64,000 bases of DNA. Origin: Clostridia bacterium. Lineage in GTDB: Bacteria; Bacillota; Clostridia; Christensenellales; CAG-314. Positions 1 to 64,000 of the stretch are shown here, piece after piece. A program made the translations under genes and the position numbers. Location: the NCBI GenBank assembly GCA_036654455.1, contig JAVVRZ010000002.1, forward strand, positions 328,332-392,331, given 5' to 3'. Every line of letters starts with the position of its first letter. Positions within the stretch are counted from its first letter, which is position 1. The notes below the pieces were generated by a model, which saw only the letters and a list, made by a program, of their open reading frames with translations, made no database searches and was not told the DNA's origin.

Positions 1-1
1 T

Positions 2-1348
2 GCGCTTTCCCAACTTATGCTGTTTAGCATAGCTCCGCCCGAATTTATCTTAGTATTGAAGTCGCAAATTGATAAATATTTAGAGTCGCAAATTGCCACC
101 AAGACAACTACAATTGCGCTACAAGACTTAGAGCAACAACGCAAAAGCGAGAATAAAGGGCAAGACGACCAAGAAGAAGTCAACGACTTAGTTGTAAATG
201 CGCCTGCGGTAAGGCTAGTTGAGTCAATTATTAAAGAAGCTTTGCCTCTAAGAGCGTCGGATATTCACTTAGAGCCATTTGAAACTTTTGTGCGAGTTAG
301 ATATAGAATAGACGGCGAATTAATTGAAAGAGCAAGATTTGATATAGATTCTTACCCGGCAATCAACGCAAGAATTAAGATTATGTCGGGCATAAATATA
401 GCCGAACGGCGTATTCCGCAAGACGGCAGGTTTAATCTATCGGCAAACGGCACAGAATGGGACTTTCGTGTTTCTACAATGCCAACAGTTTTTGGCGAAA
501 AGTTCGTTTTGCGTATTTTAGACAAATCTTCGTTTATGTTTACCTCTCGTGAGCTACTTAACTTTACCGAAAAAGAGAATGAGCTAGTCACCGCAATGAT
601 ATCTCGTCCCTATGGTATAGTTTTAACCGTAGGACCTACGGGTTGCGGTAAATCTACGACAGTTTACTCCTTTTTAAAAGAAATTAATAAACCTAACGTC
701 AATATAATTACAGTCGAAGACCCTATCGAATATATGTTACCGGGTATTAACCAAGTTCAAGTCAACCCAAAAGCCGACCTAACTTTTGGTACGGCGCTGA
801 GAAGTATTTTGCGTCAAGACCCCAACGTAATAATGGTCGGTGAAATGCGTGACGAAGAAACGGCTCAAATTGCCGTTAGAGCGGCAATTACTGGTCACTT
901 AGTTTTCTCTACTTTGCACACCAACGATGCGCCAAGCTCGGCTATTAGATTAAGCGATATGGGGATAGAGCCATATTTGCTTGCCGATGCGCTAGTAGGC
1001 GTAATTAGCCAAAGACTAGTAAAAAAACTTTGTCCGGTTTGTCGCAAAAAGGTAAAAAGCAATCAACGTGAAACAGAAATTTTGAAGCTTGACGAACCAA
1101 CCACAATTTATAGACCGGACGGTTGTCAATTTTGCAATAACACAGGGTATCGTGGCAGAATGGCGATACACGAAATAATGTACGCAAGCGAGCGTGTTAA
1201 ATCGGCGATTGCCGACAAACTTCCGCTTGAAGAGCTTAGAGGCATTTGTAAGAGCGAGGGACTAATCAATTTGTGGGATTCTTGCAAAGAGCAAGTACTT
1301 AGAGGAAACACCAGCATACAAGAATTAATGTCGCTAACGGTCGAATAG
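2..1348 (+). CDS. PilB/GspE-type secretion ATPase, 5' end cut by window edge
   Basis: Hexameric ATPase that powers type IV pilus or type II secretion pseudopilus assembly at the inner face of the membrane. The reading frame is open from base 2 with no stop before the first ATG at 17, and family members are usually about 550 residues, so the gene very probably begins outside the window; about 448 codons are visible. Counting from the ATG at 17, Walker A is GPTGCGKST at residues 206-214, followed by ITVEDPIEY, the Walker B/Asp-box region VGEMRDEETAQ and the His box STLHTND. A C-terminal tetracysteine zinc site (CPVC and CQFC about 30 residues apart) is typical of PilB/GspE rather than the retraction ATPase PilT. 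No pilC or pilT follows; an ABC transporter gene starts 7 bases downstream, so the pilus genes, if any, lie upstream of the window. Confidence 0.9.
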   Translation, partial: ALSQLMLFSIAPPEFILVLKSQIDKYLESQIATKTTTIALQDLEQQRKSENKGQDDQEEVNDLVVNAPAVRLVESIIKEALPLRASDIHLEPFETFVRVRYRIDGELIERARFDIDSYPAINARIKIMSGINIAERRIPQDGRFNLSANGTEWDFRVSTMPTVFGEKFVLRILDKSSFMFTSRELLNFTEKENELVTAMISRPYGIVLTVGPTGCGKSTTVYSFLKEINKPNVNIITVEDPIEYMLPGINQVQVNPKADLTFGTALRSILRQDPNVIMVGEMRDEETAQIAVRAAITGHLVFSTLHTNDAPSSAIRLSDMGIEPYLLADALVGVISQRLVKKLCPVCRKKVKSNQRETEILKLDEPTTIYRPDGCQFCNNTGYRGRMAIHEIMYASERVKSAIADKLPLEELRGICKSEGLINLWDSCKEQVLRGNTSIQELMSLTVE

Positions 1349-1355
1349 GTGGAAG

Positions 1356-2108
1356 ATGAAGCAAACAGTTTTACAAGTTAAAAATTTAGTCAAATCATAT
1401 AACAAAGCGCCTGTACTAAAAAGTATCTCTTTTGAAGGTTACGCAGGTGAAATACTCAGTTTTGTAGGCGCAAACGGCGTAGGTAAATCTACTACAATCA
1501 AATGTATTAGCGGTATCATTCCTTACGAAGACGGCGAAATATTTATTAACGGCAAGAGTATGGACGAATTTCCGCTAGACTGCAAGCGTGAGGTCGGTTA
1601 TGTCGCCGACAATCAAGCCGTATACGAATTTATGACGGGTATGCAGTATCTTGACTTTATCGCCGGTGTTTTTAAAGTTGACTACGAGCGCAAGAAAGCC
1701 ATAATCGAGCATCTTAGTCAAGCCTATGGTTTGACCAAGTATTTAAACCGAAAAATTAGCACTTATTCGCACGGCACTCAGCAAAAGATAGCTATTTTAG
1801 CCTCCCTTGTGCATAGTCCAAAACTATGGATACTTGACGAGCCTTTTACCGGGCTTGACGTTAAAATGACTAGGGAAATTAAGCAATCAATGCAAGAAGC
1901 TAAACAACTCGGCAGTTGCGTATTCTTTTCTTCTCACAATATGGACGTAGTGCAAAGAATTAGCGATAGAGCGATTATAATTATTAACGGGCAGATAGCA
2001 GAAACAATCGATATTGCAGAATTTAATGCAAGTAATAGGTCGCTAGAAGATTATTATTTGTTTTTAGAAGAAAAGTTTGCTAATAGTGTCGAGGAAGACA
2101 ATGCTTAA
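1356..2108 (+). CDS. ABC transporter ATP-binding protein
   Basis: Cytoplasmic ATPase subunit of an ABC-2-type exporter (250 aa, normal length). Walker A GANGVGKST is at residues 38-46. The signature is SHGTQQ near residue 138 in place of the usual LSGGQ, as in EcsA/CcmA-like export ATPases. Walker B is LWILDEP near 157, followed by a D-loop (TGLD) and an H-loop (SSHNMD). It starts 7 bases after the PilB-like gene and overlaps the next gene by 8 bases, so the pair is translationally coupled. The partner at 2101-3666 is the membrane subunit. The substrate is not evident. Confidence 0.88.
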   Translation: MKQTVLQVKNLVKSYNKAPVLKSISFEGYAGEILSFVGANGVGKSTTIKCISGIIPYEDGEIFINGKSMDEFPLDCKREVGYVADNQAVYEFMTGMQYLDFIAGVFKVDYERKKAIIEHLSQAYGLTKYLNRKISTYSHGTQQKIAILASLVHSPKLWILDEPFTGLDVKMTREIKQSMQEAKQLGSCVFFSSHNMDVVQRISDRAIIIINGQIAETIDIAEFNASNRSLEDYYLFLEEKFANSVEEDNA

Positions 2109-3666
2109 ACTACTTATCAAGAAAGAATTTAAATTATATTTTAACAAATTAGACGGCAAGTCGGGTTTTGTAGACAAGCTAATTTCTTTTTTATGCCTTG
2201 CGTTAATTATAAGCGTATTTACCTATGTGTTTAGCGGTATTGTGGGCGGTTTTACAAAAATGGGGTTGTCCTATCAACTGCTTACGGTGGGCGTTACTTG
2301 TATAGGTTTAATTCAAATTGCGTTAGGACTTCCAAAAGTTTCAAGCGTTTTATTTTTAAGCGCAGACAACAATATTTGTATGGCGCTACCTATTTCTAAT
2401 AAACAAGTGGTAATTAGCAAATTTATAGTTTTATTTGTCAATCAATGCTTAGCAAACACCGTTATTCTTTTACCGCTTTGTATTAGTTACGGCGTAATTA
2501 CTTCGGCAAATACCTTGTTTTACTTCGGCATAATTTTACTTATAGTGTTTTTTTCTTTGTTTACGTTAAGCGTAGATATGCTACTGTCTAGATTATTTAT
2601 TAAGATTAGACTTTTCTTTGCGAAACATCGAATATTATATATCGCCTCGACTTTAATTTGCCTAGGAGCGTTATTTTTCGTCTACGTCAAAATATTGTAT
2701 TTATTTAACGATATTTTGCTAGACAGCGGACTTAAATATTTGTTTACTTATGAAAATGGACAACTTCTTACAACCTTGTCTAAATTTTTTATTCCCTTTA
2801 ATTTGCTTGTAAACATTATACTCGGGCAAAAACTTTTATCTTTGTTTGCGCTTTTAGCCATACCTGCGTTAACTTTTTTAGGCGGATACTATGTATATAA
2901 AATATATTCTAAGACGCTTTTAACCACGCAGACGACGGCTCAAACCAAAGAGAACCTCAATGTTACCGTTCCAGCAAACAAGTCGGTAACTTTAACTTTA
3001 ATGAAGAAAGAACTCGGCGCTATATTTAGCTCAAATGGAAGTACAAGCTATATTATAAATGTTTTTTCTTTGCCTATACTAATTTGTTCTACGGCAAAAG
3101 TTATCAATACAATTATTAGCACGCTGTTTGGCAGTTTGTTTGCGCCATATTTTACCCTTGCGATATTTTTGCTTTATATTACGCTTGCAAGTTCAAGCGC
3201 AGGTAGTTGTTTGTCAAGGGAGAAGAAGGCTATACAAAATCTTAAAACAATGCCGATAAGCTATATCAAACAAATTAACATTAAATTATTAGTGAGCGCA
3301 ATTCCAAATGTTATAGCTATTATTATAACAACTTTTGGACTTATGATATTTAATAATTTTAGCTTTTTACTTGCGATTTCGCAGTCTGGCGTAGTAATAT
3401 TATATTACATTATAGTTTCGGTAGCCCAAGTCGAAAAGGACATTTCTTCGCCGAGCCTAGACGGAAGAAACACTGCGTCTAACGGAGTTATGTTACTTAG
3501 TTTTCTAGGCAGTTTAGTAGTGTTAGGGCTTGCGATATTTTCCGCCTTTATGCAGGTCAAACTGGTCTACTTGTTGTTAATCGGTCTAGTTGGTTTAGTC
3601 GCCATTTTGAGTTATGGCTTATTGTGCTACAAAGCTAACAGACTTATTGAAAAGATTGGTTTGTAG
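2101..3666 (+). CDS. ABC-2-type exporter membrane subunit (EcsB/YthQ-like)
   Basis: Predicted polytopic membrane protein of 521 aa with roughly a dozen hydrophobic segments arranged in two halves. A hydrophilic stretch near residues 275-310 (a Thr/Gln-rich run followed by an ALTLMKKELGA-type repeat of the N-terminal MLKLLIKKEF motif) separates the halves. I chose the ATG at 2101 because GAGGAAG lies just upstream and it gives the 8-base overlap with the ATPase gene; an in-frame codon at 2077 would sit deep inside the ATPase gene. It probably pairs with the preceding ATPase as an exporter of unknown substrate. The family assignment is by architecture only. Confidence 0.75.
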   Translation: MLKLLIKKEFKLYFNKLDGKSGFVDKLISFLCLALIISVFTYVFSGIVGGFTKMGLSYQLLTVGVTCIGLIQIALGLPKVSSVLFLSADNNICMALPISNKQVVISKFIVLFVNQCLANTVILLPLCISYGVITSANTLFYFGIILLIVFFSLFTLSVDMLLSRLFIKIRLFFAKHRILYIASTLICLGALFFVYVKILYLFNDILLDSGLKYLFTYENGQLLTTLSKFFIPFNLLVNIILGQKLLSLFALLAIPALTFLGGYYVYKIYSKTLLTTQTTAQTKENLNVTVPANKSVTLTLMKKELGAIFSSNGSTSYIINVFSLPILICSTAKVINTIISTLFGSLFAPYFTLAIFLLYITLASSSAGSCLSREKKAIQNLKTMPISYIKQINIKLLVSAIPNVIAIIITTFGLMIFNNFSFLLAISQSGVVILYYIIVSVAQVEKDISSPSLDGRNTASNGVMLLSFLGSLVVLGLAIFSAFMQVKLVYLLLIGLVGLVAILSYGLLCYKANRLIEKIGL

Positions 3667-3675
3667 GAGAAATAT

Positions 3676-5751
3676 ATGAAGAAGAATTTTATTTTATTAA
3701 TTATGGTTTTGCCCTTCTTACTTATGTTTTTTGCTTATGGCGTAGGCAATATTATTTCTTTGCCTTTTAATATCGAAGTAGAGAGTCTTACAACTAATTA
3801 CGACGCTTATGAGGAGACGGGCGCAGAGAGTCCTTACAAACTTCACGCTAACATTTACCCGACCTATGCGGCAAATGCAAAACTTATTTGGTCGGTAAGT
3901 CCCGACTTAGATACCGGCGAAACCATAGCCGAGATTGTAGTTAAAGGACAAGATAGTTACCTAGTCTTCAATAAAGATAGCTCCGGCAATTTTATTACTG
4001 GTCGAGTTTGTGTTTCTGTCGAACTTTCAGGCGGACGATTTAAGCAAAGTTTCGAAATGTTTGGCATAGGCAAAGAAACCACTTTACAGAAGATATTTTT
4101 AAGTAAAAGCGACGCAAATTCTCAACACTTTGTAGTTGGCAAATATAATTTAATAAATGGCGAAAAACAATTAAGCGTCGAAAGTAATTTTAAATTAGGA
4201 GTAATTCCAAAAAATTCTTCCAAAGAATTTGACTTTATCTATATTAATTCAGCGGGCGAAGAAATCAGCGAGCAAGAGTCGGTTGCGACTTTTGACAAAG
4301 ACAATTTATCAATTACTGTAAAAGTAGATGGTAAGTTTGGGATAAGAATTGTAAGCCAAGTTGATAAAAATATTACTTTTGATTATCACTTAGATATTCT
4401 AGACGCAGTTAACGTATTTAATTATCAAGATTTACTTTTTTGCACAAATAAGTCTGCAAGTGGCGAAGCTATCGTATTGAGAAAGAATTTAGGCAGTTTA
4501 GCCGAAGTAAATAATAGCGAATTAAAAAATTACGCTTTATTTGGCGAATTGTCAAAAAATAGTTCAAACGGAGAAATTGTTACTTGCGAACATACAAACC
4601 TTCCCACTACTTACGATTGGAAATTTTATGAAAATCAAGGTTTATCTCAACCCGAAGTAATAGTAGGCATTACTTTTAAACAAAATTTATACGGCAACGG
4701 CTTCACGCTTAACGCTCACGAGCTGGCTTTTCCTAGCGGTAAAGACACTAATAAGAAACCCTTGCCTAGTGGTAGTGATTTATTTAAGTCGCCCCTTGCA
4801 TTTGTTGGCGCTGCTAATATGAAAGTTTACGGACAAGATAATATCGGTTTTTTGGTCAAGGGCGACGGAATTTTAATTGACAACGTTTCGTTAAAGAATT
4901 GTTCTAACGTTAGCGATTTAACTCACCTTGACTACGTCGGCACAGTTTTAGAAATAATAGGCGATAATTGCAAGTTGACTAATTCGACCGTAAGCAACGG
5001 AAGAACGGTAATAAGAAGTTTTAGCAACGATAATTTTACAATAGATAACTGTTTACTTCAATACGCAAGGGAGTTTATATTAAAAGTCGGTAGCAACAGT
5101 CTAGTTAGGTCGACTATGTCAAATTTGTATCCCACTGGTAACCCTAGCGACAGTTCGGTAATAATTTGCGATACGCAGTTTTATAAGTCCGGTATGTTTT
5201 GCATAGCAATAGATGCGCATTTTAGCGGTAGTTATATTTGCGACGGTATGGGCGGAAGATTTCCTGAGGCAATAGGTCTAGGCGCTACAAGTTCGCCAAC
5301 CATAGTGACTATTAAGGGCGACACTAAGTTTTTCGATTGGAAAGCTATTGATAGCCTTGACAGTAGCACATTAATTACAGGCGCAGGCGAAAACGCTATT
5401 CAGCTTAATGAAATATTTAAAATGTTCAAGAGTAAGTTTCCAGTCGAAGCTAAAAATGTCTTTAAAGTACAGGACGGAAAAGACTATGTCCACGGCGGTA
5501 TTGCATTTTTTGGCGGTGGAAGAAACGACTCTACCATAACTTTTGAAGGTAACGTTGATAGCGCAAGGGGCGGTATGTTCTACTTAGCAATGGGGCTAGA
5601 AGAAATTAAAGAGAGCTTAGGCAATTACGCCGAGCATTTTATAGCTGCGGCAGGCAGAGAAAAATTTAGATTTTTAATCTATAACAGCGCCGTGACTGAT
5701 ATAGTAATAGACTCAATACCTACTCAAAAAGGATACAAGCAAGTTAGTTGA
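3676..5751 (+). CDS. Secreted or membrane-anchored beta-helix-like surface protein
   Basis: Not assigned to a named family. The 691-residue product starts with a basic MKKN and a hydrophobic segment (residues about 5-30), a signal peptide or signal anchor. The first half (about 35-240) looks like beta-sandwich domains. From about residue 330 the sequence becomes a right-handed parallel beta-helix pattern: short repeats with Asn/Val/Leu ladders such as GILIDNVSLKNC, NCKLTNSTVSNG and NFTIDNCLLQ. No sortase motif or C-terminal anchor is visible. It follows the ABC membrane subunit by 9 bases with a GGAGAAATAT ribosome site, so it is the last gene of that operon and may be the exporter's cargo or accessory. 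Beta-helices of this type occur in polysaccharide lyases and adhesins; no catalytic residues could be recognised. Confidence 0.6.
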   Translation: MKKNFILLIMVLPFLLMFFAYGVGNIISLPFNIEVESLTTNYDAYEETGAESPYKLHANIYPTYAANAKLIWSVSPDLDTGETIAEIVVKGQDSYLVFNKDSSGNFITGRVCVSVELSGGRFKQSFEMFGIGKETTLQKIFLSKSDANSQHFVVGKYNLINGEKQLSVESNFKLGVIPKNSSKEFDFIYINSAGEEISEQESVATFDKDNLSITVKVDGKFGIRIVSQVDKNITFDYHLDILDAVNVFNYQDLLFCTNKSASGEAIVLRKNLGSLAEVNNSELKNYALFGELSKNSSNGEIVTCEHTNLPTTYDWKFYENQGLSQPEVIVGITFKQNLYGNGFTLNAHELAFPSGKDTNKKPLPSGSDLFKSPLAFVGAANMKVYGQDNIGFLVKGDGILIDNVSLKNCSNVSDLTHLDYVGTVLEIIGDNCKLTNSTVSNGRTVIRSFSNDNFTIDNCLLQYAREFILKVGSNSLVRSTMSNLYPTGNPSDSSVIICDTQFYKSGMFCIAIDAHFSGSYICDGMGGRFPEAIGLGATSSPTIVTIKGDTKFFDWKAIDSLDSSTLITGAGENAIQLNEIFKMFKSKFPVEAKNVFKVQDGKDYVHGGIAFFGGGRNDSTITFEGNVDSARGGMFYLAMGLEEIKESLGNYAEHFIAAAGREKFRFLIYNSAVTDIVIDSIPTQKGYKQVS

Positions 5752-5795
5752 CGCTAATTGCTCAAACAAATAGATTATTTAAATAATACCAAACT

Positions 5796-5827
5796 AAGCT
5801 CTAAATATTTTTGTTTAGAGCTTTTTT
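5796..5827 (+). terminator. Rho-independent terminator after the ABC/beta-helix operon
   Basis: A 10-bp perfect stem (AAGCTCTAAA / TTTAGAGCTT) with an 8-base loop is followed by a T run, 45 bases after the stop of the beta-helix gene. Confidence 0.85.
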
Positions 5828-5906
5828 AAATCAGTATGAGTTGCTTAGTTTTTTCTAACAATGTGTTTAGTATCTTATGTTGAAAAAATAAGTAATAATA
5901 TACTTT

Positions 5907-6755
5907 TTATCTATTTAACGTATTTACAAGTTTTCGAGGAATATCTTTGTTTATCATCAATAAATTCTCGTAGTCGGCGTAAGGGTAGGGGTGAGAGTAG
6001 CTATCTTTTCCAACTTCAATCGTAAATGCGGGAATATCTAATTTTTGTATGCACCAATCTTTATAACCGCCTGCGCTTCTACTATTTTCGGCAAGAGCGT
6101 AAGAGGTATTTTGAGCAATTCCCTTAGCTAATCGGTAATGTTCCCACAGTTTTGTTCTGGTTTGACCAAACCGCCAATATATCACCTCGCCTTTTGTGTG
6201 ATAAGAAAGGGTCGCCTTAGGGCGCAAAGCTGTTGTAAAATTAATTAAAGCCATTGTTTCGGGTTCGCTGTTTGCATATTCACCCACATAGTTTTGGCTA
6301 GACGGATAAAAGACATTTTGTTCGCCCGAACCGAAATTTGCGTCAAAATTAACATTTAAATCTACTCCTCTTGCGTTAGCTTTCCACAGTGAAAAGTCGC
6401 TGTGACCGTTAATTTGTAGCAATTTTTTACGCAGTTGCTTGTCTTTAATTACCGTATCGCCTTGTTGCGCAAGCATAACGCCGTCTACGTTTACCATAGG
6501 TATAAAATATATACCGCCGTTTAAAATTAAATCTTTGCGGGCAAGCAAATGTTTAGCCATATCAAGCACAAGCAATGCCGTAATATGTTCTCTTGCGTGA
6601 ATTGCGCCTTGTACGATGATGCAATTTTTTTTATCATTGCCTATATAAATATAGGGTATGCGGTTTTTTAAATACGAATCGCCGACTACCCCTGTTTCTA
6701 CCCCAATCGAATTAAATATATCTACCTCTTTGAGTAAATCTTCGTATCCAAACAT
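5907..6755 (-). CDS. M14 family zinc carboxypeptidase
   Basis: Metallo-carboxypeptidase (282 aa) of the M14 family, most like the gamma-D-glutamyl-diamino acid or murein tripeptide carboxypeptidase branch. The zinc motif HAREH (His53, Glu56) follows a hydrophobic strand. The third zinc ligand is the His in SYHTKGEVIYWR, and the catalytic Glu is in the C-terminal FTIEVGKD. There is no signal peptide, so the product is probably cytoplasmic and may recycle cell-wall peptides or trim small peptides. The ATG is supported by GGGAGG upstream on the minus strand. It stands alone, divergent from pckG. Confidence 0.85.
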   Translation of the reverse strand: MFGYEDLLKEVDIFNSIGVETGVVGDSYLKNRIPYIYIGNDKKNCIIVQGAIHAREHITALLVLDMAKHLLARKDLILNGGIYFIPMVNVDGVMLAQQGDTVIKDKQLRKKLLQINGHSDFSLWKANARGVDLNVNFDANFGSGEQNVFYPSSQNYVGEYANSEPETMALINFTTALRPKATLSYHTKGEVIYWRFGQTRTKLWEHYRLAKGIAQNTSYALAENSRSAGGYKDWCIQKLDIPAFTIEVGKDSYSHPYPYADYENLLMINKDIPRKLVNTLNR

Positions 6756-6868
6756 TTTTATTTGCCTCCCAATTCTTCAATAAATTGCTATTGATTAATG
6801 ATTATTTGCTAATCTTACTTAAACCGCCGTTTTTTCACAAAAATTACTATACAATATGCTTTATCCCC

Positions 6869-6896
6869 TTGTAAGTGTGATTATTTGTGCTATAAT
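6869..6896 (+). promoter_or_regulatory. Promoter of pckG-dut
   Basis: TTGTAA (6869-6874), a 16-base spacer and TATAAT (6891-6896), 45 bases before the pckG start. Good sigma-A-type match in the divergent intergenic region. Confidence 0.6.
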
Positions 6897-6941
6897 CATA
6901 TCAGGGTTAAAATATATAACCACTAAATTTGAGGTGAGGAT

Positions 6942-8681
6942 ATGTTAAAGAGTGTAGAAAAGTTTGTTAACTACTGTACTGAGCTTATGCAACCTGACGA
7001 AGTCGTATGGATTACCGGCGACGAACAGCAGTACTGCAATTTGCGTGAAGAAGCGTGTAATACTGGGGAATTTATTAGATTAAACCAAGAAAAGCACCCT
7101 AATTGTTACTTACATCGTAGCGCCCGTAATGACGTTGCTCGTGTTGAAGGTCGCACATTTATATGTTGCGATAGAGAAATTGACGCAGGACCTACTAACC
7201 ACTGGATGAAACCTGACGACGCTTACAAAATATTAGAGAATATTTCCTTTGGAGCTATGAAAGGGCGTACTATGTACGTTATTCCTTACTCTATGGGCGA
7301 TGTTTCTTCTCCATTTGCAAAAATCGGTATCGAAGTAACCGATAGTATATATGTAGTTATTTCTATGAGCATTATGACACGAGTTGGCAACGATGTTTTA
7401 AGCAAGATTACCGATGACTTCATAAGAGGACTGCACACTAAGGCAGAACTTAGTAGTGAGAAACGGTATATTTGTCACTTCCCACAAGACAACACAATTT
7501 GGTCGGTAAACAGCGGTTACGGCGGTAACGTATTACTCGGCAAAAAGTGTTTTGCGCTTCGTATTGCCTCTAATTTGGCTAAAAACGAAGGCTGGCTCGC
7601 CGAACACATGCTTATCGTAGGCATAACTAGACCAAACGAAGAAACTAAATATATAGCTGCCGCTTTCCCATCGGCGTGTGGCAAAACCAACTTAGCTATG
7701 CTTGTTCCGCCCGAATATTATGAAAAATTAGGCTATAAGGTTGAAACAATCGGCGACGACATCGCTTGGATTAGACCGGGCGAAGACGGTTGCTTATATG
7801 CGATTAACCCCGAACACGGTTTCTTTGGCGTTGCGCCCGGCACAAGTATAAAAACTAACCCTAACGCTTTGCATTCTTGCAAAAAAGATGCGTTATTTAC
7901 TAACGTTGCATTAAATACTGACGATAACACCGTTTGGTGGGAAGGGCTAGGCGAAAGACCCGAACATTTACTTGATTGGCAAGGCGATGTTTTTGACCCA
8001 GCCACTATGCCGTATGCGGCGCACCCAAACAGCCGTTTTACAGCTCCTATTGACAACTGTCCGTGTTTATCTAGCGAATATTACTCTAATAAGGGCGTAA
8101 AAATTTCCGCCTTTGTATTTGGCGGAAGGCGTGACGACACCATTCCTCTTGTTTGTCAAGCTAAGTCTATCGAACAAGGCGTGTTTAAGGCAAGCACTAT
8201 GGCAAGTCAAACTACTTCGGCGGCAACCGGCAAGGTTGGCGTACTTCGTCGTGACCCGTTTGCAATGCTACCCTTCTTTGGCTATCACGTAGGCGACTAC
8301 TTTGCGCATTGGTTAAAAATATTACATAGTATTGCTAATCCTCCGCAAATATTTAACGTCAACTGGTTTGGCAAGCGTGACGGCAAATTTGTTTGGGCTG
8401 GCTTTGGCGAGAATATTCGTGTGCTTGATTGGATATTAGACCGTTGCTGTAACAAGGTCGACGCAAAAGAAACGCCTATTGGTATGTTGCCCTATGCAAA
8501 AGACATCAACGTTAACGGCATTGATACAACGCTACAAGACGTAGAATATTTACTTACAATCGACAAAGAGAAATGGGCGGTAGAGCTATCGCAAATTGAA
8601 GAATTCTACGCATTTATTGGCGAGAGAGTGCCACAAGCGTTACAAGAAGAACTTACCACTCTTAAAAAATTATTAGTATGA
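6942..8681 (+). CDS. pckG: Phosphoenolpyruvate carboxykinase (GTP)
   Basis: Interconverts oxaloacetate and phosphoenolpyruvate with GTP/GDP. In a fermenting anaerobe it may run in the carboxylating direction to make oxaloacetate and GTP. The 579-aa product is full length for the GTP-dependent family. The kinase P-loop PSACGKTN is at residues 243-250, followed by GDDIAWIR (metal and phosphate contacts), NPEHGFFGVAPGT, a FGGRR motif and the C-terminal nucleotide-binding region. GAGGTGAGG precedes the ATG. The 3' end overlaps dut by 4 bases (ATGA). The GTP-type enzyme is less usual in Firmicutes, many of which use the ATP type. Confidence 0.96.
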   Translation: MLKSVEKFVNYCTELMQPDEVVWITGDEQQYCNLREEACNTGEFIRLNQEKHPNCYLHRSARNDVARVEGRTFICCDREIDAGPTNHWMKPDDAYKILENISFGAMKGRTMYVIPYSMGDVSSPFAKIGIEVTDSIYVVISMSIMTRVGNDVLSKITDDFIRGLHTKAELSSEKRYICHFPQDNTIWSVNSGYGGNVLLGKKCFALRIASNLAKNEGWLAEHMLIVGITRPNEETKYIAAAFPSACGKTNLAMLVPPEYYEKLGYKVETIGDDIAWIRPGEDGCLYAINPEHGFFGVAPGTSIKTNPNALHSCKKDALFTNVALNTDDNTVWWEGLGERPEHLLDWQGDVFDPATMPYAAHPNSRFTAPIDNCPCLSSEYYSNKGVKISAFVFGGRRDDTIPLVCQAKSIEQGVFKASTMASQTTSAATGKVGVLRRDPFAMLPFFGYHVGDYFAHWLKILHSIANPPQIFNVNWFGKRDGKFVWAGFGENIRVLDWILDRCCNKVDAKETPIGMLPYAKDINVNGIDTTLQDVEYLLTIDKEKWAVELSQIEEFYAFIGERVPQALQEELTTLKKLLV

Positions 8682-9145
8682 GCGTAGCAAAGTTTAGCTT
8701 AGTTAGCCGTTTGCAGTTTAGCAAAGACGGCGGAAAAAATTATGATAATTTAATTATTCCTCGTCGAGCTACTACTAATTCGGCAGGATACGACTTTTTT
8801 GCGTCCTGCGACATAGTTTTGGGAAAAAATCAAAAAGTTTTTGTTCCAAGCGGTATAAGAGTTAAGCTTAAATCTAATTATATGTTGTTACTCCTCCCAA
8901 AGAGCGGGCTAGGGGCGAAATTTGACCTAAAACTTGCTAATACGGTAGGTTTAATCGACGCAGATTATTTTAACGCCGACAACCAAGGTCATATTATTGT
9001 AGCGTTGTGTAACGGAGAGCAGGAACTTACTATTAAACAGGGTCAAGCCTTTGTTCAAGGGGTAATTGTTCGATATTATAAAGCGCAAGAAAGTAACGTC
9101 AAGACCAAGCGAAAAGGCGGTTTCGGTAGCACTCAAAAGAGCTAA
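8678..9145 (+). CDS. dut: dUTP diphosphatase (dUTPase)
   Basis: Hydrolyses dUTP to dUMP and pyrophosphate, keeping uracil out of DNA and supplying dUMP for thymidylate. All five trimeric dUTPase motifs can be followed in order: RATTNSAGYDFFA (motif 1), PKSGLGAKF (motif 2, variant of PRSSLA), VGLIDADY (motif 3, with the catalytic Asp), GQAFVQGVI (motif 4) and KGGFGST (motif 5, the flexible C-terminal arm). The length of 155 aa is normal. The start overlaps the pckG stop by 4 bases, so translation is coupled although the functions are unrelated. Confidence 0.93.
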   Translation: MSVAKFSLVSRLQFSKDGGKNYDNLIIPRRATTNSAGYDFFASCDIVLGKNQKVFVPSGIRVKLKSNYMLLLLPKSGLGAKFDLKLANTVGLIDADYFNADNQGHIIVALCNGEQELTIKQGQAFVQGVIVRYYKAQESNVKTKRKGGFGSTQKS

Positions 9146-9188
9146 ATAATTCTAAAAGTAAAAATGTTAAATAATTTTTAATTTAAAA

Positions 9189-9220
9189 AAAATGGACGGA
9201 AGAATTTCCGTCCATTTTGT
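9189..9220. terminator. Bidirectional terminator between dut and the DUF1858 gene
   Basis: An 11-bp perfect stem AATGGACGGAA / TTCCGTCCATT at 9191-9201 and 9206-9216. It is flanked by T-rich tracts on both strands (TTTTGTTTGTTT on plus, an eight-T run on minus), so it can end both converging operons. Confidence 0.9.
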
Positions 9221-9229
9221 TTGTTTAAG

Positions 9230-9421
9230 CTAGTCGCAAATTTTGTTTAGAGCGTTTATCAATTCGTCGGCGTCAATGCCGTGTACGCTAGCGGCCTGTT
9301 CGACTGTTTCGCCTCTTGCCGCAAGACAGCCTACGCAACCCATATTAAAGTCGGCAAATACGTTAGCCGTTAGGGGATTAGTTTGTAAAACTTCGATAAT
9401 CTTCATTGTTTTGGTGAACAT
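9230..9421 (-). CDS. DUF1858 small redox-type protein
   Basis: A 63-residue protein matching the DUF1858 family, often fused or adjacent to anaerobic redox enzymes; function unknown. It carries the family's GCVGC cysteine pair near residue 30, preceded by NPLTANVFADFNMGC and followed by ETVEQAASVHGID. AAGGAG lies at the right distance from the ATG. It is 19 bases downstream of the SPFH gene and probably cotranscribed with it. Confidence 0.8.
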   Translation of the reverse strand: MFTKTMKIIEVLQTNPLTANVFADFNMGCVGCLAARGETVEQAASVHGIDADELINALNKICD

Positions 9422-9440
9422 AATTTATACTCCTTAAATA

Positions 9441-10475
9441 TTATTTTAATTTTTTACCACATTCGGGACAAAACTTTTGCGTCGGGGCTACGCTTGCGCC
9501 ACATTCGGGACAAAATCCCAAAACATCAAATTTGTGTCCGCAGTCCGGGCAAAATTTAGCCGAAGCGTTGATATCTTTTTTGCAGTCCGGGCAGACTTTT
9601 TTGTTTGATGTTTCCTTAGGAGTATCGTTAGTTGCAAAAGCGTTGCTCATTACCGAGCCTGCTTGTTGCCCTACGCCAATTCCCATAAAAGTGCCAACAG
9701 TGCCGGTATTTCTTGCCGCATCGCCGAGCGCATCGGCGGCACGCTTTTGAGTATAAGTACCCATTTTGTCGCTTAGTATTCCTAGACTTGCCCTTTCGTC
9801 CATTGCCTTTTCGACCGACTCGGGGAAAGAAATGTTTTCTATTACAAAGTTAGATATATCAAGACCTAGCGAAATAAACTTTTCACGAACGTTAGTTGCG
9901 CACATAGCGCCAAATTCGTTTAAGTTTGCGTATATTTCTAGCGCCGACACCTTAGATTCGGTTACGGTATCGGTAACTGTCGAAACAAGCATACTTCTAA
10001 GATAATCGTTTATATCGTCGACAACATAGCTGTTATTTGTGCCAAAAAGCTCACGCATAAAAGTAGTTGCGTCGTTTACTCTAAAACTATATGTTCCAAA
10101 AGCGCCAATTCTAACTACGCCAAAATCGGCGTCTTTGATAATTAGAGGACGGGAAGTACCCCACTTTTGATTGACAAATTGCTTTGTGTTTATAAAATAA
10201 ACTTCGGCTTTAAAGCGAGACTCTCTACCTTGATAGAATAGGCTACCTAGCCCGGTCAATATCGGTAAATTCTTAGTGTCAAGCTTATATTTACCCGGAG
10301 AAAAGATATCTGCTATTTTGCCTAAATGCACAAAGATTGCAGTTTGTGATTCACGTACGGTCAACGACGAACCCGAGATTATTTCTTTGCCTTGATGCGG
10401 ATAGCGGTAGACAATAGTATCGTCGGTATTATCTTTCCACTCAATCACTTGCCACATTTGATTTTTAATTGACAT
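9441..10475 (-). CDS. SPFH-domain protein with tandem zinc ribbons (YdjI-like)
   Basis: About 344 aa. The N-terminal two thirds are an SPFH/virion-core-like domain as in Bacillus YdjI: WQVIEW near the start, a KIADIFSPGKYKL-type strand and a coiled region before an Ala/Gly-rich linker. The tail carries two paired zinc ribbons (CPDC...CPDCG, then CPECG...CPECGKKLK). SPFH proteins act as membrane-associated scaffolds, and YdjI belongs to an envelope-stress locus in Bacillus; that role is transferred knowledge, not shown here. I chose the ATG at 10475 because GAGGATAA precedes it; a longer frame to 10535 would run through the promoter. Confidence 0.82.
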   Translation of the reverse strand: MSIKNQMWQVIEWKDNTDDTIVYRYPHQGKEIISGSSLTVRESQTAIFVHLGKIADIFSPGKYKLDTKNLPILTGLGSLFYQGRESRFKAEVYFINTKQFVNQKWGTSRPLIIKDADFGVVRIGAFGTYSFRVNDATTFMRELFGTNNSYVVDDINDYLRSMLVSTVTDTVTESKVSALEIYANLNEFGAMCATNVREKFISLGLDISNFVIENISFPESVEKAMDERASLGILSDKMGTYTQKRAADALGDAARNTGTVGTFMGIGVGQQAGSVMSNAFATNDTPKETSNKKVCPDCKKDINASAKFCPDCGHKFDVLGFCPECGASVAPTQKFCPECGKKLK

Positions 10476-10506
10476 ATAGATTATCCTCACTAATTTAATA
10501 TTATTT

Positions 10507-10535
10507 ATTATAACATATATTTTATAATATATCAA
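10507..10535 (-). promoter_or_regulatory. Promoter of the SPFH-DUF1858 operon
   Basis: On the minus strand, TTGATA (10535-10530), a 17-base spacer and TATAAT (10512-10507). It lies 32 bases before the chosen start and supports that start over the longer frame. Confidence 0.7.
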
Positions 10536-10625
10536 ACACTTTTTATTTATGGTCGCCGTAGGGCATATATATATTTTATTTCTAATAGATTAGTAAAAAG
10601 TAGAATTGTTCGGGAGTTAAACAAT

Positions 10626-11240
10626 ATGAATATTTGCGATATTATTGGTAAAGAGGTAATTACGCTTGAAGCTGAAAATTTAGGCAAAATTACACAAATT
10701 ATGTTTGATTTACAGTTAAGTAAGGTTAGCAGTTTGGCTGTTGAACAAAAGCAAATTGATATAAATCAAGTTTATTCTATTAAAGACGTTGTTAGTTGCA
10801 GAAAAGAAAATTTTGTCGCAAGGTCGGCGTTTAATCCTCTACAAAAAATAATGTATACTACAAAAGGCGAACGACTCGGGCAGTGTACCGACATAGAAAT
10901 AAGCAATAAATTTGCTACCAAGTACGTCTTTTGCGGTGAAAAGAGGTTCTCGCCTCGGTCAATTTATTACGTCGGCGATGTAATTTTAATTAAAACTCAA
11001 CCGATTAAACCTATTAGTACGGCGGTGTGCAGTCTTGCGACCCAAGAAATTGAGTCGGTCAAGACGTATAGCGGAGATTTTAGTTTTTTGTTAAATAGCG
11101 TCTTAACAAGCGATATATTTAATTTGTCCGGCGAGATAATAGCTTTTCGTGGGCAAAAAGTTACTCGTGAGACAATCAAGCGAGTGCGTTCTTGCGGTAA
11201 GTTAGTAGAATTATCGTTAAAATGCGAAAGAAAGAAGTAG
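10626..11240 (+). CDS. Tandem PRC-barrel-like protein, function unknown
   Basis: A 204-residue soluble protein. The first 50 residues (DIIGKEVITLEAENLGKITQIM and what follows) and a second copy near residues 75-100 (TTKGERLGQCTDIEIS) have the strand pattern of PRC-barrel domains (YlmC/YmxH and RimM-type). A third, weaker unit (LTSDIFNLSGEIIAFRGQKVT) ends the protein. PRC barrels usually bind partner proteins or RNA; no specific role can be read here. GGGAG precedes the ATG. It is monocistronic and faces lepB tail to tail. Confidence 0.6.
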   Translation: MNICDIIGKEVITLEAENLGKITQIMFDLQLSKVSSLAVEQKQIDINQVYSIKDVVSCRKENFVARSAFNPLQKIMYTTKGERLGQCTDIEISNKFATKYVFCGEKRFSPRSIYYVGDVILIKTQPIKPISTAVCSLATQEIESVKTYSGDFSFLLNSVLTSDIFNLSGEIIAFRGQKVTRETIKRVRSCGKLVELSLKCERKK

Positions 11241-11267
11241 AATTTCCTATTAATTATAAATACAAAT

Positions 11268-11828
11268 TTAATATGCGATTATTTTTGTAGAATTAGCTCG
11301 TGGCGCAAATACTACGCCGACGATGCAGTCTTGGCTATATTCGCCGTTTACACGGCTGTCTAACGAATTGTTTCGGTTATCGCCTATAAGAAAAACGCAA
11401 CCTTCGCTTACGACATATTCGTTTTCAAGTAAGTCTAAATTTTCTTTTAATATATTCGGTATTATTGCTTTAATATATTTTTCTCTAAAAGTTTGTCCGT
11501 CCGGAGTAGTAATTGTAAGGTAGTAACTTCCGTCGACATCTCTAACTGCGTTTATACGGTCGCCACTTAGCCCTACTATGCGTTTGATAATGTATATTTC
11601 GCTTTCCGCCTTGTAGGCAACAACGATGTCGCCACGAGAAAATTTGGCTAATTTGTTAACCCATACTATTTGTCTGTCTATATAAGTCGGCGCCATAGAC
11701 GCCCCCGAAGTGGCAAAGTTAGCTATAAACAAAGATTTAATGGCGACTGTAAAGATAATAATAATTACAGCCGTTACCATTATAACATTGGTTATTTTAC
11801 TTGATTTGTCATTAAGTTGTCTTAACAT
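11268..11828 (-). CDS. lepB: Signal peptidase I
   Basis: Membrane-anchored serine/lysine protease that removes signal peptides from secreted preproteins. Of 186 aa, one N-terminal transmembrane helix (about 14-36) precedes the catalytic domain. Nucleophile Ser44 is in SGASMAPTY, general-base Lys82 in IIKRIVG, and box E is IGDNRNNSLDSR. The size matches the Gram-positive Sip type. The start lies inside the end of the DUF951 gene (17-base overlap) with no strong ribosome site, so it probably depends on translational coupling. Last gene of a six-gene minus-strand cluster. Confidence 0.93.
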   Translation of the reverse strand: MLRQLNDKSSKITNVIMVTAVIIIIFTVAIKSLFIANFATSGASMAPTYIDRQIVWVNKLAKFSRGDIVVAYKAESEIYIIKRIVGLSGDRINAVRDVDGSYYLTITTPDGQTFREKYIKAIIPNILKENLDLLENEYVVSEGCVFLIGDNRNNSLDSRVNGEYSQDCIVGVVFAPRANSTKIIAY

Positions 11829-11994
11829 TTTTTACCGCTTTATTAAATTCTTGGTAAGAAAGCATTACTATTTTACCGCATTTAAGGCATTTTAACTTGT
11901 AGTCTGCGCCGGTACGCAACACTTCAAAACAATCATTTTTGCAAGGGTGAGGTTTTTTTGTAATTACTTTGTCGCCTATTTGTACATCAATCAT
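11812..11994 (-). CDS. DUF951 small zinc-ribbon-like protein
   Basis: A 60-residue protein of the DUF951 family, conserved in Firmicutes with unknown function. It shows the family hallmarks GDKVITKKPHPC, WEVLR-like FEVLRTGAD and KCLKCGKIVMLS, with cysteine pairs that could bind zinc. It overlaps lepB by 17 bases and starts 3 bases after the hydrolase gene. Confidence 0.85.
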   Translation of the reverse strand: MIDVQIGDKVITKKPHPCKNDCFEVLRTGADYKLKCLKCGKIVMLSYQEFNKAVKNVKTT

Positions 11995-11997
11995 AGT

Positions 11998-13644
11998 TTA
12001 CCCAAAAAGAATATTATTTAGTATAATTTGTTGGTCGGCATCTATAAGAAGTAGAGAAATTTTATGAATGTCGGCAATATCAAACGGTTTGCCTTGCGGA
12101 CTTTTAAGGTCGGTTAAGTCAATTTTTGTCTTTTGCCAGAGCCGTCCGCCACATAATTGAAGTGATTTAGAATATGCGCATTGATTAGCGCTTGCCCAGT
12201 TAGTGATTATACACAGCGTAACTTGGCTTGCAATCGCCGAATAAATATCCAACATTATATAACTATCTCGTTCGTTAAAGGCGTATTCTAATATTTCAAA
12301 CGTGCCGAAGTGTTTACCGCAAATACCGCTAATTCCATAAGCCCCAATTCCAACAGAGAGCGGTTCAAACGAAGTGTAAGCGCTGTTTTGGTCATAAACA
12401 AGAGGCAAGAAATTGCCAAGTCCGCTTGCGTTTTGATAGAATATTCGTGATTTGTTCTTTACTCGTATTTTATATTTATTAGCCAAAATTGTATGCGGGT
12501 CGCTACTTACAAATACTCCGTTACAATTTACAGTCGCAAGTACGGTAATTGTAGAATTTATGTCGAATACGTCAATAAAGCCTAAGGTGTTACTACCTTC
12601 TTGTACTATGTTTGCCCTCCGCCAACTAAGGGCAGAGCCTGAAATATCGCTGACTGTATAAGAAATTGTAACGTCTTTAAAATTACTAACCTTAGCGTAA
12701 AGTTGTCCTTTGCGAGTATTAAAGCTAACTTTTGGTTTTTTAAGCGTAGATTGTTGGTTAGAGAAATTTGTTAAAAACCAGTTTTTAATATTTTCAAGCA
12801 CGTTTGGCGTAATAATATCGATTAAGCCATTTATATACAAGGCTTGCGAACAAATATTTTTACAGCGGTAAAGTCCTTGGTTGTTGTCTAGAATATTAGT
12901 CTTAGTGCTGTTTACGCCGGTTAGAAGGTATATCGGTTGAGAAACATATTGAAGATAACTTTGGGAACAAATTCCGCTTAGCCAACGTTCTTTTTGGTCA
13001 AGCGCCTCGATAGTGTTAGTTAGCTTGTCTATATTTAGGTCGGGAGATATTTCTTCGACCTTGTCCCAAAGGCTACCGAATATTATCGCTCCGCAAAGTA
13101 ATTCTTTGCAAGTAGCCAACGTATGTATAGCTATTTTGTCGGCAATTCCGCCCAAACTACATATACCAATCAAATTATTCTGGCAGTAATTATTTAACAT
13201 ATATTGAATAATTCGACGTGTCGAGAAATCGTATTCGTACCAACTTGTATCACGGGCGGTAGTGTCTACGTATTTGAGATGTCGACCTGCCTTATTAAGA
13301 TTAGCGTATTGCGTAGCCAGAGGATAGACCGTGTGAAACCCTATGCCAATATCGCCGGCGTAGTCGATAGAAACAGCTACAAACCCATTTGTCGCCCAAT
13401 ATTCTAGCAAAGATATATCAATAGCTTTACCAACTTCGCCAACTACTATAATTACAGGCGCAGACGCAGTTTGGTAAGCCAAAACTCCGTATATGCGAGT
13501 AATGGCGTCGCCACAACGGCGTCCATTGATGTAAAAATGCTGAATAGTAGTGTTGTCGACTGTTTGTTGCTTAATAATAGTTGGCTCAAACTCGTAGTCG
13601 AAATCTACGTCTTCAAATAAAGTTGGCGGAGTAAATTGTTTCAT
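11998..13644 (-). CDS. Alpha/beta-hydrolase-like multidomain protein
   Basis: A 548-aa protein without signal peptide. Residues about 25-270 resemble an alpha/beta hydrolase of the acetyl-esterase/dienelactone-hydrolase kind: APVIIVVGEVG strand, FVAVSIDYAGD, and a nucleophile-elbow-like segment NLIGICSLGGIAD. The elbow departs from GxSxG, so catalysis is uncertain. Residues about 285-390 and 400-548 look like two beta-sandwich (Ig- or CBM-like) modules. The ATG is supported by AGGAC upstream. It lies between rlmH (52-base gap) and the DUF951 gene (3-base gap). Substrate unknown; an esterase or peptidase is the most one can say. Confidence 0.5.
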   Translation of the reverse strand: MKQFTPPTLFEDVDFDYEFEPTIIKQQTVDNTTIQHFYINGRRCGDAITRIYGVLAYQTASAPVIIVVGEVGKAIDISLLEYWATNGFVAVSIDYAGDIGIGFHTVYPLATQYANLNKAGRHLKYVDTTARDTSWYEYDFSTRRIIQYMLNNYCQNNLIGICSLGGIADKIAIHTLATCKELLCGAIIFGSLWDKVEEISPDLNIDKLTNTIEALDQKERWLSGICSQSYLQYVSQPIYLLTGVNSTKTNILDNNQGLYRCKNICSQALYINGLIDIITPNVLENIKNWFLTNFSNQQSTLKKPKVSFNTRKGQLYAKVSNFKDVTISYTVSDISGSALSWRRANIVQEGSNTLGFIDVFDINSTITVLATVNCNGVFVSSDPHTILANKYKIRVKNKSRIFYQNASGLGNFLPLVYDQNSAYTSFEPLSVGIGAYGISGICGKHFGTFEILEYAFNERDSYIMLDIYSAIASQVTLCIITNWASANQCAYSKSLQLCGGRLWQKTKIDLTDLKSPQGKPFDIADIHKISLLLIDADQQIILNNILFG

Positions 13645-13696
13645 AAATGTCCTATTTATTCTATATTTAATTAATCGCTACGTTAAAATTATCTTT

Positions 13697-14146
13697 TTAC
13701 TTATGATATTTACCGTTTGAATTTATCATAAAGGCTCGGTAAAGTTGTTCAAAAAGAATTACTTTTGCAAGCGAATGGGGTAGCGTTAGACAAGAAAATG
13801 ACATCGAATAGTTTGCAATTTGTTTAATTGTCTGGTCAAGTCCGTCGCTACTACCAATTAATATCGTAATGTCGCTATTACTATTTTGCCAAAGTTGTAG
13901 TTTGCTAGCTAGTTGCAAACTGGTAAGCGCTTGACCTTCTTTGTCAAGTATAACGGTAAAATTTGAGAGTTTTGGTAATATTAGTTGGCTTTCTTTTTTA
14001 AGTTTATCTTGACCTTGTGGCAATTCTTCGATAATAGTTTGAGAAATATTGCAAAATCGCCCAAGTCGCTTTGCGTATTCGGCAATAGCTTGATTGTAAT
14101 AATCTTCTTTAATTTTGCCTACGCTTAATACGTTAATCTTTAACAT
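13697..14146 (-). CDS. rlmH: 23S rRNA pseudouridine1915 N3-methyltransferase
   Basis: SPOUT-family enzyme that methylates Psi1915 in helix 69 of 23S rRNA using S-adenosylmethionine. The 149-aa product starts MLKINVLSVGKIKE as in the family. It shows the SAM-site strand FTVILDKEGQALTS, IGSSDGL (GGxxG variant), the LPHSLAKVILFEQLYRA helix and the C-terminal KYHK that contacts the ribosome. Start at 14146, 2 bases after the CPBP gene stop; a longer frame to 14185 would overlap that gene. Confidence 0.93.
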   Translation of the reverse strand: MLKINVLSVGKIKEDYYNQAIAEYAKRLGRFCNISQTIIEELPQGQDKLKKESQLILPKLSNFTVILDKEGQALTSLQLASKLQLWQNSNSDITILIGSSDGLDQTIKQIANYSMSFSCLTLPHSLAKVILFEQLYRAFMINSNGKYHK

Positions 14147-14148
14147 TA

Positions 14149-15225
14149 TTAAATAAATAGCGTGCTTATCCACATAACAACGCAAATAATTACCGATAAG
14201 CCAAAAAATATTTTTGCGCCTAAACTTGGTTTGGATAGTTCGGGTTTTTGAAGATAAAAAGTCGTTCTGTCTAGATTGTTTTGTGGCTCGGCGTTAATTA
14301 AGTCGGGATATATTTCGGTTTTTGTATTAATAATGAGTCGAGAAGGTTGAGCTGTATTTTGAGCTTGTTTCAACGCTTCGACATTGTCTATGTTAGATTG
14401 CAAGGCGTTAAGTTCTTCGTTTTTGTCAAAAGAATAGACGTTAGTTTTTAGGTAGAATAATATTCCTAGCGCCATAATAACAAGCCCAACGGGTATAGTT
14501 ATATACCAGCAAGTAACGAATACTGTTTCTTGAACGGCTAGTGGCATCAATATGTCTAGTAACAAGGCTAAAAAGTTGTTGAAGAAGTGCAATATAACGC
14601 ACAACCAAATGCCTCCGCCCGAAAGCGCAATGTAACCGAGTATTGCTCCAAAGGCGAATTGATATAGCGTTTGCGCAACGTTCATGTGCATAAGCATAAA
14701 TAACACTCCGGAAATTATACTCGCCCAAACAATCCCAAACCTTGATAATCCTCTTGCCACAACGCCTCTAAGCAGAAACTCTTCGCAAATCGCAGGCAAT
14801 ATACATACGGCAAGCACGGCAAGCAATATCCCCCAAATGGTGTCTAAATTTATGGGCAATTCTACGCTAGGCTCGCTTGCGCCTGCGCCAACTAGCAATT
14901 TGTTAAAGAATATTACGATTGGCATCATTACTGCGACAAGTCCTATAACAGTGATAATTCCAGCTAGGGTCGGCAACAGCTTGGGCTTATCTTTTAAGCG
15001 GGTAGCTTTGACTATATCAACCCTATAAACGTTAAAGTATAGCGACGGGGCTACTGCAAGCGCCAAAGTCGACAGCATAGTAAATATAAGCAATATAGAA
15101 TTTTTAGCCGACGCAAATACCATTATGCAAATTCCGCCAAAGAAGCTGACCGATAAAAAAGCAAATAATGATACCGCAAAACATATATAAGAGTCGTTTG
15201 GAGTTAAATAAGTTCGCTTTAACAT
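14149..15225 (-). CDS. CPBP family intramembrane metalloprotease
   Basis: Multi-pass membrane protein (358 aa) of the CAAX protease/bacteriocin-processing (Abi) family. The three family motifs are present in order: EExxxR in ICEEFLLRG, FxxxH in LFMLMHMN, and HxxxN in ILHFFNNF. A hydrophilic cytosolic insert (about 260-325) precedes a final transmembrane helix. Substrates are unknown. It starts with a GAGGT site and overlaps the walJ stop by 7 bases. Confidence 0.85.
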   Translation of the reverse strand: MLKRTYLTPNDSYICFAVSLFAFLSVSFFGGICIMVFASAKNSILLIFTMLSTLALAVAPSLYFNVYRVDIVKATRLKDKPKLLPTLAGIITVIGLVAVMMPIVIFFNKLLVGAGASEPSVELPINLDTIWGILLAVLAVCILPAICEEFLLRGVVARGLSRFGIVWASIISGVLFMLMHMNVAQTLYQFAFGAILGYIALSGGGIWLCVILHFFNNFLALLLDILMPLAVQETVFVTCWYITIPVGLVIMALGILFYLKTNVYSFDKNEELNALQSNIDNVEALKQAQNTAQPSRLIINTKTEIYPDLINAEPQNNLDRTTFYLQKPELSKPSLGAKIFFGLSVIICVVMWISTLFI

Positions 15226-15980
15226 TCGATTACCTCGCTAATTTGATTTTGCTCGCCAACGTAGATGTTGACCGCAGTATGTAATTTGCTCGCTACGCTT
15301 ATAGCCTTATCTTTTGCAAGCGTTGGAGTATTGTTTTGTTCGGATAAATGGGCAAGAATTATGTTTTGCGTGCCGTAACCTAATATTCTTTCTAGTAGTC
15401 CTGCGGTTTGGTCGTTAGACAAGTGTCCCTCGCAAGAAGCTATTCTTTGTTTGAGAAAAGGCGGATAGTTACCGCATTTAAGCATATTTATATCGTGGTT
15501 GCTTTCGATTACAAGAGCTTTGCAACCTCTTAGAAAGTCTACAAGTTGGTCGTCTACCGAGCCGGTGTCGGTTACAATACAAGCTACGCTATCTTGATAG
15601 GTAAACTTGTAACCCGTACACCAAGTGACGTCGTGCATACATTGATAAATGTCTACGGCAATATTTTTGTATTGCAGTCTGCCGTTAAAAGTGTGGGCTT
15701 GAAATCGTGTTTTGCCGTAAAATTCTTCGGCTCCGTTAGCGTGGACAAATATATCTACCGTTGGGTTGTACATTACAAATTGAAAAATGCCTGCTATGTG
15801 GTCGCTATGCGAGTGCGTGACAAATATAGCGTCAATAGATGCAGGCTTTAAATTTAATTTTTCAAGCGATTTGCAAATATAGCGATAGTTAACTCCACAG
15901 TCTACTAATATGTTGGTATTGTTGCATTGTATCAAGGTAGCGTTACCACGACTACCCGAAAAAAGCGTGCATATTTTCAT
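15219..15980 (-). CDS. walJ: MBL-fold metallohydrolase WalJ/YycJ-like
   Basis: Metallo-beta-lactamase-fold protein (253 aa) related to WalJ/YycJ, a DNase-like hydrolase linked to the WalRK cell-wall system in Bacilli. The metal motif is THSHSDH, with further ligands in CMHDV, VTDTG, SNHD and LAHLS. The start MKICTLFSGSRGN at 15980 matches the family; an in-frame extension to 16031 has no ribosome site. Clustering with rlmH echoes the walJ-htrC-rlmH order of Bacillus, but walRK and htrC are absent here. Confidence 0.85.
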   Translation of the reverse strand: MKICTLFSGSRGNATLIQCNNTNILVDCGVNYRYICKSLEKLNLKPASIDAIFVTHSHSDHIAGIFQFVMYNPTVDIFVHANGAEEFYGKTRFQAHTFNGRLQYKNIAVDIYQCMHDVTWCTGYKFTYQDSVACIVTDTGSVDDQLVDFLRGCKALVIESNHDINMLKCGNYPPFLKQRIASCEGHLSNDQTAGLLERILGYGTQNIILAHLSEQNNTPTLAKDKAISVASKLHTAVNIYVGEQNQISEVIEC

Positions 15981-16084
15981 ACTATTTATTATATAACAAA
16001 AAGAATAAAATTGCAAATGTTGTTTTATCAATTAAAATTTGTAACTCTTAAATATTATAACCAATATTCGAACAAACTAAGTCT

Positions 16085-17500
16085 ATGTTAAATAAAACAG
16101 CAAAACAAAATATATTAGAGATTGATAGTCAAGATTTGAGGAAAAGGACGTTAGACCTAGCTAGCAAAATAACCGTAGTTAATCTTGATGGTATGAGCGA
16201 CGACCAAAAGGTAAGCCACCAAGTAATTAACGCCATAGTTGAAGAAGGTAAGAAAGCAAAAAGTCTTGAAGAATTGCAAACAAAGATAGTGTTTGCGATT
16301 AAATGTGATATTCTTGCAAATCTAGACCTAATGAAAGAGAATTTATACAATGGTTACACCTTACTATTTTGTCAAGAAGAAGAACGTTGTCTATGTTTTG
16401 ACACTCGTACCGAACTAGGTAGAGCCATTACTCAACCCCCGACAAACAACGTAACCAAAGGTCCAAGAGAAGGTTTTATCGAAGGCATCAAGGCAAATAT
16501 CACCTTGCTGAGAAAGCGACTAAAAACCCAAGAATTTAAATGCGATTACTTGTCGGTTGGCAAATACACAAATACGGCGATTGCAGTTTGCTATATTGAA
16601 AACATAGCCAGTAAAATTACGGTAAATAAAATTAAACAAAGAATAAAAGAGATTTCAATAGACGGTATTATAGATAGTAGCTATGTTTCAAGATTTTTAG
16701 ATTCGGGCAAAAGTTTTTTGTTCAAACTCGTAGGTAGCGCAGAAAAACCCGACGTAGTAACGGGCAAGCTATTAGAAGGTAGAATTGCAATAGTAGTTGA
16801 CGGCTCGCCCATAGTCCTAACTGTTCCGTATATGTTTGTCGAAGATTTGCAGGGTCCTGAGGACTATTACGACGTTCCAGAAATTGCCTCCGTAAATCGT
16901 ATTTTAAGGGCGGTGTCGGCGTTTGTATGCGTAATTTTGCCCTCGCTATACGTTTCGCTTCAACTTTACAATTATCAAATTTTGCCTGCGAAATTTTTAA
17001 TTTCTATAATTAATTCTACAAGCACAATACCATTTAACCCTTTAAGCGAGATGCTAGTAATTCTTGTGCTGTTTGATATTTTACGTGAAGCTAATTCTCG
17101 TATGCCCTCAATGGCAGGACTTTCGCTGTCGATTATAGGCGCTGTCGTGCTTGGCGACGCCGCCGTAAGGGCGGGACTGCTTAGCGCTCCCGGCGTTATG
17201 ATTGGAGCGCTTTCGGGCATAGGACTTTACACTATGCCGGACAATACCTTATTATTATCAATTCTAAGGCTGGCAGTTACCGTTGTGGGCGGTTTAATGG
17301 GGTTACTGGGTATAATACTCGTGTCAATAGTTCTGCTTGCGCACATCGTATCTTTGTCGGCATTTGACGTTCCTTATACCGCTCCGTACGCTCCAAGCAT
17401 AGATAGGGATAAGCAAGACGGACTAATTAAACTGCCAATAACAAGGCTAAAAAATCGTCCCGCAGTACTCAAATCTAAGAACAAGACAAGACAAAGATAG
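16085..17500 (+). CDS. gerAA: Spore germination protein, GerA family (A subunit)
   Basis: Membrane subunit of a nutrient germinant receptor in the inner spore membrane. The 471-aa product has the GerA architecture: an N-terminal soluble domain (residues 1-280), with the motif GRIAIVVDGSPIVLTVP just before four or five membrane segments (about 275-440), and a short basic tail. The ORF begins shortly after a divergent start and lacks an obvious Shine-Dalgarno site (ACTAAGTCT precedes the ATG). No clear sigma-G promoter was found. The downstream AB and AC genes complete a receptor operon. Confidence 0.93.
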   Translation: MLNKTAKQNILEIDSQDLRKRTLDLASKITVVNLDGMSDDQKVSHQVINAIVEEGKKAKSLEELQTKIVFAIKCDILANLDLMKENLYNGYTLLFCQEEERCLCFDTRTELGRAITQPPTNNVTKGPREGFIEGIKANITLLRKRLKTQEFKCDYLSVGKYTNTAIAVCYIENIASKITVNKIKQRIKEISIDGIIDSSYVSRFLDSGKSFLFKLVGSAEKPDVVTGKLLEGRIAIVVDGSPIVLTVPYMFVEDLQGPEDYYDVPEIASVNRILRAVSAFVCVILPSLYVSLQLYNYQILPAKFLISIINSTSTIPFNPLSEMLVILVLFDILREANSRMPSMAGLSLSIIGAVVLGDAAVRAGLLSAPGVMIGALSGIGLYTMPDNTLLLSILRLAVTVVGGLMGLLGIILVSIVLLAHIVSLSAFDVPYTAPYAPSIDRDKQDGLIKLPITRLKNRPAVLKSKNKTRQR

Positions 17501-17639
17501 CTAAATTAAAGCAAAATTATAAAAATGTAAATTACAAAAATATAGGCAATATACAACTTTTTAAGTACGTAAAAAATTAAAAAAATATAAAAAACGCTAA
17601 CTAAAACAACTAAAATTCTACAAGCGAGAGGTTAAAAAA

Positions 17640-18809
17640 GTGATAAGCACTTCTAAGGTAACTGCAAGACAGTTAATGTTGATGTTAATATTAATTATTC
17701 CCGGGGGCAAATATTTGTCGTTACCGGCAATAGTAGCTAGGGAATTAGGTAGAGATAGTTATTTTGCTTTTATATTTCTTTTTCTACTAGATTTAGTATT
17801 ACTCACCGTAATTTTATTAGCCGTAAGAGCTAACACAAACAGGTTAAATGTCTACCAAATACTTAGTCAAACGCTTTCAAAGGTCGTAGCTAAGGCGATA
17901 TTTTTAATCTTTGCCGTATTGTTTATTTGTCGAACTAGCGTTTTGCTTGTCAACTGCGTTGATATGTTTAGCAGTACTTTTTCGGTAAAAACTAACTGGC
18001 TAGGCTATATTTTGCCAATTTGCGCAGTAATTATATTTTGTATGCGTAAAGGCGTAAATTCTTTTGCAAGGCTAGCTGAAATATTATTTATATTTATATT
18101 GCTAGCGCTACTTGCTATTGTTGTATTTTCTTTCAAGCAAGCCGATTTAAATAATCTTAAACCTATGTTAGAACAAGGTTTAGGCAAGGTTATCAAAACA
18201 TCGTTTAATTATTCGTTTTGGTTTTCGGACGCTATATTTATATTATTCTTTATGGACTTTTTGCCCGATAAGAAGGTTAAAGTTGCGCCGTTTTACCTAG
18301 CGTTTTTTGTGGGAGCGGTAATTTGCATAGGGCTTGACATTTTGTTTGTAGCTTTATTTGACACCCTTTCGCCTTACAACGGACTTGCTATGAGTAAGGT
18401 TTCGCAATTTACCATACCTCTTTCTAGTTTAGGTAGACTTGACTGGTTAGGTCTTGTAATATGGTTAACATCAATTTATATCAAGTCAATCATTCTAATT
18501 TTTTGCGCATATAGGTGCGTAAACTTTGTTTTTGGCGCAAACGAATTAAAATTTAATTGGTTCTCTACCATAATAACCTTAATTCCAATAATAATAGCGC
18601 CTATATTTATTGATATTAAAGAAGAAGTTTACGCCATATTTTGTATAGGCGCAGGTAAATACTTCTTTTGGTTTGTACAATATATACTACCGTTATTTTT
18701 GCCTCTGTTAACATACATTAGCAATAAAAAACAAAAGAGATGTAATTTAAGCAAATCTACGACTTTGCAAAAGAGAAAATATACTACAAAAATAATAGGT
18801 TTAAGTTAG
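17640..18809 (+). CDS. gerAB: Spore germination protein, GerB family permease
   Basis: APC-superfamily spore permease (389 aa, about ten transmembrane segments) that forms the ligand-binding and ion-conducting B subunit of the germinant receptor. The start is a GTG with AGAGG some 10 bases upstream. N-terminal KVTARQLMLMLIL and the IPGGKYLSLP segment are typical of the family. A 139-base A-rich gap separates it from gerAA, with no terminator. Confidence 0.92.
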   Translation: MISTSKVTARQLMLMLILIIPGGKYLSLPAIVARELGRDSYFAFIFLFLLDLVLLTVILLAVRANTNRLNVYQILSQTLSKVVAKAIFLIFAVLFICRTSVLLVNCVDMFSSTFSVKTNWLGYILPICAVIIFCMRKGVNSFARLAEILFIFILLALLAIVVFSFKQADLNNLKPMLEQGLGKVIKTSFNYSFWFSDAIFILFFMDFLPDKKVKVAPFYLAFFVGAVICIGLDILFVALFDTLSPYNGLAMSKVSQFTIPLSSLGRLDWLGLVIWLTSIYIKSIILIFCAYRCVNFVFGANELKFNWFSTIITLIPIIIAPIFIDIKEEVYAIFCIGAGKYFFWFVQYILPLFLPLLTYISNKKQKRCNLSKSTTLQKRKYTTKIIGLS

Positions 18810-18907
18810 GCTAAGCGCGCTAAGTCAATAATTTAGAGGCGATAAATGCCGTTTTTACCGCTTAATTTATAAGATAAACTAAATCGACGGCAAAAAGGAG
18901 TAAGAAT

Positions 18908-20071
18908 TTGAGCGCTATAAAAAGAATAGCATTGTTATTTGCAATAGGCGTAGTCTTTATGCTTTTATCTAATTCTATCGCCGTAACCCCAATTACACAA
19001 CGCGCGGTAATAATAGGGTTAGGCGTAGACTGGATTGACCAACAATATTGCGTAACTTGCGAAGTTCTTTCTCCACAAGGCTCGGGCGAGGGAGCGACGC
19101 CTAAAAAAATAACTAAGGTAGTTAGCGGTGTAGGGCAAACTATTTCGATTGCAATCGACGACATTCACAAGCTTACCGGGCAACTGCCTTCGCTAGGTCA
19201 ATGCGGTATAATTGTGTTTGGTAAAGAATTGTTTGAGAAGAAACGACTAAACCAAATACTTGATTATTTTGTCTTTTCGGACGCTTTTAAAGACGGCACT
19301 AGCGTAGCTTGTTTTGACGGGCGAGCAAAAGATTTGTTTAGCTACGCTTGTCCGCTTACGCTTAGCGTAGGGTTTGCATTAAGCGAGATTATTCAAGACG
19401 AAGCCGACACCGGCTCTACCCCAAACGCCCCGTTAAGCCGTTTTATGAGCAAGCAATTCAACAACCCTTCAAGAAGTTATTTTTTAAGTTACATTAAATT
19501 TATTCCCAATGGCAATATGTTAGGGCAACAAAAAGAAGGCAATTTAAAGGTATCCAGTAGCGTAGTATTTAAAGATTATTTATATAAGGGCATATTAACA
19601 AAAAATCAACAAGAAGGCTATAATTTGTTGTACAAACCTAAGTCCTATAACACCTATTTAGTCGAGAATAAAGACAAAGAATTTGAACTTTTGCCCGATA
19701 AGGCCCTACTTGGCACAAGCACAAAACAAGCAAAAATTGATTATTCTATTATCGACAACAAGATTATTGCCGACTATAAATGTAAGATTAAATTAACCAG
19801 AACTTCAACCGATAACACCGGTCGCTTGTTTGGCATAATGCCACTAAATAATCAATACGTAAACGACGAGATGAAAAAGCAAGTTGAAGAACAAATTAAA
19901 CAAAGAATTCTCGACGCTTTCTCTGCGCAAGCCAAGTTAGAATGCGACTACTTAGAAATTGCAAACAGCTTATACCAAAAATATGGCAGTCTAGCTACTA
20001 AGTTTCTCAACGAGCATAAAAACGCTGTTTATGAGCCAATAACTATCAATTTCGATATTAATTTAAAGTAG
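18908..20071 (+). CDS. gerAC: Spore germination protein, GerC family, without lipobox cysteine
   Basis: C subunit of the germinant receptor (387 aa). It uses a TTG start preceded by AAAGGAG. The body matches the family: RAVIIGLGVDW near residue 35, a TISIAIDDIHKLTGQLPSLGQCGIIVFGKEL segment, and a C-terminal Lys/Glu-rich domain. GerC proteins are normally lipoproteins with a GC(W/D) lipobox after the signal sequence. Here the hydrophobic segment runs into LLSNSIAVTPITQRA with no cysteine, so lipidation cannot occur at the usual place. It may be held by an uncleaved N-terminal helix. Confidence 0.9.
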   Translation: MSAIKRIALLFAIGVVFMLLSNSIAVTPITQRAVIIGLGVDWIDQQYCVTCEVLSPQGSGEGATPKKITKVVSGVGQTISIAIDDIHKLTGQLPSLGQCGIIVFGKELFEKKRLNQILDYFVFSDAFKDGTSVACFDGRAKDLFSYACPLTLSVGFALSEIIQDEADTGSTPNAPLSRFMSKQFNNPSRSYFLSYIKFIPNGNMLGQQKEGNLKVSSSVVFKDYLYKGILTKNQQEGYNLLYKPKSYNTYLVENKDKEFELLPDKALLGTSTKQAKIDYSIIDNKIIADYKCKIKLTRTSTDNTGRLFGIMPLNNQYVNDEMKKQVEEQIKQRILDAFSAQAKLECDYLEIANSLYQKYGSLATKFLNEHKNAVYEPITINFDINLK

Positions 20072-20169
20072 GGCTTAAAAGAAAAAGTCGTGGCAAAATT
20101 TACTAATATTTATAAAAAGATAGTGTTATAAATAATTATACATTCAATAAAAAATATAAATTTATTTTT

Positions 20170-20261
20170 TTGCAAAACACAATATATTGTGGTATAAATA
20201 AAAAAATACACTATATATTGTGTAAGAAAGTATTGACAAAGCCCAAATGGCGTGTTAATAT
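20170..20261 (+). promoter_or_regulatory. nrdD promoter region with two NrdR boxes
   Basis: Two 16-bp NrdR-type boxes: ACACAATATATTGTGG (20177-20192) and ACACTATATATTGTGT (20208-20223). Their starts are 31 bp apart, three helical turns, as expected for the ATP/dATP-sensing repressor NrdR. Box 1 fills the spacer of a promoter TTGCAA (20170-20175), 17 bases, TATAAA (20193-20198). Box 2 lies just upstream of a second promoter TTGACA (20233-20238), 17 bases, TAATAT (20256-20261). Both would be blocked when dATP is high. nrdR itself is not in the window. Confidence 0.85.
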
Positions 20262-20298
20262 TGTAACGCAAATTGAAAGTAAAAAGGGGAAAAGTAAA

Positions 20299-22680
20299 AT
20301 GTACCAAGTAATCAAAAGAGATGGTAAGGTAGCGGATTTCAACATCGGCAAAATTACCCAAGCCATCAAAAAAGCCTTTGAGGCTAAATCAATCGAATAC
20401 ACGCAAGATACTCTTGATATGTTAAGTCTAAGGGTTACTGCGCAATTTCAACCAAAGATTGTTGACAAAAAGATTAGCGTAGAGGATATTCAAGACAGCG
20501 TAGAAGTTGTGCTAATTCAAGCCGGCTATGACGCAGTTGCAAAGGCATATATTCTTTACAGAAAGCAAAGAGAAAAATTAAGAAATATTAAGTCAACCAT
20601 ACTTGACTACAAAGATACCGTCAATAGTTATGTCAACGTAACCGACTGGCGAGTTAAGGAGAATTCTACCGTAACGTATTCGGTAGGCGGACTTATACTC
20701 AACAACAGCGGAGCTATTACGGCTAACTACTGGTTGTCCGAAATTTACGACGACGAAGTCGAGCAAGCTCACCGTAACGCCGACATACATATTCACGATT
20801 TGTCAATGCTTACAGGCTATTGCGCAGGTTGGTCGCTTAAACAATTAATCAAAGAAGGGCTAGGCGGAGTTCCCGGAAAAATTACTTCTTCGCCCGCAAG
20901 CCACCTATCCACATTATGCAATCAAATGGTCAACTTCTTGGGCATTATGCAAAACGAATGGGCTGGGGCGCAAGCCTTCTCGTCTTTCGACACCTATCTT
21001 GCCCCGTTTGTCAAGGCCGACAATCTTAGTTACAAAGAAGTTAAACAGTGTATTCAATCTTTTATATACGGCGTCAATACTCCTAGCCGTTGGGGTACGC
21101 AAGCGCCATTTACCAACGTAACTTTCGACTGGGTAGTGCCTAGCGACCTTGCCGAACTTAACGCTATTGTTGGAGGCAAAGAAGTAGATTTTAAATATAA
21201 AGATTGCGTTAAAGAAATGGCTATGGTCAACAAAGCATTTATAGATATTATGATAGAAGGCGACACTAACGGCAGAGGTTTCCAATATCCAATTCCAACT
21301 TACTCAATTACTAAGGACTTTGACTGGGCTGAAACTGAGAATAATAAAATGTTATTTGAAATGACGGCAAAATATGGTACGCCGTACTTTTCTAACTACA
21401 TCAACAGCGATATGGAGCCTAGCGACGTAAGAAGTATGTGTTGCAGACTTCGCCTTGACCTAAGAGAACTAAGAAAGAAGGGCGGTGGCTTCTTCGGTAG
21501 TGGCGAAAGCACGGGTTCGGTCGGCGTAGTTACAATCAATATGCCCAGAATTGCCTATTTATCTAAAAATGAAGACGAATATTTTGCTCGCCTTACCAAA
21601 ATGATGGATATCTCGGCTCGTTCGCTTGACACTAAGAGAAAAATTATTACCAAACTTCTCAACGAGGGCTTGTACCCTTACACCAAACGTTATTTAGGCA
21701 CGTTTGCAAACCACTTCTCAACTATTGGGTTACTGGGTATGAACGAGGCTTGCTTAAACGCTAACTGGATTAAAAAAGATTTAACTAATAAGGCATCGCA
21801 AGAATTTACCAAAAAGACCTTGACGTTTATGCGTACAAAACTAAGCGATTATCAAGAAAAATACGGCGATTTGTTCAATCTTGAAGCAACTCCCGCCGAG
21901 TCGACCTCTTACCGCCTAGCTAAGCACGACAAAAAATATTTCCCCGACATTGTAACTGCAAGCGAGGGCAATACCCCTTACTATACTAACAGTTCTAATT
22001 TACCCGTAGGCTATACCGAAGACATTTTTTCTGCGTTAGATATTCAAGACGAATTGCAAACGCTATACACTTCGGGTACGGTTTTCCACGCATTTTTAGG
22101 ACAGAAACTTAGCGACTGGAAGTCTGCCGCTAACTTAGTAAAAAAGATTGCCGAAAACTATAAGTTGCCTTACTACACGCTTTCTCCTACTTATTCGGTT
22201 TGTTGCGATCACGGTTATATCGAAGGTGAAAAATATAAATGCCCAATTTGCGGTAGAGAAACTGAGGTTTACAGCCGAATTACAGGTTACTATCGTCCTG
22301 TTAAGAACTGGAATGATGGCAAGAGAGAAGAATTTAGACAAAGAAAAGTTTATGATATAGATAATTCTGTATTAACTCACGACGTAGGCAGTAGAATTTA
22401 TCAAGAAACGGCTTGTCAAGGTTTTTGTCAAAACAATGTTCAAGTCGGCAAAGAACTGTTACTATTTACTTCGGCGACTTGCCCTAATTGCAAGATGGCT
22501 AAAATGATGTTAGACAAGGCAAATATTGTTTATACGGCAATCGACGCAGAAGAGAATAAACAAACTACGCTAGATTATGGCGTGAAGAAAGCGCCTACGC
22601 TACTTGTTCCTTCGGCTGAGGGTTATGATAGATATTCTAACGCAAGCGAGATTAAAGGGTTTATCGAGGCAAATAAATGA
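20299..22680 (+). CDS. nrdD: Anaerobic ribonucleoside-triphosphate reductase with C-terminal redoxin domain
   Basis: Class III glycyl-radical ribonucleotide reductase that makes dNTPs without oxygen. The start at 20299 is set by AAGGGGAAAAG and places it downstream of both promoters; product 793 aa. It has an N-terminal ATP-cone (1-90), then the ten-stranded barrel. Near residues 636-653 a CCDHGY...CPICG zinc site precedes the radical-loop RITGYY (Gly663). Beyond the usual end, residues about 715-793 form a glutaredoxin/NrdH-like domain with CPNC at 728-731 (FTSATCPNCKMAK) and the cis-Pro region APTLLVPS. The gene overlaps the trxB-like gene by 4 bases. The activase NrdG, often adjacent, is not present. 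Confidence 0.93.
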   Translation: MYQVIKRDGKVADFNIGKITQAIKKAFEAKSIEYTQDTLDMLSLRVTAQFQPKIVDKKISVEDIQDSVEVVLIQAGYDAVAKAYILYRKQREKLRNIKSTILDYKDTVNSYVNVTDWRVKENSTVTYSVGGLILNNSGAITANYWLSEIYDDEVEQAHRNADIHIHDLSMLTGYCAGWSLKQLIKEGLGGVPGKITSSPASHLSTLCNQMVNFLGIMQNEWAGAQAFSSFDTYLAPFVKADNLSYKEVKQCIQSFIYGVNTPSRWGTQAPFTNVTFDWVVPSDLAELNAIVGGKEVDFKYKDCVKEMAMVNKAFIDIMIEGDTNGRGFQYPIPTYSITKDFDWAETENNKMLFEMTAKYGTPYFSNYINSDMEPSDVRSMCCRLRLDLRELRKKGGGFFGSGESTGSVGVVTINMPRIAYLSKNEDEYFARLTKMMDISARSLDTKRKIITKLLNEGLYPYTKRYLGTFANHFSTIGLLGMNEACLNANWIKKDLTNKASQEFTKKTLTFMRTKLSDYQEKYGDLFNLEATPAESTSYRLAKHDKKYFPDIVTASEGNTPYYTNSSNLPVGYTEDIFSALDIQDELQTLYTSGTVFHAFLGQKLSDWKSAANLVKKIAENYKLPYYTLSPTYSVCCDHGYIEGEKYKCPICGRETEVYSRITGYYRPVKNWNDGKREEFRQRKVYDIDNSVLTHDVGSRIYQETACQGFCQNNVQVGKELLLFTSATCPNCKMAKMMLDKANIVYTAIDAEENKQTTLDYGVKKAPTLLVPSAEGYDRYSNASEIKGFIEANK

Positions 22681-23591
22681 GGGATATAATAATAATCGGC
22701 GCAGGTCCAGCCGGGCTAACGGCAGCCCTATATGCTTTAAGAAGCGGTAGAAGCGTGCTGTTGCTTGAAAAAGAGAATTTTGGCGGGCAAATTGCATCTT
22801 CCCCCAAGATAGAGAATTTTCCTTCGATTAAACAAATTTCCGGCACAGAACTTGCCGACAACTTATTTAATCAAGTAATGGATCAAGGCGCAGACTTTGA
22901 GTTAGAAGACGTAAAGAGTTTAACTAAGGTTGGCGATACCTTTATTGTAGTTACTAATTATAATACCTACGAGGCAAAGTCGGTTATAATTGCAAACGGA
23001 GTAAAACATAAGCGCCTTCCAATTAAAGACGCTGACAAATTTAACGGTCAAGGCGTGTCTTACTGCGCAGTATGCGACGGAGCATTCTATAAGGGTCAAG
23101 AAGTCGCTCTTGTAGGCGACGCTAACACAGCGCTTCAATACGCTTTGCTACTGTCTAACTATTGTCCTAAGGTAACGCTACTTACCCTCTTTGATAGATT
23201 TTTTGGCGACGAAGCTTTAATTAGGCAAGTTAAGGCAAAACAAAATATTGTTTGGGTTAAGGAAGTTTGCGTAACTGGTTACGTCGGCGAAGAAGAACTT
23301 AGCGGTGTAATCTACGTAGACAAACTAAAAGTTCAACATACTCTGTCTACCCCAGCCCTATTTGTGGCAATCGGTCAAGTTCCCGATAACAAAATATTTG
23401 CAAATTTAGTAACTCTTGATAAAGAAGGTTATATTGTGGCGGGAGAAGATTGCAAGACAAGTCTTTCGGGGTTATTTGTAGCTGGGGATACAAGAACTAA
23501 GTCGGTTAGACAGCTTACTACTTCAACCGCAGACGGGGCTATTTCGGCGCTTGGCGCAAGTAGTTACATAGGCGAATTAGAGTGTAGATAA
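22677..23591 (+). CDS. trxB: Thioredoxin reductase-like flavoprotein lacking NADPH motifs
   Basis: FAD-dependent disulfide reductase of 304 aa. FAD motif GAGPAGL (8-14), redox CAVC (130-133) and the C-terminal FAD motif VAGDTR are intact. The pyridine-nucleotide domain is altered: where NADPH enzymes have GGGNTA and HRRxxxR, it has GDANTA (147-152) and TLFDRFF (around 170-176). Loss of the arginines that bind the 2'-phosphate is typical of ferredoxin-dependent flavin thioredoxin reductases described from clostridia. The ATG overlaps the nrdD stop, so it probably reduces the redoxin domain of NrdD. NADH use remains possible. Confidence 0.88.
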   Translation: MRDIIIIGAGPAGLTAALYALRSGRSVLLLEKENFGGQIASSPKIENFPSIKQISGTELADNLFNQVMDQGADFELEDVKSLTKVGDTFIVVTNYNTYEAKSVIIANGVKHKRLPIKDADKFNGQGVSYCAVCDGAFYKGQEVALVGDANTALQYALLLSNYCPKVTLLTLFDRFFGDEALIRQVKAKQNIVWVKEVCVTGYVGEEELSGVIYVDKLKVQHTLSTPALFVAIGQVPDNKIFANLVTLDKEGYIVAGEDCKTSLSGLFVAGDTRTKSVRQLTTSTADGAISALGASSYIGELECR

Positions 23592-23684
23592 ATTAACTTA
23601 GAGAATATAGAATTTTTTATTGCATAGGTAGCTTAATTTAGAACCAAGTATTTACTTATAACAGTCTTAGAAATATATAAAGAA

Positions 23685-23714
23685 AGCGTAAGAATAATTT
23701 CTTACGCTATTTTT
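23685..23714. terminator. Terminator after the nrdD-trxB operon, probably bidirectional
   Basis: A 10-bp stem AGCGTAAGAA / TTCTTACGCT (23685-23694, 23699-23708) with loop TAAT. It is followed by ATTTTTATG on plus, with T-rich sequence also on the minus side, and serves the converging yqeY operon as well. Confidence 0.85.
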
Positions 23715-23748
23715 ATGTTTTATAACATTAATATAAATATATTAAGGG

Positions 23749-24177
23749 CTAAATATTTATTTTTTTAAGAGCTTCTTGCACGAGTTTCATATCGCATTTG
23801 CCGGAAAAATTAGCTTTAAAGTGTTTCATAACCGCAGGCACTGATTTGTCGGGTAAGGCTTTAATAATATCTTCTATCTCTTGACTTGTAAGTAGGGTGG
23901 GTAGAAAACGTTTAACTACTTCGGCTTGCTTGGCAATCATTTCAATTCTAGCGGTATTGCCCACTTTTACGTAACCTTCTTGTTCTTCCGCAAGTTCTTT
24001 TTCGGTTTTGAGCAGTATAGCTACTACGTCGTTATCGGTTAGAACTTTATCGGTAGAGCGGTTTGCGATTTCGGCAAGTTTGATTTTATTAAGTAGCACG
24101 CTTAGTATATCTCTTGCGTTGCCGTCGTGACTTTTTAAAGCCTCGATATTAGCTTTTTTGAGTTCGTCAATCAACAT
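23749..24177 (-). CDS. yqeY: GatB/YqeY domain protein
   Basis: YqeY-family protein (142 aa), homologous to the tail domain of the GatB amidotransferase subunit and thought to bind tRNA or assist tRNA-dependent amidation; the exact role is unknown. It starts MLIDELKKANIEALKSHD and has the expected helical N-domain and C-terminal GatB-like repeat (KRFLPTLLTSQEIEDII, then GKCDMKLVQEAL). I set the start at 24177 from AAAGGAGAATAAAA upstream. It overlaps the end of the coiled-coil gene by 11 bases. Confidence 0.9.
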   Translation of the reverse strand: MLIDELKKANIEALKSHDGNARDILSVLLNKIKLAEIANRSTDKVLTDNDVVAILLKTEKELAEEQEGYVKVGNTARIEMIAKQAEVVKRFLPTLLTSQEIEDIIKALPDKSVPAVMKHFKANFSGKCDMKLVQEALKKINI

Positions 24178-27100
24178 TTTTATTCTCCTTTGGCTTCTTG
24201 TATTGGTAGCCACACACAAAGTTGATATTATTAATTTTTAGTAACGCTTGACTTAATAGGTTCTTGTCGCATTCAATCTTTTCGTCTACTATCAGCCAAC
24301 TGCCCTTTACGTTGCTTGAAGTGGGTAGGGCAATTTCAAGCGCAAGAAATACTAATAGTTGTTGGGTAGGCGTTAGGTTAGTAAGTTGAGTTATGGTTTC
24401 GTTGACATATACGCTAAGTTGATTTGTGTAACTGAGCGAAAGAGTTGAGTCCATAACTGCAAGATAAGCATTAGCGTCGTTAACAAATCCACGAATTTTA
24501 TCTTTAATTATGATATTGATTACCTTAGAACTTTCTAGCGAACTTTCTAGCGAAGAAATAGTTCCTATTTGGTTGCTTAATGTTACTAACTCGTTGCGTT
24601 GTCTTGCCGACTCCAAACATTCTTTCAAGGTAATGTCGTATTGCTTTTGTAATTCGGTTATTTCTGTCGCTACGCTTTCAATTTGTGTTTCCTGGGTTGC
24701 GTAAAGTTTAGCAAGTTGCTTTTCGTCTTCTCCGCTAGGAGCGATAAGCACAATTTTGCTCAACCTATCGATAGCGTAACTGAGTTGTTTGTGCATTTCG
24801 TCGTAATCGCTAATACTTTTAGCTATATCGTCAATATTTTGTCCCGACAGGGCGACTACGCTTTCGGCAAATTCGGGTTTAATGCTATTTGCGATTAGAC
24901 TTGCTTTAAGCTCGCTTTTAATTTGCTCGGCTTGGACTTTCTTTTGTTCTATTTGCCATTCTAGCTTGACAATCTCTACACGCCTTGCAAACAATTCTTT
25001 TTGAGTTTGTGTTCGACTTACGCTAAGTAGTTTCTCTTCGGCTTCTAGGTCAGATTTTAAATATTCGCTTTCGGCTAGAACGCTTTCGATGTCGCCACCT
25101 GCAAGCTCTTGCGCCTTAGTTCTTATTTGAGAGATATCTTTTTGATTAATTTTGATTGTTTTTGTTGTTTCAAGCATAAGCTCTTTAACTTGCATTAATT
25201 TAATATCGGCGTCGTCAATCTTTTGTTGAATAGCCTTATGCTTTTCGTATAGAGCGTTAAGACGGGTTATAGCGTCGGTTAGCTCGGTTTTAGTTTGTTC
25301 GTTTGCGCCTATTAATAGGTCTAGGGCGCTTTCGCCGTGCAATGCCTCTTGTGTGTTAGACAAGTTAGAGTGCCTTGCCTCTAAGTCGGTTAACTTTGCT
25401 TTAAGACTATCGATATATCTTTTAAGTTCTTGATTTTGCGTTTCGGCTCTAACCGTTTCTTGCGAAACGTCAAGCAAATACTTTGTGCCTTTATCGGCTT
25501 CTAAGGCTCGTAGATAGTTGTACACACTTTCGTTACTATTTTCGCTAATTAATTGATTATATCTTGCGATAATGTTTTCTTTTTGTTGGTTAAGGCTAGC
25601 AATTTCGGCGTCATTAATGTCGATAAAGCGTTTAATTTCTTCAAGTTTACCTTCTATTCGAGCTATTGTAGATTGAATATCCGCCTTGTCGTAGATACGC
25701 TTGTTAAGAGTATCTTCTTGTTGCGTAATTGTTTGGTCTTCTAGGTTGACGTCGGTTGCATACACCGAAGTGACGTCTTGGTAGAGTTTTTGGCTGTTTA
25801 TTAACACTTCACGCTTAAATTCTTCGCCCTTTGCGTAGCGTGATTTATGTATTTCGGTTGAGATTGTTCCGCAAGAATTCTCAATTTGGAATAGGTCATA
25901 ATTTTCTTCTTCTAACGCTCTTGCAAGGTTAATCTCTTTTTGTTTAAGCGAAGAATTAATCATATCTAATTTTTTAATTTTTTTGTCGACAACTTGTATG
26001 ATAACATCACGAGCTTTAAGCGGAGCTACGGTTGCGTCAAGGGCAAGGACATTTTTAAGTTGTTTTGTTTGTATTGTAAGCGCTCGCTCTTGTTCGTTGG
26101 AAATACCTTGCTTTATTGCGATTTCGCCACGAATTTTTTCCATTTGATTTTCGATTTCGTCAATCTTAACGCTTATTTTTAGCGATTCGGCAAGTTCGCT
26201 CATTGGGCGAGCCGGCAGGCTTGTAGCTTCAACTTCGGCTTTAAGTTCTTCAATCGCCGTTTCGATGTTGGCTAAGGAATTTTTGTGGTCGAGGCGGTTA
26301 GAAACATAGCGGTCCTCTTGCATTTGCAATTTGCTTAACGCTTGCGTCAATTCGTTGTTGTCGTCTTCAAGCGCGCGGATATGTTCGAGGTCTTCTTGCA
26401 CAAGTTCAATTTTTGTGCGAGAAGATATTGCATTTTCAACTTGCCTTTGCTTTTGCGAAAGTTGTTCTTCAATTTCTCTTGCTTGGTCTTCGTGCCAGTC
26501 TATTTCTTTAACAATACTAAATCTTTTTTCGGTATGTTCTTTAATTTCTTTGTTAAGTTGTTCGTATTGGCTAAGTTTTGGGGTAATTTGTTTAATGCTG
26601 TTATATTGACTTAATTGACGTCTGCGAAGTTCGACTGCGTCTTTTTCGTTGAGTAAGGTTTCGTAACTTGCCCTACAACTATCAAGTTCGGCTCTTGCCC
26701 TAATAAGAACGGGGTCGTTAAGCCTGCCTTTAAGTTGAGCTTGCTGTTGGAATAATGCGATTAAAGTTTTTTGTTTGTCAAATAGCCGTTGAGCGCTCAT
26801 CTCTACTTCTTGTTGACCTACGGCTTTAAATTGCGGATATAGTTTTTTGGCTTGTTCTCTTGCGACGTCGCCTTTTTGCTTGGTGCTTATGTAGGTTGAT
26901 TCAATTGCGCTAGATACGTCAAGCAACTTTTGTATTTGGGCGAAGCTAGAAATATCATTCTTTTGCACAAAATTACGAAATTCCGTAGCCGAAGCGAAAC
27001 AATCGCTTATTACTTCTTTAAGGCTACCGCCCAATTCTTTTTCAAGATATTCGGTAATTTTGCCGTCTTTTGCGACCACGCTAATTTTGTCACCTAGCAG

Positions 27101-27355
27101 TCTAAGTGAAGTGTGAATATTTTTCTGTTCGCTTACGGTGCGTTTAAGATTGTATTTAGTTTGATTGATTGCAAAGTCTATTGATATGTCAATTTCTTCT
27201 AAAAATTTGTTGACAAGAAAAGCGCCCTCGATTAATCTTTCAAGTCGAGAGTTGCGAGTGTAGATTAATTTGTCGGTTGCGGTTGCGTCGCCGAAAGAAA
27301 AATTAATTACCTCTTTATTGGTGGGATTAGTGGTTACTACTTTAAGCAGTTTCAT
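24167..27355 (-). CDS. Long coiled-coil SMC/SbcC-like protein without Walker A
   Basis: A 1062-aa protein dominated by heptad-rich coiled coil (roughly residues 150-930). The ends resemble the globular heads of SMC/Rad50/SbcC ATPases: N-terminal KLLKVVTTNPTNKEVINFSF looks like the first strand pair, while the C-terminus has a signature-like LTPTQQLLVFLALEIAL and a Walker B-like GSWLIVDEKIE. No GxxGxGK(S/T) occurs in the N-terminal 150 residues, where a Walker A should lie, and the signature lacks SGG. The ATP site therefore looks degenerate. No zinc-hook CxxC was seen. The N-terminus is preceded by a GGAGGC-type site, so it is not simply truncated. It is cotranscribed with yqeY; function unknown. 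Confidence 0.6.
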   Translation of the reverse strand: MKLLKVVTTNPTNKEVINFSFGDATATDKLIYTRNSRLERLIEGAFLVNKFLEEIDISIDFAINQTKYNLKRTVSEQKNIHTSLRLLGDKISVVAKDGKITEYLEKELGGSLKEVISDCFASATEFRNFVQKNDISSFAQIQKLLDVSSAIESTYISTKQKGDVAREQAKKLYPQFKAVGQQEVEMSAQRLFDKQKTLIALFQQQAQLKGRLNDPVLIRARAELDSCRASYETLLNEKDAVELRRRQLSQYNSIKQITPKLSQYEQLNKEIKEHTEKRFSIVKEIDWHEDQAREIEEQLSQKQRQVENAISSRTKIELVQEDLEHIRALEDDNNELTQALSKLQMQEDRYVSNRLDHKNSLANIETAIEELKAEVEATSLPARPMSELAESLKISVKIDEIENQMEKIRGEIAIKQGISNEQERALTIQTKQLKNVLALDATVAPLKARDVIIQVVDKKIKKLDMINSSLKQKEINLARALEEENYDLFQIENSCGTISTEIHKSRYAKGEEFKREVLINSQKLYQDVTSVYATDVNLEDQTITQQEDTLNKRIYDKADIQSTIARIEGKLEEIKRFIDINDAEIASLNQQKENIIARYNQLISENSNESVYNYLRALEADKGTKYLLDVSQETVRAETQNQELKRYIDSLKAKLTDLEARHSNLSNTQEALHGESALDLLIGANEQTKTELTDAITRLNALYEKHKAIQQKIDDADIKLMQVKELMLETTKTIKINQKDISQIRTKAQELAGGDIESVLAESEYLKSDLEAEEKLLSVSRTQTQKELFARRVEIVKLEWQIEQKKVQAEQIKSELKASLIANSIKPEFAESVVALSGQNIDDIAKSISDYDEMHKQLSYAIDRLSKIVLIAPSGEDEKQLAKLYATQETQIESVATEITELQKQYDITLKECLESARQRNELVTLSNQIGTISSLESSLESSKVINIIIKDKIRGFVNDANAYLAVMDSTLSLSYTNQLSVYVNETITQLTNLTPTQQLLVFLALEIALPTSSNVKGSWLIVDEKIECDKNLLSQALLKINNINFVCGYQYKKPKENKNVD

Positions 27356-27561
27356 ACTTTGCCTCCGTAAACTAAAAACAGATTTAATTTGTTAAACTTC
27401 TTGTAATTAACGATTGATTGTGATAAACTATCTAACACGCAAATGTTTGTAAACAGTCAAAAAATCGCTAAAATTAGCTACTCTTTATTATAAGGGTAAA
27501 TTGCAAAAATATCAAGGCTTTTTACAAAAAACGCGAAAGCAATATAATTTTGGAGGAAGAT

Positions 27562-29001
27562 ATGCCTTTTTGCGCTTGTTCTAAGGAATTATCAGTCAAC
27601 GGCTTTACCGTTGTAGACAATATTTTCGTCACGCAGTATATGCCCGACGCTCCGCAGCATTGCGTTGAGCTATATTTATTTGGTTTGTTTCTTTGCAACA
27701 ACCAAACGGTTGACAATACAATAGATACAATGTGCGAAAAACTCAATATGACCAAAGAAGACGTCAAGGCGGGGTTTACCTATTGGGAAGAATTGGGGCT
27801 TGTGCATATTTTAGGCGAAGAAGAAATTGAAGTTACCTATTTACCTATTCGCACCGATAGAAATCTTCTTAAAAAAATTAAGGCTAGCAAATATCGTGAG
27901 TTTAGCCAGCAAATGCAAAATGTGCTTGACCAACGTATGATTACCACTAACGAATACAACGAATATTTTATGTTTCTCGAAACTTCCTTTTTCGAGCCTT
28001 CGGCGCTTGTCTCGGTAACCCGCTACTGCGCAGACTTAAAAGGCAAGTCTATTTCTTATGGATATATTTTAACCGTAGCTCGCAACTTATCTACAAGCGG
28101 AATAAATACTCGTGAAAGGGTAGAAGAAAAGTTGCAAGAACACCCTAAATATAATCAAGATTTAGCTTTAATATTTAAGGCTTTAAAAATTTCTCATAAA
28201 ATTGAGTATTACGACCGAGAGTATTACCAACGTTGGACAAAAGATTATGGCTTTAACTTGGATACTCTTATGCAAATTGCAAAAAATTGTAAAGGCGGTA
28301 TGGTAAAGTTAAACGCCCTTTGCGAAGAATATTACAAGCAAAAACTTCTATCAATTAAGGAAATTGAAGATTACAATATCAGCAAAGAAAAATTCACTAA
28401 TCTTGCAATAGAGATTAATAAGCAAATCGGCGTTTATTATCAGTTGCTTGACGGCGTCGTAGCCGAATATATTATTCCGTGGAGCAATAAGGGCTATGAC
28501 GAAGAAACGCTTAAACTTATAGCAAAATATTGTTTTAGAAATAATGTTCGCACCTTACAGGGTATGGATAGCGTAGTCGAACGCTTTTATAAGTTAGGGC
28601 TACTAACCTGTCAAAGTATAAATCAACATATTGAACAAGTACTTGCTCGTGACATAGAGATAAAGAATATTTTAAATAGTCTTAATCTTGTGCGCAACGT
28701 TTCTAATACAGACCGAAATTTTTACAAGACCTGGACTAACGAGTGGGGCATAGAGGACGAACTTATTCTAGCTACTTGCGAGTTGTGCCAAACGGCAAAT
28801 AATCCTACGCTTTACTTAAATAAAATTCTTGCCGACTACCATTTGCAAGGCATTTTAACTACTAAGCAACTTAGCAAGGCAAACTTTGGCAATACAGCAA
28901 GTAAAGTAGTCGCAACCGACGCTAAGTTTGCGACTTATCCTCAAAGGGAGTACAGCGAAGAAGAAATACGAGCGTTATTTGACACGCTTAAAGAGGACTA
29001 A
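27562..29001 (+). CDS. DnaD-like replication initiation protein with repeated DnaD domains
   Basis: Primosome-type protein that in Firmicutes helps remodel origin DNA and bring in the helicase. The ATG at 27562 follows GGAGGAAG. The 479-aa product has an N-terminal winged-helix-like domain (about 20-105), then at least three tandem DnaD/DnaB C-terminal-type repeats. Each repeat carries a (Y/F)xxWxxxxG(Y/F)xxxxLxxIAxxC pattern ending in a short helix with GxLTxxxI. They lie near residues 205-270, 290-355 and 385-455, with a weaker one near 145-195. DnaD has one such domain and DnaB two. It sits 1 base before the helicase-loader gene. Confidence 0.82.
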   Translation: MPFCACSKELSVNGFTVVDNIFVTQYMPDAPQHCVELYLFGLFLCNNQTVDNTIDTMCEKLNMTKEDVKAGFTYWEELGLVHILGEEEIEVTYLPIRTDRNLLKKIKASKYREFSQQMQNVLDQRMITTNEYNEYFMFLETSFFEPSALVSVTRYCADLKGKSISYGYILTVARNLSTSGINTRERVEEKLQEHPKYNQDLALIFKALKISHKIEYYDREYYQRWTKDYGFNLDTLMQIAKNCKGGMVKLNALCEEYYKQKLLSIKEIEDYNISKEKFTNLAIEINKQIGVYYQLLDGVVAEYIIPWSNKGYDEETLKLIAKYCFRNNVRTLQGMDSVVERFYKLGLLTCQSINQHIEQVLARDIEIKNILNSLNLVRNVSNTDRNFYKTWTNEWGIEDELILATCELCQTANNPTLYLNKILADYHLQGILTTKQLSKANFGNTASKVVATDAKFATYPQREYSEEEIRALFDTLKED

Positions 29002-29002
29002 A

Positions 29003-29908
29003 ATGTTAAATATTGAAGAACAGGCTATGTCGGCAATAAGAAGTCGCAAGGCATCAGCCGAAGCGTCCGCCGAACAAAATTTGCAATATTTGCTAGGCAA
29101 ACCAGAGTTTTTAGATAATTACGATGAGATACAACAACAAATTCTTGTAGTTGCTCGCAGTTTTGGTACGGCAAAAGAAAAGGTCGAAAAGAATAAATTA
29201 AATATGTTAAGGCAAAAACAATTAAATGTGGTATCAAATTTAGGACTTAACCCGACTTGCCTTTTTCCAAATTATTCTTGCAAAATTTGTAACGACAACG
29301 GATATTTAGACGGCAAAAAATGCCAATGTCTTGACCAAGAGATAAGAAAAATTTTATATAAAAATGTCAACCAAGGCAATAAAAATTTTACATTTGCTAG
29401 TTCTAGCGATAGAGTAAATGTTGTCGCTTATTCTTCTTGTAAAGAATTTTGTCTAAGCTACCCTAGCGCTAAATATCTAAATATGCTTATTATGGGTAAG
29501 TCCGGCGTAGGCAAGACATATTTATGTAGCGCTATTGCCAATCAATTTATTGATAAAGAAGTAGAAACATTGTTTCTTACCGCTTACGAACTTAACAATA
29601 AATTTTTGTCCATTCATCTTGCCGAACTTGACAGAAAGTTAGAGATGTTAGAGTCGTTACAGAGCGTTCCCGTATTGATTATCGACGACTTAGGCGCAGA
29701 ACAAATTTTTAAAAATGTAACCTTAGAATATTTTTTTGCTTTAATTAATCAACGCAATTTTGCTCGTCTTACTACGATAATTTCTACAAATTTGTCGCTT
29801 ACTAACATTTTATCACGCTATACCGAACGAACGTTTAGTAGACTTGCAAATAAACATAATACGCTTTTAATCGAGTTAGTAGGGGCTGATAAGAGATTGA
29901 GCAAATAG
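29003..29908 (+). CDS. dnaC: DnaC/DnaI-like helicase loader
   Basis: AAA+ ATPase (301 aa) that loads the replicative helicase. Walker A is GKSGVGKTYL near residue 165; Walker B is VPVLIIDDLGAE; sensor 1 is TTIISTNLS; and an arginine finger region (RYTERTFSRL) follows. An N-terminal cysteine cluster (CKICNDNGY...KCQCL, about 92-110) matches the zinc-binding helicase-interaction region of DnaI-type loaders. Start at 29003 with AGAGGA upstream; an in-frame start at 28928 lies inside the DnaD-like gene and lacks a ribosome site. Confidence 0.9.
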   Translation: MLNIEEQAMSAIRSRKASAEASAEQNLQYLLGKPEFLDNYDEIQQQILVVARSFGTAKEKVEKNKLNMLRQKQLNVVSNLGLNPTCLFPNYSCKICNDNGYLDGKKCQCLDQEIRKILYKNVNQGNKNFTFASSSDRVNVVAYSSCKEFCLSYPSAKYLNMLIMGKSGVGKTYLCSAIANQFIDKEVETLFLTAYELNNKFLSIHLAELDRKLEMLESLQSVPVLIIDDLGAEQIFKNVTLEYFFALINQRNFARLTTIISTNLSLTNILSRYTERTFSRLANKHNTLLIELVGADKRLSK

Positions 29909-29977
29909 CCCTACGCTAACTGTTGAGGCGATTTATATTTGTAAGATGTAATTTACTTATTTAATCAATATTTAATC

Positions 29978-30012
29978 AATTATCAATTTCTATTTTTATT
30001 GACAATTTTTAT
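29978..30012 (+). terminator. Possible terminator after dnaC
   Basis: AATTATCAAT pairs with ATTGACAATT with one A-C mismatch across a 10-base loop, followed by a T-rich tract (TTTATTTTG). It is weak and overlaps the folD stop. Confidence 0.4.
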
Positions 30013-30851
30013 TTTGTTAGAGCTAAGTTTTCGGCGCTTTGGACAGTTTGAAGAAGCACCATTGTCGAGGTAACTACCCCGACTCCGCCGGGAACGGGCG
30101 TATAAGCGTAAACTTTACCGTCGATATTATCTAGGTCAACGTCGCCTACATTACCATCGTTATAGCCTGCGTCAATTATCACCGAGTCTTTTTTAAGCCA
30201 AGATTGTTTTACTAATTTAGCTTTTCCAATACAAGCTACAAGTATGTCGGCAGTAGCAACAATTTCAGGCAAGTTAGTTGTTTTTGAGTGACAAATTGTA
30301 AGCGTTGCCGAACGGTTAAGCAGTAGCATCGCTACGGGTTTGCCAAGTATTGCGCTTCTACCAATTACTACGGCGTGTTTGCCGAGTATATCTATATTGT
30401 AGTAGTCAAGTATTGTAAGTATGGCTTTTGGCGTAGCTGGGGCAAAACTAGGCATTTGCATACACATAGCGCCAAAACTTGAAGTGTTAACTCCGTCAAC
30501 GTCTTTGCTTACGCTTATTGAGTTGGTAACTTTTTTTTCGTCAATTTGACTGGGCAAGGGGTGATATAGCAATATTCCCGACACGCTGTCGTCGTTATTT
30601 AGGTCTTGAATAACGTCAAGTAATTGTTGGGTAGTAGCGGTGTCATTTAAGGTAATCTCTTTAAATCCTATGCCAAGTTTTGCGCAACCTTTGCGTTTTG
30701 CTTCGTTGTAACTAATTGAAGAATAATCGTTTCCCACCATAATAGTTGCAAGCGTAGGGATAATTCCCAAACTTTTAAGCCTTGCAATTCTTGTCGTTAG
30801 GTCTTGCTTAATTGAATTTGCGACTACTTTTCCGTCTAAAATAATGCTCAC
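30009..30851 (-). CDS. folD: Bifunctional methylene-THF dehydrogenase/methenyl-THF cyclohydrolase
   Basis: Interconverts 5,10-methylene-, 5,10-methenyl- and 10-formyl-tetrahydrofolate. The 280-aa product shows the active-site helix SYNEAKRKGC (catalytic Lys), LLYHPLP, KDVDGVN, and the dinucleotide motif GRSAILGKP with CHSKT, then PVPGGVGVVT. Here its cyclohydrolase step links FchA (product methenyl-THF) to Fhs (substrate formyl-THF). It lies 149 bases downstream of fhs on the same strand, with GGAGGC before its ATG. Confidence 0.95.
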   Translation of the reverse strand: MSIILDGKVVANSIKQDLTTRIARLKSLGIIPTLATIMVGNDYSSISYNEAKRKGCAKLGIGFKEITLNDTATTQQLLDVIQDLNNDDSVSGILLYHPLPSQIDEKKVTNSISVSKDVDGVNTSSFGAMCMQMPSFAPATPKAILTILDYYNIDILGKHAVVIGRSAILGKPVAMLLLNRSATLTICHSKTTNLPEIVATADILVACIGKAKLVKQSWLKKDSVIIDAGYNDGNVGDVDLDNIDGKVYAYTPVPGGVGVVTSTMVLLQTVQSAENLALTK

Positions 30852-31000
30852 TTTTGCCTCCTAAATGTTGCAGAATAAGGTTTATCTTGTAAATTTTACA
30901 CTAGAATTATTTATCAATAGAATATTAATTTTTTAAAATCTCAATTATTTTTTCTAAGTCAAATAACTTTATATTTTTTGTCAGCCAAACTTTAATAAGT

Positions 31001-32665
31001 TTAGAATAGCCCACGAATTACGCCTTCGTCGCTTATTGTCATATTATTTGCCGATGGAATTTTTGGTAGTCCCGGCATAAGCATAACGTCTCCGCAAACG
31101 GCTACGATAAAACCTGCGCCCGAACGCAACTGCGCTTCTCTTACTATAAGCGTGAAGTTTGTCGGTCGACCTAGTTTTTTTGCGTCGTCGGTTAAAGAAT
31201 ACTGCGTTTTTGCAATAATTATTGGTAAATTAGCTAGTCCGTTTGCGGTAATAGTTTGAATATCTTTTTTTGCTTTTGCCGAATATTCTACTGCGCTTGC
31301 TCCATAGATTAGCTTAGCAATATTTTCAATTTTTTGTTCAATTTTTTGTTCCAGACTATAAGTGTAGTTGATTTGTTGTGTTGTCGTATTTTCTATTATG
31401 TCTACTACTTTTTGCGCTAGCTCGATTGCGCCTTTTCCGCCTTCTTCCCAAGCTGTTACCGTAACGGCTTCTACGCCTAGACCCAAGCAGTATTGTTTTA
31501 TTAAGTCAATTTCCTGCGCAGTATCGGTCACAAATCGGTTAATAGCCACTACCGAAGGCAATTTAAATTGACGGGTTATATTTTCTACGTGTTTGCCTAA
31601 ATTAGCAAGTCCTTTATTTAGAGTAATTAAATTCTCTTGTTTAAGCTCGCTTGAAGGACTTCCTCCGTGAAGTTTCAAGGCTTTTGTAGTCGCCACGATT
31701 ACTACGCATTTAGGAACAATATTTGCAAGTCTACATTTTACGTCGAGAAATTTTTCAGCGCCTAAGTCAGCGCCAAACCCTGCCTCGGTAACGCAGTAAT
31801 CGGCGTAAGTCAAGGCTGTTTTTGTAGCTATTATGCTATTACAACCGTGGGCTATATTTGCAAAAGGTCCGCCGTGTATTAACGTAGGGGTATGTTCGAG
31901 CGTTTGAACAAGGTTAGGTTTAAGAGCGTCTTTAAGTAGAATAGTAAGAGCGTCTTGGGCGTGTAAATCGCCCGCTGTTATAGGTAAATTGTCATAAGTA
32001 TAGGCAAGGGTAATTTTAGAAAGTTTTTGTTTAAGTTCGGCAAGGCTGTTGCTTAGGCAGAAGATTGCCATTATTTCGCTTGCCGCAGTGATGTTGAAAC
32101 TATCTTGACGCATTACTCCGTCTGCTACTGCGCCTTGTCCTACCGTAACGCTACGAAGCGCTCTGTCGTTGAGGTCGACGCACCTATTCCACACTATTTT
32201 TTTAGGGTTGATATTTAAAGGGTTGCCTTGTTGCAAGCTATTATCAAGCAATGCCGAAAGCAAGTTATTTGCCGAAGTAATAGCGTGTAAATCGCCGGTA
32301 AAATGTAAGTTGATATCTTCCATTGGTATTACTTGGGCTTTTCCACCGCCGGTTGCTCCGCCTTTTACGCCAAACACCGGACCTAACGAAGGCTCTCTTA
32401 ACGCAAGACAGGTTGACTTACCTAGTAGCGACAGTCCGTCTGCAAGACCAATAGAAATGGTGGTTTTTCCTTCGCCTGCGCTAGTTGGATTAATGGCGGT
32501 AACAAGCACAAGGTTTCCCTTTGGGTCGTAACTTGTTAAGTTAAGTTTAGCCTTGTACTTGCCAAAAGGTTCTATTAAAGAATTGTCTACATGCAATTTG
32601 TCGGCTATTTGTTGTATGGGTTGAGGGGTTACGCTTTGCGCAATTTCTATATCGCTTAAATACAT
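31001..32665 (-). CDS. fhs: Formate-tetrahydrofolate ligase
   Basis: Converts formate, THF and ATP to 10-formyl-THF, or in reverse releases formate and makes ATP. The 554-aa product is full length: P-loop TSAGEGKTT near residue 65, KGGATGGGKAQVIPMEDINLH, the GGPFANIAHGCNS segment, EAGFGADLGAEKF, and the C-terminal FIVAVCGDVMLMPGLPK. AAAAGGAG precedes the start. It is divergent from the hut operon, whose one-carbon product it can use for substrate-level phosphorylation. Confidence 0.96.
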   Translation of the reverse strand: MYLSDIEIAQSVTPQPIQQIADKLHVDNSLIEPFGKYKAKLNLTSYDPKGNLVLVTAINPTSAGEGKTTISIGLADGLSLLGKSTCLALREPSLGPVFGVKGGATGGGKAQVIPMEDINLHFTGDLHAITSANNLLSALLDNSLQQGNPLNINPKKIVWNRCVDLNDRALRSVTVGQGAVADGVMRQDSFNITAASEIMAIFCLSNSLAELKQKLSKITLAYTYDNLPITAGDLHAQDALTILLKDALKPNLVQTLEHTPTLIHGGPFANIAHGCNSIIATKTALTYADYCVTEAGFGADLGAEKFLDVKCRLANIVPKCVVIVATTKALKLHGGSPSSELKQENLITLNKGLANLGKHVENITRQFKLPSVVAINRFVTDTAQEIDLIKQYCLGLGVEAVTVTAWEEGGKGAIELAQKVVDIIENTTTQQINYTYSLEQKIEQKIENIAKLIYGASAVEYSAKAKKDIQTITANGLANLPIIIAKTQYSLTDDAKKLGRPTNFTLIVREAQLRSGAGFIVAVCGDVMLMPGLPKIPSANNMTISDEGVIRGLF

Positions 32666-32701
32666 AGGCTACTCCTTTTTATAAATAATACTTTAAGGTT
32701 A

Positions 32702-32730
32702 ATTTTAGAAGATATTAGGTTGTTTGTCAA
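32702..32730 (-). promoter_or_regulatory. Promoter of fhs-folD
   Basis: On the minus strand, TTGACA (32730-32725), 17 bases, TAAAAT (32707-32702), 37 bases before the fhs start. The leader is too short for a riboswitch. Confidence 0.7.
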
Positions 32731-32862
32731 TACATATTTGCTTTGTATATTTTATAAAAAAATATTTAATTTGTAGCCTTAGGGGTTGAAAAAATTTGCA
32801 AAGTGTGTAACAATATACATTGGTTATTTGGACAGATAAACTATCTATTAGAGGATGAGAAT

Positions 32863-34389
32863 ATGAGAAAAATTGAATTAAACGGAAGCGATTTAACTAT
32901 TGACGACGTAGTCGACGTTGCTTATGGCAGAGCCGAAGTTAGCCTTGCAATTAACAGTTACGAGAGAATGGCGCAGAGCCGAGCCGTCGTAGAAGACTGC
33001 GTAAAAAATCATCGAGTAGTCTATGGCATTACTACGGGTTTTGGCAAGTTCTCCGACGTAAGTATTAGCGAGCAAGATAGTAAGAAATTGCAAAAAAATC
33101 TTATTATGAGTCACGCTTGCGGTGTTGGCGAACCCATCGAAAAGGCTTATGTAAGGGCTATGATGTTGCTTAGAATTAACGCTTTATCTGTGGGAAATTC
33201 GGGCATATCCCGTCCTACCATAGACGCTCTTGTCGCCCTGCTCAATAGTGAGGTAACGCCGTTTGTGCCGTCTAAGGGTTCGTTAGGGGCTTCTGGCGAC
33301 CTAGTTCCGCTAGCTCACATGACATTGACATTATTAGGCGAAGGCTATGCGTATTATCAAGGCAAAAAAATATTAGCAAGCAAGGCTCTCAAACTTGCTA
33401 AACTTCAACCCATTGAGCTGACTTCGAAAGAAGGTCTTGCGTTGATTAACGGCACGCAAGCTATGTGTTCCTATTCTTGTATTTGTTTGTATCAAGCAAT
33501 TCGACTTAACAAAATTGCCGACATTGTGGCAAGTTTAACTATCGAAGCCGAGCGTGGTATTACCGACGCATTTGATAGTCGTATACAAAAGTTACGCAAC
33601 CAAGACGGTCAAATCGAAACTGCTAAGAATATTCTACGATTGTTAAAAGGTAGTCAACGCACAACTCGACAAGGACAAATTAGAGTTCAAGACGCCTATA
33701 CCCTAAGGTGCGTTCCGCAAATACACGGCGCAAGCAAGGACGCCTTAAAGTACTGTTTGCGTATAGTTGGCAACGAAGTCAACGCCGTAACCGACAATCC
33801 TATTATTTTCCCCGAAACAGCCGAAGCTTATTCGGGCGGTAACTTTCACGGTCAGTATCTAGCTATGACGCTAGACTTTTTAGGCATTTCTCTTGCCGAA
33901 CTTGCTAACGTTTCCGAAAGAAGAATTGAACGCTTAGTTAATCCTCAACTGTCGGGCTTGCCTGCTTTTTTGGTAAAGAAGGGCGGACTTAACAGTGGTT
34001 TTATGATACCTCAATATGTCGCCGCTTCGCTTGTCGGCGAGAATAAAATTTACGCTCACCCCGCTTGCGTAGATAGCATATCGTCTTCGGCTAATCAAGA
34101 AGACCACGTAAGTATGGGTATGACTGCGGCAAGAAAAACTAAGGTAATAGTTGAAAACGTTACTAACGTGCTTGCAATCGAATTACTTACCGCAAGCCAA
34201 GCTATTGACTTTGGCGATGCGTCTAAGGCGTTAGGCAAAGGTACTTCCGTAGCTTATAAAGCGGTTAGAGAAGTCGTTTCTTTTATGAATAAAGATAGAA
34301 TAATATATACCGATATTGAAAAATGCGCCGAACTAATAACAAGCGGAAAGCTTCTTGAAGCGGTAGAAAAAGCCGTAGGCGAACTATAA
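32863..34389 (+). CDS. hutH: Histidine ammonia-lyase
   Basis: First step of histidine breakdown: L-histidine to urocanate and ammonia. The self-forming MIO cofactor triad Ala143-Ser144-Gly145 sits in GSLGASGDLVPLAH, the same place as in characterised HutH. Other family blocks seen are YGITTGFG, NGTQAM, RVQDAYTLRC, QEDHVSMG. I set the start at 32863 (508 aa) from AGAGGATGAG upstream, giving a normal-length enzyme; the frame extends upstream to 32803 without support. First gene of a five-gene histidine degradation cluster. Confidence 0.95.
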   Translation: MRKIELNGSDLTIDDVVDVAYGRAEVSLAINSYERMAQSRAVVEDCVKNHRVVYGITTGFGKFSDVSISEQDSKKLQKNLIMSHACGVGEPIEKAYVRAMMLLRINALSVGNSGISRPTIDALVALLNSEVTPFVPSKGSLGASGDLVPLAHMTLTLLGEGYAYYQGKKILASKALKLAKLQPIELTSKEGLALINGTQAMCSYSCICLYQAIRLNKIADIVASLTIEAERGITDAFDSRIQKLRNQDGQIETAKNILRLLKGSQRTTRQGQIRVQDAYTLRCVPQIHGASKDALKYCLRIVGNEVNAVTDNPIIFPETAEAYSGGNFHGQYLAMTLDFLGISLAELANVSERRIERLVNPQLSGLPAFLVKKGGLNSGFMIPQYVAASLVGENKIYAHPACVDSISSSANQEDHVSMGMTAARKTKVIVENVTNVLAIELLTASQAIDFGDASKALGKGTSVAYKAVREVVSFMNKDRIIYTDIEKCAELITSGKLLEAVEKAVGEL

Positions 34390-34505
34390 AACTTAAATAT
34401 AATAAAGACTATAAAATTTATAATAACTATAACTAAATAGCAAATAAAATAAATTATAATACGCAAAAACTGCGGTAAATCTATACTGCAAAACAGAGGT
34501 GAATT

Positions 34506-36542
34506 ATGGTTACAAATTACGACATAAGCCAAGCTATGACAATTAAACTTGACGTTTTACCAAGCAAAAAAAATTTTGTAGAGGGAATAAGGCGTGCTCC
34601 AAAAAGAGAATTTAGGCTTTCCCAAGCCGACACCGAACTAGCCCTTAGAAATGCTCTCCGCTATGTTCCCGAAGAATGGCACGAGGAGCTTGCAGAGGAA
34701 TTTTTGCAAGAATTGTACACTATGGGGCGAATTTATGGTTATCGTTTTAGACCTAGCGGTCGAATTTATGGCAAACCTATCGACCAATACAAAGGCAACT
34801 GCATTGAAGGCAAGGCTTTTCAAGTAATGATTGACAACAACTTAGACTTTGAAGTAGCTCTTTATCCTTACGAGCTTGTTACCTACGGCGAAACAGGGCA
34901 AGTTTGTCAAAACTGGATGCAGTATTGTCTACTTAAAAAGTATCTTGAACAACTTACCGACGAGCAAACCTTAGTAGTCGCAAGCGGTCACCCTATGGGT
35001 CTATTTGCAAGCGACAAACATTGTCCAAGGGTCACCCTTACTAACGGACTTATGATAGGTATGTTTGACAATCAAGAAAGTTGGCATAGAGGCGCAGCGC
35101 TTGGCGTTGCAAACTATGGTCAAATGACGGCTGGTGGCTGGATGTATATAGGCCCGCAAGGCATAGTTCACGGCACATATAACACTATTCTCAATGCGGC
35201 AAGGCTTAAATTAGGTATCGGCGACCAAGCAGACTTATCAGGTATCTTATTTGTTTCTAGCGGTTTAGGCGGTATGTCGGGCGCTCAGGGTAAGGCGGTA
35301 GAAATTTTAAACGGCGTAGGTATTATCGCCGAAGTAGATATTTCTAGAATTAATACAAGATATTCGCAGGGTTGGGTTTCGGCAATTACTTATACTCCGC
35401 AAGAAGCCTTTGAGCTTGCCAAACAATGTCAACAACAAAAAGTAGGCAAAGCGATTGCTTTTTGTGGCAATATCGTAGATTTACTAGAATACGCTATCGC
35501 AACCAACCAACATATAGATTTGTTGTCAGACCAAACAAGCTGTCACGCAGTCTACGACGGCGGTTATTGTCCGCAAGGCGTTACTTATCAAGAACGCACC
35601 CGTTTGCTTCGTGACGACGAGCCTAAGTTTAGGCAACTTGTCAACAAGACTTTACAAGCCCACTTTAACGCTATTGTCAAATTACACCAAGCAGGCTCGT
35701 ATTTCTTTGACTATGGCAACAGCTTTATGAAGTCTGTCTATGACGCAGGCGTAGCCGAGATTTGCGCTAACGGCGTAAATGAACTTGACGGTTTTATCTT
35801 CCCAAGTTATGTCGAAGATATTTTAGGGCCAATTTGTTTCGACTACGGATACGGACCTTTCCGCTGGGTGTGTTTGTCCGGCAAGAGCGAAGACCTTCAC
35901 AAGACCGACAACGCAGCCATGCAAGCAATCGACCGCAATAGAAGGTTTCAAGATAACGACAACTATGTTTGGATAAGGGACGCAGAAAAAAACAAATTAG
36001 TAGTTGGCACTCAGGCAAGAATACTTTATCAAGACGCAGTCGGTAGAATGACTATTGCGCTTAAATTTAATCAAATGGTTCGTGACGGCGAGATAGGGCC
36101 GGTTATGCTAGGTCGAGACCACCACGACACAGGCGGAACGGACGCTCCATTTAGAGAAACAAGCAATATTAAAGACGGTAGCAATATTATGGCTGATATG
36201 GCAACGCTTGTATATGCAGGCAACTCCGCAAGGGGTATGAGCTTAGTCGCCCTTCATAACGGCGGAGGCACAGGCATAGGTCGAGCCATTAACGGCGGTT
36301 TTGCCCTTGTGCTTGACGGTAGTTACGAGAAGGACGAAATTATCAAGTCGGCTATACTTTGGGACGTAATGGCAGGGGTTACAAGGCGTAGTTGGGCAAG
36401 AAATCCTCACGCATTAGAAACAAGCGTAGAGTACAACTCAACTCACGGACAAAACAATCATTTAACCATACCTTATTTAGCCGACGAAGACAAGGTTAAG
36501 CAACTTGTAGCCAAAGAATATAATAAATATTGCGGTAAATAA
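34506..36542 (+). CDS. hutU: Urocanate hydratase, long form
   Basis: Second step of histidine breakdown: urocanate to imidazolone propionate, using NAD+ as an electrophile. The 678-aa product is about 120 residues longer than the classic enzyme (about 555), with extra sequence at the N-terminus and in the second half. NAD-binding GLGGMSGAQ, the active-site SDQTSCHAVYDGGYCP segment (with the Cys-containing loop), and GRDHHDTGG...APFRET are conserved. A GAGGT site precedes the ATG. Gap to hutH is 116 bases. Confidence 0.94.
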   Translation: MVTNYDISQAMTIKLDVLPSKKNFVEGIRRAPKREFRLSQADTELALRNALRYVPEEWHEELAEEFLQELYTMGRIYGYRFRPSGRIYGKPIDQYKGNCIEGKAFQVMIDNNLDFEVALYPYELVTYGETGQVCQNWMQYCLLKKYLEQLTDEQTLVVASGHPMGLFASDKHCPRVTLTNGLMIGMFDNQESWHRGAALGVANYGQMTAGGWMYIGPQGIVHGTYNTILNAARLKLGIGDQADLSGILFVSSGLGGMSGAQGKAVEILNGVGIIAEVDISRINTRYSQGWVSAITYTPQEAFELAKQCQQQKVGKAIAFCGNIVDLLEYAIATNQHIDLLSDQTSCHAVYDGGYCPQGVTYQERTRLLRDDEPKFRQLVNKTLQAHFNAIVKLHQAGSYFFDYGNSFMKSVYDAGVAEICANGVNELDGFIFPSYVEDILGPICFDYGYGPFRWVCLSGKSEDLHKTDNAAMQAIDRNRRFQDNDNYVWIRDAEKNKLVVGTQARILYQDAVGRMTIALKFNQMVRDGEIGPVMLGRDHHDTGGTDAPFRETSNIKDGSNIMADMATLVYAGNSARGMSLVALHNGGGTGIGRAINGGFALVLDGSYEKDEIIKSAILWDVMAGVTRRSWARNPHALETSVEYNSTHGQNNHLTIPYLADEDKVKQLVAKEYNKYCGK

Positions 36543-36764
36543 AGCGTAAATATAAGTGTTTTTACAAATATCAAAGAATATTTATTTTCGCAAAAGTGTA
36601 AATTTGCAAAAAAACTTTGAAAAATAAAAGACAGCGTTTATCACAAGGACAAAAATAGCGAGGTTTGACAAAACTAAAGACAAATATTAAAAAATAAGTT
36701 AAAACCAAAGACAACAACTTCCGCAAATGCGGTTAAAATTACAATATAGTTAAGGAGAAAAATT

Positions 36765-37661
36765 ATGGCTTTTGATAAAATTATCGAGTGCGTTCCAAAC
36801 TTTTCCGAAGGTAGACAGAAAGAGAATATCGACCGCATAATAGAGTGTTTTAGATGTTTAGAGGGCGTTAAACTATTAGATTATAGTTCGGACGCCGACC
36901 ACAATCGTACGGTTGTTACCGTAATAGGCGAGCCACAACAGCTAGCCGAAGCAATTATTAAGGCAGTTGGCGTAGCCAAAGACGTAATCGACCTAACTAA
37001 GCACAGCGGTCAACACCCTCGTATGGGCGCAACCGACGTAATTCCTTTTATTCCAATTAAAAATGTTTCGCAACAAGAAGCCAAAGATTTAAGCCTTTAT
37101 GTTGCCGAGCAAATAAACAAATTATATGGTATTCCAATATTCTTATATGAAAAGTCGGCAACCTCTCCCGACAGAGAGAACCTTGCCAATATCCGTAAGG
37201 GACAGTTTGAAGGTATGACTGAAAAAATGAAACTTCCGCAATGGGCGCCAGACTTTGGCGAACGCAAACCCCACCCGACAGCAGGCGTTACGGCGGTAGG
37301 TATGCGTATGCCTCTTGTAGCGTACAATATTAATTTGGATACCGATAACTTAGAAATAGCTACTAAAATTGCCAAAAAAGTTAGATTTATCGGCGGTGGA
37401 CTACGTTATGTTAAGGCTATGGGCGTTGCAATCGCCGACAGGCACATCACGCAAGTTTCTATGAATTTAACCGACTATACCCAAACGCCAATTTATATGG
37501 CAACCGAAATGGTCAAAGTTGAAGCTAAGCGTTACGGAGTAAACGTAATAGGTAGCGAGGTAATAGGGCTTGTGCCAATGCAAGCGTTAATTGATTGCGC
37601 CGAATATTATCTTCAAATTGAAGAATTTAAATCTAGCCAAGTACTAGAAAGTAATTTGTAA
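36765..37661 (+). CDS. ftcD: Glutamate formimidoyltransferase
   Basis: Transfers the formimino group of N-formimino-L-glutamate to THF, freeing glutamate. The 298-aa product is a stand-alone formiminotransferase domain; in animals it is fused to the cyclodeaminase, which is separate here (39016-39636). Motifs: ECVPNFSEG at the N-terminus, DHNRTVVT, HPRMGATDVIPF, PDFG...HPTAGVTAVG and the VSMNLTDYT region. AAGGAG is before the ATG. Its upstream gap (222 bases) is A-rich with a small hairpin CCGCAAATGCGG and no convincing promoter. Confidence 0.95.
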   Translation: MAFDKIIECVPNFSEGRQKENIDRIIECFRCLEGVKLLDYSSDADHNRTVVTVIGEPQQLAEAIIKAVGVAKDVIDLTKHSGQHPRMGATDVIPFIPIKNVSQQEAKDLSLYVAEQINKLYGIPIFLYEKSATSPDRENLANIRKGQFEGMTEKMKLPQWAPDFGERKPHPTAGVTAVGMRMPLVAYNINLDTDNLEIATKIAKKVRFIGGGLRYVKAMGVAIADRHITQVSMNLTDYTQTPIYMATEMVKVEAKRYGVNVIGSEVIGLVPMQALIDCAEYYLQIEEFKSSQVLESNL

Positions 37662-37663
37662 AT

Positions 37664-38908
37664 ATGAACTACCTTTTTATAAACGCTAGTGAACTTGTTA
37701 CTTTTGTAGGTAGCGAGGCAAAACACGGCAAAGAAATGGCGGATATGCTTACAATAAAGAATGGCTGTCTTGTAACTGAGGGCGAGCGTATCAAGTCGGT
37801 ATTTGCTTTAAGCGACATTGATAAGTTTGACACAAGTAATTGTAAAATTATCGACTGTACCGGAAAAACCATTACGGCAGGTTTTATCGATTGTCACACG
37901 CATTTTGTTTTTGGCGGATATCGTGAACAAGAATTTTGCGATAGACTTCAAGGCGTTTCTTATATGGATATTATGAAACGTGGCGGAGGCATAGTCAACA
38001 CCGTCAATGCAACAAGACAGGCTAGTTATGACGAGCTTTATATCGAAGGGCTTAGTAGACTTAAACAATATCTTGCTTACGGCGTTACTACGTTAGAAGG
38101 CAAGAGCGGTTACGGGCTTGACGTTGATTGCGAGCTCAAACAGCTTAACGTAATGGAACAACTTGCGCTTGACCAGCCTATCGACATAGTTCAAACCTAT
38201 ATGGGGGCGCACGCAACGCCTAAGGAGATGTCAAAAGGCGAATATGTCGACTATATTATAAATTCGGCTTTACCAATAATCAAGAAAAATTCTTCTGCCG
38301 AATTTTGCGATTGTTTTTGCGAGGACAACGTTTTTAGCGTAGAAGAATGTAGAAAAATTTTAAGTAGAGCCAAAGAATTAGGTTTTAAGCTAAAAATTCA
38401 CGCCGAAGAAGTTGTAGAGTTAGGCGGTAGCGCCCTTGCAACCGAACTTGGCGCAACAAGCGCAGAACATCTTCTAAAAATATCTAAACAAAATATAGAC
38501 AAACTTGCAAGCAGCCAAGTTGTCGGCGTTCTTTTGCCGGCAACGGCATTTTCTCTTAAAGGCAATTATGCCCCTGCAAGAGATATGATTGACAGCGGTT
38601 GCGCCGTTGCGGTAGCAAGCGACCTCAATCCGGGCAGTTGTTATACAAATAGTTTGCCGTTATTAATAGCCCTTTCTACAATGTATATGGGTATGAGTAT
38701 TGAAGAAACAATTTGCGCCATAACGCTTAACGCAGCTTGCGCAATTTGTCGCTCAACTAGCGTCGGCACGCTTGAAGTAGGTAAATTTGCCGATATAGCT
38801 ATACACTCAGTTCCTTCGGTTAAATTTTTAAGTTACAATTTTGCCGTCAATCAAGTCGAAATGGTAGTTAAGAAAGGTAAAGTTGTCTACACAAGGCAAA
38901 AAATTTAA
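37664..38908 (+). CDS. hutI: Imidazolonepropionase
   Basis: Third step of histidine breakdown: hydrolysis of imidazolone propionate to N-formimino-L-glutamate. It is an amidohydrolase-fold enzyme of 414 aa. Metal ligands His78 and His80 are in DCHTHFVFGG; further ligands lie in the IHAEEV strand, TSAEHL, and ASDLNPGS (catalytic Asp). Conserved GVTTLEGKSGYGLD and MGAHATP are present. It starts 2 bases after ftcD with only a weak ribosome site. Confidence 0.95.
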   Translation: MNYLFINASELVTFVGSEAKHGKEMADMLTIKNGCLVTEGERIKSVFALSDIDKFDTSNCKIIDCTGKTITAGFIDCHTHFVFGGYREQEFCDRLQGVSYMDIMKRGGGIVNTVNATRQASYDELYIEGLSRLKQYLAYGVTTLEGKSGYGLDVDCELKQLNVMEQLALDQPIDIVQTYMGAHATPKEMSKGEYVDYIINSALPIIKKNSSAEFCDCFCEDNVFSVEECRKILSRAKELGFKLKIHAEEVVELGGSALATELGATSAEHLLKISKQNIDKLASSQVVGVLLPATAFSLKGNYAPARDMIDSGCAVAVASDLNPGSCYTNSLPLLIALSTMYMGMSIEETICAITLNAACAICRSTSVGTLEVGKFADIAIHSVPSVKFLSYNFAVNQVEMVVKKGKVVYTRQKI

Positions 38909-39015
38909 AAATATAATCAACGCAAACATTTAAAAGCAAATATAACATACTTTAAATTGCATAAAGGTAATTTAGAATATAAATTTAACTATACATTATT
39001 AATAGGAGAACAACT

Positions 39016-39636
39016 ATGTTATTACAAGACTTAAATATTAAAGACTTTATCGCCCAAACAGCAAGCAACTCTCCCGTTCCCGGCGGAGGTTCGGTTTCGG
39101 CGTTATGCGCAAGCTTAGGCGGAGCGCTTGCTCAAATGGTGACTGCGCTTACAATCGGCAAAAAGAAGTACGAGCAATCTTGGCAAGAGATGGAGAAGAT
39201 AGGGCAAGAGATGCAACAAGCCGAGCAAGAATTTTTGCAAGATATTGACTTAGACAGTCAAGCGTTTGACAAGGTAATGTTTGCCCTTAAATTACCCAAA
39301 GTAACGCCCGAAGAACAAGCGTTTAGAGCTGGCGAAATCGAGCAAGCCACTAAGTACGCAACCGAAGTTCCTCTTTCGGTCGCAAGACGTATTGTAAAGC
39401 TTTTTCCTAGTTGCAAGTTTGTGGCTAGTCAAGGCAATCGCAACGCAATAAGCGATATAGCTGTCGCAACAATGTTACTGCGGACTTCGACCTTAGGCGC
39501 TCTTTACAATGTTAAGATTAACCTTGCGGGGTTACCCGAAAGTCAATATAAGAGCGAAATAGAAGAAGAAGTTAAGAGATTAGAACAAATTGCCGTAACT
39601 AGCGAAAAAGAAATTTTGCAAATTGTTAATCTTTAA
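39016..39636 (+). CDS. fchA: Formimidoyltetrahydrofolate cyclodeaminase
   Basis: Converts 5-formimino-THF to 5,10-methenyl-THF and ammonia. The 206-aa all-helical protein shows the family start LNIKDFIAQTASNSPVPGGGSVSAL, the AQMVTALTIGKKKY helix, and ARRIVKLFPSCKFV with the NRNAISDIAVATMLLR segment. AGGAGAAC precedes the ATG. It ends the hut cluster; FolD and Fhs across the divergent promoter take the product to formyl-THF and formate. Confidence 0.93.
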   Translation: MLLQDLNIKDFIAQTASNSPVPGGGSVSALCASLGGALAQMVTALTIGKKKYEQSWQEMEKIGQEMQQAEQEFLQDIDLDSQAFDKVMFALKLPKVTPEEQAFRAGEIEQATKYATEVPLSVARRIVKLFPSCKFVASQGNRNAISDIAVATMLLRTSTLGALYNVKINLAGLPESQYKSEIEEEVKRLEQIAVTSEKEILQIVNL

Positions 39637-39713
39637 AATACGTTACTTTGCAGATAGTCTTGGGTATAATTGACAAAATTTTACTAAATACTTATATTAT
39701 TAATGGTAGGGTA

Positions 39714-39742
39714 TTGATATTTTATACATTTTAAGGTACACT
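39714..39742 (+). promoter_or_regulatory. Promoter of the PlsC-like/TVP38 pair
   Basis: TTGATA (39714-39719), 17 bases, TACACT (39737-39742), about 85 bases before the acyltransferase start. Confidence 0.55.
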
Positions 39743-39827
39743 ATGTGTCTAGCAAACCAAGATGAACCAATTTATTTACTTACGGACAGATAAATAAGTC
39801 TATATAGATTATAATTAAAGGATTACT

Positions 39828-41111
39828 ATGCAGAAATTATCATTAGAGGAAAAGGTATATCGCAAGAAGGTAGGCAAACCAAGAAAATTTATAGGCTCTA
39901 TCGTAGGCGCAGTTTTTTCTAAACTTGTTAAAAAATATAATTATAAGAGCGTATATAAGGTAGACTTAAAAAAATATAACGGCAAACCGATTATGTTTTT
40001 ATGTAATCACACTAGTTTAATTGACTATATGTTTGTTTGCGCCGAGTTGAAGAAATACTATCCTTGTTTAGTTTGCGGATATAACAACATAATACATAAG
40101 GCAAGATTTAAAATGATGATGTATCTTGACGTAATCGGCAAACAGCTTTATCAGCCCGACTTATCAGCCGTAAAATGTATTATGAGGGCGGTAAAAGCAA
40201 ATCGCAGTATTTGCCTCTATCCGGAGGGAATACAGTCTACAAGCGGTAGCACCCACCCAATTAATCCGGCGACGACAAAACTTCTTAAAAAATTATGTAT
40301 ACCAATAGTACTTGTAAAAGGGTATGGCGCATATTTAACAAGACCACGCTTTTCAGCCGAACCACGCATAGGCGAAATTACTTATGTAATCGAAGAACTT
40401 CTTTCTAGTCAACAAATTATGCAAATGACCGAAGACGATATTTACAAGGTTATTTTAGAGAAATTCTCTTATAACGAATTTGAGTACAATAAAGAGAAGC
40501 GCATTAAATTTATAGGCAAAGTTCCTAACGCAAGCGGTATTGACAAAATTTTATATTGTTGCCCCAAATGCAAGAGCGAGTTTAACTTAAAAATTTCTGG
40601 CGAACATATAATATGTGACAAATGCGGTAACGACATAGTTGTCAATGAGTATTATGACCTTGTGGGCGTAAACGATTCGGTAACGCCCGATAATATTGAC
40701 AGTTGGTATAAGTGGCAGAGGGCGCTTGTTTGCCAACAAATAGAGCAAGACGATTTTATGTTAGAGACCGATTGTATTCTTAAAACTGCGGACAAGTATG
40801 TTCTACACGACAACCCTCTAATGGCGGTAGGCGAAGGCAAGGTCAAACTCAACTCAAAAGGGATAAGTTATTTAGGCACTTGTAACGGCAAAGAAGTCGA
40901 GTTTTTCTTTGATATAGAGCGTTTGCCTTCCATTCCGTTTGGACCGGGCGTTGACTTTGACGTTAGATACAAGGATGATTTTTATTGTTTTGAACCTAAG
41001 CAAAACAAAAATCAAGTTGTTAAGTGGATGCTTTGTTGCGAAGAACTGCACAATAAAATAGATAGTAAATGGGCTGAGGCTAGCAACAACGCATATAGAT
41101 TAAATAAATAA
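39828..41111 (+). CDS. PlsC-like acyltransferase with C-terminal zinc-ribbon domain
   Basis: Membrane-associated 1-acylglycerol-3-phosphate acyltransferase-type enzyme for phospholipid synthesis. In the 427-aa protein the catalytic HX4D motif is HTSLID (His61-Asp66) and the substrate motif is LYPEGIQS near residue 135. After the acyltransferase domain (to about 230) comes an unusual tail: a zinc ribbon (CCPKC...CDKCGND, about 243-268) and a beta-rich domain ending in a Lys-rich segment. PlsC proteins normally end after the acyltransferase domain at about 240 aa. It overlaps the TVP38 gene by one base (TAATG). Confidence 0.85.
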   Translation: MQKLSLEEKVYRKKVGKPRKFIGSIVGAVFSKLVKKYNYKSVYKVDLKKYNGKPIMFLCNHTSLIDYMFVCAELKKYYPCLVCGYNNIIHKARFKMMMYLDVIGKQLYQPDLSAVKCIMRAVKANRSICLYPEGIQSTSGSTHPINPATTKLLKKLCIPIVLVKGYGAYLTRPRFSAEPRIGEITYVIEELLSSQQIMQMTEDDIYKVILEKFSYNEFEYNKEKRIKFIGKVPNASGIDKILYCCPKCKSEFNLKISGEHIICDKCGNDIVVNEYYDLVGVNDSVTPDNIDSWYKWQRALVCQQIEQDDFMLETDCILKTADKYVLHDNPLMAVGEGKVKLNSKGISYLGTCNGKEVEFFFDIERLPSIPFGPGVDFDVRYKDDFYCFEPKQNKNQVVKWMLCCEELHNKIDSKWAEASNNAYRLNK

Positions 41112-42115
41112 TGGTACAAAAACATAAATTACAACTTAAAAAGAGCGATATAGCTATACTTGTTGTTACAATATCTATTGTAATAACCGTTGTGATATTA
41201 ACTCTTATTTTTTGGAAAGAGGTTAAAGACCTCTTTGACCACATGCTTAACGGCGTTGAAATTGTTAAAGAGTTTATCGTCGGGCTAGGTATTAAGGGCA
41301 TATCAGCAATATTTTTGCTGGTTATGTTTTGTTTTTTTATACCTTTTTTCACCTCTATTCCATTTCAAATAGCAGCAATTATCGGGTATGGTATGCCCTT
41401 TGCTACCTTACTTGTTGGCGCTGCAATAGCCATAGGCTGTCAATTAGTATTTCTATTTAATCGCAATATCAAGACATTTAGCACGCCTAAACAAACCGCA
41501 AAGCGTTTAGATATGGAAGAACGGATAGCTAACAGCAAATACAGTATATTTGTAGTTTTAATTCTTGCTTACGCTGCGCCCGGAATACCTTTCTTATTAA
41601 TAGCTACTATTGCCGCCGCAAGCGGACTTAAATGGTGGAAATATACAATAATTACCACTTTTGGACCAATTCCCGATATAATAGTTACCTTGCTTATCGG
41701 CAACAACGTTGTAAACTCTTCTTCGCCTGCGCTAAGCATAGCTTTGCTTGTTGGACTTGTAATATTGATTACCACTTCAATTATATTTAAAGATAAGATT
41801 TTTGACCTTGTATTTAAACATAAAAAAGTTGTCGCTACTCCAAACGAGGCAGGTAGCGAGGGGCAAGATGGTTTACAGCAGATAGAAGCCTTAACCGACA
41901 GTAATACCGAGCTAGCCGTCGGCGTAAATTTGCAAGAGCAAGATAACGTAGAACAAATAGTCAACGTTAGTCAAATAGAGCAAGATAGAATGGAACAAGA
42001 TAAAATAGCTCAACCCGAGATTGTAACGCAACAAGAGCCTGTCAAAGACGCTCTTAGCCAAGTTAAGACGGCTAAAAATATTGCAAAGGATGCAAAAGCT
42101 AAGTCAAAAAAATGA
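41111..42115 (+). CDS. TVP38/TMEM64 (VTT domain) membrane protein
   Basis: DedA-superfamily membrane protein (334 aa), a family linked to lipid carrier or phospholipid transport. N-terminal helix, then a VTT-type core (about 60-235) with FxxxPFFTSIPFQIAAIIGYG, a re-entrant-like AAPGIPFLL segment and GPIPDIIVTLLIG. The C-terminal 90 residues are a hydrophilic Gln/Glu-rich tail with repeated Q(I/V)EQD units. One-base start/stop overlap with the acyltransferase gene suggests a shared job in membrane lipid handling. Confidence 0.82.
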   Translation: MVQKHKLQLKKSDIAILVVTISIVITVVILTLIFWKEVKDLFDHMLNGVEIVKEFIVGLGIKGISAIFLLVMFCFFIPFFTSIPFQIAAIIGYGMPFATLLVGAAIAIGCQLVFLFNRNIKTFSTPKQTAKRLDMEERIANSKYSIFVVLILAYAAPGIPFLLIATIAAASGLKWWKYTIITTFGPIPDIIVTLLIGNNVVNSSSPALSIALLVGLVILITTSIIFKDKIFDLVFKHKKVVATPNEAGSEGQDGLQQIEALTDSNTELAVGVNLQEQDNVEQIVNVSQIEQDRMEQDKIAQPEIVTQQEPVKDALSQVKTAKNIAKDAKAKSKK

Positions 42116-42164
42116 TTAGCCAAATGCTACTAAACGACAATTTAGATTGTCACGCCGAGATTAT

Positions 42165-42196
42165 AAAGATAACTAAGAATTTAGCTATCTTTTTTT
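42165..42196 (+). terminator. Terminator after the TVP38 gene
   Basis: A 12-bp perfect stem AAAGATAACTAA / TTAGCTATCTTT, wait-free loop GAAT, with one C/A bulge-equivalent position near its top, and a T run. It separates the acyltransferase pair from the MATE gene. Confidence 0.85.
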
Positions 42197-42197
42197 G

Positions 42198-42226
42198 TTG
42201 TCAAAAAAAATATATCGTGATATGAT
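42198..42226 (+). promoter_or_regulatory. Promoter of the MATE exporter
   Basis: TTGTCA (42198-42203), 17 bases, TATGAT (42221-42226). The transcript would begin near 42233, just before the ribosome site AAGGCGG (42234-42240), which excludes the upstream in-frame starts. Confidence 0.75.
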
Positions 42227-42248
42227 ACGCACTAAGGCGGTTTTTTAT

Positions 42249-43625
42249 ATGTTTACTTTTTTTAAAGACAAAGTGTATCTCAAACAAATTTTTGCATTGT
42301 CAATTCCAATAGCGTTACAAAACTTGTTTACGGCAATTTTAAATATTTTTGACCAATTAATGGTTGGTTGGCTTGACCCGGCAATCGCCGACTATTGTCT
42401 TTCCGCCGTGCTTTTAGTCAACCAAATTATATTTATGTTTCAAATTATTATGTTTGCAGTATGCAATACCGTAAACATATTTTTAGCCCAATATACTCAA
42501 AACGGCAAAGACGATTTAATACCGCACAGGGTAGGCGTGGTTCTATCAATCAACTTAGGGTTTTGCATAGCTATGACTTTGCTTTGTTATTTTGCTCCTC
42601 AAACCGTAGTTTCGATGTTTAATCCCAATGCAAACTACGCAGGTTACGCCGCAGAGTTTTTGAAGGTTGTTTCGCTTAGTTTTGTTCCAATGGGGTTGTC
42701 AATTACCTTTGGCTTTGTGCTAAGGTCTATAAAAAGGCTCAATGTTCCGCTTATAGCTATGCTTGTTGGCGTGTTATCTAATATATTCTTTAACTATATT
42801 TTGATGTTTGGCAAACTAGGTTGCGCCGAACAAGGACTCGTAGGCGCTGCGTGGGGAACGGTTATTTCCCGACTGATAGAATTTGCCTTAATCTTTGGCG
42901 GATTGTTGATATTTAAGTATCCCGTTATTGCTTCGCCAAAAAAGATGTTTTATATCGACAAAGTCTTTAACAAGCAGTATTTTAAAATGTTCTTCCCAAT
43001 AGTTTGTAACGAACTTTTTTGGGTGCTTTCAACTACGGTTTTCTTATATGTTTATGACAAGCTTCCCGACAGTCAAGTTGTGCTTGCAGGCGTAAATATA
43101 GCTTCGTGCGTAGACCGCATACTTTCGGTTGCGGTGTTTGGCGTAGGTACGGCGGCGGCTGTGTTAATAAGCAACGCTATCGGCGAGCAAGACGAACAAA
43201 AATTGCAAAGATATACTAAGTATAGCGTGCAATTTGGCTTTTTTATCGGCTTAATCGCAGGAGCAATGACTTTTGCAAGCGCATTTTTTACCCCGTCGTT
43301 CTTTATCAACGTTTCTCCGCAAGCTCAAAGAGTGGCAAAAATTTTACTTATGATTTATGCGTTTACGGCAAGTCAGCGTTCGCTTAGCTTTATGCTCGTG
43401 GTAGGTATCTTGCGTTCGGGCGGAGATACTACTTACTGTATGGTTGCCGAAACAATAATAGTTTGGGCAATCGCCGTTCCGCTTGTAATGGTAGGCGGAC
43501 TTGTATTTGGACTAAATATCTATATATTGCATATTTTTATTATGTTAGCCGAATTATTGAAAGTTATAACTTTCTTTTTACGCACAAGAAAATTTGACAA
43601 GTGGGTAAAGTTGAAAACAACTTAG
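42249..43625 (+). CDS. MATE family efflux transporter
   Basis: Twelve-helix multidrug/Na+ or H+ antiporter of the MATE family (458 aa). The N-terminal IFALSIPIALQNLFTAILNIFDQLMVGWL block and the corresponding second-half block after about residue 235 are typical; SLSFVPMGLSITFGFVLRSIKRLNVPL marks the NorM/DinF-like loop. Start at 42249 is chosen from AAGGCGG 8 bases upstream and from the promoter position. It is monocistronic between two terminators. Substrate cannot be read from sequence. Confidence 0.9.
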   Translation: MFTFFKDKVYLKQIFALSIPIALQNLFTAILNIFDQLMVGWLDPAIADYCLSAVLLVNQIIFMFQIIMFAVCNTVNIFLAQYTQNGKDDLIPHRVGVVLSINLGFCIAMTLLCYFAPQTVVSMFNPNANYAGYAAEFLKVVSLSFVPMGLSITFGFVLRSIKRLNVPLIAMLVGVLSNIFFNYILMFGKLGCAEQGLVGAAWGTVISRLIEFALIFGGLLIFKYPVIASPKKMFYIDKVFNKQYFKMFFPIVCNELFWVLSTTVFLYVYDKLPDSQVVLAGVNIASCVDRILSVAVFGVGTAAAVLISNAIGEQDEQKLQRYTKYSVQFGFFIGLIAGAMTFASAFFTPSFFINVSPQAQRVAKILLMIYAFTASQRSLSFMLVVGILRSGGDTTYCMVAETIIVWAIAVPLVMVGGLVFGLNIYILHIFIMLAELLKVITFFLRTRKFDKWVKLKTT

Positions 43626-43678
43626 TAAAATATACAGGATAGGTCAAAGTTAATTTTATAATATTAATCTATATTAAA

Positions 43679-43709
43679 AAAGAACGCTTAAATTTAGGCG
43701 TTCTTTTAT
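43679..43709 (+). terminator. Terminator after the MATE gene
   Basis: A 9-bp stem AAAGAACGC / GCGTTCTTT around a 10-base AT loop, followed by T residues, in the convergent gap with dnaA. Confidence 0.85.
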
Positions 43710-43793
43710 GTTTAAGATGGGTAATAGATTATTTATATGTATTGCGTCCTATATATAATATTTTTAGCTAGGCGTTGTTTTAAGGTTAAATGG

Positions 43794-45155
43794 TTATCTT
43801 TTTAATATTAAATCTTTAACGTCTTTAACTTGTTTTTCTATCGAGGCGTTTTCTTTAATTGAAGAAGATATTTTGTCACGAGCGTACATTATCGTAGTGT
43901 GGTCTCTACCGCCAAAGTATTCGCCTATTGCCGTAAGTGGCATTGTAAGAAATTCGGTTACAAGATAAATTGCAACTTGGCGAGGCATAACTATCTCTTT
44001 ATTTTTCTTTTTGCCAACAAGTTCGGCTTCTTTTACGCCGTAATAATTGCATATTTCTTCGATTATTCTTTCTAGCGTAATTACTTCGTTTTTGTCGTTA
44101 GAGTAATCTTTTAGCGCTGAGAGCACTACTTCGGTGTCGTTATAATCTCTACCGATTAGCGGGGCATAGCTAAGTACTTTGGTAAGTAGCCCTTTAAGGT
44201 CTCTTACGTTGTTAGTCACTCTTTCGGCTATTATTTGAAGAACTTCGTTATTTATATTTACATTCTCGGTAGCGCACATTCTTTGTAGAATAGCGATACG
44301 CATTTCTAAGTCGGGTTGAGCTATGTCGGCAAGCACTCCGCTTTCGAATCTTGTGCGCAAGCGTTCTTCGAGCAAGGCTATTTCTTTTGGCGGTCGGTCG
44401 GAGCTAATTATTATTTGTTTGCCTGCAAGGTATAAGTCGTTAAAAGTGTGAAAAATTTCTTCTTGCGTGCTGTTTGTCTTGGCAATAAATTGAATATCGT
44501 CAATCATTAAACAATCAAGATTGCGGTATTTATTGCGGAAGTCTTTTTTTGCGTCTATGTCGCACTTATCTCTAAAACTTTCGATTAGGTCGTTAGTAAA
44601 TTTTTCAGCCGAAACATAGGCGACTTTAAGATTTTTGTTGTTTTGAGTATAGTAATTGCCGATAGCGTGCATTAAGTGAGTTTTGCCAAGACCTACTCCG
44701 CCATAGATAAACAACGGGTTATATTTGCTACCCGGTTTTTCGGCAACCGCTCTTGCTACCGCAGAGGCGTATTCGTTGCTTTTGCCGACTACATAATTGT
44801 CAAAGGTGTAGGCTCGATAGAAATTAACGCAGTCTTGATTTTGTTCGTCAAAAAAAGTTGGCGCTTCTTGCATAGCGTCACGAAATTTTTCATACATAGA
44901 AACTTCGTCGTTTAATATATATTGAACGTCATTGATTGAGGGATAGGCTTTTTTTGTAGCTTCTTTGATAGCCGTTGCGTGTCTTTTTTGAATAATATTA
45001 AGGTTAGCCTCTGTCGAAACTAATAAAACCAAAGTCTTTTCTTTGTATATACATATAGGTTCTAGCGTAGAAATAAATAAGTCGAATGGCAACGCCGACA
45101 TCTTCTTCTCAATTTCTTTAAGTATTTGCTCCCAAACTTGTTTTACGCTTATCAT
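43794..45155 (-). CDS. dnaA: Chromosomal replication initiator DnaA
   Basis: AAA+ initiator that binds DnaA boxes and opens the origin. The 453-aa product has all four domains: DnaD/DnaB-contact domain I (MISVKQVWEQILKEIE), a short linker, AAA+ domain with GGVGLGKTHL (Walker A), LMIDDIQF (Walker B) and RFESGVLADI (arginine-rich sensor area), and domain IV with the box-binding signature GGRDHTTIMYA. Start at 45155 is supported by AAGGAG. It is not followed by dnaN/recF and no DnaA-box cluster (TTATCCACA) lies within the flanking gaps, which is unusual. Confidence 0.96.
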   Translation of the reverse strand: MISVKQVWEQILKEIEKKMSALPFDLFISTLEPICIYKEKTLVLLVSTEANLNIIQKRHATAIKEATKKAYPSINDVQYILNDEVSMYEKFRDAMQEAPTFFDEQNQDCVNFYRAYTFDNYVVGKSNEYASAVARAVAEKPGSKYNPLFIYGGVGLGKTHLMHAIGNYYTQNNKNLKVAYVSAEKFTNDLIESFRDKCDIDAKKDFRNKYRNLDCLMIDDIQFIAKTNSTQEEIFHTFNDLYLAGKQIIISSDRPPKEIALLEERLRTRFESGVLADIAQPDLEMRIAILQRMCATENVNINNEVLQIIAERVTNNVRDLKGLLTKVLSYAPLIGRDYNDTEVVLSALKDYSNDKNEVITLERIIEEICNYYGVKEAELVGKKKNKEIVMPRQVAIYLVTEFLTMPLTAIGEYFGGRDHTTIMYARDKISSSIKENASIEKQVKDVKDLILKR

Positions 45156-45185
45156 TTTTTCTCCTTGAATTTGATGGTACATTAA

Positions 45186-45217
45186 ATTATAACTTAAACT
45201 TGTCTTTTTTACAAGTT
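45186..45217 (-). promoter_or_regulatory. dnaA promoter with overlapping inverted repeat
   Basis: On the minus strand, TTGTAA (45214-45209), 17 bases, TATAAT (45191-45186), 31 bases before the chosen start. An inverted repeat AACTTGT / ACAAGTT (45197-45203, 45211-45217) covers the -35 element and part of the spacer and could be an operator. Confidence 0.6.
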
Positions 45218-45283
45218 ATTTTACAGCTAATTTGCACATTTGTAACTTCACCTAGTTTTAACATTTCTCCAAGCTAAAAGCGG

Positions 45284-45312
45284 TTTACTTATTTTACTTC
45301 TTACTATATAAT
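45284..45312 (+). promoter_or_regulatory. Promoter of the phaJ-bcd-etfBA operon
   Basis: TTTACT (45284-45289), 17 bases, TATAAT (45307-45312), 33 bases before the hydratase start. The -10 is perfect and the -35 weak. Confidence 0.55.
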
Positions 45313-45344
45313 GAAATGGCTAAATAAAAATATGGAGGAAGACA

Positions 45345-45749
45345 ATGAAATTTGTAGATTTAAAGCTAGGGCTTAAAGACAGCCTAACTAAGACTTTTAC
45401 CGATGCCGACGTGAGAAAGTTTGCCGAAGTAAGTCTTGACACAAACCCGTTGCATTTAGACGAGGAGTTTGCTAAAACAACCGTTTTTGGAAAACGCATA
45501 GTACACGGTATTTGCGTATGCGGGCTAATCTCGGCTGTGCTTGCTAATAAATTACCCGGCGCAGGCACGATTTACTTAGGACAAGAGGTGAGATTTACTG
45601 CGCCTGTTTATCTTAACGATACTATAACAGCCGAAGTAGAAGTAAGCGAACTTAGAGAGGACAAACACATAGTTAAACTCGCTACAACTTGCACAAATCA
45701 AGATGGCAAAGTGGTAGTTAGCGGTTTTGCGACTGTAAAATTTAATTAA
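45345..45749 (+). CDS. MaoC-like (R)-specific enoyl-CoA hydratase
   Basis: Hot-dog-fold hydratase (134 aa) of the MaoC/PhaJ type, interconverting (R)-3-hydroxyacyl-CoA and trans-2-enoyl-CoA. The hydratase-2 catalytic pair Asp/His is in SLDTNPLHLDEEFA, followed by FGKRIVHG and FTAPVYLNDTITAEVEV. GGAGGAAG precedes the ATG. It heads the operon with bcd and etfBA, so its likely substrate is crotonyl-CoA, taking the place of a classical crotonase; dehydratase and thiolase genes are not in the window. Confidence 0.85.
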   Translation: MKFVDLKLGLKDSLTKTFTDADVRKFAEVSLDTNPLHLDEEFAKTTVFGKRIVHGICVCGLISAVLANKLPGAGTIYLGQEVRFTAPVYLNDTITAEVEVSELREDKHIVKLATTCTNQDGKVVVSGFATVKFN

Positions 45750-45759
45750 GAGGGCAAAA

Positions 45760-46890
45760 ATGATTTATAAATACACATTATTTAACAAACTCATTGAGGA
45801 GTTTGCAATAAACGAAGTTAAGCCCCTTGCGGCTTACACCGACGAACACGAAGAATTTCCACAAGTTACGGTAGATAAAATGGCAAAAATAGGTATGTTT
45901 GGCATAATTGTTCCTAAGGAATTTGGCGGAGCAGGCGGAGACTATCCTATGTATATCAAGGCGGTAGAAGAATTAAGCAAGTATTGCGCTACAACAGGCG
46001 TTATACTCTCCGCTCATACTTCTTTGTGCGTTGCGCCCATACTTGAAAATGGTACTCCCGAACAAAAAGCTAAATATTTGCCTTTACTTGCTAGCGGTAA
46101 ATGTATCGGCGCTTTTGGTTTGACCGAACCTAACGCAGGCACAGACGCAAACAACCAAACAACAACCGCCGTTCTTCAAGGCGACCACTATGTATTAAAC
46201 GGCAGTAAAATATTTATCACAAACGCAGGCGTAGCGGGTATTTACTTAGTAATAGCCGTAACCGGTCGCACTCCTAAGGGCGTAGAGCTAACTGCGTTTA
46301 TTGTAGAAAAAGGCACACCCGGCTTTACTTTTGGTAAGAAAGAATTAAAGATGGGTATTCGTGGTAGCAGTACTTGCGAATTAATATTCGACAACTGCTC
46401 TGTTCCCGTTTCTAACGTTTTAGGCAAGGTTGGCGCAGGCTTTAAGATTGCTATGAAGGCGCTTGACGGCGGGCGTATTGGTATTGCTGCGCAAGCTCTT
46501 GGTATTGCAGAAGGCGCAATGCAAGAAACTATTACTTACACCAAAGAAAGAAAACAATTTAAACGCAGTATTTCGGCGTTCCAAAATACACAATTTGTAC
46601 TTGCCGATTTAAAGACTAAGATAGAAGCCGGCAGAGGTTTATTGCTTCGCGCGGTTGCAAGCAAACAAGATAAAACGCCTACTATTTCGGTAGATGCGGC
46701 TATGGCTAAACTATTCTGCGCAGAAATGGCTATGGAAGTTACGACAAAAGCTGTTCAATTCCACGGTGGTTACGGATATACAAGAGAATATCCCGTAGAA
46801 AGAATGATGAGAGACGCAAAGATAACCGAGATATACGAAGGTACAAGCGAAGTGCAGAGAATGGTTATTTCCGGCGCTTTGCTTAAATGA
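45760..46890 (+). CDS. bcd: Short-chain (butyryl-type) acyl-CoA dehydrogenase
   Basis: FAD enzyme that reduces crotonyl-CoA to butyryl-CoA with EtfAB in anaerobes. The 376-aa protein is full length. Family blocks: GFGLTEPNAGTDA-like AFGLTEPNAGTDA, NGSKIFITNAGVA, KKELKMGIRGSSTCEL, FKIAMKALDGGRIGIAAQALGIAEGA, and the catalytic Glu in IYEGTSEVQR near the C-terminus. It is preceded by AGAGGG and followed 8 bases later by etfB. Exact chain length preference cannot be read, but the operon fits butyrate formation. Confidence 0.9.
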   Translation: MIYKYTLFNKLIEEFAINEVKPLAAYTDEHEEFPQVTVDKMAKIGMFGIIVPKEFGGAGGDYPMYIKAVEELSKYCATTGVILSAHTSLCVAPILENGTPEQKAKYLPLLASGKCIGAFGLTEPNAGTDANNQTTTAVLQGDHYVLNGSKIFITNAGVAGIYLVIAVTGRTPKGVELTAFIVEKGTPGFTFGKKELKMGIRGSSTCELIFDNCSVPVSNVLGKVGAGFKIAMKALDGGRIGIAAQALGIAEGAMQETITYTKERKQFKRSISAFQNTQFVLADLKTKIEAGRGLLLRAVASKQDKTPTISVDAAMAKLFCAEMAMEVTTKAVQFHGGYGYTREYPVERMMRDAKITEIYEGTSEVQRMVISGALLK

Positions 46891-46898
46891 GGTAAATT

Positions 46899-47684
46899 AT
46901 GAAAATATTAGTATGCGTAAAACAAGTACCAAACACAACTGAAATTACAATAGACCCGATTACAAATACCTTAAATCGTGACGGTGTTCCAAGTATAATC
47001 AACCCCGACGACAGAGCGGCTATCGAAGTAGCGCTAAGTCTTAAAGACCAAACGGGCGCAAGCGTTGTTCTTGTATCAATGGGGCCTCCGCAAGCCGAAG
47101 TTGCCCTAAGAGAAGGACTTGCAATGGGCGCTGACCAAGCTTATTTAATCAGCGACCGAGCTTTTGCAGGTAGCGACACGTTAGCAACATCTACGATTAT
47201 AGCCAAAGCAATCGAAAAGATAGGTTTTGACTATATTATCGCAGGCAGACAGGCAATCGACGGAGATACCGCCCAAGTTGGACCACAAATGGCTGAACAC
47301 TTAAATATTCCTCAAATTACTTATTGCGCTGACTTTTCTTATGACCAAGCAAACGACAAGTTTAGAGTAAAAAGACAATTTGAAGATAGGTATCAATGGC
47401 TAGAAGTTAGCGGAAAAGCCTTATTTACCGTACTCGGCTCAGCAGTTAAACCTAGATATATGAACGTAGCCGACATTATCGCTCAGGACGACCAAACAAT
47501 CAACTTGTTGACATTTGCCGACCTTGATTGTCCGCTTGAACGCATAGGTCTTGCAGGCAGTCCCACTAAGGTAAAAACGTCGTTTGCAAAACAGTTTAAT
47601 AATGACAAACAGCTTGTCGAAACAACACCCGAAGAAGCGGCGTCAATTATTATTAAACAGCTTAGCGATAAGCACTTAATTTGA
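46899..47684 (+). CDS. etfB: Electron transfer flavoprotein beta subunit
   Basis: Beta subunit of ETF (261 aa). Starts MKILVCVKQVPNT and has the nucleotide-binding AAIEVALSLKD, the DTAQVGPQMAEHL segment and KPRYMNVADII. In Bcd-linked bifurcating ETFs of clostridia the beta subunit binds a second FAD that splits electrons from NADH to ferredoxin and crotonyl-CoA; pairing with bcd makes bifurcation plausible but is inference. A TGAGGT site spans the bcd stop. Confidence 0.93.
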   Translation: MKILVCVKQVPNTTEITIDPITNTLNRDGVPSIINPDDRAAIEVALSLKDQTGASVVLVSMGPPQAEVALREGLAMGADQAYLISDRAFAGSDTLATSTIIAKAIEKIGFDYIIAGRQAIDGDTAQVGPQMAEHLNIPQITYCADFSYDQANDKFRVKRQFEDRYQWLEVSGKALFTVLGSAVKPRYMNVADIIAQDDQTINLLTFADLDCPLERIGLAGSPTKVKTSFAKQFNNDKQLVETTPEEAASIIIKQLSDKHLI

Positions 47685-47692
47685 GGTACATT

Positions 47693-48688
47693 ATGAAAAA
47701 AATATTTGTATATTGTGAGCAAAGAGATGGAGTTATCCAAAATGTAAGTTACGAGTTGCTAGGAGTAGCAAGAGAGCTTGCAAGCGTAAGCAATCAACAA
47801 GTTTGCGCAATGTTACTAGGTAGTGACGTAGATAAAAACGCTGAGAAGTTAATTTCTTATGGCGCAGACGCTGTATATGTAGTTTCTTCTAGCGAGTTAG
47901 CCTATTACTTAACCGAGCAATACGCCCAAGCGGTAACCCACATAATCAAGACATATTCGCCTAACATAGTACTTTTCCCGGCTACAAGCATAGGTCGTGA
48001 CCTTGCCCCAAGACTTTCGGCAAGATTGCGCACTGGTCTTACTGCCGACTGCACCAAGCTAGAATGCGACCAAGACGGCAATTTGTTTATGACTCGTCCG
48101 GCATTTGGCGGTAACCTATTCGCCACAATTATTTGTCCCGACGTTCGTCCTCAAATGTCGACTGTTCGTCCCGGCGTTATGCAAAGAATAGAGCAAGATA
48201 CGACTCGCAAAGGCGAAGTTATCAAGGTAACCGTTCCTTTTGACAAGTCTAAGTTTATTGTAACACTAAACGAAGAACAAAAAGAAACGAGCGTAGTAGA
48301 GAAGATTGAAGAAGCCAAGATTCTTGTATCGGTTGGCAGAGGTATGGAAAAGTCAATCGATTCGGCAACCGAACTTGCCGAACTACTTGGCGCAACTCTA
48401 TCTTGTTCAAGAGCCGTAGTCGACCAAGGAATACTTCCCGTTGCAAGACAAGTTGGTCAAACAGGCAAAACCGTACGCCCCAACTTATACTTAGCGTTAG
48501 GTATTTCAGGCGCAGTTCAACACTTAGCTGGTATGAGCGACAGCGAATTTATAATAGCAATTAACAAAGACAAAGACGCTAATATCTTTAACGTAGCTCA
48601 CCTAAGTATAGTAGGCGACGCTAACGCTATTATTAATTGTGTTAAGAACGAATTAAAGGTTAGAAAAGCTATAAAGCGTTTACTGTAA
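47693..48688 (+). CDS. etfA: Electron transfer flavoprotein alpha subunit
   Basis: Alpha subunit of ETF (331 aa). The C-terminal FAD domain is clear: VSVGRGMEK, ATLSCSRAVVDQG, RQVGQTGKTVRPNLYLALGISGAVQHLAGM, and INKDKDANIFNVAHLSIVGDA. Start at 47693 (MKKIFVYCEQ) follows GAGGT with good spacing; a frame from 47681 would overlap etfB by 4 bases and has no ribosome site. Last gene of the operon. Confidence 0.94.
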   Translation: MKKIFVYCEQRDGVIQNVSYELLGVARELASVSNQQVCAMLLGSDVDKNAEKLISYGADAVYVVSSSELAYYLTEQYAQAVTHIIKTYSPNIVLFPATSIGRDLAPRLSARLRTGLTADCTKLECDQDGNLFMTRPAFGGNLFATIICPDVRPQMSTVRPGVMQRIEQDTTRKGEVIKVTVPFDKSKFIVTLNEEQKETSVVEKIEEAKILVSVGRGMEKSIDSATELAELLGATLSCSRAVVDQGILPVARQVGQTGKTVRPNLYLALGISGAVQHLAGMSDSEFIIAINKDKDANIFNVAHLSIVGDANAIINCVKNELKVRKAIKRLL

Positions 48689-48715
48689 AAGTATTAATTA
48701 ATTTTTAGTCAACAC

Positions 48716-48753
48716 AAATGCCCAACTTTTGTAAGTTGGGCATTTATTTTTTT
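48716..48753 (+). terminator. Terminator of the bcd-etf operon
   Basis: A 13-bp perfect stem AAATGCCCAACTT / AAGTTGGGCATTT (48716-48728, 48733-48745) with loop TTGT, followed by ATTTTTTT. Confidence 0.93.
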
Positions 48754-48799
48754 AATATTTAATAAATTTACGTATTGTAATGTTTTAATTTTTTAGAGA

Positions 48800-49231
48800 T
48801 TATTTTGACGGATATAGATATTCGTAAGCGTTGTTTTTAGCCTTTTGTAGTAAGGTAAAAAACTGAGTTATTTCTTCTTGGGTAAAGTTTGACGAAATTA
48901 TATTATTCCATTTTTCTTTGGCTTGTTGAATACAAATGTAGGCGTCTTGCGCTTTTTTAGTGGGAAAGAGTTGGTTAGTACGCTTGTCGGCAAGACAATT
49001 TTTTTTAATCACAAAGCCATTTTCTATTAAGTAGCTTATGGCTCTTGTCACGCTACTGCGGTGTACATTGAGGTGAGAGGTAAGTTTCTCTTGTTCTATG
49101 CCCTCAATTATGCAGATATGTAGAATATATTGAGCGTAAGAATAGTTTAACCCAAGTGTTTCAAGCTCCTTGTCAAGAAACTTTGTCGCATATCTATGTA
49201 GCACAGTATTCCACCTATGTAAGTCTTGCAT
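48800..49231 (-). CDS. MarR family transcriptional regulator
   Basis: Winged-helix dimer (143 aa). The recognition region is EKLTSHLNVHRSSVTRAISYLIENGFVIKK, followed by the wing DKRTNQLFPTKKA. Start at 49231 follows AAAGGAGATACT; a frame to 49324 runs into the ABC gene. It is the second gene of an operon with an ABC exporter, 10 bases after its stop. Two palindromes at the operon promoter are the obvious binding sites, so it probably represses its own operon until a toxic ligand appears. Confidence 0.88.
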   Translation of the reverse strand: MQDLHRWNTVLHRYATKFLDKELETLGLNYSYAQYILHICIIEGIEQEKLTSHLNVHRSSVTRAISYLIENGFVIKKNCLADKRTNQLFPTKKAQDAYICIQQAKEKWNNIISSNFTQEEITQFFTLLQKAKNNAYEYLYPSK

Positions 49232-49241
49232 AGTATCTCCT

Positions 49242-50984
49242 TTATAGCTCAAAGCTAAGGTAAGTATTAGAACTGTTTCTAAATTGTAGCTCGTATAGTT
49301 GCTTATATACGCCGTTAGTTTCAAGTAAACTTTCGTGCGAACCTTGCTCGATAACGTTGCCTTGACCTATTACCATTATTTGGTCGGCGTTACGAATTGT
49401 CGATAATCTGTGAGCGACTACGATTGTTGTTCTGCCTACGCATAGTTCGTCAAGCTCTTTTTGAATTATTAGTTCGGTAGTATTATCTAGCGAGCTTGTA
49501 GCTTCGTCAAGTATAAGTATAGAGGGGTCTTTAAGAAACACTCTTGCAATAGAGAGTCTTTGCTTTTGCCCACCCGATAGCCTTACGCCTCTTTCGCCGA
49601 TTTGCGTATCATAGCCGTTTTCAAGCGTCATTACATATTCGTGTATATTTGCCTTTTTTGCGGCTTCTATTACTTCTTCTTCGGTTGCGTCAAGCCTACC
49701 GTAAAGAATATTTTCCTTGATTGAGCCGTTAAAAAGAAATACGTCTTGCTGAACTATGCCGATATTTTTTCGCAAAGATTGCTTGGTGACTGTTTTAATA
49801 TCTACGTCGTCTATTCTAATTGTTCCTTCTTGATTAGAGTAAAAAGCAGGCAAAAGGTGACAAATGGTGGTTTTTCCGCCTCCGCTAGGGCCTACAAGAG
49901 CGAGTTTTTCGCCCGCTACCACTTTAAAGCTAATGTTATGTAAGACTTCTTTGCCTTCTTTGTAGGTAAAACTCACGTTTTCGAAAGAAATCTCGCCCTT
50001 TACGTTAGTCAATTCGGTGGCGCTAGGACTATCTTGTTCTGCGGGCTGGTCGAGTATTTCAACAAATCTTTTGAAACCGCTTACGCCGTCTTGATACTGT
50101 TCTACAAAGTTAATTATACTTGTAACCGGACCTATAAATAAGTTGACCGATACTATGAAAGTTGGGTAGTCGCCTACGAGAATAAGTCCGTTGTAAAGAA
50201 ATAGTCCGCCGGCTATTAAGATAATAACGTTAAAGATATCGGTTACAAAGTTGGTCGAAGCAAAGAACTTTGCCATATATAAAAAGGCTTTTCCACGAGC
50301 TTTTACAAATTGACCATTACCGATTTCGAATTTCTCAATTTCTTTTTGCGAGTTTGTGTAGGCTTTTGTTACCCTTATGCCCGATATACTGCTTTCAAGC
50401 GAAGCGTTAATTACCGCCATTTTTACTCTTGATTCGGTAAACGCTTGATTCATTTTTTTACGCAACACTAGGGTTATTATTACAAGCGCAGGGACGCTTG
50501 CAAATACTATTAATGTTAGATAAACGTTAATTGTCATTAGATAAATAAAAGAACCTATTATCATAATGCCCGATATAAATATATTTTCTGGTCCGTGATG
50601 AGCTAATTCGCATACGTCGTTAAGGTCGTTAGTCATTCGTGACATAATTTTGCCTGTTTGGTGATTGTCGTAGAAGTCGTAAGGCAACATTTGTAGTTTC
50701 GCAAACATATCTTCACGCATATCGTGTTGCATTCTAGTGCCTACTATATGTCCATAATATTGTACAAAATATCTTAAAAGCATTCGTATTAGATAGATTA
50801 CCAGTAAGGAACAGCCAAAGATTACAATTAATTGATATTTTTTGTTGGGAATTAAGTCGTTAAGCATTGACCTAGTAATAATCGGGTAGACAAGTCCAAG
50901 TAGCGATACTAATAGCGAAGCGAACATATCTAACGCAAATAATTTCTTGTGAGGCTTGTAGTATGCGATAAAACGTTTAAACAT
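49242..50984 (-). CDS. ABC exporter, fused membrane and ATPase domains (multidrug/lipid type)
   Basis: Homodimeric type IV ABC exporter (580 aa): six-helix membrane domain (1-320) with the YDNHQTGKIMSRMTNDL coupling region, then an ATPase domain with GPSGGGKTT (Walker A), LSGGQKQR (signature), ILILDEATSSLD (Walker B) and AHRLSTIR (H-loop). Two adjacent ATGs follow AGGAG; the second (50984, MFKRF) has the better six-base spacing. Control by a MarR-type gene in the same operon suggests export of a drug, bile acid or antimicrobial peptide. Confidence 0.88.
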   Translation of the reverse strand: MFKRFIAYYKPHKKLFALDMFASLLVSLLGLVYPIITRSMLNDLIPNKKYQLIVIFGCSLLVIYLIRMLLRYFVQYYGHIVGTRMQHDMREDMFAKLQMLPYDFYDNHQTGKIMSRMTNDLNDVCELAHHGPENIFISGIMIIGSFIYLMTINVYLTLIVFASVPALVIITLVLRKKMNQAFTESRVKMAVINASLESSISGIRVTKAYTNSQKEIEKFEIGNGQFVKARGKAFLYMAKFFASTNFVTDIFNVIILIAGGLFLYNGLILVGDYPTFIVSVNLFIGPVTSIINFVEQYQDGVSGFKRFVEILDQPAEQDSPSATELTNVKGEISFENVSFTYKEGKEVLHNISFKVVAGEKLALVGPSGGGKTTICHLLPAFYSNQEGTIRIDDVDIKTVTKQSLRKNIGIVQQDVFLFNGSIKENILYGRLDATEEEVIEAAKKANIHEYVMTLENGYDTQIGERGVRLSGGQKQRLSIARVFLKDPSILILDEATSSLDNTTELIIQKELDELCVGRTTIVVAHRLSTIRNADQIMVIGQGNVIEQGSHESLLETNGVYKQLYELQFRNSSNTYLSFEL

Positions 50985-51006
50985 CATTTTCTCCTGAGTA
51001 AATAGT

Positions 51007-51062
51007 TGTTGCGTACGCAACATCATTATTATAATATCACAAGTTTGTTGCGTATGCAACAA
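51007..51062 (-). promoter_or_regulatory. Promoter with two MarR-type palindromic operators
   Basis: Perfect 16-bp palindrome TGTTGCGTACGCAACA (51007-51022) and near-perfect TTGTTGCGTATGCAACAA (51045-51062), centres 39 bp apart. The minus-strand promoter TTGCAT (51059-51054), 17 bases, TATTAT (51036-51031) has its -35 inside the second palindrome, and the first lies downstream of the start site. Repression by the operon's own MarR protein is expected. Confidence 0.82.
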
Positions 51063-51129
51063 CTTTTTATACAAAAATAAAAAATTTTTTATTTAATTTA
51101 AACTTTATTTACGCTAAATATTGTTAAAC

Positions 51130-51163
51130 AAATAGCGATAGTATATAGTTACTATCGCTATTT
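51130..51163 (-). terminator. Probable terminator after the M42 peptidase gene
   Basis: A 14-bp perfect stem AAATAGCGATAGTA / TACTATCGCTATTT with loop TATAGT, between the M42 stop and the ABC exporter promoter. The T tract on the minus strand is modest. Confidence 0.7.
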
Positions 51164-51195
51164 AAATTATTAATTTTAAGTTGCAAAACTACAAA

Positions 51196-52212
51196 TTATT
51201 TTTGGTTTGAGATAAAGTGTTTAATTAACGACAGGGTATTTGCTATTCCGTCAAGGTGAGTTCTTTCGTAGCCGTGCGAAGCGTAGACGCCCGAACCGAT
51301 TAGAGCGTGTCTTACGTCGTAACCTGCGCTTAGAGCCGCCGAAGCGTCCGAGCCGTAATGGGGATAAACGTCTACTGCATAATTTAGGTTGTTTGCCTTA
51401 GCGCACTCGATTAATTTTGTAGTAAGGTCATAGTTATAAGGTCCTGAGCTATCTTTTGCGCAAATGCTAACTGCGTGTTCGTCGCAAGTAAGCCCGTCGC
51501 CTACGCAACCCATATCGACGCAAAGTATGTCGTCGTAAGGATAGGGGAAAGAGGCGCAACCATGCCCGACTTCTTCAAATACCGTAATATAAACATAGAC
51601 TTTGCGAGGAAGAACGATATTATTTTCGGCAATATAGTTTGCGTAATTAAGTAGTATAGCTACACTTAGTTTATCGTCAATAAAGCGACTTTTTAAATAT
51701 CCGCTGTCGGTAAGAACTGTGCGAGGGTCAAAGCAAACGTAGTCGCCACAAGAAATTCCTAGTTGTTCGGTTTGTAACTTGCTTGATGTTTTTTGGTCGA
51801 TTACCACTTCCATAGTGTCAAAAGTGCGTTCTTTTGTGGCGTAATTGCCGTTAACGTGAGAAGAAGCGTTGTCGAGTTGCATACAACCCGTATAAGTTTT
51901 GCCTGTGCGAGTAAATATTTGACAATTCTCGCCCTCGATATTTTGCGGTTGAAGTCCGCCGATACGGCTTATACGCAGTCTGCCGTTACCTTTAATTTCG
52001 CACACCATACCGCCAAGCGTATCGATATGAGCCGACAACACAAGGGGGTTACCTTCTCCGCCTAGCTCCACGCATACGCAACCTTTTTTGGTTAGAGTAG
52101 CGCAAAAGCCTAATTTTTCAAATTCGCCCTTAGTATATTCGGCAACTTTGTTTGTAAAACCGCTAGGGCTAGGAATACTTGTGAGTTTTTTAAATTCAGT
52201 AATGCAATCCAT
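51196..52212 (-). CDS. M42 family metallo-aminopeptidase
   Basis: Cytosolic tetrahedral (dodecameric) aminopeptidase or deblocking peptidase, 338 aa, with two metal ions. Metal and catalytic motifs: SAHIDTLG (His/Asp), RFIDDKLSVAILL (bridging Asp), VFEEVGHG (catalytic and metal Glu), VDMGCVGDG, and the final HALIGSGVYASHGYERTH. GGAGAA precedes the ATG. It is monocistronic. M42 enzymes finish the breakdown of peptides to amino acids, which fits an amino acid fermenter. Confidence 0.9.
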   Translation of the reverse strand: MDCITEFKKLTSIPSPSGFTNKVAEYTKGEFEKLGFCATLTKKGCVCVELGGEGNPLVLSAHIDTLGGMVCEIKGNGRLRISRIGGLQPQNIEGENCQIFTRTGKTYTGCMQLDNASSHVNGNYATKERTFDTMEVVIDQKTSSKLQTEQLGISCGDYVCFDPRTVLTDSGYLKSRFIDDKLSVAILLNYANYIAENNIVLPRKVYVYITVFEEVGHGCASFPYPYDDILCVDMGCVGDGLTCDEHAVSICAKDSSGPYNYDLTTKLIECAKANNLNYAVDVYPHYGSDASAALSAGYDVRHALIGSGVYASHGYERTHLDGIANTLSLIKHFISNQK

Positions 52213-52284
52213 ATATTCTTTTCTCCTTTATTTCTCCGCTTAATTATATCATTTCTTGACGACTTAATCAACAGCTATAAGATA

Positions 52285-52320
52285 TTTAAAAAGTATAACC
52301 GCCTAAATTTAGGCGGTTAT
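52285..52320 (-). terminator. Terminator after the GH5 gene
   Basis: A 26-bp perfect palindrome (52295-52320, stem ATAACCGCCTAAA) followed on the minus strand by ACTTTTTAAA. It lies 113 bases after the GH5 stop and upstream of the M42 start. Confidence 0.75.
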
Positions 52321-52432
52321 TATAGCGGAAGCGTTTTTTTAAAACCGTGATAAGAAAATTAACGTTATTTTAAAAATGTCAATTTAATTTTTTAAAAATA
52401 ACTATTAACTTTTTAATGTTAAAAACCTTGTT

Positions 52433-53953
52433 TTATTTGCCGGCTAGGAAATCTTTGATAAAACCATAAACATTGCTAGTTTCTACCGTATATGGAAGTT
52501 TTTCTATACCTTTTGCCGTAAACCATTCGGCGTTATAACCCGGAGTTTGCGTAGATAGACCGCCCCAAGTTGTAATAAGTTGTTCTGCCGTTGCCGTAGC
52601 TACGTTTACCTTGCAGTCGGTTTGTTCGTCGCTATTTAGTTTAAAAGTGTATAAACTCCACGAAGTGTTCCAGTATCCTACTACGACAGCTTTGTATGTC
52701 CACGTCGTCCAACTATGATTTCTCTTTTCCAGTAGGCTCAGCCCCGTATTCCAATCTTCTTTGCTATCAAAGAAGTTAAATTCGCCAAGCAATTTCGCCG
52801 TATCGTGATTGTTAAAGGGTAGTAGATAATCTTGATAATAGTAGAATAAACTATACGGAACGGTATCGTGTATCCAATTATACCAGTGATATTGATATAG
52901 TACGTTTGTCCAACCGTATTGACTAGGGTTAGGCAAATTGCTATATCCCCAACAGCCTTCGACAGAAATGCAGTGATATTCGTCAACTTCTCTTATGCCT
53001 TTAATTATTTGGTCAAATACTTCCCATTGTTTTTTGCCTGTAAACGTGCCATTTGCGCCCGAACCTGTTGGTTCGTTCATAATGTCGTAGGCAACGATTG
53101 ATTTACCGAGTTCGGTTTCTATATTTATATAGTGGTCTGCGATAGCTTTCCACATAGCGATAGTTTGGTCAATATAAGTTTGATTGTCCCAAAAGCTGTT
53201 TTGGGTGTTGTCGCCGCTATGTTCGTATTTGTTTTGCGAGCCAACTACGCCGTGACAGTCTAATATTACATATAGGCCGTTATCTTTGCACCCTTCGATA
53301 AACCAGTCAAGCCATTTAAACGCATCGTCCTTCATAGTTAAATGATAGTTGTCGCCCTCCATAACCGTACGGTAATAGAAAGGCAAACGCACGCAATTTA
53401 GTCCTAACTTTGCGATATTTTCAAAGTCTACGTCTTGCCACCAATTTGAGTAATACCAGTCAAGTAGTAAGTCGACGGTAGAACAATCTTCTTCGTACCA
53501 CCAGTATTTACTAGGGTTAGACTTGCATATACTGCGCAAAAGAATTATGTCTTTATCGCTTTCGTTTAAATTTTTGTTGTTATTTAACGCATCAAGCACA
53601 AATGCCATAGGCGTTTCGTTGTATGCAATTTTGCCGTCCTTTTGCTCGTAACCTAGCGAAGTTGCGCCAAGCCAGCCTTCCCAAATTAGCCAATTCCCTG
53701 CGTTTGTGCCACGTAGCAATAGGGCTTTGCCGTCTTTATCGTACAAAGATTTACCGCTAGAAACTACGTAGTCGGTGTCGTTATTAATTGTCGATTCAAA
53801 TTTGACGGTGTAACTTACGTGATAAATTAACGCAAATAACGAATAACAAATTAAAACGCCTACAAGACACAAGCAAACTAAACCAATAATCTTAAAAGTT
53901 TTTTTGGTTGTTTTTCGGCAAGCAAGTTGTTTTTCAGTCAATTCTTCTTTCAT
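52433..53953 (-). CDS. Membrane-anchored glycoside hydrolase family 5 enzyme
   Basis: Endo- or exo-glycosidase of the GH5 (beta/alpha)8 fold, 506 aa. A transmembrane helix (about 20-48) anchors it with the enzyme outside. The domain opens with LLLRGTNAGNWLIWEGWLG, then NCVRLPFYYR, YVILDCHGVVG, the acid/base Glu in YDIMNEPTG, LYQYHWYNW, and the nucleophile Glu in KLLGEFNFF. These blocks are closest to the exo-beta-1,3-glucanase/cellulase subgroups. A GAGGTGAC site precedes the ATG. Specificity cannot be fixed from sequence; plant or fungal beta-glucan is likely. Confidence 0.88.
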   Translation of the reverse strand: MKEELTEKQLACRKTTKKTFKIIGLVCLCLVGVLICYSLFALIYHVSYTVKFESTINNDTDYVVSSGKSLYDKDGKALLLRGTNAGNWLIWEGWLGATSLGYEQKDGKIAYNETPMAFVLDALNNNKNLNESDKDIILLRSICKSNPSKYWWYEEDCSTVDLLLDWYYSNWWQDVDFENIAKLGLNCVRLPFYYRTVMEGDNYHLTMKDDAFKWLDWFIEGCKDNGLYVILDCHGVVGSQNKYEHSGDNTQNSFWDNQTYIDQTIAMWKAIADHYINIETELGKSIVAYDIMNEPTGSGANGTFTGKKQWEVFDQIIKGIREVDEYHCISVEGCWGYSNLPNPSQYGWTNVLYQYHWYNWIHDTVPYSLFYYYQDYLLPFNNHDTAKLLGEFNFFDSKEDWNTGLSLLEKRNHSWTTWTYKAVVVGYWNTSWSLYTFKLNSDEQTDCKVNVATATAEQLITTWGGLSTQTPGYNAEWFTAKGIEKLPYTVETSNVYGFIKDFLAGK

Positions 53954-53988
53954 ATTGTCACCTCAATGCTAATAAAATAGTTAATTTT

Positions 53989-54017
53989 ATTTTAACACAA
54001 TAAATTAAAATATACAA
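53989..54017 (-). promoter_or_regulatory. Promoter of the GH5 gene
   Basis: On the minus strand, TTGTAT (54017-54012), 17 bases, TAAAAT (53994-53989), 36 bases before the start. Confidence 0.55.
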
Positions 54018-54498
54018 TACTTATAAAAAATATAAAAGCATTTAAGCCTAGACATAATAACAGATTAAGTGTTAATTTTTGTTAATTACGGCTACATTTT
54101 AGTTTTATAAAGATAAAATGACAATAATTAGTCATCTTTTAAGTAATTTTTTTTTAAAAAACCTATTGACAAAGTGTTTTTGCTTTGTTACACTTCATTC
54201 AAACAAGGTAGTTTGATATTGACTACTTCGATGTTTACTATTTCTTTCATCATTATTTTTTAAAAGTATATTTTTGGTAGTTTGATATTTGACTATCATT
54301 ATTTATTTTAGGTTTGGGTTCTTTTTTTTAATTTATTTTTACTACTTACTTTTTAATTACATATTTTGGTAGTTTGATATTCGACTCGCCAACTTTATTC
54401 TATGTACTTGTATTCTTCACGACATCTTTGTAAGTTCAATTTATAAGTATGTTTTTTTATGCTTATAAATTGCCATATTAATATTAGGAGGAACAAAA
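54018..54498 (+). promoter_or_regulatory. Promoter and repeat-bearing leader of the nitrogenase-like operon
   Basis: Long AT-rich gap without a credible gene. A dyad ATGAC-N8-GTCAT (54118-54135) lies 30 bases upstream of a strong promoter, TTGACA (54166-54171), 17 bases, TACACT (54189-54194). The predicted transcript begins near 54201, leaving a leader of about 300 bases that is unusually T-rich. It contains three copies of GGTAGTTTGATATT and, just before the ribosome site AGGAGG (54486-54491), a hairpin with a 10-bp stem AATTTATAAG / CTTATAAATT (54438-54447, 54462-54471). No known riboswitch class was recognised. Confidence 0.7.
54207..54386 (+). repeat. Three direct repeats GGTAGTTTGATATT-GACT in the leader
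   Basis: Copies at 54207-54225 (ending in GACTA), 54276-54295 (ending in TGACTA) and 54368-54386 (ending in CGACT), spaced 69 and 92 bases. Each has weak dyad symmetry: GTAGT with ACTAC in copy 1, GTAGT with ACTAT in copy 2, AGT with ACT in copy 3. As RNA each could form a small hairpin showing UGAUAU in its loop. They may be operators or RNA-binding sites. Confidence 0.75.
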
Positions 54499-55437
54499 AT
54501 GAGAAAGAACAAACTATCAGTGTTGATATTAGTGTTGGTAATCGCTTTGTCTTGCACGCTATGCGGTTTTTCTAGCTGTAACGGAACAGGTGAAATAGGA
54601 GAGACCAAGACTATTACTACGCTAAATGGCAAACAAATTGAAATACCCGTTAGTCCGCAAAGAATAGTCGCTTTAACTAACGTTGGCGATTTACTAGCTA
54701 TGGGTATTACCCCAGTTGCAGGCGCAAACCAATTTATCAATGAGAACCTCGGTTTTTCCGCAAGCGGAGTAGCCGTACTCAAAAACACTCAACCCTTCGA
54801 CGCAGAGGAAATATTGTCTTATACCCCCGACTTAATTATTGTTTATCAAGATATGTCGATAGAGAATATAGCTACGCTCGAAGCAATCGCTCCGGTTGTT
54901 CCAATTAAGTCAAACAGTCTTGATTGTAGCGTAAGACTAGCCTATATTGGCGAATTGTTCAACCTACAAGATAAGGCAATTGAAGTTATTGGCCACGTTG
55001 ACACTGTTATCAGCAAAGCCATCGCAAGATTTAAGACCCTTAACGTTGAGGGAAAAACAGTTACCGTATTTAACTATTTTAGCGGACTAGAAATTATCGT
55101 AAGCGATATGTTTGCGTTTAATAGCATTATTTACAAAACATTTAAAATGCGCGCTCCTCAAAAAGTCGAAGACGAAATATTTGGACACGACGGAATGTTT
55201 GCAATTTCTAGCGAACTTATGGGCGACTACATAGGCGACTACATCTTTACGCTTATGGATCCTCTCCCCTCAGATTTAACCGAGCTACCTATTTGGAAGG
55301 CGCTTAAACCTGTAAAAGCTGGCGCAGTAGGATATCTTGATATGGAACTTTACTTACAGAAAGACGCCCTTTACGTAGAAAAACAATATGACGTAATACT
55401 TGATTTGTTAGAAGCGGCGTTTGGAGTTAAAGCGTAA
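54499..55437 (+). CDS. ABC importer substrate-binding lipoprotein (FecB/BtuF type)
   Basis: Extracytoplasmic binding protein (312 aa) of the PF01497-type class that serves ferric siderophores, heme, cobalamin and related metal chelates. The N-terminus is a signal sequence; the best lipid-attachment cysteine is Cys27 in GFSSC. The first lobe has PQRIVALTNVGDLLAMGI and the YTPDLIIVYQD strand that mark the family, then a long helix and a second lobe. AGGAGG stands 7 bases before the ATG. It is the first gene of the seven-gene nitrogenase-like operon; ligand residues cannot be assigned by eye. Confidence 0.88.
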   Translation: MRKNKLSVLILVLVIALSCTLCGFSSCNGTGEIGETKTITTLNGKQIEIPVSPQRIVALTNVGDLLAMGITPVAGANQFINENLGFSASGVAVLKNTQPFDAEEILSYTPDLIIVYQDMSIENIATLEAIAPVVPIKSNSLDCSVRLAYIGELFNLQDKAIEVIGHVDTVISKAIARFKTLNVEGKTVTVFNYFSGLEIIVSDMFAFNSIIYKTFKMRAPQKVEDEIFGHDGMFAISSELMGDYIGDYIFTLMDPLPSDLTELPIWKALKPVKAGAVGYLDMELYLQKDALYVEKQYDVILDLLEAAFGVKA

Positions 55438-55473
55438 TTAACGCTTACTACTATTAAATAAAAAGAGCGAGAT

Positions 55474-56499
55474 ATGCAACAATTACATATTAAAAAGAAC
55501 AATTTACAAAACTTTATATTGATTATGATTGTTGGTTCTGTGGCGCTACTTATCGTTGGCATTCTTTTCGTAATCTTTGGCGCAAAGAACATTAACTTTA
55601 TGGACATCTGGAATGCCTTTTTTAGCTATGACAACACAAACACAGACCACATCATAATTATCGGGCTTAGACTACCTAGATTGATTGCAAACATTATGGT
55701 AGGCAGCGCGCTTGCATTGACTGGCGCTATTATGCAGGGCAGTACAAAAAACCCTATGGCAGATAGCGGTCTTATGGGCATCAGCGGTGGCGCAGTATTT
55801 GCTATGACTATTATGTTAGTATTCTTTCCGGGTATGTCTAAGCTCGGCATGATAGGACTTTCTTGCTGTGGGGCGGCGCTTGCTACATTCATGACTTACT
55901 TTATAGCCGCAGCCAGCAGGAAGGGAATGACGCCCGAAAGGCTTGTTCTTTCCGGTATGTCTATTTCAATGCTATTCTCTTCGTTAAGTAGCGCTTTAAT
56001 ACTTAAATTTAATATGACAAGAGAATTAGCTTTTTATATGGCGGGTACGACCTCGACTGTCAACTGGCTCGACGTGCAGTTGTGCGCCCCAGTATTTATT
56101 ATTGGCGTAACTGTCAGCTTGTGTATCTCGCGTTCCCTTACGGTAATGAATTTAGGCGACGACGTGGCGACGGGACTAGGTCTTAATGTTAAATTAATTA
56201 AGACAATCAATACTCTTGTAGTTCTGTTGCTTACCGCAATGGCGGTTATTATCATAGGGCCGGTATCTTATATCGGTCTTATGGTACCGCACATCGCTCG
56301 TCACCTAGTCGGTACTGACTATCGCTTAGTGCTACCGACTTCGGCTCTGCTGGGCGCAATATTTGTAGTGATAGTGGACTTCATCGGCAAGATTATTATG
56401 AGTCCTTTTGAAATGCCCATTGGAATATTGCTATCACTTATCGGCGTGCCTTTCTTTATCTATATTTCCCGTAAACAGAGGAGGGAATTTGGACAATGA
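55474..56499 (+). CDS. FecCD-family ABC permease, first subunit
   Basis: Membrane permease of 341 aa with about ten helices. Family marks: RLPRLIANIMVGSALALTGAIMQG near residues 62-90, NPMADSGLMGISGGAVFA, the ATPase-coupling region GLNVKLIKTIN, and GPVSYIGLMVPHIARHLVG. The importer class is that of iron-siderophore, heme and B12 uptake. It overlaps the second permease by 4 bases (ATGA). Confidence 0.92.
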   Translation: MQQLHIKKNNLQNFILIMIVGSVALLIVGILFVIFGAKNINFMDIWNAFFSYDNTNTDHIIIIGLRLPRLIANIMVGSALALTGAIMQGSTKNPMADSGLMGISGGAVFAMTIMLVFFPGMSKLGMIGLSCCGAALATFMTYFIAAASRKGMTPERLVLSGMSISMLFSSLSSALILKFNMTRELAFYMAGTTSTVNWLDVQLCAPVFIIGVTVSLCISRSLTVMNLGDDVATGLGLNVKLIKTINTLVVLLLTAMAVIIIGPVSYIGLMVPHIARHLVGTDYRLVLPTSALLGAIFVVIVDFIGKIIMSPFEMPIGILLSLIGVPFFIYISRKQRREFGQ

Positions 56500-57512
56500 G
56501 AAAAGAATTAGTAAGAATGTCAAGTACTAAAAAGGGCGGTTTAGTAATATTAGCCTTAGGCATTGCAGTAATACTTACCACTTTACTTAGTATGTGTTTT
56601 GGACCAACCGGTCTACCCTTTGGTAGAATCATAGCTACGTTATTTGGCTTTGGTTCGCCAAAAGAGAATTTAATAGTGTTTACCTATCGTATGCCAAGAC
56701 TCATGCTCTCAATACTTGTTGGCATAGGTATGGGCGTATCGGGCGCAATTATGCAGAGCTTGCTAAGAAATGATATGGCAAGTCCGGGTACGCTAGGTAT
56801 TAGCTCGGGTTCGGGCTTGTTTATGATACTCTATGTAATCTTGTTCTTTGGCGACGAATACAGCGACTTTATGTTACCTGTGCTTGCGCTTATGGGCGGA
56901 ATTACATCGGCCGGGTTAATATTCTTGTTTAGCCGAAAGAAAGGCGTTCCTATTAGCCCAACAAAATTAATTTTAACCGGCGTTGCAATAAGCGGAGCGT
57001 ATGGCTCTGCGCAACTACTCCTAACGCTTACGCTAGAAGAAACCAAGATAGACTTTGTGCAGAAGTGGCAAGCCGGCGATTTATGGGGCACAGAATGGAA
57101 GTATGTAATTATTCTTGCTGTTTGGTTACTTATCTTTGTTGGCTGGGCGTATTATAAGGCAACAACGCTTAACACCATCAACTTAGGTTACGACATTGCA
57201 ACCGGTCTAGGCGTTAATCTTAACAAGCAATTTATAATACTTGCCTTATGCGCAGTAGCTACGGCGTCCGCAACGGTAGCCTTTGGCGGAAACTTCTTCT
57301 TTCTAGGTTTAATTAGTCCGCATATAGCGAGAAAAATAATAGGCAGTAACAATAAGATTTTAATGCCTGCCTCAGCGTTAGTCGCCTCGCTAATTGTTTT
57401 AGTCGGCGATATGCTCGCAAGAAACATCGGCTTCTTAATCGGCGTGCCGGCAGGAATTGTAATAACAGTAATTAGCATACCCTATTTCTTGTATTTATTA
57501 AGTAAAGCATAG
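56496..57512 (+). CDS. FecCD-family ABC permease, second subunit
   Basis: Second permease (338 aa), paralogous to the first: YRMPRLMLSILVGIGMGVSGAIMQ, NDMASPGTLGISSGSGLF, the coupling segment GLGVNLNKQFI, and GLISPHIARKIIG. Having two distinct permeases is usual in FhuBG/FepDG-type importers of ferric chelates, whereas B12 importers use one gene as a homodimer. GAGGAGGG precedes the ATG, which overlaps the first permease stop. Confidence 0.92.
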   Translation: MRKELVRMSSTKKGGLVILALGIAVILTTLLSMCFGPTGLPFGRIIATLFGFGSPKENLIVFTYRMPRLMLSILVGIGMGVSGAIMQSLLRNDMASPGTLGISSGSGLFMILYVILFFGDEYSDFMLPVLALMGGITSAGLIFLFSRKKGVPISPTKLILTGVAISGAYGSAQLLLTLTLEETKIDFVQKWQAGDLWGTEWKYVIILAVWLLIFVGWAYYKATTLNTINLGYDIATGLGVNLNKQFIILALCAVATASATVAFGGNFFFLGLISPHIARKIIGSNNKILMPASALVASLIVLVGDMLARNIGFLIGVPAGIVITVISIPYFLYLLSKA

Positions 57513-57519
57513 GAGAGAT

Positions 57520-58311
57520 ATGAATAGTATTAGCACACAAAACCTAAAAATAGGTTATCAAGATACAATTATAGTACCTAAGTTAGATATAACATTAGAG
57601 AAAGGCAAAATAACTTCGATTATTGGACCAAACGGTTGTGGCAAGTCGACTGTACTTAAAGCTATTAGTAGATTGCTTAAACCTAAGTCGGGTACAGTCT
57701 TAATCAACGACACCGATATGAAGACTATGCCAACTAAGGAAATTGCAAAGTTACTTGCAATACTTCCTCAAACGCCGGTTGCCCCTAGCGGATTAACTTG
57801 CGAGGAGCTTGTGGCTTACGGAAGATTTCCCTATCAAAAGGGCTTTGGCAAACTAAGCCCGCAAGATAAAGAGATAATTAATTGGGCAATGCAAGCGACT
57901 AGACTTACCGAATTTGCCAACCGAGAAATAGGCAGTCTTTCGGGCGGACAAAGACAGAAAGTTTGGATTGCTATGGCTCTTGCTCAGCAAACAGGCACAA
58001 TTTTATTAGACGAACCAACTACTTACCTTGACCTTGCTCACCAACTTGAAGTTCTTGACCTCTTAGTAGACCTTAACGTTAAACATAATTGCACAATCGT
58101 AATGGTTTTGCACGACCTTAACTTAGCTTCAAGATTTTCGAATTATTTATTGGCAATGAAGAGCGGTCACGTAGTTAAATACGGCACGCCCGAAGAAGTT
58201 ATGACAAATGAAATACTTAAAGAGTGTTTTAACATCGACGCTACAATAATGTTGGAAAAAAGCACCGGTAAGTATACCTGCGTAACTTACAATTTATTAG
58301 ATAGAGAGTAA
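57520..58311 (+). CDS. FecE-type ABC importer ATPase
   Basis: ATP-binding subunit (263 aa). Walker A GPNGCGKST (36-44), Q-loop in LAILPQTP, signature LSGGQRQK, Walker B TILLDEPTTYLD, H-loop VLHDLN. The GLTCEELVAYGRFPYQ segment between Q-loop and signature is typical of the FepC/FhuC/BtuD group. It completes the importer. Its stop is only 2 bases before the NifH-like start, so the importer and the reductase genes are one transcript. Confidence 0.94.
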   Translation: MNSISTQNLKIGYQDTIIVPKLDITLEKGKITSIIGPNGCGKSTVLKAISRLLKPKSGTVLINDTDMKTMPTKEIAKLLAILPQTPVAPSGLTCEELVAYGRFPYQKGFGKLSPQDKEIINWAMQATRLTEFANREIGSLSGGQRQKVWIAMALAQQTGTILLDEPTTYLDLAHQLEVLDLLVDLNVKHNCTIVMVLHDLNLASRFSNYLLAMKSGHVVKYGTPEEVMTNEILKECFNIDATIMLEKSTGKYTCVTYNLLDRE

Positions 58312-58313
58312 AT

Positions 58314-59051
58314 ATGAAAAAGATAGCATTTTATGGAAAAGGTGGCATAGGTAAATCTACCACAGTATCAAATATCGCAGTTGCTCTAACCAAACTAGGT
58401 TATAGAGTAATGCAAATAGGTTGTGACCCTAAATCAGACTCAACCGTCAACCATAACAACGGACAACGTATCCCTACTGTGCTTGACGCAATGAGGGATA
58501 GCGATACCGTTCTACTTGAAAACATTGTAAAAGTCGCCGACAACGGGGTAATTTGCGTCGAGGCAGGCGGGCCTGTTCCCGGTACGGGTTGCGCAGGCAG
58601 AGGTATAATTGCAGCTTTTGAGCAACTTCAAGCCTTATCCGCTTACGAAGTCTACAAGCCCGACTTTATATTATACGACGTTTTGGGCGACGTAGTTTGC
58701 GGTGGTTTTGCAATGCCAATACGAAACGGCTTTGCCGACGAAGTTTATATAGTAACTTCGGGCGAAATGATGTCGCTTTACGCAGCAAATAATATTGCAA
58801 ACGCAGTAAAGAACTTTGGCAAATATGGTTACGCTATGCTTAAAGGCGTAATTTTAAATTGCAAAAATGTCGAGGACGAATATGAGCTTACCAAGAAGGC
58901 TTGCGACGAGATGGAGACTACGATAGTTTACACCGTCCCTAGAAGTAGCGCAGTGCAAAGCGCCGAGAATCAACATAAAACCGTAATTGAAGCTTTCCCG
59001 GATAGCGAGATGTATAATACATATATAGGTCTTGCAAAGAAACTTATTTAA
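58314..59051 (+). CDS. NifH/BchL-like iron-sulfur ATPase (nitrogenase-family reductase)
   Basis: Homodimeric ATP-dependent electron donor of the nitrogenase superfamily, passing single electrons to its partner with ATP hydrolysis. The 245-aa protein has the deviant P-loop GKGGIGKST (8-16), switch I-like CDPKSDST, and both cysteines that hold the intersubunit 4Fe-4S cluster: Cys93 in GTGCAGRG and Cys129 in DVVCGGFAMPIR. Arg96 corresponds to the residue ADP-ribosylated in nitrogenase. It is shorter than NifH (about 275-295), lacking the C-terminal extension, as in BchL/CfbC-like proteins. It directly precedes the D- and K-like genes. Confidence 0.93.
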   Translation: MKKIAFYGKGGIGKSTTVSNIAVALTKLGYRVMQIGCDPKSDSTVNHNNGQRIPTVLDAMRDSDTVLLENIVKVADNGVICVEAGGPVPGTGCAGRGIIAAFEQLQALSAYEVYKPDFILYDVLGDVVCGGFAMPIRNGFADEVYIVTSGEMMSLYAANNIANAVKNFGKYGYAMLKGVILNCKNVEDEYELTKKACDEMETTIVYTVPRSSAVQSAENQHKTVIEAFPDSEMYNTYIGLAKKLI

Positions 59052-59052
59052 T

Positions 59053-60138
59053 ATGGATATAATTACTTATAATTCAAAAAAACTTAAAAAAGAGGCAATT
59101 TTGTCCTCAAACGCTATGGACGTAGGGTGTCACTGTCCTATGGACTACGTGCTTGAAGAAGCGCTTAATTTTGATATGCTTGATACTTTAATAGTAGGCA
59201 TAGGCGAATGCGCATTCTATTCTAAGCTAATTACTAGCGAATACGGGCAACAACATTGGAGTTATCGGCTTGCCGACAACGACCTAGTTTTTGGTTGCGA
59301 GAAGCAAATTAAGCAATGCGTAACCGAGATGCTTGCAAATACCAGTAACGACTTGCTTATTCTTGTAACTTGTATTCCCAACATAGCCAACCTTGACATA
59401 GAAGGCTATATTAGGGAGCTTAATCAAGATAAGCGAATTTATATTCTAGCAACTCCGCATTTCAAGGGTTTTTCGCCATTTGACAGCATACTTGACTTGT
59501 ATAGTCTTTTGCTATCAAGACAAGTTAGAACAAGTACCAGAGATGCCGTTGCTGTTTGGGGCGAAAACAAATCAATAGTATGTAAATTTAAACAAGAACA
59601 TATCGTTGGTCAAACTACGATAGCTAGGCTGGGCGAATTACTGGAATGTCAACGCCACATAGTCTTTGAAAGGCGTTATTTAAGAGGGGTTAAAGATTAC
59701 TGCGACAAATATAACTTACCTTTATACAATTTTGTAGGGTTAGAAGTCGCCGATGTATACTCAACCTATTATAAGGAATTAGGCGTTAAAGATGTTAGCG
59801 CAAAGGCTCGTCAACTTGAAGAACAAATTAAACTTAAACCTAAAAAAGTAGCTATTAAGGCTCGTCACGGCGTAGAAATTGCTAAATATCTTGCAAATTT
59901 CGGCATTAAAACTACTTTGCTTATTGTTGACGACTTCAACGTTTCAAATTATGAAAAAATTAGCAGTTACGATAATGACATTATGATAGTAAAAGATTAT
60001 AGCGTTAAATTTGAGCAAATCAAGAATTGCGAATATGACGCAGAGCTTGACTTTACTAAGGTCGAAGAAGAACTTTTCAATAAATACGGTTGCGAATTGA
60101 CAAGTTCGCTTTGCGAATTTGCGCTAGAAACGCTTTAA
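59053..60138 (+). CDS. NifD/BchN-like catalytic subunit (nitrogenase-like component 1)
   Basis: The start at 59053 is one base after the NifH-like stop; 361 aa, much shorter than NifD (about 480) and nearer CfbD. Three cluster-ligand cysteines can be aligned by eye: Cys26 (or Cys28) in DVGCHCPMD, Cys53 in GIGECAFYS, matching the HGPxGC position, and Cys107 in LVTCIPN, matching TTC. DNDLVFGCEKQI matches the DxVFGGexKL block. Spacing is close to BchN of DPOR, whose ligands are at 26, 51 and 112. No equivalent of the FeMo-cofactor Cys/His pair was found. Probably an ATP-driven reductase of an unknown substrate with one 4Fe-4S cluster. Confidence 0.85.
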   Translation: MDIITYNSKKLKKEAILSSNAMDVGCHCPMDYVLEEALNFDMLDTLIVGIGECAFYSKLITSEYGQQHWSYRLADNDLVFGCEKQIKQCVTEMLANTSNDLLILVTCIPNIANLDIEGYIRELNQDKRIYILATPHFKGFSPFDSILDLYSLLLSRQVRTSTRDAVAVWGENKSIVCKFKQEHIVGQTTIARLGELLECQRHIVFERRYLRGVKDYCDKYNLPLYNFVGLEVADVYSTYYKELGVKDVSAKARQLEEQIKLKPKKVAIKARHGVEIAKYLANFGIKTTLLIVDDFNVSNYEKISSYDNDIMIVKDYSVKFEQIKNCEYDAELDFTKVEEELFNKYGCELTSSLCEFALETL

Positions 60139-60150
60139 AAGGAGAGAATA

Positions 60151-61350
60151 ATGCCAGTTGAAAAATATATTTCACCAATAACCGCTCGTATGGCGGTGTA
60201 TGAAAACTTAATTAATCTTGTCAACTGCGCCGTAGTCGATTATAGCACAATGGGACACGGACTGTATAACTATGGCTATATCCCCAGACTTACAAGCAGT
60301 TGCGCTAGCATTAAAGCGTTTATGACGCATATTAGCGAAACCGATATTATTTTAGGTAGCACAAAAAAACTTTATTCCGCTATTGACGAGTTAACAAAAA
60401 ACTATAATTTCGACGCTATATTTATTATGCCTTCGGCGATTGCAAGCGTAATCGGGTTTGACCTTGCAGGCGTTGCAAGAGATTTATCGGCTAAATTTAA
60501 TAAGATTATTATATCCTTTGACGTAGGTTTAAGCCTTGACTATTATCAAGGCAACCAAGTAGCTAGTTTAAAACTAATCGAACAATTCTCCAAGCCTTCT
60601 TGTGATAAGAAGAAAAATTATTACAATTTGTTAGGCGGTTTTGTCAACGAATTTAACTACGAAGCCGATACAAGGGAAATAGTCGACTTGTTACATAACG
60701 CATTATTTCTTGAACCAAATTTTGTATATAACGGCGAAAATACTATTGAAAACTTTTCAAATATAACTTCTGCCGAATTTAATATCGTAACAAGTAGAGA
60801 GGCTATTCCTACCGCCGAATATTTGCAAACCAAATTTAATATGCCTTACATTTATTTTAGGCCTTATGGCTTTGATAATACCATAAAGAGTTTGCAAGAA
60901 GTAGCGGAAAAGTTCTCTTTACAAATAAATCACGACTTTTTAAGGCGAGAAAAAAATAAATATTTTAATATTTATGAACAAATTAAAAATATTATTAAAT
61001 TTGTGGGCAAGGAAATCAGCGTATACGCTAAGTACGACATAGCTTACGGCATTTCTAAATTTTTAGAAGAAGAACTTTGCGCAAAAGTTGAGAAATTGAC
61101 CGACAAAGAGAATACTACGGCGTATTGTAGTTACGACGAATATATAGTTACTCACAAAGATTATTCGGGCATAATATTTACTAACGACCAAGTCTTAAAA
61201 TTATTAGGCAAAGATAGGCGTTTGCAAGTTGACAACCCTGTCTACGCTTATAAAATGCTTAGCCCGTATTCGTTGCCCCTAGTATCCTTTTCGGGGGCTT
61301 GTCACATTTGCCAACTTATTTCTGCCGAACTAATCGGCGATAGATTTTAA
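60151..61350 (+). CDS. NifK/BchB-like subunit with lost cluster cysteines
   Basis: Partner of the D-like subunit, 399 aa (NifK about 520), with AAAGGAGAG before the ATG. By-eye alignment: SPITARMA replaces the first Cys-x-P block; STMGHGLYNYG replaces HGxxGCxxY, putting His36 where NifK has Cys and BchB of DPOR has its ligand Asp36; SETDIILGSTKKL matches the VFGG block; PSAIASVIGFDL matches TTCxxEVIGDDL with the cysteine replaced by Ala96. So none of the three canonical cysteines remains. Cys26 and Cys51 lie nearby at unaligned places. The fourth ligand of a shared cluster may be His36. Confidence 0.78.
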   Translation: MPVEKYISPITARMAVYENLINLVNCAVVDYSTMGHGLYNYGYIPRLTSSCASIKAFMTHISETDIILGSTKKLYSAIDELTKNYNFDAIFIMPSAIASVIGFDLAGVARDLSAKFNKIIISFDVGLSLDYYQGNQVASLKLIEQFSKPSCDKKKNYYNLLGGFVNEFNYEADTREIVDLLHNALFLEPNFVYNGENTIENFSNITSAEFNIVTSREAIPTAEYLQTKFNMPYIYFRPYGFDNTIKSLQEVAEKFSLQINHDFLRREKNKYFNIYEQIKNIIKFVGKEISVYAKYDIAYGISKFLEEELCAKVEKLTDKENTTAYCSYDEYIVTHKDYSGIIFTNDQVLKLLGKDRRLQVDNPVYAYKMLSPYSLPLVSFSGACHICQLISAELIGDRF

Positions 61351-61352
61351 TT

Positions 61353-61418
61353 AAAAAGGTATACCTCCCTTTTTTATTGATAGAAGCGTCCTACTAAGTT
61401 GTAGGACGCTTCTATCAA
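61353..61418 (+). terminator. Double terminator after the nitrogenase-like operon
   Basis: First a small hairpin AAAAAGG / CCTTTTT ending in a T run (61353-61375). Then an 18-bp perfect stem starting TTGATAGAAGCG (61377-61394, 61401-61418) with loop TAAGTT. The second may also serve the converging Sel1 gene. Confidence 0.8.
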
Positions 61419-61447
61419 TTATATTAAAATTAAATTTTAGTTTTAGC

Positions 61448-62488
61448 TTAGTTTTCTTTTAAGCTTTCTAGTTCGTGAGCTTTTTTTAGGTCTTTTTCTA
61501 CGCCTACGCCATTTTTGTAACAGTCGATTAAGCAATCTAAGCAATGCGCATTTCCATTATCATATCCCTTTTGATACCAGTAGAAAGCTTTTTGTTGGTT
61601 ACTAACCCTGTCTTCTTCTCTTAAATTTGCCCTTTGCATATATTCGTCGGCAACTAGAACAATGGACGGCGTATAGTTTAGACAAGAAGCCTTTATTCTC
61701 CACTTAAATCGCATATTGCTAGCTTTTCCAAAAATATCATTTGAAAAGTCTGCCTCTTGCTTAATTTTTTCGTAAGTTATTTCGCCTAAAATGTAGGCGG
61801 CTTCGCCAGAACCGTCGTTTACGGCTTTTCTAAGTCTTTTTTGAGTTACTTGCGTTTGCCCGTTAGTGTTTGTGGGTAATTTTGCAAGTAGCAATATAGC
61901 GTCTTTTTGTTGTTTTGCAATGGCTTTTTTAAAATATTCGCAAGCAATATCTTCTTTTTGGTCGTTAGAATATAGTTGGTAGAGAGTAAATAGCGCGTCG
62001 ATGTTACCACGTTCTAGCTCCTGCTTTGCTATTTGATAAGGCGTATAGGTAAAGCCGTCGAGGAGTCTTTTTTCGGCAAGCAGAACTACTTGACCGCCAA
62101 TTTCTTCGTCGCTTGTAGTTTGCGAGGCAATTTTGCAGTACTGCTCGGCTTCCTGATTAGTTATTTCGACATATCCGTTATCAAATAGATTGACAATTTC
62201 TAAACAAGCGTTGGGAAAAAATTGTTTAGCCGAATGACGAATATAGCTTATACCGCAAGCAAGGTCTTTTTTGCAAGCGTTACCAGCAAGCGTCATAATA
62301 CCTAGATAGAACCAAGCGCCTCTATGCCCAAGTTGGCTAGATTTGTCAAACAAATCATAGGCAAGGTCGTCTTGCTTATTTTTGTAGGCGATTACTCCTT
62401 GCCGATACAACTGTTGACTTTTGTCGGCGCAGTCTAACTTAGCGTAATAGTCGTCATAATACTGTTTATCTTTGTAATCTGTGTTCAA
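61448..62488 (-). CDS. Sel1-repeat (TPR-like) protein
   Basis: A 346-aa soluble protein of alpha-helical Sel1-like repeats (for example AYDLFDKSSQLGHRGAWFYLGIM near residue 40, repeats near 205-250, and FYWYQKGYDNGNAHCLDCLIDCYKNGVGVEKD near the end). Such repeats bind other proteins; no enzymatic domain or signal peptide is present. The start is TTG with AAGGGG seven bases before it. It has its own strong promoter. Role unknown. Confidence 0.75.
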   Translation of the reverse strand: MNTDYKDKQYYDDYYAKLDCADKSQQLYRQGVIAYKNKQDDLAYDLFDKSSQLGHRGAWFYLGIMTLAGNACKKDLACGISYIRHSAKQFFPNACLEIVNLFDNGYVEITNQEAEQYCKIASQTTSDEEIGGQVVLLAEKRLLDGFTYTPYQIAKQELERGNIDALFTLYQLYSNDQKEDIACEYFKKAIAKQQKDAILLLAKLPTNTNGQTQVTQKRLRKAVNDGSGEAAYILGEITYEKIKQEADFSNDIFGKASNMRFKWRIKASCLNYTPSIVLVADEYMQRANLREEDRVSNQQKAFYWYQKGYDNGNAHCLDCLIDCYKNGVGVEKDLKKAHELESLKEN

Positions 62489-62534
62489 TGTCGCCCCTTT
62501 TTAAATACTAGAAACTAGTTGTTTAACTAATTTA

Positions 62535-62563
62535 ATTATATCTTAGTATTCTGTTGATGTCAA
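62535..62563 (-). promoter_or_regulatory. Consensus promoter of the Sel1-repeat gene
   Basis: Exact sigma-A consensus on the minus strand: TTGACA (62563-62558), 17 bases, TATAAT (62540-62535), 47 bases before the TTG start. Confidence 0.85.
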
Positions 62564-62686
62564 TATTCTTTACGTTATCTTAGCTCGCCAGTAATGCTCA
62601 AAGAAGATTAAAAAGCAATTTATTAGAAAAAATTTTAACAATAATATGCAAGTTATTTAATAATGTAGAAGTTAAATGCAAGCTAA

Positions 62687-62708
62687 TAATATTTTGTACA
62701 AAATATTA
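62687..62708. repeat. Perfect 22-bp palindrome, possible operator
   Basis: Two 11-base arms with centre GTAC, core AATATTTTGTACAAAATATT; about 125 bases upstream of the Sel1 promoter -35. The pattern suggests a dimeric regulator site, though AT-rich palindromes also arise by chance. Confidence 0.55.
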
Positions 62709-63058
62709 AAAATATATCAATCGTGAATAGTTTCAAGAAAATTTCACAAAAATAGACTTGTATTCTTTATCTTTTAATGCTACAATATGCTTAATGTCTT
62801 CAAGATAATATAGAGGCGATTTTTAAGCGTTTTTATACTATTTTATTTAATTACTACGTTGTAATTCTAATTAAATAAACAGAAATGATATTTTTACATA
62901 AATTTTTAAAATATCTACTTTTAGAAAAGGCACGAAAATTTGTATATCGCCTATGTTTAATTTGTAATATTTTTAGATATATTTATTATATTAATCTTAA
63001 CTAGGTTTAGATTAACCGTAGTTGAGCAAAAATAATCTTAGCGACAAAAAGGAGAAAT

Positions 63059-63889
63059 ATGATTTGGTTTATTGTTGATTCTACATTTGGAATTGAAAAA
63101 ATATACGCTGAAAAAAACAACGTAAAAATTGTAAATCTTAGGCTTAACCTAGACGAAAAGGTCTATGAGGAAGGTACGGAGCAAGAGTGGGATACTTTTT
63201 TTGAGGCATTTGAAAAGAGCAAAAGTTTTCCTACCACAAGTCAGCCTAACCCACAAGACTACATCAACGCAATCGAGTCTATTAGGCTTGAAGACCCAAC
63301 TTCTAAGATAGTGGTGCTTACCATTTCCGAAACGCTTAGCGGTACTATTAACTCGGCAAAACTTGCGTGCAAAAATTATAAAGATATTGTTATTTTTGAC
63401 TCCGGCACAACTTCGGTTAGCGCCCGTGTCGCTTTTGAAGAAATTGTTAACTACTCTAAGGACAAAACATTTGAAGAAACTGTCAAGGCTATCCCCACCA
63501 TTTTAAAGAATGTTTATATATATTTCATTCCAAAGACAATGGAATATTTAAAGCGTGGCGGACGAGTAGGGCTACTTGCCTCGGTTGTAGCTACCGTGTT
63601 AAGTATCAAACCTATATTCTGTTTTCACTACGGCAAAGTTTCCGTTCCCAAAAAAGCGATTGGCATCAAAATGGCGATTGCTAGCGCAGTTGGTCTTGTT
63701 CCGCAGACATTTAAACGCATAACAGCTTGTTATATTCACTCAAAGGAGAATTTGCCAATACTACTTGAAAAATTGACCGAGCGGTTTTCTTTAAAGAAAT
63801 TAGAAGCTTTCGCTGTTAGCCCGGTGCTAGGCTCTCACATCGGCATGGGTACAATCGGCGTAATTTACCTCAACAACTACACATTATAG
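63059..63889 (+). CDS. DegV family fatty-acid-binding protein
   Basis: DegV/FakB-like protein (276 aa) that binds a fatty acid in the cleft between two domains, possibly presenting it to a fatty acid kinase. Marks: IVDSTFGI at the N-terminus, FPTTSQPNPQDY (the TSQPS motif), VVLTISETLSGTINSAKLA, and a C-terminal SPVLGSHIGMGTIGVIYL (HxGPGxxG variant). AAAAAGGAG precedes the ATG. Nothing was recognised from its stop to the window end (63890-64000). Confidence 0.88.
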   Translation: MIWFIVDSTFGIEKIYAEKNNVKIVNLRLNLDEKVYEEGTEQEWDTFFEAFEKSKSFPTTSQPNPQDYINAIESIRLEDPTSKIVVLTISETLSGTINSAKLACKNYKDIVIFDSGTTSVSARVAFEEIVNYSKDKTFEETVKAIPTILKNVYIYFIPKTMEYLKRGGRVGLLASVVATVLSIKPIFCFHYGKVSVPKKAIGIKMAIASAVGLVPQTFKRITACYIHSKENLPILLEKLTERFSLKKLEAFAVSPVLGSHIGMGTIGVIYLNNYTL

Positions 63890-64000
63890 CCATCTAGCGC
63901 ATAAGCAAATCGCAAAGAGTTTGTCATTTAGAAGAATAAAATTAAGCGTTATGCCTAGGCTGATAACAATTAAATAGAGCTTACAGTTTGCTAATAATTT

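Follow-up and report, generated by a model that had tools for sequence, protein, structure and literature searches.

A candidate histidine ligand for the bridging cluster in an importer-linked, nitrogenase-like operon of a clostridial gut bacterium

The window, i.e., the whole 64,000-nucleotide stretch of DNA analysed here, comes from a gut bacterium of the class Clostridia and carries at 54499-61350, on the + strand, one operon of seven genes, in which the components of an importer are followed by a NifH-like, a D-like and a K-like protein:

54499..55437, + strand: substrate-binding protein, Peripla_BP_2 (FepB/FecB type; Pfam PF01497, E 2e-11; weak FepB match)
55474..56499, + strand: FecCD-family permease 1 (NCBIfam FecC/FhuB/FepD models)
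56496..57512, + strand: FecCD-family permease 2 (NCBIfam FecD/FhuB models)
57520..58311, + strand: ABC ATPase, FecE-like (NCBIfam PRK11231, 318 bits)
58314..59051, + strand: NifH-like ATP-dependent reductase (Pfam PF00142, 293 bits)
59053..60138, + strand: D-like (BchN/NifD-type) subunit, 361 aa, a short form (Pfam PF00148, E 3e-12; alignment to BchN and NifD)
60151..61350, + strand: K-like (BchB/NifK-type) subunit, 399 aa (Pfam PF00148, E 7e-43; structural model)

The bounds of the D and K genes are as given in the preliminary description of this DNA, D running from its ATG at 59053 to a stop codon ending at 60138, and K from its ATG at 60151 to a stop codon ending at 61350. The NifH-like protein contains both [4Fe-4S] cysteines, as read from its sequence (GTGCAGRG and VVCGGF). 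The importer lies directly upstream of the H gene in 24 of the 36 relatives with enough upstream sequence. In locus L062, from Candidatus Heteroclostridium caecigallinarum (of the same family as the window, and on the same contig as L117), the importer is likewise upstream of H with three genes in between; there, the genes for a FIVAR protein of 1200 aa and for two transglutaminase-like proteins stand between the ATPase and NifH and split the operon (L062:9975-16411). An assignment of these three large genes to a CobN-like chelatase set was rejected, the domains detected by Pfam being FIVAR and transglutaminase. Upstream of the operon in the window, within the 300 bp that precede it, the sequence GGTAGTTTGATATT occurs in three exact copies (54207-54220, 54276-54289 and 54368-54381), which are possibly the binding sites of a regulator. 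Its 13-base core, GTAGTTTGATATT, has no further exact copy in the genome, the loci of the relatives contain no copy of the 11-base core, and an Rfam search of the window gave no match.

To place the D and K proteins, 56 of each were aligned, from Clostridia, Paenibacillus, Pelosinus, Tissierella, Seleniivibrio and others, and a tree was built from K. The K sequences fall into three groups: A (39 rows) with the motif GCMGH, B (14 rows) mostly with GPAGTTH, and C with STxGH, comprising the window, L062 and L063, the last from the same order. Group A forms one side of a branch with support 99/98, C is recovered at 100/100 and A+C at 98/98, while B is not one clade. Some members of A were found by a DNA alignment scan (45 loci) whose pattern included the histidine of this motif, and these loci are thus not independent evidence for histidine as a rule. 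Searches at class and phylum level without that requirement yielded both the threonine-bearing branch described below and further histidine-bearing members. A protein-only scan of genome contigs for relatives gave no match, and a deeper search of the order for short-D members of clade C found none beyond the three. A short D subunit is common to these three, with 331-361 aa where most other relatives have about 420-440, and it shows Asn in place of Gly113 and His in place of Asn202 at positions constant or nearly so elsewhere. These changes, together with the shortness, suggest that the substrate pocket of clade C may differ.

For the assignment of cluster ligands, a reference alignment was made that included two BchN/BchB pairs and, from Rahnella, one NifD/NifK pair, all taken from plasmid records. 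The relevant residues of the D subunit are:

59134..59136, + strand: D Cys28, first cluster cysteine, aligned with BchN Cys29/30
59209..59211, + strand: D Cys53, aligned with BchN Cys54/55 and NifD Cys88
59371..59373, + strand: D Cys107, aligned with BchN Cys115/116 and NifD Cys154
59128..59130, + strand: D Cys26, extra cysteine near the cluster loop, in a column that is Cys in the window only (alignment)

The D subunit thus carries the three cluster cysteines of BchN, and all three are constant among the relatives, the Cys28 column being Cys in every row of the 56-row D alignment that covers the position. Cys53 and Cys107 had already been proposed as the counterparts of BchN and NifD cluster ligands, and the alignment bears this out. 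For the first ligand the choice had been left between Cys26 and Cys28. It falls on Cys28, which occupies the BchN Cys29/30 column; Cys26 was rejected for this place, as it stands opposite Val, outside the BchN cysteine column, and is confined to the window. In the comparison with NifD, Cys28 is opposite a Gly and not the first NifD cysteine, the loop differing in length. All three D subunits of clade C have an additional cysteine at -2 or -4 relative to Cys28; at these offsets there is none among 37 members of A, and in B only one of 14, locus L073, which also lacks the TTH histidine.

The positions of interest in the K subunit are:

60181..60183, + strand: K Thr11, at the first NifK cysteine position (alignment)
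60247..60249, + strand: K Thr33, an invariant Cys in 39 relatives (alignment)
60256..60258, + strand: K His36, at the position of BchB Asp36 and NifK Cys94/95, candidate fourth ligand (alignments)
60436..60438, + strand: K Ala96, at the third NifK cysteine position (alignment)

Inspection of the alignments shows that His36 lies without a gap on Asp36 of both BchB sequences, as had been claimed from the sequence alone, and on NifK Cys94 of Rahnella (Av Cys95). In a joint alignment of D and K it shares a column with D Cys53, and in the predicted secondary structure both are the third residue of a helix that follows a matching strand. Further, Gly35, Tyr39 and Glu63 of K, around His36, are invariant or nearly so in the 56 relatives, so that the alignment register at His36 is more than chance. 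Ala96 stands opposite BchB Cys95 and NifK Cys152, in agreement with its earlier placement at the third NifK cysteine, whereas the first NifK cysteine position, previously given to Ser8 or Ile7, is occupied by Thr11 in the alignment holding both BchB and NifK (opposite BchB Pro11 and NifK Cys69). Two propositions of the preliminary description, an asymmetric site with three cysteines in D and none at the corresponding K positions, and His36 at the place of the DPOR Asp36, are supported by alignment, conservation and tree alike. Its suggestion of K Cys26 as an alternative fourth ligand fails, this residue not being conserved and being Leu in both other members of clade C; K Cys51 was likewise rejected as a ligand for want of conservation. 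An acidic residue, Glu or Asp, is present at K position 30 in all 56 relatives, close to His36 in sequence.

A lack of conservation of His36 among orthologs had been named beforehand, beside a K Cys26 or Cys51 ligand, as an outcome that would refute the proposal, and neither came about: the histidine is kept in 42 of 42 members of the A+C clade, which represent 24 clusters at 70% identity. It is one of about 18 K positions that are fully constant in this clade, and with A+C supported as a clade a single origin ahead of the split between A and C is the simplest account, though the branches of the window and of several B rows are long. Clade C has changed K Gly32 and Arg215 and D Gly113, all constant in A and B, as well as the Cys33 that is invariant in A (39/39, in the motif GCMGH; Thr33 in the window); that it kept His36 through these changes argues for a role of this residue, short of proving ligation. 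In the B branch (L064, L069-L073, L078, L131-L138 and L176) the three D cysteines are retained, K position 36 is mostly Thr, and a His follows two residues later. The presence of Thr36 in this more distant branch indicates that the histidine is not shared by the group as a whole and that the family can work without it at this position.

Structure prediction places the K subunit near DPOR. The AlphaFold model of K alone (pTM 0.87) has beta-type chains as its best matches, DPOR B among the top ones, with query TM scores of 0.80-0.85 to DPOR B chains as against about 0.65-0.76 for most alpha chains, which gives K a predicted DPOR-B-like fold. The D and K genes share a frame, and a D-K readthrough fusion was also folded; this model has a pLDDT of 85, a pTM of 0.57 and a match to fused NifEN at TM 0.36-0.41 and rmsd 20.7.

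A nitrogenase or a FeMoco maturase is very unlikely on several counts. The columns of the FeMoco ligands (Cys275 and His442) hold Phe205 and Val337 in the window; a PF00148 search of the genome (1.37 Mb, about 95% complete) finds D and K and no other protein, hence no NifEN, and the best match in a search of the genome for NifB reaches 19 bits against a cut-off of 344. The full set of six P-cluster cysteines of nitrogenase is absent too, K having Thr11, His36 and Ala96.

The identity of the fourth ligand is where the readings diverge. Because His36 is aligned without gaps on Asp36 and NifK Cys94, is present in all 42 members of a supported clade and is retained in C, it is the leading candidate in the protein of the window, with a probability that we put at roughly 45%; a 3Cys:1His [4Fe-4S] site is possible, and such ligation may, as proposed earlier, raise the cluster potential. 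Against this, part of the histidine-bearing set derives from the scan that required histidine, the constant acidic residue at K 30 is also close in sequence, and the fusion model, at pTM 0.57, agrees poorly with the NifEN geometry. Moreover, cysteines are at hand: 39 of the 42 clade members also have the invariant Cys33, and the three that lack it are those of clade C, each with its extra D cysteine. This pattern would fit a cysteine as fourth ligand, K Cys33 in the main branch and, in the sub-clade of the window, the extra D cysteine (Cys26 in the window itself), with His36 then serving, for instance, in proton transfer or in hydrogen bonding to the cluster. However, the extra D cysteine has no single fixed position and, clade C being a single lineage, counts as one event; position 33 is Pro33 in BchB and Ser91 in NifK, neither of them a ligand, and His36 is kept in A and C alike. 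Cysteine ligation appears rather unlikely on this balance.

Alternatively, only the three D cysteines might hold the cluster, its fourth iron being open or substrate-binding, so that the imported compound would bind it directly, as in aconitase- or IspH-like clusters. Such a site would fit group B, which keeps the three cysteines with Thr36 and lacks any constant cysteine at the cluster positions of K, and related K subunits without conserved cysteines appear in Dos Santos et al. 2012 (PMC3464626). Yet in DPOR, among the closest folds, Asp36 fills this very position, and a good ligand found there in 42 of 42 sequences suggests use as a ligand; an open iron site is, on this account, quite unlikely.

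From this arrangement we infer the cluster type, its histidine ligation, the substrate and the reaction of the enzyme as follows. The Fec/Fep-type importer would take up a metal chelate. At the expense of ATP, electrons would then move from the NifH-like dimer to a D2K2 component, each DK pair of which would contain a single [4Fe-4S] cluster, as it does in DPOR. Its ligands would be the D residues Cys28, Cys53 and Cys107 and, as the leading candidate, K His36 in place of the DPOR Asp36; once reduced, the cluster would reduce the imported compound, most likely freeing iron from a ferric siderophore or a similar chelate. The operon's enzyme is most likely one that uses ATP to reduce a metal chelate brought in by the importer, and a ferric siderophore is a more likely substrate than a tetrapyrrole, although we are less sure of the siderophore than of the histidine ligation. 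The siderophore link is drawn from the transporter family and from one plasmid neighbourhood, that of the Sporomusa termitida plasmid pSPTER (L171:1558-14007), on which the whole operon adjoins a TonB-dependent siderophore receptor, an AraC regulator and a PF00756 esterase; this esterase has weak similarity to enterochelin esterase.

A tetrapyrrole substrate, haem or a corrinoid imported and then reduced as by DPOR, COR or CfbCD, would be compatible with any of the ligands considered. The transporter family imports haem and B12 as well. The K fold is close to DPOR B, and those characterised relatives whose clusters are all of the [4Fe-4S] type (DPOR, COR and CfbCD) act on tetrapyrroles (PMC11423573). 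However, no tetrapyrrole genes were found among the neighbours scanned, the binding proteins of the relatives score best with the FepB and FecB models and much lower with IsdE, and the Sporomusa copy adjoins the siderophore receptor and the esterase, which leaves a tetrapyrrole somewhat unlikely. The full combination, an ATP-driven ferric-chelate reductase whose electron-transfer cluster is held by three D cysteines and K His36, would represent both the first histidine ligand of a bridging cluster in the superfamily and the first nitrogenase relative to free siderophore iron; as a whole it is decidedly improbable.

The bridging cluster of nitrogenase-like enzymes helps to set the potential of the electrons that reach the substrate, and in the characterised enzymes compared the K-side position is Cys (nitrogenase) or Asp (DPOR). 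A K histidine holding the cluster would, if experiments confirm it, be a new way of doing so, and the natural histidine series, with the GCMGH branch and the Thr branch, would offer a ready-made ligand series for tests of how ligation tunes the potential. Additionally, the importer link opens the function of this widespread but uncharacterised group, which occurs in Clostridia, Paenibacillus, Pelosinus and others, to tests in strains that can be cultured, Sporomusa termitida being a good system of this kind for the operon.

Among known systems, DPOR (BchL/BchN/BchB) shares with the window the H, D and K gene set, the three D cysteines and a non-cysteine residue at K 36. It differs in having Asp36, within a 3Cys:1Asp site (PMC11423573), instead of the His36 of the window clade or the Thr of the other branch; in having BchB Cys95 where the window K has Ala96; in its identity of about 15%; and in that the window operon is importer-linked with a shorter D. 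The unusual ligation of DPOR probably lowers its cluster potential (PMC4157233). No photosynthesis genes were seen near the window operon, and the DPOR models score below their cut-offs (K 82 bits vs 490 for DPOR_BchB; the NifH-like protein 181 vs 345 for bchL). CfbCD has in common the lack of FeMoco, a catalytic component of the [4Fe-4S] type, in the window a predicted one, and a NifH-like partner; its CfbD is, unlike the window D/K, a homodimer without a K subunit (PMC11423573), and the NifH-like protein reaches 317 bits with the CfbC model, below the cut-off of 402. The isethionate reductase IsrHDK and the methylthio-alkane reductase MarHDK are nitrogenase-like HDK enzymes too. IsrHDK is likewise asymmetric and encoded beside an importer, but its cysteines are distributed the opposite way, D keeping one and K three, and MarHDK differs in its full P-cluster and [Fe8S9C] cluster.

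There is also a likeness in gene make-up to a clade described by Dos Santos et al. 2012, in which a D-like protein with three P-cluster cysteines and a K-like protein with none accompany NifH and an ABC ATPase (PMC3464626). Members of this light-blue clade, non-conventional nitrogenase-like proteins, include Clostridium botulinum CLM_0808/0809 and Alkaliphilus oremlandii Clos_0313/0314; a coupling of metal transport to cofactor assembly was suggested for it, and the DPOR Asp was cited as a precedent for a non-cysteine ligand among divergent clades (PMC3464626). The window locus has the same make-up: D has its three cysteines, K has no cluster cysteine, and both NifH and an ABC ATPase are present. 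It belongs to a sub-clade that is divergent, has a short D and carries STxGH in K. The earlier claim that its site is new for the superfamily agrees with the open literature searched, subscription papers lying mostly outside it, in which a histidine at K 36 finds no mention; but the clade make-up and the idea of a non-cysteine ligand date from 2012. The enzyme of this operon is a variant of an already known, uncharacterised group.
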